A stretch of 21,920 nucleotides of DNA from a virus. This document shows positions 1 through 21,920 of this stretch, piece by piece. The notes below the pieces were generated by a model. The model was not told the origin of the DNA. It made no database searches and saw only the letters and a program-made list of their open reading frames with translations. How positions within the stretch are numbered: the first letter of the stretch is position 1; each line of letters opens with the position of its first letter. Both the position numbers and the translations under genes were made by a program. Location of the stretch: positions 1 through 21,920 of IMG/VR virus record IMGVR_UViG_3300048686_000566; one strand, given 5' to 3'.

Positions 1-48
1 TCTTTATACGTTCTCTTGTGCATGATTACTAGTTTGACTTTCTGGTTA

Positions 49-129
49 TTAGTACCCTTCCATTATAGCCTTCTTTGCGGCTGCCATGACGTTATTCCAC
101 TTTCTAACAGCGTCTGTGTAGTAAGGAGG
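49..129 (-). pseudogene. In-frame C-terminal remnant beyond the Gly-X array
   Basis: The last array unit (130-159) ends at an amber codon. The same reading frame continues open for 26 codons to a TAA at 49-51. The peptide starts PPYYTDAVRKW and ends KKAIMEGY; it has a mixed, amphipathic composition unlike the Gly-X repeats and looks like the true C-terminal end of a protein. No start codon with a Shine-Dalgarno site is obvious inside it. It may be the tail of an ancestral longer gene cut off by the amber codon, or be made by readthrough. TAG appears to be an ordinary stop elsewhere here (5922-5924, 8528-8530), so general recoding is unlikely. Function unknown. Confidence 0.35.
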
Positions 130-159
130 CTAGTTGCCTCGAATTAGTTGCTCTTGCAT
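130..159 (-). CDS. Terminal, truncated unit of the Gly-X array (9 aa)
   Basis: This is a seventh copy of the unit start, with the same upstream AGAGGATATAGT ribosome-binding segment. It reads MQEQLIRGN and then stops at TAG before any Gly-X repeat. It overlaps the end of the 144-455 gene by 16 nt, exactly like the full units. It is either a decayed unit or the start of a former full gene whose remnant lies at 49-129. The peptide itself is probably not functional. Confidence 0.35.
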   Translation of the reverse strand: MQEQLIRGN

Positions 160-455
160 ACTATATCCTCTTCTCCATAGCCATAGCAATAGCCGTAGCC
201 AGAGCCATCTCCATCGCCATCTCCATCGCCATCTCCATCGCCATAGCCATCTCCGTCGCCATAGCCATATCCAGAGCCATAGCCATCTCCATAGCCACAG
301 CCAAAGCCATAGCCATCTCCGTCGCCATAGCCATATCCAGAGCCATCGCCATCTCCATAGCCACAGCCAAAGCCAAAGCCATAGCCATCGCCATAGCCAT
401 AGCCACAGCCACAGCCGTCGCGGATCATTTCGCCACGAATTAGTTGCTCTTGCAT
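144..455 (-). CDS. Gly-X repeat protein, array unit 6
   Basis: A 103-residue protein: leader MQEQLIRGEMIRDG, about 80 residues of strict Gly-X alternation (X mostly Y, D, S, F or C), and tail EEDIVCKSN. The start is chosen because AGAGGA lies 6 nt upstream of the ATG and the same leader begins the other units. Third positions of the Gly codons vary (GGC, GGA) while Gly is kept, which supports this frame over the other open frames of the repeat. It has no signal peptide or membrane segment. I do not recognise the function; by composition it could be a surface or structural filament, a condensate-forming protein or an adhesin. Confidence 0.6.
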   Translation of the reverse strand: MQEQLIRGEMIRDGCGCGYGYGDGYGFGFGCGYGDGDGSGYGYGDGDGYGFGCGYGDGYGSGYGYGDGDGYGDGDGDGDGDGDGSGYGYCYGYGEEDIVCKSN

Positions 456-532
456 ACTATATCCTCTTCTCCATCGCCATAGCCATCGCCATAGCCCTCA
501 CCATTTTTAGTCATTTTACCTCGAATGAGCAT
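440..532 (-). CDS. Mini Gly-X unit of the array, unit 5 (30 aa)
   Basis: A 30-residue unit whose leader MLIRGKMTKNG is a shortened form of the common one. It is followed by only about four Gly-X dipeptides and the standard tail EEDIVCKSN. The ribosome-binding segment AGAGGATAT precedes the ATG. It overlaps the preceding unit by 22 nt and the next by 16 nt. It looks like a unit that lost most of its hexanucleotide repeats by slippage or recombination while keeping both junctions, so the frame and coupling are intact. Confidence 0.5.
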   Translation of the reverse strand: MLIRGKMTKNGEGYGDGYGDGEEDIVCKSN

Positions 533-825
533 ATATCCTCTTTTCCATAGCCAGAGCCAAAGCCACGGCCATAGCCAGAGCCACGGCCATAGCCAGAGCC
601 ATAGCCAGAGCCACAGCCGTAGCCGTGACCATAGCCATAGCCATCGCCATAGCCAGAGCCAGAGCCGTAGCCTTCGCCAAAACCAAAGCCATAGCAATAG
701 CCATAGCCATCGCCAGAGCCATAGCCATCTCCATCGCCATAGCCATAGCCATAGCCGTCGCCATAGCCATAGCCATAGCCATAGCCGTCGCGGATCATTT
801 CGCCACGAATTAGTTGCTCTTGCAT
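511..825 (-). CDS. Gly-X repeat protein, array unit 4
   Basis: A 104-residue protein with leader MQEQLIRGEMIRDG and a long Gly-X tract (GY, GD, GS, plus GF, GE, GH, GC and GR). Its tail GKEDICSFEVK differs from the other units because the next unit has a different start region. The stop TGA at 511-513 lies inside the start region of the 440-532 unit. AGAGGATATAGT precedes the ATG. Same unknown function as the other units. Confidence 0.6.
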   Translation of the reverse strand: MQEQLIRGEMIRDGYGYGYGYGDGYGYGYGDGDGYGSGDGYGYCYGFGFGEGYGSGSGYGDGYGYGHGYGCGSGYGSGYGRGSGYGRGFGSGYGKEDICSFEVK

Positions 826-1109
826 ACTATATCCTTCTCTGCATCGACATCGCCATCGCCAAAGCCACGGCCATCGCCATAGCCACGGCCATAGCCAGAG
901 CCAGAGCCATAGCCACAGCCGTAGCCGTGGTCATAGACAGAGCCATAGCCATCGCCATAGCCATAGCCATAGCCATAGCAATAGCCATAGCCAGAGCCAG
1001 AGCCATAGCCATCTCCATCGCCATAGCCATAGCCAAAGCCAGAGCCATCGCCATAGCCATATCCGTCGCCTTTGCGACTCATTTTGCCACGGATCAGTTG
1101 CTCTTGCAT
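810..1109 (-). CDS. Gly-X repeat protein, array unit 3
   Basis: A 99-residue unit with leader MQEQLIRGKMSRKG, a Gly-X tract and a tail ending KDIVCKSN. The Shine-Dalgarno segment before the ATG is AGGATATAGT. Its leader is encoded with CTG ATC, where units 2, 4 and 6 use CTA ATT. That change is silent here and also keeps a stop codon (TGA for TAA) for the gene upstream. Two odd dipeptides (GSVYDHGYG) break the strict alternation near the middle. No known domain. Confidence 0.6.
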   Translation of the reverse strand: MQEQLIRGKMSRKGDGYGYGDGSGFGYGYGDGDGYGSGSGYGYCYGYGYGYGDGYGSVYDHGYGCGYGSGSGYGRGYGDGRGFGDGDVDAEKDIVCKSN

Positions 1110-1363
1110 ACTATATCCTGCTCTGCATCGCCATCGCCATCGCCAAAGCCACGGCCATAGCCATCGCCATAGCCATCTCCGTCGCCATAGCCACAGCCAT
1201 AGCCATAGCCATAGCCAGAGCCATAGCCATAGCCATAGCCCAAGCCATCGCCATAGCCATAGCCATAGCCAGAGCTATAGCCACGGCCATAACCATAGCC
1301 ATAGCAATAGCCATAGCCATCGCCTTTACGGCTCATTTCGCCACGAATTAGTTGCTCTTGCAT
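1094..1363 (-). CDS. Gly-X repeat protein, array unit 2
   Basis: An 89-residue unit with leader MQEQLIRGEMSRKG, then a Gly-Tyr-dominated tract and a tail ending QDIVCKSN. It ends with TGA at 1094-1096, inside the next unit's start region. AAGGATATAGT precedes the ATG. It is the unit richest in tyrosine, so if the protein assembles through aromatic stacking or Tyr cross-linking it should be informative. Function unknown. Confidence 0.6.
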   Translation of the reverse strand: MQEQLIRGEMSRKGDGYGYCYGYGYGRGYSSGYGYGYGDGLGYGYGYGSGYGYGYGCGYGDGDGYGDGYGRGFGDGDGDAEQDIVCKSN

Positions 1364-1632
1364 ACTATATCCTTTTCTCCATCGCCATAGCCATCGCCAT
1401 AGCCATCGCCATCGCTATCGCCATCGCCATCGCTATCGCCAAAGCCATAGCCGTCGCCAAAGCCATAGCCAGAGCCAGAGCCATCTCGATCGCCATAGCC
1501 ATAGCCATCGCCAAAGCCATCTCCATCGCCATAGCCATCTCCATCGCCATAGCCATCTCCATCGCCATAGCCATAGCCGTCGCCAAAACCATAGCCAGAG
1601 CCAGAGCCAAAGCCATAGCCTTCACGGCTCAT
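1348..1632 (-). CDS. Gly-X repeat protein, array unit 1 (start uncertain)
   Basis: The first Gly-X tract of the array, directly after the DUF6948 gene. It ends with the common tail KDIVCKSN. Its frame is open upstream to a GTG at 1693-1695, but the segment LEQLIRGEM matches the leader of the other units without their start MQ. The annotated start is the ATG at 1630-1632, 12 nt downstream of the DUF6948 stop, so reinitiation is likely. A -1 frameshift near the end of DUF6948 would also put ribosomes in this frame. Start choice is uncertain; the Gly-X frame is well supported. Confidence 0.5.
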   Translation of the reverse strand: MSREGYGFGSGSGYGFGDGYGYGDGDGYGDGDGYGDGDGFGDGYGYGDRDGSGSGYGFGDGYGFGDSDGDGDSDGDGYGDGYGDGEKDIVCKSN

Positions 1633-1643
1633 CTCGCCACGGA

Positions 1644-1952
1644 TCAGTTGCTCCAAGGAGCCTTTTCCCAAGCAGCAACAGCAGCATCGCTGCACAGCGC
1701 GACTGCGGTCACGTTGCGGACGACGATATCCGCCTTAGGCCCGATACGGCATCCGCTCGACGGACCAGTCGCTGCGAGACCAAAGCAGCCCTTGACGTCG
1801 GCACTCCAGTAAATGCACATTCGTGCATCCTTGAGCGTGATCGTGTCGCCGCTGTAGTCCTTCGTGTAACCGAAGAAAACGCCCCTGTGTGACGTGGTAA
1901 TGATAACGGGAACCATCTTGTTAACTGCCTTCTTAACGATTTTCTTAGCCAT
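1644..1952 (-). CDS. DUF6948-type phage protein
   Basis: A 102-residue protein. After a Lys-rich start (MAKKIVKKAV) it has the pattern I associate with DUF6948: RGVFFGYT, a run ending ARMCIYWSADVKGCFGLA, TGPSSGCRIGP, a TAVAL strand and the ending AVAAWEKAPW. The role of the family is unknown to me; it is common in phages. The start is supported by AAAAAGGATTTAAAC before the ATG. Its last codons overlap the frame that continues into the Gly-X array, so it is translationally linked to the array and may form an N-terminal partner or fusion with it. Confidence 0.7.
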   Translation of the reverse strand: MAKKIVKKAVNKMVPVIITTSHRGVFFGYTKDYSGDTITLKDARMCIYWSADVKGCFGLAATGPSSGCRIGPKADIVVRNVTAVALCSDAAVAAWEKAPWSN

Positions 1953-1976
1953 GTTTAAATCCTTTTTTGTTAGTTG

Positions 1977-2336
1977 TTAATTGTAGAATTCCAAGTTGTA
2001 CCCATGACGATTAAACAGCTCTTTGAGATCTTTCTCTCGATCTTCGTCGGAGCACATAGCATCGTCATTGATCACCATAGCTTCTAGAGCTAATGTGTTG
2101 TTTACGAGATTACCGTAATCAGGAAACGAAAAACGGATCTCAGTTAATATCGAGGGCTTCTTGTAGAACTTCTTAGGTTCTCTCAAACTTTCGAGATCAT
2201 CCCAAGAACACTTGGTGGTTTGGTGAATAACGTGCCCCAAGCAGCACCCAGCCTGTCGATCAGCGCACCAGAGGCTATTCTCAACGGTAGACATGCCGCG
2301 CAACCACTTCTTACGATCAATGCGGAAAGTTTTCAT
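1977..2336 (-). CDS. Conserved phage protein of unknown function
   Basis: A 119-residue soluble protein. It begins KTFRIDRKKWLRG, contains a Cys-rich stretch (CADRQAGCCLG), and near the end has VINDDAMCSDEDRE followed by a charged helix. The FRIDR-WLRG opening and the IND(D) plus acidic helix near the C-terminus recur in small phage proteins I have seen only as hypothetical. The start overlaps the upstream stop as ATGA, and AAGG lies 8-9 nt upstream, so it is coupled to 2333-2611. No catalytic motif is apparent. Confidence 0.6.
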   Translation of the reverse strand: MKTFRIDRKKWLRGMSTVENSLWCADRQAGCCLGHVIHQTTKCSWDDLESLREPKKFYKKPSILTEIRFSFPDYGNLVNNTLALEAMVINDDAMCSDEDREKDLKELFNRHGYNLEFYN

Positions 2337-2611
2337 TGTGTAACCTTGTTGGTTTGAGCCTTTTCGATCAGCATGATTTCATAGAGAATGTAAGACGAGA
2401 TACGCTGCATATTGAGAGCGATGTTCTTGGCATCCTCCAGAGAGAACGCCATGATGCGCGTCTCATGTGTATCATTATACCGCTCCTTGGACCGAGTTTC
2501 AAGATAAATCGACAAATACTCGAAAGTTTCGTCAGGCTTGGTCATAACATGGCAGGTCATGTTAAACTTGTTGTCCTTGCTGACGTTGATTTCAAAACGA
2601 GTGTCAGTCAT
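2333..2611 (-). CDS. Small hypothetical protein
   Basis: A 92-residue protein with no recognised family. The N-terminal half looks like beta strands (FEINVSKDNKFNMTCHVMTK) and the C-terminal half has helices (EDAKNIALNMQRISSYILYEIML). It starts within an ATGA overlap with the upstream gene and ends in an ATGA overlap with the downstream gene. The reverse-strand frame over the same bases is a shadow, since only the minus frame fits the chain of overlapping starts and stops. Confidence 0.55.
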   Translation of the reverse strand: MTDTRFEINVSKDNKFNMTCHVMTKPDETFEYLSIYLETRSKERYNDTHETRIMAFSLEDAKNIALNMQRISSYILYEIMLIEKAQTNKVTQ

Positions 2612-2805
2612 TGTGCTTGCTCCACAGAATAGTTTTCTACGTCGGGTTTACTGATGTTACGGAGACAGAAAAACATATTAGTAGCATCGAATTCGATCTT
2701 GTCAGTAAGTTCTTCTTGAACTCGCTCCCAATGCTGCTTTGTATCAGTCCATTGGTTCTGATCGAACTCCCAGCTATAAGTAATTTGTACTTTAACCTTG
2801 GTCAT
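2608..2805 (-). CDS. Small hypothetical protein
   Basis: A 65-residue protein beginning MTKVKVQITYSWEFD. I choose the ATG at 2803-2805, which lies within the last codons of the DUF4406 gene (14-nt overlap). An in-frame ATG at 2815-2817 would add MIPL and cannot be excluded. Unknown family; strand-rich start, helical middle, no cysteine pair or membrane segment. It ends with TGA in an ATGA overlap with the next gene. Confidence 0.5.
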   Translation of the reverse strand: MTKVKVQITYSWEFDQNQWTDTKQHWERVQEELTDKIEFDATNMFFCLRNISKPDVENYSVEQAQ

Positions 2806-3127
2806 GAGTGGGATCATCCAAAGAATCTTCGTAATGAATGCTCATGCCAAGCTGTTCTGCGATATACTTCTCCAGAGTAGCGCCCTTACTTTTAGACCAG
2901 CCCTGAAGCATCATAATGGAATCGCACTTCATAAGTTGAACGATACCATCCCTCATGTAATCCTCCCAAGTACCTCTCTTAGGGTTCAGCGTAGGATTAT
3001 AGACATCGAACCCTTTCTTTTCAAGGATATTGTACATATTGGAGAAATGATCCATTACCTCCTGATGCTCGCGTCCTGTAATGGGTCCGCTGATGTAAAC
3101 AGAGTGCTTGCCAGAGTAACCAGTCAT
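2792..3127 (-). CDS. DUF4406, nucleoside 2-deoxyribosyltransferase-like protein
   Basis: A 111-residue protein with the DUF4406 pattern: YISGPITG at residues 11-18, a conserved NP before a W..YMR helix, CDSIMMLQGW, then SKGATLEKYIAEQLG. The fold is related to nucleoside 2-deoxyribosyltransferases (Rossmann-like), which points to a nucleotide or nucleoside-sugar substrate, but activity has not generally been shown. Phages often keep such genes among nucleotide-metabolism genes. The start overlaps the sigma-like gene's stop as ATGA. Confidence 0.8.
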   Translation of the reverse strand: MTGYSGKHSVYISGPITGREHQEVMDHFSNMYNILEKKGFDVYNPTLNPKRGTWEDYMRDGIVQLMKCDSIMMLQGWSKSKGATLEKYIAEQLGMSIHYEDSLDDPTHDQG

Positions 3128-3684
3128 ACGAGTGTATTTCCAATCTTATTACCAATTTGTTCTAGAATCTCACTAACCTTGTTCCAAGACATATTCGAGT
3201 CCTTGGCGAGAGCATTGATGTTAATCATACCAGAGGGCTTGATGTATTCAGGATCCTCAAGAATAAGGGTAACGATCTGCATCTGCTCGTCGTTCAAAAC
3301 ACAAGGAAGCTCCTCAAGGAATACCGAAGTCTCTGGAGAACCCACAGAGGGGTCTGCCTTGTGAAGAACTTCTTCATTGTCGGAAATGTCAACAGTATTT
3401 CGGGTGATGTTGAACTTTTTAGTGATCTTAGCTCCCTTACTGTTTTTGATGTTCCAGAGGCAGGTTTTGAGATACTTGTCGAATCCTTTGCTGCCCCAGA
3501 ACTCGTCAAACGTAAGATTCTCCTTCTTTTCATAACCGCGAATAGCTTCCATAGCTGCCATCCAAATGTCTTGAGTGTTATCTTCGTGAGACGAGATGGC
3601 AGCGTCACCCGAAATCCAATGTCCAATCTTGTGAATGAGCTTACCGTACTTCTGTTCGATAAGGTTGAATTGTTGTTGATTCAT
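3124..3684 (-). CDS. Sigma-factor-like protein of phage type
   Basis: A 186-residue protein. Residues about 10-80 resemble sigma70 region 2: LIHKIGHWISGDAAIS, then an acidic DNTQDIW followed by MAAMEAIRGYEKK and FDKYLKTCLWNIKNSKGAKITKK. The C-terminal ~45 residues (after EELPCVLNDEQMQIVTLIL) could form a region-4-like helix-turn-helix. This layout is like the small divergent sigma factors large phages use for late transcription, but similarity is limited, so the call is tentative. AAGGAG lies 16 nt before the ATG with a GAGTG/CACTC hairpin between that would bring it nearer. It lies in the operon that starts at 4224. Confidence 0.5.
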   Translation of the reverse strand: MNQQQFNLIEQKYGKLIHKIGHWISGDAAISSHEDNTQDIWMAAMEAIRGYEKKENLTFDEFWGSKGFDKYLKTCLWNIKNSKGAKITKKFNITRNTVDISDNEEVLHKADPSVGSPETSVFLEELPCVLNDEQMQIVTLILEDPEYIKPSGMININALAKDSNMSWNKVSEILEQIGNKIGNTLV

Positions 3685-3697
3685 GGCGAGTGTTGTA

Positions 3698-4072
3698 TCA
3701 CTCCTTGGGCTGAGTATCTACGGTATTCTTGGAATTCGGCTTCACAGTATATCCTCGCTCTTGGAGGATACCCGCGAGCGTATCACTTTCCATATCCTTG
3801 AGAAGATCAGAGACATGGAGAGAAACTGCCTGACTAGCAGCAGATAGCAGAGCGAAGATATCCTTGCCCTTGATATCCCAATTCTCTGCAACAATTTCGT
3901 GAAGCATAGCATTGGCTGCATCTTCGAGAGATCGGTAGAACTTGTCGGGGTTCTTCCACTTGGACTGCTTCACCTGTCCAGCGAATCGACCGCGTTCCAC
4001 AATATCTCCACCGTCCTGCCACTCTTGAATGGCCCAATTGTGTGCATCAGCACGAATGATTCGTCGCTTCAC
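3698..4072 (-). CDS. Conserved phage protein of unknown function
   Basis: A 124-residue protein starting at a GTG that overlaps the upstream stop as GTGA. The N-terminal part (RADAHNWAIQEWQDGGDIVERGRFAGQ, then KWKNPDKFYRSLEDAANAML) is a pattern I recognise from many phage hypothetical proteins, where the tryptophans and the GRFAGQ segment are conserved. The C-terminal half is a predicted helical region ending in a polar tail. Function unknown. Transcribed from the promoter near 4232-4260. Confidence 0.6.
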   Translation of the reverse strand: MKRRIIRADAHNWAIQEWQDGGDIVERGRFAGQVKQSKWKNPDKFYRSLEDAANAMLHEIVAENWDIKGKDIFALLSAASQAVSLHVSDLLKDMESDTLAGILQERGYTVKPNSKNTVDTQPKE

Positions 4073-4224
4073 TTTTGCTCCTTGGCACAGGTTTCACAAA
4101 GCACAGCAGACTCACCGACGTTGGCGGATTGGATAGCCTTGGTGAGAGAGGCAACCCAGACGCACGGGAGGAACGTGATGTTCTTCGCGCAATCGTCACA
4201 GTAGCGTTGTGTCGTGTTCTTCAT
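4069..4224 (-). CDS. Small zinc-ribbon protein (51 aa)
   Basis: A 51-residue gene with two CxxC pairs, C9-C12 (YCDDC) and C43-C46 (LCETC), plus C21; a likely treble-clef or zinc-ribbon. It is the first gene after a strong sigma70-type promoter whose -10 box ends 7 nt before its ATG, and no Shine-Dalgarno site is present, so its message may be nearly leaderless. Its stop TGA overlaps the GTG start of 3698-4072 by 4 nt, which supports it being a real gene. It may bind nucleic acid or a protein; nothing more can be inferred. Confidence 0.65.
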   Translation of the reverse strand: MKNTTQRYCDDCAKNITFLPCVWVASLTKAIQSANVGESAVLCETCAKEQK

Positions 4225-4231
4225 GGCGCGT

Positions 4232-4260
4232 ATTATACCATGTATTATCGGCTAGGTCAA
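4232..4260 (-). promoter_or_regulatory. Sigma70-type promoter for the 4224-130 operon
   Basis: On the minus strand TTGACC (4260-4255), a 17-nt spacer, and TATAAT (4237-4232) with an extended -10 TGG. The predicted start of transcription falls at about 4225, at the ATG at 4224. It serves a run of overlapping genes ending in the Gly-X array. The -35 overlaps the stop codon of the upstream 36-residue gene. Confidence 0.8.
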
Positions 4261-4367
4261 GGGGTATCTTTAGAAAATTTGGAGATTTTTATGTGTTTCA
4301 TTAGTGAAAAGAGGGACCAGACGATCACTCCCGCACACAAAATTAACACAGCAAGGTCTAGAATCAT
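4257..4367 (-). CDS. Small membrane protein (36 aa)
   Basis: A 36-residue gene whose ATG overlaps the stop of 4364-4846 as ATGA. Residues about 2-22 (ILDLAVLILCAGVIVWSLF) form a single transmembrane helix; the rest is a basic tail (KHIKISKFSKDTP), so the C-terminus probably faces the cytoplasm. It could be a small regulator of the envelope or of lysis, but there is no specific signature. Its stop codon lies within the -35 box of the next promoter. Confidence 0.5.
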   Translation of the reverse strand: MILDLAVLILCAGVIVWSLFSLMKHIKISKFSKDTP

Positions 4368-4846
4368 GCGGTCCACCATTCGGGCTTCTTAGCATTGGGC
4401 CACTCCCACTTCGCAAATCCAGCCTTGGCTCCCTTGTAGTATGCTCGGTATGCTTCTACCGCATCAGCACGCTTATACTCGTCGGGCATAGCTTGGGCAA
4501 ACGGGGTCAAACCCTTGCTAGGCATACCTACGGGAACCGTACCAAGGATGCTTGCAAGTTTTTTCCAAGATTCGTGAGTCTTGTTACGACGCATCACGAA
4601 TTCCAGATTGAGGTTATTGAACAGGTGCCAAGCCCATTCGTAGTTAGCCACAGATTCACGAATCCAGATGGTGCAAGGGTGGTTAACGTGAGCTTTTTTG
4701 TAAACCAGAGCAGCTTCTGGAGTATTATAAATATGATGGGCAGTAGACATCATCTGAGCAGTCTCAAGAATCATCTTGGGAACGTGCTTATCACAATGCA
4801 TCTGCGCTGCAATCTTAGGATCTTTGTCCAAAATGAAGATGTTCAT
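4364..4846 (-). CDS. Conserved phage protein, weakly like pyrimidine-dimer DNA glycosylase family
   Basis: A 160-residue protein opening MNIFILDKDPKIAAQMHCDKH, then VPKMILETAQMMSTAHHIY, HPCTIWIRESVANYEWAWHLF, and later AMPDEYKRADAVEAYRAYY ending KPEWW. This pattern is shared by many phage proteins that are sometimes annotated as pyrimidine-dimer glycosylase (T4 DenV-like); I judge that link weak. The conserved HCDKH..K and W.R.S..NY residues suggest an enzyme. It follows a TTGAAA/TATTAT promoter with the ATG 7 nt after the -10 box and no clear Shine-Dalgarno site. Confidence 0.55.
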   Translation of the reverse strand: MNIFILDKDPKIAAQMHCDKHVPKMILETAQMMSTAHHIYNTPEAALVYKKAHVNHPCTIWIRESVANYEWAWHLFNNLNLEFVMRRNKTHESWKKLASILGTVPVGMPSKGLTPFAQAMPDEYKRADAVEAYRAYYKGAKAGFAKWEWPNAKKPEWWTA

Positions 4847-4853
4847 GCCCTAC

Positions 4854-4882
4854 ATAATAGCATGGGTTACGCCCGTTTTCAA
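4854..4882 (-). promoter_or_regulatory. Sigma70-type promoter for 4364-4846
   Basis: TTGAAA (4882-4877), a 17-nt spacer and TATTAT (4859-4854) with an extended -10 TGC. The ATG of the gene begins at 4846, 7 nt after the -10 box, so transcription should start at or within a base of the start codon. The geometry is identical to the promoter at 4232-4260. Confidence 0.7.
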
Positions 4883-4923
4883 TTAAAAAATAAAATATTA
4901 TGCGAATTAAGAAGGAGCCAATC

Positions 4924-5469
4924 GTGCCATTAAAAGCAGGAACTAGCGATAAAGCTGTATCAGCAAATATCCTAGAATTAATTAAATCAGGACGCCCACG
5001 AAAGCAAGCAGTAGCCATAGCTTTAAGCGCAAAAAGAAAAGCAAAGAGAAGGAACACTATGAAAGAATCATTATTTACTTCATATAAGAACCTTGGCTTG
5101 GTAATGGAAAGATGCTGGGCTGGTTATAGATCGGTTAAAGGCAAGAAAGCCTATTCAAAAGGGTCTTGCGTTAAAGAATCAGAACAAGTATCCGAAGAGG
5201 GTTTACACGCTTGGTTCTCTAAATCTAAATCTAATGATGGCAAAAAGGGGTGGGTACAAGTAGTTTCTGGTAAGCCTTGCGCTCGTCAGGAAGGACAAAA
5301 ATCTACTCCAAAGTGTGTATCATCCGCAAAGAGGGCTTCTATGTCCAAGTCTAAACGCTTGTCAGCGCAAAGAAGAAAACGTCAAGCGGATCCAAACCAA
5401 CCACAAAAAAGTGGTGCTGCTAAACCTACATATGTTCCAACAGATAAACCAAAAAGGAATGTCAAATGA
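4924..5469 (+). CDS. Basic protein with DUF5872-type C-terminal region
   Basis: A 181-residue protein starting at a GTG preceded by AAGAAGGAGCCAATC; an upstream ATG at 4900 lacks a Shine-Dalgarno site, and the N-terminus MPLKAGTSDKAVSANI fits a common phage/bacterial family. Residues about 1-45 form that small domain (ISANI..LIKSGRPRKQAVAIAL). The C-terminal ~75 residues match the segment I know as DUF5872: GLHAWF, CARQEGQ, PKCVSSAKRASMSKSKRLSA, RRKRQADPNQPQKSGAAKPTYV. The protein is strongly basic. Such proteins occur in large phages and algal viruses with no established function; a nucleic-acid or virion role is plausible. Confidence 0.65.
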   Translation: MPLKAGTSDKAVSANILELIKSGRPRKQAVAIALSAKRKAKRRNTMKESLFTSYKNLGLVMERCWAGYRSVKGKKAYSKGSCVKESEQVSEEGLHAWFSKSKSNDGKKGWVQVVSGKPCARQEGQKSTPKCVSSAKRASMSKSKRLSAQRRKRQADPNQPQKSGAAKPTYVPTDKPKRNVK

Positions 5470-5924
5470 TTAATGAAAAAAAAGATGCGTGTTACCACAA
5501 AGTAAAAGCTCGTTACAAAGTTTGGCCCTCAGCGTATGCTTCTGGTGCTTTGGTTAAATGCAGAAAGAAAGGTGCATCCAGTTGGGGTAGCAAGAATGAA
5601 TCTATAATCAATGCTTACTATGCTTTAGGAGTTATTCTCGCAGAAGCCAAGACTCCAGCTTGGCAAAGAAGTGAAGGAAAGAATCCAGCAGGTGGATTAA
5701 ATGCCAAGGGGGTAGCTTCCTATCGTGCTGCAAATCCAGGTTCTAAGCTAAAGACTGCTGTAACCACAAAACCGTCTAAACTTAAAAAGGGTAGCAAAGC
5801 TGCCAAGAGACGCAAATCATTCTGTGCTCGCATGAGTGGAATGAAAAAGAGACTTACTTCTGCAAAGACCGCTAACGATCCAGACAGCAGAATTAATAAG
5901 TCTCTACGCAAGTGGAATTGCTAG
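5466..5924 (+). CDS. Basic protein with DUF6321-type C-terminal region
   Basis: A 152-residue protein coupled to the preceding gene by an ATGA overlap. The N-terminal part has DACYHKVKARYKVWPSAYAS, then ALVKCRKKGASSWG, a motif pair seen in many large-phage proteins. The C-terminal ~85 residues match DUF6321: PAWQRSEGKNPAGGLNAKGV, RRKSFCARMSGMK, SAKTANDPDSRINKSLRKWNC. It is very basic with conserved cysteines. Function unknown. The stop codon forms a CTAG with the stop of the convergent gene 5921-6136. Confidence 0.65.
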   Translation: MINEKKDACYHKVKARYKVWPSAYASGALVKCRKKGASSWGSKNESIINAYYALGVILAEAKTPAWQRSEGKNPAGGLNAKGVASYRAANPGSKLKTAVTTKPSKLKKGSKAAKRRKSFCARMSGMKKRLTSAKTANDPDSRINKSLRKWNC

Positions 5925-6136
5925 AGGTCTTTTAGATTCTTGGGATTCTTTATCCCGAAGGTATTATTCTTAAATACCACAAACTGATCTGACCTGAAAT
6001 GCCGTAATGCTCCATCCTTTTCGAGCACTACGGCAAATATATCATTAGACCATGTACCACCGTCCCGAACGTACATGATCCAACCTTCTCCTAGTTCGGT
6101 GTTAACAGGAATTGGGTTTTTGAATTCGTAAATCAT
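5921..6136 (-). CDS. Small hypothetical protein
   Basis: A 71-residue protein MIYEFKNPIPV..., ending NPKNLKDL. I use the ATG at 6134-6136, which overlaps the upstream stop as TGATG; an upstream in-frame ATG at 6148 would add MCLL. The middle (GWIMYVRDGGTWSNDIFAVVLE, then RHFRSDQF) looks like a small beta barrel with two edge strands. No family recognised. Convergent with the plus-strand pair at 4924-5924, with no terminator between. Confidence 0.55.
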   Translation of the reverse strand: MIYEFKNPIPVNTELGEGWIMYVRDGGTWSNDIFAVVLEKDGALRHFRSDQFVVFKNNTFGIKNPKNLKDL

Positions 6137-6471
6137 CAGCAAGCACAAACGGGATCAGAGCCTTCATCGGGCTTGATCTCAATGTTTGACTTTTTAACAT
6201 CACCATACAGAGCTTTTGTAGCATAATTAAAATCAGCTACGATGAGAGAGCTACCATAAGGACCAACACCATCAACAACTCGATCCCTTGGATTCTTGTC
6301 TCGCAAAGCCATTCCTGTTACAGCAAATGGCAGAAGTGCTTGACGCAGATTGTAGTTGATTGAGTTAAGTTCTTGAATACGCTTCTCAAGATCCTTAATC
6401 TTATTTGTTAAAACAAACTCTTGTTTAAGCATATCGTATTCCTCATCCATACTTTTAAAGTATTCAGTCAT
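6136..6471 (-). CDS. Hypothetical protein with N-terminal coiled coil
   Basis: A 111-residue protein starting MTEYFKSMDEEYDML. I choose the ATG at 6469-6471, which overlaps the stop of the upstream 51-residue gene by 8 nt; longer starts would run through that gene. Residues about 15-50 (LTNKIKDLEKRIQELNSINYNLRQAL) form a coiled coil. The rest includes GMALRDKNPRD, DGVGPYGSSLIVADF and an acidic tail ending DPVCAC. Unknown function; may be a subunit of an oligomer. Confidence 0.55.
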   Translation of the reverse strand: MTEYFKSMDEEYDMLKQEFVLTNKIKDLEKRIQELNSINYNLRQALLPFAVTGMALRDKNPRDRVVDGVGPYGSSLIVADFNYATKALYGDVKKSNIEIKPDEGSDPVCAC

Positions 6472-6619
6472 CCTTCTTATTTTCCTTTTCATCTTCTGCG
6501 ATAGCTTCCCAATCAATCTGGGAAAACAGATCCTCAAGTTCCTTCATAAACTTTTCAACTTCGGCATCCAATTCTTGGTCAGTCTTAGAAGTGAATCCAC
6601 TGGTGTCTTGATTTTGCAT
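6464..6619 (-). CDS. Small acidic protein (51 aa)
   Basis: A 51-residue gene with an excellent ribosome-binding site (GAGGAGTAATT before the ATG). The protein is highly acidic with a central helix (ELDAEVEKFMKELEDLF) and a charged tail. It overlaps the next gene by 8 nt. Acidic small phage proteins may act as inhibitors or DNA mimics, but there is no specific evidence here. Confidence 0.6.
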   Translation of the reverse strand: MQNQDTSGFTSKTDQELDAEVEKFMKELEDLFSQIDWEAIAEDEKENKKDD

Positions 6620-6621
6620 AA

Positions 6622-6927
6622 TTACTCCTCGATGCTTTTCTTTTCCATGTAGCGTCCCATACCCAACAATCCATATCCAACGATGTCTTGGTAAGGATTC
6701 TCGTTGAAAGCCTTGGGATTGTTTGCGATACGGAACAACTTATCTAGGATACGAACAATGGTAAGAACATCATCATATTGCTCAGGTTTGATACCATTGG
6801 GGAACATTTGTCGAAGGCAATTGCCACTTCGACCAAAAGAATCCCCATAAGCAAGTTGCTTTTGACGGACAAGTTCTCCAACATCGTATCCAATATCTTC
6901 ATAGTTTTTAGGGTTATTGTTGTTCAT
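6622..6927 (-). CDS. Nmad1/DUF1599-like phage protein
   Basis: A 101-residue protein MNNNNPKNYEDIG.... The core YDVGELVRQKQLAYGDSFGRSG, then DDVLTIVRILDKLFRIAN and ENPYQDIVGYGLLG, fits the pattern of DUF1599 (nucleotide modification associated domain 1): YG-SF, a conserved RI-DK-FRIA helix and a D-GY segment. That domain occurs near genes for modified DNA bases, so a nucleotide-handling role is possible. I take the start at 6927; the frame is open to 7008 but that stretch is covered by the 6914-7090 gene. Confidence 0.6.
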   Translation of the reverse strand: MNNNNPKNYEDIGYDVGELVRQKQLAYGDSFGRSGNCLRQMFPNGIKPEQYDDVLTIVRILDKLFRIANNPKAFNENPYQDIVGYGLLGMGRYMEKKSIEE

Positions 6928-7090
6928 CTTTGATTCTCTGTAGATCCGCTTTGATTTCCAGTAGTGCATCGAGCCTTCCCTTAGCGTAGTCTCGGAAACC
7001 TCTACCACTATCCATTAGAGTGCTGTTGTTGTAGATATTCAACCACTCTTGAACATTTTTATCCACTTGCTGCTTTAATTCGCTCAACAT
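6914..7090 (-). CDS. Small helical protein (58 aa)
   Basis: A 58-residue gene MLSELKQQVDKNVQEW..., ending LEIKADLQRIKDEQQ. Its ATG overlaps the dCMP deaminase stop by 7 nt (ATGTTGA), and its end overlaps the next gene's start by 14 nt, in keeping with the coupling seen throughout. The protein is almost entirely helical with heptad-like spacing. Function unknown. Confidence 0.55.
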   Translation of the reverse strand: MLSELKQQVDKNVQEWLNIYNNSTLMDSGRGFRDYAKGRLDALLEIKADLQRIKDEQQ

Positions 7091-7497
7091 ATACTTTCTA
7101 CAATTATTCCAGCTTTTGTCAAAAAGGCTATTCCGTCAGAATGATAGTTCTCATGGTAGACAACACGCTTTATTCCAGACTGAATAATTAGTTTGGAACA
7201 TTCATAGCATGGTGCCATCGTAACGTATAATGTAGCTCCTTCTGAAGAACTTGTAGACCTTGCTAGTTTAGTTATAGCGTTAGATTCCGCATGAAGAACC
7301 TCTGGTAGAGTTTTCCAAGTAATGGGATGCTCACAAACATTCGAGAATCCCTCGGGAGTTCCATTATATCCTTCTGAGATAATGTGCGTATCTTTTACAA
7401 TAATACAACCTACCTTGGCTCTATTAGCGTAAGACAGCTTGGCTAACTCTTTTGCCATAGCCATGTAAGTGTTGTCTAAGTTTTGTTGTGTTGCCAT
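7084..7497 (-). CDS. Deoxycytidylate (dCMP) deaminase
   Basis: A 137-residue Zn-dependent deaminase that converts dCMP to dUMP, the precursor of dTMP for phage DNA synthesis. The signature is H69-A-E71 (LHAESNAI) and P96-C97-x-x-C100 (APCYEC), with SYANRAKVGCIIV and the GYNGTPEGF loop typical of dCMP deaminases. The zinc ligands H69, C97 and C100 and the catalytic Glu71 are all present. The Shine-Dalgarno site is CGAGGATACT. It is a second deaminase beside the one at 16532-16861, with a different loop structure. Allosteric dCTP/dTTP control is known in the family but cannot be read here. Confidence 0.9.
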   Translation of the reverse strand: MATQQNLDNTYMAMAKELAKLSYANRAKVGCIIVKDTHIISEGYNGTPEGFSNVCEHPITWKTLPEVLHAESNAITKLARSTSSSEGATLYVTMAPCYECSKLIIQSGIKRVVYHENYHSDGIAFLTKAGIIVESIC

Positions 7498-7520
7498 AGT
7501 ATCCTCGGTTACTACATAAT
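7491..7520 (+). promoter_or_regulatory. Candidate promoter for 7541-8530
   Basis: TTGCCA at 7491-7496, an 18-nt spacer and CATAAT at 7515-7520, each one mismatch from consensus. The predicted transcription start near 7527 lies just before the GGAG at about 7526-7529 and the ATG at 7541. It overlaps the start of the divergent dCMP deaminase gene. Confidence 0.45.
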
Positions 7521-7540
7521 AGTATGGAGATGTTAAAACT

Positions 7541-8530
7541 ATGCCACTAAGACCAATATTACCTCAAGAACCTTTAGTTATATTAAATGCAGCAGTAGAC
7601 CGTGATGGTGTCTATTGGAAAGGCTCACAGCCTAACAATTGCTCATTGACTAGCACTCATATTATAATGAACGGAGGTCGTGCAGGACTAATCTCTGATA
7701 TGTCTCCTGTGTTTACTAATCCCATTCTTCGTGATGTTTTAATCACAGTTAAGAAGGGAGATAAAATGACCACGATGTGGGGAGTTCGTCGCCACCAATT
7801 AAGAAACCCACAAACTATAAGAGTTCGTGTTGTAGATACTACTCGTCCTGCCTTGTTTGAAACTTCAGGAATTACCTACATGAAAGAACACGCCATATAC
7901 GATGAAATCGAAAGTGGCGAAGCATTGTATGAATGTTGCTCTGGAGACAACATTCCAGCCCAATTACTACAGATTCGTCTTGCTGGTAACAGGTCTGACC
8001 CAAAGTGGGCCAATCCAAGACACATCGTCGTTACCGACATTCATGGAAATGAGATTGGACAAAAGAGAGGTTTAGCTAGAGCAGCCTTCGCTGTATCAAT
8101 AAAGGATTCTGGTCCTAACGGAACTGTAGTTATAAAAGATCCATTCCTCAAGACTGTTCAACAAACACAAGTTGCTAAAAGATCAGATGGTACTTGGGCA
8201 GACTCATTTGCTGCTGTGTGCATCGAATACTGCAAATCACTAAATTGGACTGGTGGCTACATCGGATACAAGAATCCTAAGATGACCGCAGTTCAACTAT
8301 TTGATTTTGCAAATAAGGCAGGAGGACAAACGGGTCCAGAGGAAATCGTTATTGATGGTCTTACCTTAGATCACAACAATGGAATCACTTTGAGACTAGA
8401 CAATACAACCAAGAAGGTTGATATTAGAAACTGTGTAGGTACTGGAGACATTACCATATTCAAGATGGCATCTGATGGTGTCTATCGTGTGTGGAAGAAA
8501 GTACCAGTAGCTCAAGGATTCACTTACTAG
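7541..8530 (+). CDS. Unrecognised phage protein, 329 aa
   Basis: A lone plus-strand gene of 329 residues ending QGFTY. It starts at an ATG with GGAG 11 nt upstream. The N-terminal part (RPILPQEPLVILNAAVDRDG) is followed by strand-rich segments; residues about 200-230 (VVIKDPFLKTVQQTQVAKRSDGTW) and 270-329 (EEIVIDGLTLDHNNG, TGDITIFKMASDGVYRVW) look like beta-rich repeats. There is no signal peptide, membrane segment, or Walker or metal motif that I can see. Its single-gene transcription unit and beta-rich look would fit a structural or adhesion protein, but I do not recognise it. Confidence 0.6.
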   Translation: MPLRPILPQEPLVILNAAVDRDGVYWKGSQPNNCSLTSTHIIMNGGRAGLISDMSPVFTNPILRDVLITVKKGDKMTTMWGVRRHQLRNPQTIRVRVVDTTRPALFETSGITYMKEHAIYDEIESGEALYECCSGDNIPAQLLQIRLAGNRSDPKWANPRHIVVTDIHGNEIGQKRGLARAAFAVSIKDSGPNGTVVIKDPFLKTVQQTQVAKRSDGTWADSFAAVCIEYCKSLNWTGGYIGYKNPKMTAVQLFDFANKAGGQTGPEEIVIDGLTLDHNNGITLRLDNTTKKVDIRNCVGTGDITIFKMASDGVYRVWKKVPVAQGFTY

Positions 8531-8531
8531 A

Positions 8532-8621
8532 TGGTGCTGATGGTAGGAGTCGAGCCTACGGGGTCAATTTAATAACAACAGATTTACAGTCTGCTCCCGC
8601 CCCCTACGGGTCTACATCAGC
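8532..8621 (-). tRNA. tRNA-Tyr (anticodon GTA)
   Basis: A type II tRNA with acceptor GCTGATG/CATCAGC, anticodon loop CTGTAAA (GTA), a long variable arm, T-loop and encoded CCA. Its first 10 nt contain the stop codon of the HNH gene just upstream. Confidence 0.9.
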
Positions 8622-9052
8622 TTATAATATCGTAATCTTTTTTTATTTGCTTTGCCTTTGTTTAGAGCTTTATATGTGCTAGTGAGCGCATGGCAATTAG
8701 GACATAATACTCTAAGATTTTCTGGTCTGTTATTTGTGCTATCACCATCAATGTGATCTATCTCTAAGGGACTCCTGTTGGTAACTGGATTAATTTTATT
8801 CCAACCACATTGAATACATTTGTGATCTGCTTGTTCTAATAAGTAAGTTCTTATTGAATTTGATAGTTGATTTCCGTTATTTTTTGTGCCATCAAAAGTC
8901 CCCGATTTCCAATTATTAACTTTTTGATCGCTCTGGTACTTTTGTTGACACTTTACAGAACAATATTTCCCCTTTTGAGCAGTTTGTAAGTATTCAAACT
9001 TAATATTGCAAAATTTACAAAGTGATTCTTTTCTTTTTTTTGGATTTGACAT
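8612..9052 (-). CDS. HNH homing endonuclease (free-standing)
   Basis: A 146-residue protein from the ATG at 9050-9052 (upstream in-frame ATGs exist at 9070 and 9094). Domains in order: a zinc finger with C12xxC15 and C31xxxC35 (a MazF-antidote/HNH-associated type), a linker, then C79xxC82 and the HNH core: D99-H100 (EIDHIDGD), N residues after it, and C117xxC120-H121. It cuts DNA and promotes its own spread; its position between tRNA-Lys and tRNA-Tyr, with the stop codon inside tRNA-Tyr, suggests a tRNA-linked target. Two copies of AGATCTACTAT lie just upstream, one touching the start codon. Confidence 0.85.
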   Translation of the reverse strand: MSNPKKRKESLCKFCNIKFEYLQTAQKGKYCSVKCQQKYQSDQKVNNWKSGTFDGTKNNGNQLSNSIRTYLLEQADHKCIQCGWNKINPVTNRSPLEIDHIDGDSTNNRPENLRVLCPNCHALTSTYKALNKGKANKKRLRYYKLM

Positions 9053-9094
9053 AGTAGATCTCTTATACATATATATAGTAGATCTAGAGTTCAA
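9048..9094 (-). repeat. Direct repeat AGATCTACTAT upstream of the HNH gene, with weak promoter-like boxes
   Basis: The 11-mer AGATCTACTAT occurs twice within about 40 nt, the second copy ending at the ATG of the HNH gene. TTGAAC (9094-9089) followed 15 nt later by TATATG could serve as a weak promoter. The repeat encodes RST twice in the longer reading frame, so a short tandem duplication of the start region is the simplest origin. Confidence 0.35.
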
Positions 9095-9114
9095 TTTTAA
9101 AAGAAATTTTAAGT

Positions 9115-9188
9115 TGGTGACTCCACCGAGACTCGAACTCGGATAGACTGGTTAAAAGCCAGATATTCTGCCATTGAATTATGGAGTC
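9115..9188 (-). tRNA. tRNA-Lys (anticodon TTT)
   Basis: Acceptor GACTCCA/TGGAGTC, anticodon loop CTTTTAA (TTT), T-arm with GTTCGAG and encoded CCA. The outermost pair of the anticodon stem is a T-T mismatch. Confidence 0.88.
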
Positions 9189-9194
9189 ATGTAA

Positions 9195-9271
9195 TGGTAT
9201 CCCCAGAAGGAATCGAACCTTCAACCTGATGATTAGAAATCATCTGCTCTTTCCTGTTGAGCTATGGGGAC
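9195..9271 (-). tRNA. tRNA-Arg (anticodon TCT)
   Basis: Acceptor GTCCCCA/TGGGGAT (G-U first pair), anticodon stem GATGA/TCATC with loop TTTCTAA (TCT, reading AGA/AGG), T-loop GTTCGAT and encoded CCA. It follows a terminator-like hairpin within 4 nt. Confidence 0.9.
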
Positions 9272-9274
9272 TTG

Positions 9275-9303
9275 AAAAAAACCACAGGCTGTTATACCCG
9301 TGG
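9275..9303 (-). terminator. Rho-independent terminator-like hairpin between tRNA-Leu and tRNA-Arg
   Basis: On the minus strand CCACGGG (9303-9297), loop, CCTGTGG (9288-9282), then seven T (9281-9275). A 7-bp stem with one G-U pair. It would end or attenuate transcription just before tRNA-Arg, or be the 3' end of a small RNA. Confidence 0.6.
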
Positions 9304-9345
9304 CTCGGGAGGAACCTCCCCGACCACCATTCAAGAGGTGAATGG
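9301..9345 (-). ncRNA. Two further stem-loops 3' of tRNA-Leu
   Basis: Downstream of tRNA-Leu: CCATTCA/TGAATGG at 9345-9327 (7 bp perfect, 5-nt loop), then a GC-rich hairpin at about 9326-9301 around GGAGGTTCCTCC. With the terminator at 9275-9303 this makes three consecutive stems in about 70 nt, with no protein-coding frame. Could be a small RNA or a tRNA-processing spacer. Confidence 0.4.
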
Positions 9346-9405
9346 ATCGTTGTTTGGTAGGGATGGCGGGAATCGAACCCGCACGCCTTAGGGGCTTCAG
9401 ATTTT

Positions 9406-10084
9406 CTTACTACTTCGGCTTTCACCGCTGCTATATACCTAAAGGGTACACGCATTTGTAGTCTGGACTATGCCTTTGCCTTTCCTAGTTACAGGAGTCA
9501 GGCACTAACCGTCTAGTCTCTACACACATTACATTATTATGAAATATAAATACACCATTGAACAACTTAAAGAAGCTATAACAACTAGCAATTCTATTCG
9601 TGAAGTTTTAATGAGGCTTAATATCATTCCAGCAGGAGGGAATTATGCTACATTAAAAAAACAAATTAAGCTGCACAAATTAGATATATCACACTTCAAA
9701 GGCAAATCTTGGAACAAGAATAGAAAATTTGGACATAAACGTCCTATTGCATCTTATTTATGTAATCAATTCTCTATAACATCTCATCGTCTACGTCAAA
9801 GACTAATTCAAGAAGGTTTATTCAAACCTCAATGCTCAAATTGCAATCTTAAGAGTTGGTTAGGTAAAAATATACCTCTAGAATTAGATCATATTGACGG
9901 AGATCATGAGAATAATAATCTTTGTAACTTAAGATTACTTTGTCCAAATTGCCATGCTCTTACACCTAATTATAGGGGTAAAAACATAAAAATGTAATTT
10001 GGCTCGGCGTTGCCATGTTAAAGGTTTCACCGAATTTGGTTAGTTCTCAGTAAAGGATTTCTCCTTTATGACTCATATAGTTAA
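9406..10084 (-). ncRNA. Group I intron (679 nt) in tRNA-Leu(UAA)
   Basis: P1: exon GACTT pairs with intron GAGTC, giving a U-G pair at the 5' splice site. P2: AAAGGA-GAAA-TCCTTT. P3/P4/P5: GGTGAAACC, then GGCAACGCCGAGCC (10014-10001), matching the P/Q elements of cyanobacterial tRNA-Leu introns. P7: GAGACTAGACGG (R, about 9520-9509) and AGGCATAGTCC (S). The last intron base is G. All core elements seem intact, so it should self-splice. An HNH gene on the opposite strand (9539-9997) fills the P6 region; without it the intron would be about 220 nt. Confidence 0.85.
9539..9997 (+). CDS. HNH endonuclease gene inside the intron, antisense to it
   Basis: A 152-residue HNH endonuclease. The N-terminal ~95 residues include helices (TIEQLKEAITTSNSIREVLMRL) of the helix-turn-helix type used to bind the target; the C-terminal part has C99xxC102, ELDHIDGD (D117-H118), N residues, and C135xxC138-H139 (LLCPNCHALT). 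It lies between the P4/P5 and P7 elements of the intron but on the opposite strand, so it must be transcribed against the tRNA. No Shine-Dalgarno site or clear promoter precedes the ATG. The CPNCHALT segment is shared with the HNH at 8612-9052, but the N-termini differ. Confidence 0.85.
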   Translation: MKYKYTIEQLKEAITTSNSIREVLMRLNIIPAGGNYATLKKQIKLHKLDISHFKGKSWNKNRKFGHKRPIASYLCNQFSITSHRLRQRLIQEGLFKPQCSNCNLKSWLGKNIPLELDHIDGDHENNNLCNLRLLCPNCHALTPNYRGKNIKM

Positions 10085-10119
10085 AAGTCTGATGTGTCTG
10101 CCTATTCCACCACATCCCC

Positions 10120-10330
10120 GTTATTTTAAAGAGCTAAGTTGCAATTTTAGTTTAACGCACGCAACGAAACATAATGGATAAATTGCAAAAACCCCCAACA
10201 TAGCCACCTCTGTTCTTAACGTCCATCGGGCGAATGGTACTCGGACGTTTTCAGCTATGTCAAACGCTTGCTGTAGCCGCAGCGATAAAAAATGTACGCC
10301 ATCGTTGACACTCAACAACGTACTCGCATT
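10120..10330. other. Structured intergenic segment between tRNA-Asn and tRNA-Leu
   Basis: No convincing gene. The segment has nested perfect inverted repeats: acatagc (10198-10204)/gctatgt (10254-10260) enclosing aacgtcc (10218-10224)/ggacgtt (10243-10249), then on the minus strand GGGGG and five T, and another pair ttgcaattt (10139-10147)/aaattgcaa (10180-10188). This looks like a structured RNA. A 65-codon minus frame from a TTG (10121-10318) includes PLCFVACVKLK, and another frame reads YIFYRCGYSKRLT. Both remind me of translated peptides from the leader/immunity (ash/kil) regions of P4-like satellites and Pasteurellaceae prophages; I cannot verify this. Confidence 0.35.
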
Positions 10331-10405
10331 TGGCTCCTCGGGTAGGGCTCGAACCTACAACCAATCGGTTAACAGCCGATTGCTCTACCATTGAGCTACC
10401 GAGGA
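10331..10405 (-). tRNA. tRNA-Asn (anticodon GTT)
   Basis: Acceptor TCCTCGG/CCGAGGA, anticodon stem ATCGG/CCGAT with loop CTGTTAA (GTT), T-arm TGTAGG TTCGAGC CCTAC, discriminator G and encoded CCA. Confidence 0.9.
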
Positions 10406-10413
10406 ACCTTCAA

Positions 10414-10650
10414 TCACAGAGTAGTATCATTCTTCCAGAAACCACCCTCAGGCTCAATCTCATCCGTAAGTCCGAGGATAACCTTGAGTTCGTTAGCAGT
10501 ATCAACAAGCTCATTACGTCGATTGATGATATTCTCACGTTGAGCATCAATTTGAGAAAGAGCATTATCCATCTGCTTAATACCTTGTTCAGCACCTTCG
10601 AGCATCTGAGCAAGGAACTTATCACGCTTGTCAACAGTCTTTTCAGTCAT
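10414..10650 (-). CDS. Small coiled-coil protein between tRNA genes
   Basis: A 78-residue protein MTEKTVDKRDK.... The ATG at 10648-10650 is preceded by AGAAAGGATATAATT. It is mostly one long helix (residues about 5-60, KFLAQMLEGAEQGIKQMDNALSQIDAQRENI..., heptad-like), with an acidic tail and GGFWKNDTTL. It lies between tRNA-Ile and tRNA-Asn and its stop ends 8 nt before tRNA-Asn. No known family. The plus-strand frame reading through here (MAPRVGLEPTTN...) is a tRNA shadow. Confidence 0.6.
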   Translation of the reverse strand: MTEKTVDKRDKFLAQMLEGAEQGIKQMDNALSQIDAQRENIINRRNELVDTANELKVILGLTDEIEPEGGFWKNDTTL

Positions 10651-10677
10651 AATTATATCCTTTCTGATATATTGTTT

Positions 10678-10754
10678 TGGTACGCCTACTTGGACTTGAA
10701 CCAAGAACCTACCGCTTATAAGACGGCAACTCTAACCGATTGAGCTATAGGCGC
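10678..10754 (-). tRNA. tRNA-Ile (anticodon TAT)
   Basis: Acceptor GCGCCTA/TAGGCGT (G-U first pair), anticodon loop CTTATAA (TAT, reading AUA), T-arm CTTGG TTCAAGT CCAAG, discriminator A and encoded CCA. AUA is rare in many bacteria, so this tRNA would serve the AT-rich phage genes. Confidence 0.88.
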
Positions 10755-10806
10755 GTTGTTCTATAGATTATAGTCGCTGATAAGCTGGATTTTATTTATT
10801 TTCTTG

Positions 10807-10881
10807 TGGAGCGGAAAACGGGACTCGAACCCGCAACAGTCAGCTTGGAAGGCTGAAACTCTACCATTGAGTTATTTCCGC
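10807..10881 (-). tRNA. tRNA-Gly (anticodon TCC)
   Basis: Acceptor GCGGAAA/TTTCCGC, anticodon stem TCAGC/GCTGA with loop CTTCCAA (TCC), T-arm GCGGG TTCGAGT CCCGT, discriminator T and encoded CCA. Its first 10 nt contain the stop codon of the gene at 10872-11141. Confidence 0.9.
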
Positions 10882-11141
10882 TTGTCGCACTCACAGTATG
10901 TCGGGACACCCACAAACGTGCGAGTATCAGTCTCGCTATCATAGTCGCAAGTGTAGCATTTCATGTCCACAAAAACATCGGTAATAGCATGATGCTTAGT
11001 ATTCTTAACAAAATTCTTTACAGCGTTAGCTACAATATACAAAACGCTTTCATTACTATCATCATTGTAGGTTGTGATGGCAGAATAACCATCTTCATCA
11101 AGCCAATGGATTTCTACATTCCAACGCTTACCGTGTGCCAT
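10872..11141 (-). CDS. Hypothetical protein with C-terminal Cys-rich segment
   Basis: An 89-residue protein. The first half has strands (KRWNVEIHWLDEDGYSAITTYN) and a helix (VLYIVANAVKNFVKN); the second half has CYTC and CEC near the end, perhaps a zinc site. Its stop TAA is formed by nucleotides 8-10 of tRNA-Gly. The Shine-Dalgarno site is weak, and it starts 8 nt after the ClpA-like gene, so coupling is likely. Function unknown. Confidence 0.55.
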   Translation of the reverse strand: MAHGKRWNVEIHWLDEDGYSAITTYNDDSNESVLYIVANAVKNFVKNTKHHAITDVFVDMKCYTCDYDSETDTRTFVGVPTYCECDKRK

Positions 11142-11149
11142 ATTAATTT

Positions 11150-12475
11150 TTAATTAGAGGATGTATTGAACTTCTTAGTATCTACAATACGAACTGCACC
11201 ATCTACGATACGAGGAGTATACAGGTCTTTATCCTTCGTCGGGACTACCTTGTTAAGGATTGCATCTGCAATCTTTCCTGATACGTTATTCTTGATAAAT
11301 CTTGCGATATTTCTAGCTCCATACTCCTGAGAGTATCCACCCTCCGCTACAAATTCAACTAACGAATCTGTAGGCTTAATTGGCAGAGCTTCGAGTTGTA
11401 ACTTGGCAATCTTCTTAACATCTTCCTTGCTGAGTGCATGGAATACTACAATATCATCAATACGGTTCAAGAACTCAGGACTGAAGTGACGCTTGATAGA
11501 CTTGCGAATAATCTCCGATGAAATCTTCTCATCATTGGTTTTCTTTCTGTCGAATCCCATAGGTTCTTTATTAATTTCGGTAACACCTTGGTTAGAGGTG
11601 AAGATAAAAATAGATTGGCTGAAGTCCAATACCTGTCCGAGGTTATCGGTACAAGTGCCATCATCGAGAAGTGAGAGAAGGAAATCATAGAGCTTGTGAT
11701 GAGCCTTCTCAATCTCATCGAACAAGAATACCCAGCGATTAGATTGTTCTGCTTTCTCACCTAACAAACTCTTTTCGCTGTGCCCAATAAATCCTGGAGG
11801 AGATCCGATCAACTTAGCGTACTCATGCCCGTGAGAGTATTCTGCACAGTTGACCTTGAAGAAGTTACCGCTGAACTTCTCACCAAGGATTTTTGCAATC
11901 TGAGTTTTGCCCACTCCCGTAGGTCCAACAAACAAGAATGAGCTATGCTTTGTTAAACCAGAAGCCATGAGCTTCATGGCATTAATCAATGCATCTATAG
12001 CCTCGTCTTGACCAACAATGTTAGTGTTGAAATGAATACGAAGATTCTCAAGATCCTCAATCGAGGACATTCCTAGACTATCATTGAGTCCTCGATTCTT
12101 AGCCTTGCGCTTGAGCATAGCGAGGAACTTGTGTTCCATGCCACTCATAAACGTCTGAGCATTTAGATCCGTACAGATAAACTCCAGAGAGAATGGAGGA
12201 TATAGATCAATGATAGCCTTGTATGCAGCATTCAAAGCAATTTCACGATCTTCTACATCTTCAGGTAGCTGATCTACGAAGGCATCGCCCTCCATCATAA
12301 ACTTGCGAACAATAAATACCTTATAATCCTCCACCTTGATCGGTGTTTGTTCGGACATAATCTTTTTACGAAGTGAATCGTAAATCTTTTTTTCCTCCTC
12401 AAGGGAGAAACCACGAACAAAAAGAACTAAATCTAGTTCTGGAGAAACTACACGGTATGTTTTTTTGTTAGTCAT
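11150..12475 (-). CDS. ClpA/ClpB-type AAA+ ATPase with a distinct N-terminal domain
   Basis: A 441-residue protein. Residues about 1-130 form an N-terminal region I do not recognise (it contains MEGDAFVDQLPEDVEDREIALNAAYK). The rest is one AAA+ module of the Clp/Hsp100 D2 type: Walker A GPTGVGKT (184-191), pore loop SPPGFIG, Walker B VFLFDE (249-254), sensor 1 FTSNQG (292-297), Arg finger in PEFLNRIDD (R338), and sensor 2 GARNIARFI. It should use ATP to thread or remodel proteins in the cytoplasm. An MGF near residue 306 lies where ClpA/ClpX carry the IGL/IGF loop that contacts ClpP, but no ClpP is in view. Alternatives: a virion maturation or disassembly remodeler. Confidence 0.85.
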   Translation of the reverse strand: MTNKKTYRVVSPELDLVLFVRGFSLEEEKKIYDSLRKKIMSEQTPIKVEDYKVFIVRKFMMEGDAFVDQLPEDVEDREIALNAAYKAIIDLYPPFSLEFICTDLNAQTFMSGMEHKFLAMLKRKAKNRGLNDSLGMSSIEDLENLRIHFNTNIVGQDEAIDALINAMKLMASGLTKHSSFLFVGPTGVGKTQIAKILGEKFSGNFFKVNCAEYSHGHEYAKLIGSPPGFIGHSEKSLLGEKAEQSNRWVFLFDEIEKAHHKLYDFLLSLLDDGTCTDNLGQVLDFSQSIFIFTSNQGVTEINKEPMGFDRKKTNDEKISSEIIRKSIKRHFSPEFLNRIDDIVVFHALSKEDVKKIAKLQLEALPIKPTDSLVEFVAEGGYSQEYGARNIARFIKNNVSGKIADAILNKVVPTKDKDLYTPRIVDGAVRIVDTKKFNTSSN

Positions 12476-12806
12476 TAATTAAACTATCTAATTCGGTGAA
12501 TACTGAATTTTCTTGTCCCTTAGATGCCTTAGTTGTATTAGAGTCTGAAGGCTCCTCCATTTTAATAACTAACCCTAGAATCTTAATTACGTTATTTTTA
12601 GATGCCTGAGCTACTTTAAGTGAATCTACCATTAAAGCCTTGGCAGTAGAATCCATAGGGTTATTGTCCACCATTTCTCTGAAGAAACGGTGAGCATCCA
12701 AAGCGAGCTTTCTATCCTCTATGGATTCTTCTATTAGCTTTTTAGCTATTCTCTGAATTCTGGTTGGGCCAAGAATCGAAGTTTTCGGTATATAATTTGT
12801 TGGCAT
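12468..12806 (-). CDS. Helical protein, perhaps DNA-packaging related
   Basis: A 112-residue, nearly all-helical protein. Segments RIQRIAKKLIEESIEDRKLALDAHRFFREMV and TAKALMVDSLKVAQASKNNVIKILGLVIKM look like a helix-turn-helix plus oligomerising helices, as in some small terminase subunits, but the match is weak and it is not next to a large terminase here. AAGGAG lies 7 nt before the ATG. It overlaps the preceding gene by 65 nt in another frame and the next by 8 nt. Confidence 0.5.
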   Translation of the reverse strand: MPTNYIPKTSILGPTRIQRIAKKLIEESIEDRKLALDAHRFFREMVDNNPMDSTAKALMVDSLKVAQASKNNVIKILGLVIKMEEPSDSNTTKASKGQENSVFTELDSLIND

Positions 12807-12972
12807 ACATAAGCTCCTTCTTGGTATCTAGCATCCTTTTGTACTTGGAGTCAATGTTTTTCTGAACAAACCAAGTGAATACATTGTACCATTCGTCGTA
12901 AGTAATTTCCGTATCATGCGAAAACGCAGGATACCAAGGCAGATAAGGTGAATTAACTTCTAGATTATTCAT
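12742..12972 (-). CDS. Small hypothetical protein
   Basis: A 76-residue protein rich in aromatics (PYLPWYPAFSHD, YDEWYNVFTWFVQKN) with a charged helix. Its start overlaps the upstream stop as TAATG. Its last 65 nt also code, in another frame, for the first residues of 12468-12806, an unusually long overlap for this genome. Unknown family; no membrane segment. Confidence 0.5.
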   Translation of the reverse strand: MNNLEVNSPYLPWYPAFSHDTEITYDEWYNVFTWFVQKNIDSKYKRMLDTKKELMYANKLYTENFDSWPNQNSENS

Positions 12973-13202
12973 TATATAATTTCAATTCTAACAATGTCAG
13001 CACTTAAAATTTGTGCATTATTAGGTAAATTAAATTTAGCTTCGGTTTTTTTGATGGTTTCTATCACATCAGTTGTAATAGGGTGTTTTATTTTAAATTC
13101 CAAAGAAACTCTTACCGTAGTTTCTTCTGTAACTATTTGACTAGTTTGAGTCACAGTTAAAGGTACTCTTTCTTGTTTGTCTTTCCATAACCAATTTATC
13201 AT
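12972..13202 (-). CDS. Small hypothetical protein
   Basis: A 76-residue protein with a predicted beta sheet (TVRVSLEFKIKHPITTDVIETIKK, then AQILSADIVRIEII). It overlaps the 2OG oxygenase stop by 4 nt and the next start by 1 nt. No family recognised. Confidence 0.5.
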   Translation of the reverse strand: MINWLWKDKQERVPLTVTQTSQIVTEETTVRVSLEFKIKHPITTDVIETIKKTEAKFNLPNNAQILSADIVRIEII

Positions 13203-13801
13203 TTTAATGCTCCTGTGTAATGAATAACTAAGGAATATCGTGTTCCATTAGTTACAGGACTCACGCTATGATTAGTGAATCCATCCCATATTTTTAAAGA
13301 TAACTTATCTTTATGATTACTTAGTGGATATTCTTTACTATCAGAGTCGTACAGCGATAGCTCTCCACCAGAAAAGTTATCATTTAAAAGAATAGATGCG
13401 GTAGCCACCACTAATGGTCTAATACCATTCTCACCAGAGTTTAAATCGTGATGAATTTTAAACTCACCACCTTCTGTATACTTAAGAATCCAGAACCCAT
13501 GATATCCAGTAGCATATCTAAATGCTGAGTTTTTAAATCCCCAGTTTATATGCCTCATGCAACTTTCAGCTAAGAAGAATAAATCTGATAAAACAGATCT
13601 TATTCTCGGATCGCTATCATCCTTAGCTTCTCGAAAAGGATTTGCAATCTGATACTCCAAACACTTAGAATTGGAATACCATGTAGATACAGATCCTTTT
13701 TCATCAACTAACTCCATGAGTGTTTTTGCCACCTCTGGAGTTAATGCATTTTTTGCACTAATAAAAGTAGGTTCTGGGTTATGCGTTTTAACGCTTTCCA
13801 T
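13199..13801 (-). CDS. 2-oxoglutarate/Fe(II)-dependent oxygenase
   Basis: A 200-residue protein from the ATG at 13799-13801, which overlaps the upstream gene by 14 nt; a longer in-frame start would lie inside that gene. It has the double-stranded beta-helix pattern of prolyl 4-hydroxylase-like dioxygenases: H117-x-D119 (KIHHDL), a SILLN...GGELSLYD strand pair, distal H178 (TNHSVSPV) and R188 (GTRYSLVIHY), which binds 2-oxoglutarate. It should hydroxylate a protein, nucleic acid or sugar substrate; many large phages carry such enzymes. Substrate unknown. Confidence 0.82.
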   Translation of the reverse strand: MESVKTHNPEPTFISAKNALTPEVAKTLMELVDEKGSVSTWYSNSKCLEYQIANPFREAKDDSDPRIRSVLSDLFFLAESCMRHINWGFKNSAFRYATGYHGFWILKYTEGGEFKIHHDLNSGENGIRPLVVATASILLNDNFSGGELSLYDSDSKEYPLSNHKDKLSLKIWDGFTNHSVSPVTNGTRYSLVIHYTGALK

Positions 13802-13952
13802 GCTTGAACTTCTCGAAAGACTCATCGTCTTCATCCAGAAGATCCTCAGGATCAACTGGTCTGCCTTTCAAAGTATTATAGTTCTTAGGCTTCTTCTTTT
13901 CTTCTATTCTGTGAATAGGCTTTTCTTCTTCGTACTTCTTAGAATGTCCCAT
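13788..13952 (-). CDS. Small charged protein (54 aa)
   Basis: A 54-residue protein MGHSKKYEEEKPIHR..., very rich in K and E/D with RPVDPEDLLDEDDES near the middle, probably disordered. In-frame ATGs at 13973 and 13991 lie inside the upstream gene; the ATG at 13950-13952 avoids most of that overlap but has no clear ribosome-binding site. Function unknown. Confidence 0.45.
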   Translation of the reverse strand: MGHSKKYEEEKPIHRIEEKKKPKNYNTLKGRPVDPEDLLDEDDESFEKFKHGKR

Positions 13953-13965
13953 ATAAATAAATGTC

Positions 13966-14286
13966 TTATAAATCATCTGAAAGAGATCCAAATACAGCCT
14001 GTTCTAACTTTTGAGCTACTTTCCCATCCACAGGGAAAGACATAGCTACAGTCTCGTTTTCTGAATCCCAATACATAATAGCACAATCAGGATCTTTCTC
14101 CATCATGTCGTATACTAAATTATAAAGACAACAGTTCTTATAGTATTTTACAAATTCTGGAGACGCAGTAGAAATCATATGCTCCCCGTGATCCCTATTC
14201 ATGAAAAAGTTTAATTGAGCTAAAGTTACATATAGCCCATTTTTTTCAACCATGTAGGGTAGTCTAAAGAAATTATCGTCTTTCAT
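13966..14286 (-). CDS. Hypothetical protein
   Basis: A 106-residue protein MKDDNFFRLPYMVEKNG... with a helical middle (EFVKYYKNCCLYNLVYDMMEK), AIMYWDSENETVAMSF and a C-terminal helix. It lies directly after two strong hairpins (14297-14364). The start has no Shine-Dalgarno site. Unknown family. Confidence 0.5.
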   Translation of the reverse strand: MKDDNFFRLPYMVEKNGLYVTLAQLNFFMNRDHGEHMISTASPEFVKYYKNCCLYNLVYDMMEKDPDCAIMYWDSENETVAMSFPVDGKVAQKLEQAVFGSLSDDL

Positions 14287-14296
14287 AAGAATAAGA

Positions 14297-14364
14297 GTAG
14301 GGTAGGGGTGGTTTACAAGGCACTCCCCCTACCCTACAAGGATTAGTTAGGGGTTAACCCTAAC
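14297..14364 (-). promoter_or_regulatory. Two strong hairpins between DUF932 and the next gene
   Basis: A perfect 12-bp inverted repeat gtagggtagggg (14297-14308)/cccctaccctac (14326-14337) with a 17-nt loop, and a 7-bp one gttaggg (14346-14352)/ccctaac (14358-14364). On the minus strand the larger stem is followed by TCTTATTCTT and then the ATG of 13966-14286. It may act as a terminator, transcript-stabilising stem, or control of the next gene. Confidence 0.5.
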
Positions 14365-14377
14365 AGTATTTAGGTGT

Positions 14378-15157
14378 CTAGTTGGTGCTTCCAGCATACT
14401 GACTGGCAAGTTCCCACAATTGTTGGTTAAGATCAATGTCCAACTGGATATTGGAGATCGAACGAACCATGCGACGAGTCTGCTGGTTACGATATCCGCC
14501 TCGGATAAGATTCTCCTGCGCCACATTAAAAGTGCGCCAGAGGTCGTTACCAACATCCTGTTGGCGACGGGCAGTAGAGACTTCCTGAATAATAGCATTA
14601 TCAGGATCCGTGAAGCGCAACCGAGCGGCATCCGTGAAGAAGTCCATTCGAGAGCGTTCAGAAAGTTCAGTCTTTTGCCAACGATCAACCTTATCCTTCA
14701 GGACCGAGGCATTACTGACCAATCGACGAGAAGCATCCTTGACCTGCTGAGGATCAAATCCGATGTGACGAATGTGGATAGTACCAAAATCACTCTCGGA
14801 CACAACCGCACCATTCGAGCAGACAAGACGGAAGATACCCGCTTGCAGCTTGTAGCCTCCAAGACCATTGTGCGAATTCACAACAAGCATTTCGGGGAAG
14901 CTATCACCAACTGCGAAGTTCTTCACATCGAGGTCGCGGTGACGAAGGCGAACAATGTGCTTCGCATGGTCACGGCTCCACTTGCGGGAACCAACCTGAC
15001 GAGCCTTCCAAGCAGTCCAACCTTCTTCTTGGAGGATCTCAAGGATCTCCGTCGTAGGGAGAAACGAGTATCGGTCAGAGACACGACCTTCTTCGGGAGA
15101 CGTAGCAAAGACCGCAGGAGCCTCTGCACGGAGCATCTCTTCGTTAAAGAGGACCAT
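14378..15157 (-). CDS. DUF932-family protein
   Basis: A 259-residue protein of the DUF932 family found on phages and plasmids: SFLPTTEILEIL, EEGW, IVRLRHRD, EMLVVNSHNGLGGYKL, AGIFRLVCSNG, IRHIG, a long helical middle and a C-terminal NLIRGGYRN...R segment. Function of the family is not established; it is often found with single-strand DNA-binding or recombination genes, which fits its place after RecA. The start overlaps the upstream stop as TAATG. The gene is clearly higher in G+C than the sugar cassette. Confidence 0.85.
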   Translation of the reverse strand: MVLFNEEMLRAEAPAVFATSPEEGRVSDRYSFLPTTEILEILQEEGWTAWKARQVGSRKWSRDHAKHIVRLRHRDLDVKNFAVGDSFPEMLVVNSHNGLGGYKLQAGIFRLVCSNGAVVSESDFGTIHIRHIGFDPQQVKDASRRLVSNASVLKDKVDRWQKTELSERSRMDFFTDAARLRFTDPDNAIIQEVSTARRQQDVGNDLWRTFNVAQENLIRGGYRNQQTRRMVRSISNIQLDIDLNQQLWELASQYAGSTN

Positions 15158-15450
15158 TAGAGGCTACCCCCATAAGTTTCAGCGAAGGCTTCCTCACGGG
15201 TGAGGTTGCGATTCTTCTGATCCTTGGTCATGCGGAAACGCTTGCCAGTCTTTTCAGTGTAGTCCTCGATGGACTGGTAGCTAGGAGAAGTGTTAGCCGT
15301 AGCCTTAACTTCGACAATAGGTTGAGTTTGCGGAATCATAACTTTCTTTAGTTTTGGTTGAGTAATTTTGCGTCCAAAGGAATTATCGAAAGCATCAGAG
15401 ATCATGCCAGACACTTCTTCATAGAAGTTTTGCCAATTTCTGGTAGTCAT
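15157..15450 (-). CDS. Hypothetical protein downstream of RecA
   Basis: A 97-residue protein. The N-terminal helix MTTRNWQNFYEEVSGMISDAF is followed by a proline- and lysine-rich linker and a C-terminal basic helix (KRFRMTKDQKNRNLTREEAF). It is the first gene after the promoter at 15482-15509, with a leader of about 25 nt and GGAGAG 12 nt before the ATG. Unknown; its place between RecA and DUF932 suggests a recombination accessory role. Confidence 0.55.
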   Translation of the reverse strand: MTTRNWQNFYEEVSGMISDAFDNSFGRKITQPKLKKVMIPQTQPIVEVKATANTSPSYQSIEDYTEKTGKRFRMTKDQKNRNLTREEAFAETYGGSL

Positions 15451-15481
15451 GGTCGCTAAGTTCTCTCCTTGTGGTCCCCCT

Positions 15482-15509
15482 ATTATACCCGACCGCAGAA
15501 AACTTTCAA
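15482..15509 (-). promoter_or_regulatory. Sigma70-type promoter for 15450 and DUF932
   Basis: TTGAAA (15509-15504), 16-nt spacer, TATAAT (15487-15482). The -35 box overlaps the stop codon of the RecA gene. The predicted start near 15475 leaves a normal leader with a Shine-Dalgarno site. Confidence 0.75.
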
Positions 15510-16498
15510 GAAGAAATACCGAAAACTTTGTGAAGTGGAGCGAAGCCCTTCTCGGCTGGGTTCAGAAGCAATTCCTTGAACTCCTTAGACTGGAACTTAG
15601 AATCTGTTCCATCTACAGAGTACCAAGCACCTGCACGCTTTACTAGACCATCAGCCTCTAGCATCTGGAGAACTCCAGCATAAGGATCAAGACCTTCGTT
15701 ATACATGAGTTCAAATTCGCACTCACGGAAAGGCACGGATACTTTATTCTTTGTGTTGCGAACAGTACCCTTGATACCTACGACAACCTTATGCTCATCT
15801 CGAATCAGATCACTAGTTTTATTCGAGATAGTCTTTAAGTTCACTCCTAGGTAATACTCTAACGACTTGCCTCCCGCAGCCATTGTGGTAGGATCCCCGT
15901 ACATTACACCAACTTTGTTTCTAATTTGGTTGATGATTACGAGTGCTACTTTATACTTACGCATGAGAGGATTGATCTTTCGCAAACAAGCTCCCGTAGC
16001 CTTAGCTCTTACTGCACCCTGCATATTGTTACCGTCGTAGCTTTCAGCCTCGTACTCTGATTTTGAAGGCGAGACTGCGATACTATCGTATGCAATAACA
16101 ATAGGTGTGTCAGAGTCTGATTCTCTGATAGCCTTAATTGTATCTTCTATAACTTGGAAGCAATCTTCCAATGTTTCAGGTGCAGCGTAGATCAGCTTCT
16201 CAGGATCTAATCCTAGATGCGTAGCAAACTCAGGGTTGTACGCATTTTCAGAATCTACAAGCATAGTGTAGTATCCTGCTGATTGTGCTTCCTTAAGTAT
16301 ATGAGTTGCAAATACAGTCTTTGCTGTAGATGCTTCTCCGTGTATCTGTGTAATCATACCAATAGGAATACCTCTAGTGTAATTACCAGAGATAATCTTA
16401 TTGAGTGCATAACTACCTGTTGAAACAAATCCCATGTCGGGAACTTGCTCTGACAAAAGGCCCGCGTTTTTAAGTCTGTCTAATACTTCTTTGTTCAT
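15506..16498 (-). CDS. recA-like: RecA/UvsX-type recombinase
   Basis: A 330-residue recombinase that forms filaments on single-stranded DNA and drives strand exchange, used in phage replication and repair. Core: Walker A GEASTAKT (54-61, a variant of GPESSGKT keeping K60-T61), Walker B PIVIAYDS (D138), and the L2/allosteric segment NQIRNKVGVMYG, then GGKSLEYYLGV as in bacterial RecA. It lacks the long C-terminal acidic tail of bacterial RecA. TATAAT lies 5 nt before the ATG, and no strong Shine-Dalgarno site is seen. Confidence 0.9.
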   Translation of the reverse strand: MNKEVLDRLKNAGLLSEQVPDMGFVSTGSYALNKIISGNYTRGIPIGMITQIHGEASTAKTVFATHILKEAQSAGYYTMLVDSENAYNPEFATHLGLDPEKLIYAAPETLEDCFQVIEDTIKAIRESDSDTPIVIAYDSIAVSPSKSEYEAESYDGNNMQGAVRAKATGACLRKINPLMRKYKVALVIINQIRNKVGVMYGDPTTMAAGGKSLEYYLGVNLKTISNKTSDLIRDEHKVVVGIKGTVRNTKNKVSVPFRECEFELMYNEGLDPYAGVLQMLEADGLVKRAGAWYSVDGTDSKFQSKEFKELLLNPAEKGFAPLHKVFGISS

Positions 16499-16531
16499 AC
16501 TCTATTATAGAACACTTTGACTTTTTGGTCC

Positions 16532-16861
16532 CTAGCCTTTGCTATAAATCACTTCTTTTATTCCGTGATCATTTATTAGTTTTTGGCACCACTTGCAAGG
16601 CTTGGCGAGAAGATCATTCACTCGATACACGAAGATAGTAGTACCAGACAAATCAATACCTCTGCGAACAGCCTTATAGATTGCATGGCTTTCTGCGTGC
16701 AGAGTCTTATAGTTACCCGATCCAAACTTCGGGTGCGTCTTCTTTATGTTGTGGGCGCAAACAAGAACCTTGTTCTTGCGAGCTATGGCAGCACCGATCT
16801 TGAATCTACTCTTTGACTTTTTGGATTCAAGTCGTGCTGCCCGAATCGGCGGGGGTTCCAT
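16532..16861 (-). CDS. Zn-dependent cytidine/dCMP deaminase-like protein
   Basis: A 109-residue protein from the ATG at 16859-16861, overlapping the FmdB-like stop as TAATG. It has H55-A-E57 (TLHAESHAI) and P88-C89-K-W-C92, the zinc-binding and catalytic residues of the deaminase fold. The short length and the basic N-terminus (RAARLESKKSKSRFKIGAAIA) differ from the dCMP deaminase at 7084-7497. The substrate could be a free base, nucleoside, nucleotide or modified base; it cannot be fixed from sequence alone. Confidence 0.8.
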   Translation of the reverse strand: MEPPPIRAARLESKKSKSRFKIGAAIARKNKVLVCAHNIKKTHPKFGSGNYKTLHAESHAIYKAVRRGIDLSGTTIFVYRVNDLLAKPCKWCQKLINDHGIKEVIYSKG

Positions 16862-17070
16862 TAGTGCCACCCAGGTTTATAAACACCTTCACCAGTAATC
16901 TTGAATGAATGCTTACTAGCACCCAAGTAACGATACATAGTGGTAGGCTTCTTTTCCTTAGGGTCACATCTAGGGCAGTGAGGAACTGGATTATTGTGAT
17001 AATCCGTCATTGATTCAAATATCTCGTAAAGCATATCACAAGATGAACAATGATAATCATAAATAGGCAT
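16861..17070 (-). CDS. FmdB-type zinc-ribbon protein
   Basis: A 69-residue protein with the FmdB opening MPIYDYHCSSCDMLYE, C8xxC11 and C32xxC35 (PHCPRC), then a basic C-terminal part ending KPGWH. Small zinc ribbons of this type are common in bacteria and phages; role unknown, possibly regulatory or nucleic-acid binding. TAATG overlaps at both ends link it to MazG upstream and the deaminase downstream. Confidence 0.8.
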   Translation of the reverse strand: MPIYDYHCSSCDMLYEIFESMTDYHNNPVPHCPRCDPKEKKPTTMYRYLGASKHSFKITGEGVYKPGWH

Positions 17071-17402
17071 TAGCGATCATCTCCAGATCCTTGAATAACT
17101 CCACGATTTCTACGATCTTCTAGCTTCTTTAGAACACCCTCTGCAATACTATCAAGAGGAATATTAAGTTCATAAGCTATTGCAGAGATATACCAGAGAA
17201 CATCACCAAGTTCACTTGCAATATTCTCAGTATCCACTTTAGTAGCATTACCATGCTTGTCCCGCATGATCTTCTTAATCTTACCACAAACCTCACCAGC
17301 CTCACTGGCTAGACCTAGTGCAGGATAGTATAGGTTCCACCCAACATCAGGATAGACTGCGGTACGAATAGCCTCTTGTTGAAATTTATTGAAGTCGTTC
17401 AT
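17070..17402 (-). CDS. MazG-like nucleotide pyrophosphohydrolase
   Basis: A 110-residue protein with the MazG metal-binding pattern E34xxE37 (LASEAGEV) and E64xxD67 (SELGDVLWYI), and helix KKLEDRRNRGVIQGSGD as in phage MazG proteins. Such enzymes cleave NTPs or dNTPs to monophosphates; phage MazG proteins are proposed to lower ppGpp or favour deoxynucleotide supply. TATAAT lies 5 nt before the ATG. It is linked to the next gene by a TAATG overlap. Confidence 0.88.
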   Translation of the reverse strand: MNDFNKFQQEAIRTAVYPDVGWNLYYPALGLASEAGEVCGKIKKIMRDKHGNATKVDTENIASELGDVLWYISAIAYELNIPLDSIAEGVLKKLEDRRNRGVIQGSGDDR

Positions 17403-17408
17403 GGTATA

Positions 17409-18371
17409 TTATAGTCTTGCCTTGATCATTTCTTCTATTAGACTTTCAAAAGTATATTCAGGCTTCCATCCTAGAGTGTCTTTTAATTTAGAACAGTCAC
17501 CCTTTAAATCGTGTAATTCAGTTGGTCTGTAGTAGATTGGATCAATTGTTATATGATTTTCATAGTTCATTCCTAATCTTCTAAAAACTATTTCACAAAG
17601 TTCTCGGACTGAATGTGATTCACCCATAGCACAAACAAAATCATCTGGTTTATCGTGCTGTAACATCATCCACATCGCTCTTACATAATCTTTAGCATGA
17701 CCCCAATCTCTCGTTGCATCTAAATTTCCCAAGGCTAGTGTATGTTTTTTACCTTTGTAAATTTGCACAGCCCCATCAACTATTTTATTAGTTACAAAGT
17801 TCAAACCCCGTCTAGGTGATTCATGGTTAAATAAAATACCATTTGATATAAACATATCATAAGAAGTTCTATATGTTCTAGCAAGATTGTATGCATATAA
17901 CTTTGCACAACCATAAGGACTTACTGGCCGCATCAGAGTGGTTTCTCTTCTAAACCCATCTGAATCGAACTCGTTACCATACATTTCTGATGATCCTGCT
18001 TGATAAATCTTAGCTTTTGGACATAACTCTTTGGTGGCTTCTAATAAATTTAGAACACCTTGAGCATCAGCTAGTGTAGTGAACGTAGGTTGATCAAAAC
18101 TAACTCTAACGTGTGATTGTGCAGCTAAGTTATAAATCTCATCAGGATTACATTCTTTTAGAACTCTAAGTAATGAAGGGAGATCTGTCATATCTCCATA
18201 AACTAATTTTAGTTTATTAAGAATTCCTATTTTTTCTAATCTGCTAGTTTGGTTTTCTGGCACTGAGTGTCTTCTTAAAAGACCCCAAACTTCATAACCT
18301 TTACTTAAAAGTAACTCAGCTAAGTAAGATCCATCCTGTCCACTAATTCCTGTTATTATTGCTTTCTTCAT
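17409..18371 (-). CDS. gmd: GDP-mannose 4,6-dehydratase
   Basis: A 320-residue short-chain dehydrogenase that makes GDP-4-keto-6-deoxy-D-mannose from GDP-D-mannose. NADP-binding G8-I-S-G11-Q-D-G14 (TGISGQDGSYLAE), a VYGDMTD strand, NLAAQSHV, active-site SSEMYG near 127-132, Y153-x3-K157 (SPYGCAK) and ILFNHESPRRG, all diagnostic of Gmd. Its start lies within the last 29 nt of the epimerase/reductase gene. It is the first pathway step of the sugar cassette and supplies the following enzymes. Confidence 0.93.
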   Translation of the reverse strand: MKKAIITGISGQDGSYLAELLLSKGYEVWGLLRRHSVPENQTSRLEKIGILNKLKLVYGDMTDLPSLLRVLKECNPDEIYNLAAQSHVRVSFDQPTFTTLADAQGVLNLLEATKELCPKAKIYQAGSSEMYGNEFDSDGFRRETTLMRPVSPYGCAKLYAYNLARTYRTSYDMFISNGILFNHESPRRGLNFVTNKIVDGAVQIYKGKKHTLALGNLDATRDWGHAKDYVRAMWMMLQHDKPDDFVCAMGESHSVRELCEIVFRRLGMNYENHITIDPIYYRPTELHDLKGDCSKLKDTLGWKPEYTFESLIEEMIKARL

Positions 18372-19245
18372 ACCACTTTATAGTCTCCTTAATACCATCA
18401 TAGAATGAAGTAAATTTGAAATCGGGAAACAGAATTTTAAATTTCGTGTTAGACCCGTCTTTTCTATGTTGACCAACCATACTTCCATCAAATTTAATTT
18501 TAAGATTTTGATTTGTGACTGAACAAATAGTTTCAACCATATCTTTTATTGATAGATTTTCATCAGGAGCGACAATCAGCGGGTCAGAATCATTATGATT
18601 TTCTAATATGAGAGGTATTGCTGAACAAAGATCATCAACAAAAAGTTGTTGCCTTAAACTTTTTCCAGTTCCCCAAAAGGTAACTTCATCCTTTGCGTTC
18701 ATTATTTTTCTGATTGCTGCTGGTACAAAGTGAGATTTATCATTTTCAAAATTGTCCTCAGGACCGTAGATGTTTGAAGGTGAAAATGTAGAATAATTTA
18801 ATTCATACTGTTTTCTATAAGTATTTATTTGAACTAATAAACATCTTTTTGCGTACCCATATGAAAAGTTTGATTCCGCTGGAGGTCCACAAAATATATC
18901 ATTTTCAGAGAAGGGGTACTTTTTAAGCTTATCTGGAAAAATGCAGGTGCTAAGTGATGCTAAAAGTCTTTTTATTCCAGATAAATAGCAAGCGTGAACG
19001 ATATTAGTATTCATGCTTACATTGTTGTAAAAAAATGTTGCTGGATTCTCTAAGTTATCTTTAATCCCTCCTACAATCGCAGCTAAATGAACAACCGCAT
19101 CTGGTTTATGTTGTTCTAGCATCTTCATGCATTCATCAAATTTTAATAAGTTAAAATCCTTAGAAGATACATAAATCCAATCAGGTCTTATTAGTTTTAA
19201 CCTTTTGCCAACAAAACCAGAACCACCAGTAACTAAAACTTTCAT
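18343..19245 (-). CDS. GDP-L-fucose synthase-like epimerase/reductase
   Basis: A 300-residue SDR: TGGSGFVG at residues 6-13, HLAAIVGGI, S99-T100-C101 (LSTCIFP), Y129-x3-K133 (YGYAK), SPSNIYGPED and H172 (SHFVPA). The pairs Cys101 with His172 and Tyr129 with Lys133 match the epimerase and reductase residues of GDP-fucose synthase (Fcl). Next to a ColD-like enzyme it could instead act as ColC (GDP-colitose synthase), a close relative. It starts 1 nt into the end of the aminotransferase-like gene and overlaps Gmd by 29 nt. Confidence 0.8.
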   Translation of the reverse strand: MKVLVTGGSGFVGKRLKLIRPDWIYVSSKDFNLLKFDECMKMLEQHKPDAVVHLAAIVGGIKDNLENPATFFYNNVSMNTNIVHACYLSGIKRLLASLSTCIFPDKLKKYPFSENDIFCGPPAESNFSYGYAKRCLLVQINTYRKQYELNYSTFSPSNIYGPEDNFENDKSHFVPAAIRKIMNAKDEVTFWGTGKSLRQQLFVDDLCSAIPLILENHNDSDPLIVAPDENLSIKDMVETICSVTNQNLKIKFDGSMVGQHRKDGSNTKFKILFPDFKFTSFYDGIKETIKWYEESNNNRN

Positions 19246-20372
19246 TATTCTTTTACTAAATTACAGATAAAATCTACTTGATCTTCAGAAATATTTTGAT
19301 GATTAGGGACATACATTCCAAATTCTTTCAGATGTTCAGCATTTTTTAATTTATTTAGTCCATATCTAGAAACGTACATTGGTTGTGAACCCATTGAACC
19401 ACAAATTAAGGGTCTACATTCTACATCGTTAGCTTTTAGTCTGCTGACAAGTGTAGATCTATTTTTAGAAATGATAGGAAATGCAAAATTTGAAACAAAA
19501 CCTTCTTGAGGTTTTACACTTAGATTTTTACAAAATCTTAAATAATTTCTATTTCTTATTTTTGAAACATTATCTATCTTATCTAACTGATTTATACCTA
19601 TGAATGCCTGTAAATCTGTCGCTCTTACGTTAAATCCTGCATGATAGAAAGTATATAATGAATCAAAATCATTTACACCCCATTCTTCCCTCTTTTTATT
19701 TTTAGTGCTTTCATCCCAATCTCTATCCCATCCATGATTTCTTATGGATTTTAGTAAACTATTCATTTCATCATCAGAGGTGCATACTATTCCACCTTCA
19801 ATTGTTGATAAATGATGACCAAAATATGTTGAATAGCTAGACATTAGACCAAAAGATCCTAATTTTTTACCTTTATACTCAGATCCTAAAGATTCACAAC
19901 AATCCTCTAATAAAGTCATGTTATGATTATTACAAATACTCATAATTCTGTTCATGTCTGGGACAAATCCTAGAACTGATACAAGTAAAACAACTTTAGG
20001 ATTATGTTCTTTAGCTAAGTTCTCTAAATGTTGTAAATCTAAAGAATAATCCACAAGATTACAATCACATAAAACGGGAATTAATCCTAGTTGAATCACT
20101 GGTGCTAAATCTGTAGCCCATGAGACAGCAGGGACAATTACCTTATCTCCCACTTTTATTTTTTTAGATTCAATTAATGCGTAGAGCATTAATAGATTTG
20201 CTGAAGATCCTGAATTTACAAAAGTAGAATACTTACTATTGATATAAGAAGACCACTTTTTTTCAAACTGAATTGTTAGTTCACCTTTTGTTAGTCTTGG
20301 ATAAGTTTTTATCCAATTAGCTAAGTTATCCATATCAACATTATCTATTGTGTCTTCTGCTAGTTTAATCAT
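19245..20372 (-). CDS. DegT-fold PLP enzyme with His in place of Lys (ColD/RfbH-like 3-dehydratase)
   Basis: A 375-residue DegT/DnrJ/EryC1 fold protein: VNSGSSANLL (residues 52-61), PAVSWATD, LLEDCCESLG (D157 for the PLP ring) and STYFGHHLSTIEGG (181-194). The first His of that HH (H186) lies where aminotransferases of this fold have the PLP-binding lysine. In ColD and RfbH this His acts as base for C3 dehydration of a 4-keto-6-deoxy sugar, so this is more likely a 3-dehydratase than an aminotransferase. Substrate would be GDP-4-keto-6-deoxymannose from the neighbouring Gmd. The Shine-Dalgarno site is weak. Confidence 0.75.
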   Translation of the reverse strand: MIKLAEDTIDNVDMDNLANWIKTYPRLTKGELTIQFEKKWSSYINSKYSTFVNSGSSANLLMLYALIESKKIKVGDKVIVPAVSWATDLAPVIQLGLIPVLCDCNLVDYSLDLQHLENLAKEHNPKVVLLVSVLGFVPDMNRIMSICNNHNMTLLEDCCESLGSEYKGKKLGSFGLMSSYSTYFGHHLSTIEGGIVCTSDDEMNSLLKSIRNHGWDRDWDESTKNKKREEWGVNDFDSLYTFYHAGFNVRATDLQAFIGINQLDKIDNVSKIRNRNYLRFCKNLSVKPQEGFVSNFAFPIISKNRSTLVSRLKANDVECRPLICGSMGSQPMYVSRYGLNKLKNAEHLKEFGMYVPNHQNISEDQVDFICNLVKE

Positions 20373-20391
20373 TTTAATGTATTTCTCTAAT

Positions 20392-21219
20392 TTATAATTT
20401 ACTGTAACAATTTTCCATCATCCATTTATCAGGAGATTCATAAGTTCTAAATCTCCTAAAATTTTCTTCTATATACTGTCTCTTAGAGACATAATCCTGA
20501 ATAGATATTTTACATAGAATTTCTTTTAATTCTTCTATAGTGTTCCAAGTATAGAATCCTCTGTTATCAAATAATTTATCTATATTTGGATTCCCCCAAT
20601 AAATGGGAATACATCCAGTAGCAAAGCAATCAATTAGTTTTTCTGTAAAGTAGCCATTATGCTGGCAGTTTTCTATGACAATAACGTATCTGTAATCTTT
20701 AAGTGGGGATAACCTCCCTTCCAAATTATCAGAAAACTTTCTATATCCAGAACCCCATAATTCTATTTCTGGATGTAATTTTTTAGAAATAACCTCATGT
20801 CTTAGCTTATGTCCTGTAGTATAATTTTTATTAGATGCCACAATCGACAATAATTTAGTTTTATCGTAAATTTTACAAGCATCCTCAGTAATCCAGCATC
20901 CTCCAAAAAAACATTGTTTATACTTTTCATTACGGTGGAGATCTGGATTACACACATAAATATAATCAAACTTATGCTCTATTTTATGAATATGTTCATA
21001 AACATAAGGTTTAATAGCTGGACTTTCAAAAGCCCAAGCTATTTTATACTTAGATTTAACTTGATCTACTATTGGATGAAAACATAATTCATCAGTAAAA
21101 ACAGTTATACCGTCGAACTCTATTAATGGAGGTTTTATATATTCAAGATTTGAAATAGGTCTATAAATATTAGAATATGGATCATTACCAATATTTGAGT
21201 CAAAAAAGTTTATTTTCAT
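20392..21219 (-). CDS. Glycosyltransferase family 10 (fucosyltransferase-type)
   Basis: A 275-residue protein whose C-terminal part (174-213) has the GT10 signature: YRYVIVIEN, YFTEKLIDCFATGCIPIYWGNPNI; E183-N184 and T192-E193-K194 are the conserved donor-binding residues. GT10 enzymes transfer L-fucose from GDP-fucose; beside a ColD-like gene it may transfer another GDP-6-deoxy sugar. No signal peptide or membrane segment, so it should act in the cytoplasm. It is coupled to the GT2 gene by an ATGA overlap. Confidence 0.85.
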   Translation of the reverse strand: MKINFFDSNIGNDPYSNIYRPISNLEYIKPPLIEFDGITVFTDELCFHPIVDQVKSKYKIAWAFESPAIKPYVYEHIHKIEHKFDYIYVCNPDLHRNEKYKQCFFGGCWITEDACKIYDKTKLLSIVASNKNYTTGHKLRHEVISKKLHPEIELWGSGYRKFSDNLEGRLSPLKDYRYVIVIENCQHNGYFTEKLIDCFATGCIPIYWGNPNIDKLFDNRGFYTWNTIEELKEILCKISIQDYVSKRQYIEENFRRFRTYESPDKWMMENCYSKL

Positions 21220-21899
21220 TTTTTTAGTTTAGTGTTATATGCATCTAGCAAATTTTTGATTTTATCTAAATATTCAGAAACAAATTTAGTAGGAATCCAA
21301 GGATTACCTAAATAATTAATTACAGTATCTGGATGATTAGATATATCATGTATATGATACCATGAGCAATTATTTGCTACTACAACTTTATATCCATTAG
21401 CTAAAGCTCGTAATCCAAATTCTCTTTCATCAGCTAGAGGGGAGGATTCTTCTGAATATCCTCCTATAGATTTTACCATAGATTTTTTGTATGCTAGTAA
21501 AAACCCCTTTGGTGTAGGTAAAGCATCAGTTTTAAATCCACCCCATTCTACTCCTACAATACCTACATCATTATCATTAAATTCAGAAATCATATTAGAA
21601 TAAGTTTGTGGACCAACTCTACAATCATCATTTAAAATAACTATATGTTCACAATTAGACATAGCCATTCCTAAATTCCAAGCAGTGGCTACTCCTACAT
21701 TTTGTGACATATAAGCCCATCTAGTAATTCTAGAATCTTTTTGAACATAATCTAAAATTCTAGCAGTTTCCTCTTGATCATATGGATTTATTAAAACTAT
21801 GAACTCTGTAGGAGGTATACTTGAATTAAATGCATCATTTAAACAGTTAATTAAGTTTTGTAATTTTTTATAAGCTATAACAACTATTGAGTATTTCAT
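21216..21899 (-). CDS. Glycosyltransferase family 2
   Basis: A 227-residue GT-A fold protein: SIVVIAYKK at the N-terminus, the NVGVATAWNLGM segment (67-78), the metal-binding N90-D91-D92 (ILNDDCRVG), and a DEREFGLRA segment at about 155 that may hold the catalytic base. The start is at 21897-21899 with AAGG about 11 nt upstream. It is the first gene seen of the sugar cassette on this strand; more may lie beyond the window. Target unknown: host surface glycan, phage DNA or a virion protein. Confidence 0.82.
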   Translation of the reverse strand: MKYSIVVIAYKKLQNLINCLNDAFNSSIPPTEFIVLINPYDQEETARILDYVQKDSRITRWAYMSQNVGVATAWNLGMAMSNCEHIVILNDDCRVGPQTYSNMISEFNDNDVGIVGVEWGGFKTDALPTPKGFLLAYKKSMVKSIGGYSEESSPLADEREFGLRALANGYKVVVANNCSWYHIHDISNHPDTVINYLGNPWIPTKFVSEYLDKIKNLLDAYNTKLKK

Positions 21900-21920
21900 T
21901 TTTTACTATACCTTTTTATA

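Follow-up and report, generated by a model that had tools for sequence, protein, structure and literature searches.

Sm/LSm/Hfq proteins are small beta-barrels, and some LSm proteins act together with disordered low-complexity tails. Hfq is reported to carry a disordered C-terminal domain. In some T-even phages the adhesin tip is built from Gly-rich helical bundles (PMC8409303), and in bovine IGHD8-2 repeats of a GGT-TAT hexamer (i.e., Gly-Tyr) serve as variable sequence (PMC7366855). Here we compare these systems with a tandem array of genes for Gly-X dipeptide-repeat proteins found in a stretch of viral DNA of 21,920 nucleotides (IMG/VR record IMGVR_UViG_3300048686_000566, positions 1 to 21,920; henceforth the window). 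The minus strand carries, in order, a DUF6948 gene, six Gly-X genes and a stub, with every start lying 13-22 nt within the preceding gene:

1644..1952, minus strand: DUF6948 gene (PF22253), first gene of the module; Pfam E 1.1e-23; predicted Sm/LSm-like beta-barrel
1348..1656, minus strand: Gly-X unit 1 (U1), 102 codons ahead of the stop; TTG start within the DUF6948 Pro-Trp codons, placed by translation and the homologous start position in relatives
1094..1363, minus strand: Gly-X unit 2 (U2), 89 aa, sharing 16 nt with unit 1 (from the ORF list)
810..1109, minus strand: Gly-X unit 3 (U3), 99 aa, 16-nt overlap with unit 2 (from the ORF list)
511..825, minus strand: Gly-X unit 4 (U4), 104 aa, 16-nt overlap with unit 3; divergent tail KEDICSFEVK (from the ORF list)
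440..532, minus strand: Gly-X unit 5 (U5), short form of 30 aa, 22-nt overlap with unit 4 (from translation)
144..455, minus strand: Gly-X unit 6 (U6), 103 aa, 16-nt overlap with unit 5 (from the ORF list)
130..159, minus strand: stub of a seventh unit, MQEQLIRGN then stop, 16-nt overlap with unit 6

The DUF6948 stop codon (1646..1644) lies 13 nt within U1. The original prediction, made from the sequence alone, had described six Gly-X units and a truncated one on this strand; the array is real, with translations and coordinates in agreement, and the stop-into-next-gene overlaps given as 16-22 nt were measured as 16, 16, 16, 22, 16 and 16 between successive units. The array start had been put at 1695, which is an in-frame GTG further upstream; U1 is taken here from the TTG at 1656. 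A tandem-repeat check, proposed with the prediction, yielded one array in Tandem Repeats Finder (175-1620, period 6, score 717). Across the 178 units in strict runs of the window, X was encoded as Y 74, D 50, S 21, F 14, C 7, R 5 and E 4 times, and as L, H and K once each, while the Gly codons were GGC (155), GGA (19) and GGT (4). Because the hexamer seldom makes stops in several frames, long ORFs of the AM, HS and AI types run across the array; what distinguishes the Gly-X frame is not its openness but its leaders, its start codons and its conservation in relatives. A promoter scan came out close to chance level, and terminator-like sites numbered 4 where the mean was 1.6, with two of the four lying within tracts on the minus strand; both were left unused.

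We found that this array is an enlarged special case of a widespread two-gene phage module, DUF6948-Gly-X. Specifically, 116 distinct DUF6948 genes, each with at least 250 nt downstream, were collected independently of the Gly-X pattern; a Gly-X tract followed within 900 nt in all 116 and within 300 nt in 112, versus 1 among 512 control ORF stops taken from these loci. DUF6948 was encoded in 260 of the 273 stretches obtained by pattern matching. A locus of Rhodopseudomonas infernalis, L011, is one carrier of the module. It was not detected at 41 of 80 pattern-recruited Gly-X loci (a further 12 loci lay at contig edges), and since tracts thus occur without detected DUF6948, Gly-X need not depend on it. 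Most often a single Gly-X gene follows, as was seen for 111 of the 121 genes that had 1,500 nt or more of downstream sequence; a mechanical count gave at least two Gly-X ORFs within 3 kb in 10 of the 121, and overlapping arrays were recognised by eye in L004, L005, both L008 loci and L022. The original prediction is supported in part; that the array belongs to a module where a single Gly-X gene is usual had not been foreseen. By eye, L042, L331, L308, L127 and L164 are of uncertain multi-ORF status or frame echoes. L009 and L010, which matched a conserved-tail pattern, were dropped as no Gly-X ORF was seen in them. L015, whose match spans 23 residues, was left out of the DUF6948 count, a Pfam search of its genome having given none. 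A loose leader motif ([LIVM], an optional residue, [RHNQA]G, then P or M) is common, not universal, fitting 76 of 116 leaders. No match to the module was returned by tblastn with three queries against 50,697 deposited phage records, and the literature searched, outside which most subscription journals lie, yielded neither a description of the module nor the name DUF6948, nor an account of its coupling to Gly-X genes.

The junction between the two genes is itself conserved. An open in-frame Gly-X start lies within the terminal Pro-Trp codons of DUF6948 in 96 of 116 genes (ATG/GTG/TTG = 38/52/6), with a Shine-Dalgarno core upstream in 70 of the 96. Pro-CCC at this site would abolish the Gly-X start, and it is avoided there: it was used at 1 of 50 overprinted sites versus 49 of 182 other Pro codons (p 2.7e-5), and at 5 of 108 versus 76 of 382 elsewhere in a larger set that also takes in pattern-recruited loci (p 5.6e-5). 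As is usual for translationally coupled overlapping genes, the downstream start in the window and relatives overlaps the upstream stop, with the Shine-Dalgarno sequence inside the upstream gene. Nor had it been foreseen that the conserved unit tail is where the Shine-Dalgarno sequence and start codon of the following gene lie. Such an overlapping layout, conserved in relatives, would suit the coupled reinitiation that had been proposed. The Gly-X start signals thus appear overprinted on the last DUF6948 codons, making this C-terminus a clean case of a protein end shaped by its neighbour's start signals.

The DUF6948 HMM scored 83.6 bits against a curated cut-off of 27, covering positions 3-85 of 85. 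An AlphaFold2 model built on an alignment of 47 sequences had a mean pLDDT of 91; its last helix stops at residue 96 and pLDDT is 59 for the very last residue, so the C-terminal end seems to lie at the periphery of the fold. The model matched Sm/LSm proteins in Foldseek (E 0.009-0.05, prob about 1) and in VIA with Z at most 6.8, under the caution level of Z 8, while the profile of the 47 sequences found no PDB sequence at E 10. DUF6948 is thus predicted to be an Sm/LSm-like small beta-barrel, matched by fold only.

What the Gly-X protein does can be read in several ways. Alternating Gly-X is silk-like. The proteins might therefore be structural or adhesive fibres on the virion or cell surface (a polyglycine-II bundle or a silk-like sheet), with arrays raising gene dosage, in line with the reported Gly-rich adhesin tips of T-even phages. 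However, neighbours, where identified, are mostly not virion genes: RecT, Rad52, ERF, gp32, helicase and AAA_24 appeared with one or two members each among 56 neighbours hand-picked from 150 candidates, a scattered list with few cases behind the label 'early gene'. Given also that no leader resembles a signal peptide by eye, and that many relatives carry a folded ART-like domain, we consider fibres unlikely.

That domain is fused to the C-terminus of many relatives' Gly-X genes and was found within 1.5 kb in 37 of 66 DUF6948-recruited genes. Its model (pLDDT 92) best matched, among PDB entries, Arr (Z 6.6) and PARP enzymes (about 4), values below 8 that may reflect merely a common arrangement, and it matched viral DUF7666 proteins at E 4.7e-4; no family for it was present in Pfam, NCBIfam or PHROGs in the proteins scanned. 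We thus predict an ADP-ribosyltransferase-like (ART) fold. In 2 of 8 relatives the tracts scored above the cut-off for Pfam TrAA12 (PF22807); the matches to this family were taken as low-complexity because the repeat part alone aligns. The frequency and predicted fold of the domain would agree with its being the main effector, modifying the host, with Gly-X as a linker and domain-less arrays as remnants or competitors. Yet it was absent within 1.5 kb from the other 29 of 66 genes and was not found in the window, L002-L005, L008 or L022, where starts and tracts are nevertheless maintained; together with the low Z values, this makes the effector reading quite improbable.

The tracts themselves carry an unusual codon pattern. 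Across 290 distinct tracts of at least 12 units, mean heterozygosity among units was 0.056 at the Gly third base, 0.469 at X1, 0.377 at X2 and 0.084 at the X third base; X1 and X2 together exceeded silent sites in 286 of 290 tracts, and X was Tyr, Asp, Ser or Asn in 93.5%. Silent sites are thus nearly fixed and the two X-determining bases variable, the reverse of ordinary purifying selection. Relatives keep the Gly-X frame, and the amounts of synonymous and nonsynonymous change differ widely, in keeping with the original prediction, but its codon reading needs reversing: the silent third-base variation it saw at Gly codons is minor in the window, silent positions are almost invariant across relatives, and variation is concentrated where X is chosen. 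In 17 loci chosen for mixed codons, the Gly codon was linked to the following X in 9 and to the preceding X in 4, as hexamer-wise copying would give. Alternative frames were judged less likely to be the gene: when worked through by hand, no frame makes the two common X changes both silent, and the Gly-X frame is the one that encodes the C-terminal domain. The order of X was likewise judged less likely to be a code: the longest internal repeat exceeded shuffles (p 0.05 or less) in 19 of 63 tracts, which fits segment duplication, and the others look shuffled.

Unit number does change, as a near-identical contig with one more unit demonstrates: L002/L008 hold exactly one extra unit compared with the window in DNA otherwise 99.96% identical, and this full unit (L008:8277..8044) sits before the same 3' flank as the window's stub. 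Arrays of 2 units in L004 and of 4 plus 1 in L005 differ further. The prediction that copy number varies among related phages is therefore borne out, with recombination at the conserved junctions a probable route. Of 16 close pairs 15 could be aligned (L204/L206 had no kept alignment), and ten of these have identical tracts, which counts against the reading favoured below. Where close pairs differ, it is by whole units, point mutation being not clearly elevated; in L126/L150, for example, point differences numbered 1 in 222 in the tract versus 19 in about 5,900 nt of flanks.

These data bear on whether an active mechanism switches X among Tyr, Asp, Ser and Asn for binding diversity, in a manner resembling the Gly-Tyr repeats of bovine antibody D segments. 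The focus of variation on X1 and X2 would fit, as would GGG and GGT tracts that turn up at scattered places in the DUF6948 tree yet retain the X mix, three in-tract substitutions in close pairs (L059/L060, L126/L150, L070/L071), each of them a Tyr/Ser or Asp/Ala change that was read as A/C at X2, and two DUF6948 copies that are 98.3% identical over the 300 nt before the tract and then have wholly different first tracts. However, Y/S changes can be unit exchange, the L071 change lies only 28 nt from a contig end, and the L126/L150 rate speaks against hypermutation. A reverse transcriptase (PF00078) was found in 0 of 36 phage records, which may be fragments, and in all three control genomes, which speaks against a diversity-generating retroelement. 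Such switching is very doubtful. A selfish or neutral hexamer satellite that grows by slippage with an inconsequential protein is highly improbable: low complexity, whole-unit length changes and silent homogeneity fit it, but neutral turnover would homogenise X too, start signals are conserved and the tracts share their reading frame with a conserved domain.

We favour, at a probability of roughly 45%, a translationally coupled DUF6948-Gly-X module, multiplied into a chain in this clade, that would function as a multivalent scaffold with its Sm-like partner. A small DUF6948 protein would be made together with a Gly-X low-complexity protein; in the window's clade the Gly-X gene, free of the ART-fold domain, would have multiplied so that each tail holds the next unit's start signals. 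Recombination at near-identical junctions may change unit number, tracts would change through gain and loss of whole hexamers, and protein-level selection probably keeps the mixed Tyr/Asp/Ser/(Asn) alphabet. Early in infection, Gly-X most likely acts on nucleic acid of the phage or the host as a multivalent low-complexity partner of the Sm-like protein, possibly as a condensate, with Tyr residues as 'stickers' among Gly, Ser and Asp. It is a bolder and rather unlikely proposal that the Sm-like protein and a Gly-X protein of the 'sticker and spacer' type form an RNP-like condensate. The tract would then be a code of three or four letters that is re-dealt continually, X staying diverse as silent sites become homogenised, and one clade would have a self-coupled chain of adjustable copy number. 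The module pairs a constant partner with a hypersimple protein across many uncultivated phages, and is a natural system for reading protein-level selection on low-complexity sequence directly, because silent and non-silent positions behave oppositely.

Among known systems, bovine IGHD8-2 is an unrelated gene, whose AID hypermutation has no counterpart shown in the phage tracts. Like the polyproline-II bundles of the phage S16 adhesin, Gly-X is a glycine-rich phage protein; unlike them, it is strictly Gly-X with Tyr/Asp/Ser, with no polyglycine and no tail-fibre context seen. DUF7666 and the ART fold (Arr, PARP) resemble the predicted C-terminal domain of many relatives, a domain that the window's units lack. 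Sm/LSm/Hfq proteins resemble DUF6948 in predicted fold; they differ in that no sequence relation was detected (profile versus PDB sequences) and in that the low-complexity part here is a separate gene. Should this pairing of an Sm-like and a low-complexity protein prove to have a function, phages would have a counterpart to the proteins of RNP granules.

We found that the small minus-strand genes for strict Gly-X dipeptide-repeat proteins in the window follow a gene matching the DUF6948 family (PF22253 in Pfam, E 1.1e-23), and that the start of each gene lies within the preceding one. The overlap is 13 nt between the DUF6948 gene and unit 1, and 16, 16, 16, 22, 16 and 16 nt between successive units. 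The loci discussed, including two on a near-identical contig (L008), are:

Window, 1952 to 130, minus strand: DUF6948 gene, six Gly-X genes and a stub (translation and family match)
L008:3748-4606, plus strand, and L008:8044-10040, minus strand: inverted DUF6948-Gly-X loci on one contig, ~5 kb apart

The original prediction of tandem, mutually overlapping genes at 130-1695 (six units and one truncated) was borne out in its minus-strand units, overlaps and stub, except that 1695 is a less likely start for unit 1 than TTG 1656, as relatives have a homologous start there. Tandem Repeats Finder detected a single period-6 array across the Gly-X genes. Leader and tail go together because the DNA encoding the tail (E-E-D-I-V-C) holds GAAGAGGATATAGTATG, i.e., the Shine-Dalgarno sequence and ATG of the next unit; nine additional bases relative to a related locus (L005) simultaneously put QEQ in the leader and KSN in the tail. 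The window also carries six minus-strand tRNA genes (Tyr, Lys, Arg, Asn, Ile, Gly; 8532-10881), including Gly-TCC and Tyr-GTA, which match the array's two most used residues.

The window array is an expanded version of a gene pair that is widespread, predicted to be translationally coupled and apparently undescribed. Using a custom DUF6948 profile on viral and genome contigs, and excluding loci recruited by the Gly-X pattern, we obtained 116 distinct DUF6948 genes followed by 250 nt or more of sequence. Every one of them had a Gly-X tract within 900 nt downstream (112 within 300 nt), compared with 1 of 512 other ORF stops in the same loci under the same test. DUF6948 was rare in genomes (3/385, 0/369 and 3/297 in three samples, each of which took in the genome it was centred on). 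Searches by tblastn gave no match in deposited phages (queries: DUF6948 of the window and of relative L007, and the C-terminal domain fused to the Gly-X tract in many relatives) or in deposited plasmids (L007 DUF6948). Papers in the literature collection searched mentioned neither DUF6948 nor DUF7666, and no description of the module was found there. The module's architecture and conservation are well supported, while its function is not.

The predicted Gly-X start signals are overprinted on the end of DUF6948. The frame offset between the two genes was identical in 107 of 116 cases, and in 96 an open in-frame start codon spanned the terminal Pro-Trp codons (GTG 52, ATG 38, TTG 6), with a GGAG, GAGG or AGGA core upstream, within the Trp-Glu-Lys/Ala codons, in 70 of the 96. 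Pro-CCC, which would destroy the Gly-X start, was used at this site in 1/50 cases vs. 49/182 among Pro codons elsewhere (p 2.7e-5), and Glu was encoded by GAG in 44/50 vs. 92/165 (p 2.0e-5). In a larger set the CCC deficit recurred (5/108 vs. 76/382, p 5.6e-5) and the GAG bias was weaker (72/103 vs. 229/410, p 0.01); of these five genes with CCC, L203, L217, L315 and L181 (the same contig as L059) have another ATG further along, the fifth being L339. The structural model of DUF6948 has a mean pLDDT of 91; its final helix stops at residue 96, directly before Ala-Pro-Trp-Ser-Asn, and final residue 101, alone in the last reported block, has a pLDDT of 59. This points, without proof, to the conserved end being maintained for the neighbouring Gly-X gene.

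Most modules are single pairs: in a set that also took in pattern-recruited loci, 111 of 121 DUF6948 genes followed by 1,500 nt or more had one Gly-X ORF in 3 kb. Clear cases of overlapping chains came from the clade of the window (L004, L005/L006, both L008 loci) and from L022; on the tree, L016-L019, which are relatives of the window, group together with support (96/99). The C-terminal domain occurred within 1.5 kb downstream of 37 of 66 DUF6948-recruited genes (at least 1,200 nt downstream), and was absent over that distance from the window, L002-L005, L008 and L022. A second low-complexity gene with imperfect hexapeptide-like repeats (VYGYARVFDEAR type) lies near the L005 array (L005:7487-7948).

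Copy number differs even between near-identical contigs. Contig 3300042199_000105 (L008) matches the window at 99.956% identity across 6,816 bp (3 mismatches) but has one more unit (L008:8277..8044) followed by the same 3' flank. Its inverted second DUF6948 copy, at 3748-4606, comes with two Gly-X genes. The two copies share 98.3% identity in the 300 nt preceding the first tract, and their first tracts are entirely unlike each other; the arms of the inverted loci (501 nt, 90% complementary) could give rise to inversion or gene conversion. Among 15 usable close contig pairs, indels were confined to tracts or their edges, with none outside: 6 bp in L059/L060, one unit between the window and L002, and 27 units in L118/L140, possibly an assembly collapse. 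Point differences in tracts were not clearly raised (L126/L150, 1 in 222 nt vs. 19 in ~5,900; L059/L060, 1 in 144 nt vs. 16 in ~3,950), and ten pairs had identical tracts. Two of the three simple in-tract substitutions (L059/L060 C/A; L070/L071 A/C, close to the L071 contig end; L126/L150 Tyr/Ser) can be explained by unit exchange. No reverse transcriptase was found in 36 phage records searched.

Across 290 distinct tracts of at least 12 units, pooled from all loci, mean heterozygosity among units was 0.056 and 0.084 at the third bases of Gly and X codons, compared with 0.469 and 0.377 at the first and second bases of X; the latter two together exceeded the silent positions in 286 tracts. The Gly third base was wholly fixed in 210 (mostly GGC, elsewhere GGG or GGT, with GGG rows needing at least 3 changes on the tree, forced by the starred branches); Gly codons in these genes' C-terminal domain were mixed. 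Units in which X began with TA (Tyr), GA (Asp), TC (Ser) or AA (Asn) numbered 7,696 of 8,231. Silent sites are thus homogenised along each tract while X stays mixed, and since homogenisation alone would erase X diversity too, we infer selection for mixed X. Among 17 hand-chosen loci with mixed Gly codons, the Gly codon was linked to the following X in 9 and to the preceding X in 4, a pattern consistent with Gly-X hexamers being copied whole.

The same codon pattern appeared in 56 tracts from loci without detected DUF6948. Leaders in Gly-X families of this kind (L089, L091, L126, L131, L134-L136, L144, L154) include 'RPV' and 'MKYPK', the tails are often basic (e.g., 'RKRRR'), and some of these families are present in two to four gene copies. 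In L105, L110, L115, L127, L147 and L157 the tract is joined to a different recurring C-terminal domain ('IDGVPTII...AHGETL' type). The PF22807 (TrAA12) model scored above cut-off on tracts of 2 of 8 relatives, so automatic annotation may mislabel Gly-X proteins.

The DUF6948 model resembles Sm/LSm proteins (Foldseek E 0.009-0.05, probability about 1; VIA Z ≤6.8); one of these, 3by7, comes from an uncultured source. No PDB relative was found with a sequence profile. The C-terminal domain model from relatives (pLDDT 92), predicted to be ADP-ribosyltransferase-like, resembles viral DUF7666 proteins (E 4.7e-4) and, among solved structures, the rifampin ADP-ribosyltransferase Arr (Z 6.6) and PARPs (Z about 4); plain Foldseek against PDB returned nothing below E 1.8. 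With Z below 8, these likenesses may reflect a common arrangement alone. Pfam names among 56 hand-picked neighbours included RecT, Rad52, ERF, gp32, helicase, AAA_24 and nuclease families, one or two each. These folds and neighbours lead us to propose, at modest confidence, an early function related to nucleic acids, where the Gly/Tyr/Ser/Asp low-complexity protein would lend multivalency to its Sm-like partner. The composition of the Gly-X proteins resembles that of eukaryotic granule proteins.

Follow-up and report, generated by a model that had tools for sequence, protein, structure and literature searches.

An antisense HNH gene in the P6 loop of a phage tRNA-Leu(UAA) group I intron, and its free-standing and intron-borne relatives

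The closest described counterparts of the element analyzed here are the group I introns of bacterial tRNA genes (cyanobacterial tRNA-Leu(UAA); proteobacterial tRNA-Leu and tRNA-Ile, Azoarcus type). The intron that we investigated lies in a virus record from IMG/VR (IMGVR_UViG_3300048686_000566; 21,920 bases), the whole of which is referred to as the window. It shares with the bacterial introns a P1-P9 core and GAAA loops in P2 and P9.2, and its insertion site is that of the bacterial tRNA-Leu introns. Unlike them, however, it is phage-borne, contains an HNH gene in P6 and appears to have a core nearer to the proteobacterial and phage type than to the canonical cyanobacterial one. Antisense homing endonuclease genes have been reported for group I introns of nuclear rDNA (I-DsqI in Didymium L2066; Dir.S956-2), among which sense and antisense endonuclease forms occur at one site and I-DsqI is expressed and cuts (PMC9548176). 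These introns resemble the one in the window in that the endonuclease gene lies opposite the intron strand and that sense and antisense forms exist at one site. However, the I-DsqI type is characterized by a His-Cys box enzyme, a location in P9.2 (L2066), a eukaryotic rDNA context and spliceosomal introns within the gene, whereas the window has an HNH gene in P6 of an intron in a phage tRNA gene. We found no description of antisense endonuclease genes in bacterial or phage introns in the open-access literature searched.

A second parallel is provided by collaborative homing, described for several phage pairs, F-CphI/psbA among them (PMC3984707, PMC10448857), in which a free-standing endonuclease lies beside a gene with an ORF-less intron and the two are thought to have one target, an arrangement from which composite introns have been proposed to arise (PMC3984707). 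The family to which the HNH gene of the window belongs likewise includes free-standing endonucleases adjoining a gene with an ORF-less intron. Whereas the F-CphI/psbA-type pairs comprise few cases, all in protein genes, this family spans dozens of tRNA-gene loci, with separate and captured stages, two loops and two orientations. Among endonucleases linked to tRNA genes, the one encoded by a tRNA-fMet intron reportedly has the anticodon region as its specific target (Bonocora and Shub 2001, as cited in PMC3984707 and PMC3428280). It shares with the window HNH its residence in a tRNA group I intron, but concerns another tRNA and a cellular genome. This enzyme is reportedly of the PD-(D/E)XK type. 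SegB of phage T4 is a GIY-YIG enzyme (PMC2988022), and HegA of phage T5 (F-TflIV) has its HNH half in common with the window protein (53% identity over residues 61-150). Endonucleases of the SegB and HegA type lie in or near phage tRNA regions, as does the window HNH, but unlike the latter they are only free-standing. According to a 2014 review, the phage group I introns then known all resided in protein genes (PMC3984707), and we found no report of group I introns in phage tRNA genes in the open-access literature searched. The window and its relatives, which include at least one cultured phage, Atu_ph07, extend beyond this range.

In the window, the genes for the tRNAs Gly, Ile, Asn, Leu, Arg, Lys and Tyr follow one another on the minus strand; all of them are called by tRNA prediction except the split tRNA-Leu(UAA) gene (10119..9355), which is interrupted by a group I intron between U34 and A35 (Table 1). 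When joined, its exons form an 86-nt tRNA-Leu(taa) with a clean, full cloverleaf in ARAGORN. A near relative, L160, which shows 89% identity in the adjacent AAA protein and an unchanged tRNA order, has an uninterrupted tRNA-Leu gene (...CAGACTTAAAATCTG...) whose exons are identical to those of the window, thereby fixing the intron junction at U34|A35, the position that a previous sequence-only reading had assigned to it. Two further contigs show the same arrangement as the window and encode HNH proteins that are 100% (L002) and 93% (L003) identical to the window protein, so that intron-plus and intron-minus alleles occur among close relatives. L160 also lacks the 208-bp spacer between tRNA-Asn and tRNA-Leu and the second HNH gene, located between tRNA-Lys and tRNA-Tyr, both of which are present in the window and L003. 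The window and L003 are 91-99% identical over the tRNA/intron/HNH block and mostly 79-93% identical outside of it, as would be expected after a recent exchange.

Table 1. Positions of the tRNA-Leu(UAA) exons, the intron elements and the two HNH genes in the window.
Feature	Position	Strand	Evidence
5' exon of tRNA-Leu(UAA), 35 nt, U34 last	10085..10119	-	ARAGORN on joined exons; identical exon in intronless L160
Group I intron, 679 nt, terminal G directly before A35	9406..10084	-	Joined exons, L160 empty site, pairing counts, covariance model
P3 5' strand ACTAACC, partner of 9510-9504, forms a pseudoknot with P7	10038..10044	-	Pair counts
P4 strands TCGGTG (10033-10028) and CGCCGA (10009-10004), P5 between	10004..10033	-	Alignment, pair counts
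P6 5' strand ATTACATT, overlaps antisense HNH stop codon	9991..9998	-	Sequence, pair counts
Predicted HNH endonuclease gene, 152 aa, in P6 loop, antisense to intron	9539..9997	+	ORF, PHROG, residues, dN/dS
P6 3' strand AATGTAAT, just upstream of HNH start codon (other strand)	9528..9535	-	Sequence, pair counts
P7 5' strand GACTA (9518-9514) and P3 3' strand GGTTAGT (9510-9504)	9504..9518	-	Alignment, pair counts, covariance model
P7 3' strand TAGTC (S element)	9466..9470	-	Alignment, pair counts
3' exon of tRNA-Leu(UAA), CCA encoded	9355..9405	-	ARAGORN on joined exons; L160
Second HNH gene, between tRNA-Lys (9115-9188, -) and tRNA-Tyr	8612-9094	-	Absent from L160

For the window intron, helices P1, P2, P3, P4, P5, P6, P7, P8, P9 and P9.2 can all be drawn. 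The tRNA-Leu introns used for comparison were collected with two sequence patterns, and 39 of them were aligned after excision of their coding inserts. P1 of the window intron (GACUU/GAGUC) contains a U.G pair at the 5' splice site, as do all 39 aligned introns (39/39), and its terminal base is a G. Counted on these 39 introns for P1-P9 and P9.2, including the P3/P7 pseudoknot, the structure is paired in 87.6% of cells, compared with 29-41% when partners are slid by 1-3 columns and 69% after shuffling; the covariation score is 0.477 versus 0.151 for shuffled alignments, and 36 of the 56 pairs show changes on both sides, with P7 being invariant. Since the HNH gene inserts 450 nt of coding sequence between Q and R and thereby divides the core, Rfam model RF00028 recognizes the 5' half only (27 bits, E 1.1e-4; below the gathering score of 50). 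A covariance model of our own, based on 23 ORF-less introns with the window excluded, finds two minus-strand matches in the window that flank the HNH gene, 10092-9945 (69.5 bits, E 1.7e-18) and 9597-9398 (71.9 bits, E 3.6e-19), the next-best match having an E-value of 0.59. It also detects the introns of L003, L006, L337, L358, L360, L363, L379 and L385 and gives no match on intronless L160. The proposal of a group I core, for which a covariance-model fold had been suggested as a check, is thus borne out for both halves of the core, and a chance or artefactual origin of the signal is rejected by the covariance matches, the two further contigs and the empty site. The segment between the exons is a group I intron with a conserved core, a P3/P7 pseudoknot and P4-P6.

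The same reading had assigned the intron to the ancient cyanobacterial/chloroplast type, based on its insertion site and its P1, P/Q and R/S elements. The shared site between U34 and A35 stands, whereas the P/Q and R/S elements differ: canonical cyanobacterial tRNA-Leu introns, which we detected in 23 of 146 sampled cyanobacterial genomes, read GCAGAGACUC...GAGUCC, with GACUC...GAGUCC as P7, while the window core reads GUAGAGACUA...UAGUCC, with GACUA...UAGUCC as P7. The latter form is common to proteobacterial tRNA-Leu and tRNA-Ile introns and to many phage tRNA introns. In a tree of intron cores, 14 canonical cyanobacterial cores form a separate clade (100/100), and a branch with 98/88 support unites the window with proteobacterial and phage cores, although forcing the window into the cyanobacterial clade is not rejected in this weak tree test (p-AU 0.51). 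One cyanobacterium, Myxacorys (L061), has a window-type core. The window intron thus appears closer to the tRNA introns of proteobacteria and other phages than to the cyanobacterial/chloroplast type, and it probably combines the cyanobacterial tRNA-Leu insertion site with a different core lineage.

The placement of the HNH gene within P6, on the strand opposite to the intron, holds as originally described: the ORF is intact, lies between Q and R and is flanked by the two strands of the P6 stem. Its product matches PHROG 10822 (E 1.8e-41), whereas its match to Pfam HNH_3 (E 0.0013) is under the cut-off. Residues H118, N130 and H139 as well as C99, C102, C135 and C138 (CxxC/CxxC) are invariant across 35 relatives, so that the predicted protein has the H-N-H and zinc-binding cysteine residues of an HNH endonuclease. 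In its AlphaFold model (pLDDT 89), the N-terminal part is all-helical and the HNH part is C-terminal; a Foldseek search of the PDB with this model yields no significant match, the top matches, which include HNH enzymes, having E-values above 0.05. Between the window and L003, the gene differs in 17 synonymous and 11 non-synonymous codons (dN 0.031, dS 0.245, dN/dS 0.13), which, for this one relative, indicates that the frame is under purifying selection.

The arrangement in the window is not a one-off, since several lineages have an antisense or sense HNH gene from one HNH family. A profile scan of viral contigs identified 80 HNH loci, to which loci from phage records were added; the resulting counts include partly related contigs and thus non-independent entries. 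Twenty-six members of this combined set lie within introns, all of them at tRNA-Leu(UAA). They fall into seven antisense genes in P6 (the window, L003, L337, L358, L360, L363, L379), four sense genes in P6 (L006, L385, L417, L418) and 15 genes in the P1 loop, all in sense orientation; merging near-copies leaves 6, 3 and about 14, respectively. Orientation thus differs between the P1 and P6 loops (Fisher p 8e-4, for rows that are not independent). L006, from the 595-kb phage LR756511, has an intron at the identical site with a 49% identical HNH in P6, in sense orientation.

Free-standing members of the family are likewise associated with this tRNA. For 43 of 62, the nearest tRNA gene is Leu(UAA), including four Leu genes that ARAGORN calls Tyr(ata) because an intron splits them, and at about 12 of these 43 loci the adjoining tRNA-Leu has an ORF-less intron; some members of the family adjoin other tRNAs. 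As a control, we used the relatives of the second HNH gene in the window. At their 49 closest loci, Lys(UUU) is the nearest tRNA 17 times, Thr(UGU) 14 times and Leu(UAA) once, and the two families differ in their Leu(UAA) association (Fisher p about 1e-14, again for non-independent rows). With each of the two families having its own tRNA, the tRNA-rich surroundings alone are an insufficient explanation, and the Lys(UUU)/Thr(UGU) pattern of the second family (31/49) suggests that there are HNH families with single-tRNA specificity.

Taken as a whole, the locus is likely to represent a composite phage homing element that consists of an IC3-like group I intron and a member of an HNH family that was tied to tRNA-Leu(UAA) before its capture. 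The RNA part would be a self-splicing intron in tRNA-Leu(UAA), of the IC3-like type of bacterial tRNA genes, and the DNA part an HNH endonuclease whose family is associated with the tRNA-Leu(UAA) gene as such. Upon minus-strand transcription of the phage tRNA operon, the intron would fold with the HNH region looped out from P6 and splice to give normal tRNA-Leu, while the HNH gene would have a transcript of its own, from the plus strand. When a phage with an intronless tRNA-Leu gene infects the same cell, this gene would be nicked or cut by the HNH protein, and its repair would copy the intron together with the HNH gene into it. As to its origin, the family occurs both free-standing at tRNA-Leu(UAA) and within introns, as a collaborative-homing origin would have it: free-standing HNH genes beside tRNA-Leu(UAA) may have entered ORF-less introns already residing there, by way of P1 (sense in all cases here) or P6 (in both orientations), with the antisense P6 form then persisting as a lineage. 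A more far-reaching version, for and against which we see an equal chance, holds that an HNH family dedicated to tRNA-Leu(UAA) is represented at every stage of composite-intron formation (beside an intronless or an intron-bearing gene, in P1 in sense, in P6 in sense or antisense) and, in addition, that phage tRNA genes have HNH families of their own (Leu(UAA); Lys(UUU)/Thr(UGU)), so that tRNA arrays are shaped by endonucleases specific for single tRNAs.

An alternative that we regard as rather unlikely is that the HNH protein targets the neighborhood of tRNA-Leu instead of the intron site and mobilizes the whole tRNA block, in the manner of T4 SegB, with the intron serving as a shelter for its gene. 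Such a target would fit the free-standing members that adjoin intronless tRNA-Leu genes, and it would also fit the high identity between the window and L003, which covers the whole Leu-to-Tyr block and hence extends beyond the intron. However, the specific association with tRNA-Leu(UAA) and the repeated intron capture at one site suggest a target that overlaps the site.

The sequence-only reading had also proposed that an antisense gene might avoid interfering with splicing or yield an antisense RNA to the intron. The antisense orientation could thus be functional in itself, with the HNH transcript pairing with the core (R, P8 and P9, or Q, P4 and P3) and tuning tRNA-Leu splicing during infection. 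Plus-strand transcripts would be complementary to the core if they began well upstream of 9539 or extended past 9997, and no plus-strand terminator is predicted just past 9997. Moreover, the antisense state clusters on the HNH tree, in which all seven antisense members fall into one 14-member clade (98/84), together with free-standing members of which four are antisense and three sense to tRNA-Leu; a single origin of the antisense state on this tree is not rejected (p-AU 0.38). On the other hand, sense members occur in P6 as well (L006, L385, L417), and we found no conserved promoter: in the stretch from R to the 3' exon, a search for a consensus promoter of the antisense gene gives the antisense members no better scores than 152 other viral introns (p 0.21 with two hexamers, p 0.13 with the -10 hexamer alone). 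A regulatory role of the orientation therefore appears quite improbable. A candidate T4 late promoter (TATAAATA) near 9544 was rejected, because it lies within the ORF and is not conserved in L003. Least probable of all is that the antisense HNH gene is a decaying, unexpressed passenger that reached the loop by chance, since, although the window and L003 have no Shine-Dalgarno sequence before the HNH start (a signal found in only 11 of the 35 genes of the window phage fragment) and no recognizable promoter, the frame is intact with a low dN/dS, the catalytic residues are conserved in the 35 relatives and the five other antisense members do have a Shine-Dalgarno sequence before the start codon (L337 AAGGAG, L358 AAAGGAA, L360 AAGGAGG, L363 AAAGGAA, L379 TTGGAG).

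Within the composite-element scenario, the pairwise identities of the antisense HNH proteins, which range from 41 to 58% except for the window and L003 (93%), suggest that the antisense state is old. A single recent inversion is rejected on account of these values and of a clade whose free-standing members are mostly antisense to tRNA-Leu. In the core tree, the antisense cores are scattered (5 changes), but their placement in one clade is not rejected (p-AU 0.22), and we therefore make no claim of HNH gene movement from core to core. The combination of endonuclease and intron has usually been argued from few phage protein genes. In the tRNA-Leu set, natural intermediates number in the tens, all at one 86-nt target and with both orientations, so that the sequence of steps and the significance of orientation become testable. 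The different placements of the HNH gene in related phages, outside the intron or within it, forwards or backwards, may in this way show how mobile introns are assembled.

Gene finders misread intron-split tRNAs. In its intron mode, ARAGORN reports the split tRNA-Leu genes of the window (9355-10119), L003 and L430 as tRNA-Stop(tta), false ochre suppressor calls that arise because the program misplaces the splice site and that could give rise to mistaken claims of phage stop-codon recoding. The spacer between tRNA-Asn and tRNA-Leu (10120-10330), which is about 77 nt longer in L003, contains a hairpin resembling a terminator as well as a promoter-like sequence, TTGACA-18-TACCAT, on the minus strand. 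Elsewhere in the window, positions 175-1620 form an array in which a degenerate 6-bp unit (CCATAG) is repeated about 239 times; it is open in several frames and would encode His/Ser or Gly/Tyr/Asp repeats.

Additional coding-looking inserts are found in P5 of L337, in sense orientation, and in P8 of L408, and tRNA-Leu introns can therefore accept inserts in several loops. Among cultured phages, the cyanophage S-CRM01 (L437 1358-1947, HQ615693.1) encodes a free-standing HNH of this family immediately downstream of tRNA-Leu, with which it overlaps in the annotation, and the Agrobacterium phage Atu_ph07 (C58; L460 1463-1824, MF403008.1) has a tRNA-Leu(UAA) with a 278-nt ORF-less group I intron, at which its record contains no tRNA annotation. 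The tRNA-Arg(cct) gene of Microcoleus phage OR578706.1 (L462 1011-1296) contains a group I intron approximately 213 nt long. Finally, a Pelagibacter phage (H87, MH598807.1 19653-19807) and a deep-sea phage (L463) have cores resembling those of phage tRNA introns at positions under or between genes for capsid proteins, so that the phage tRNA intron type may also occur in a protein gene.
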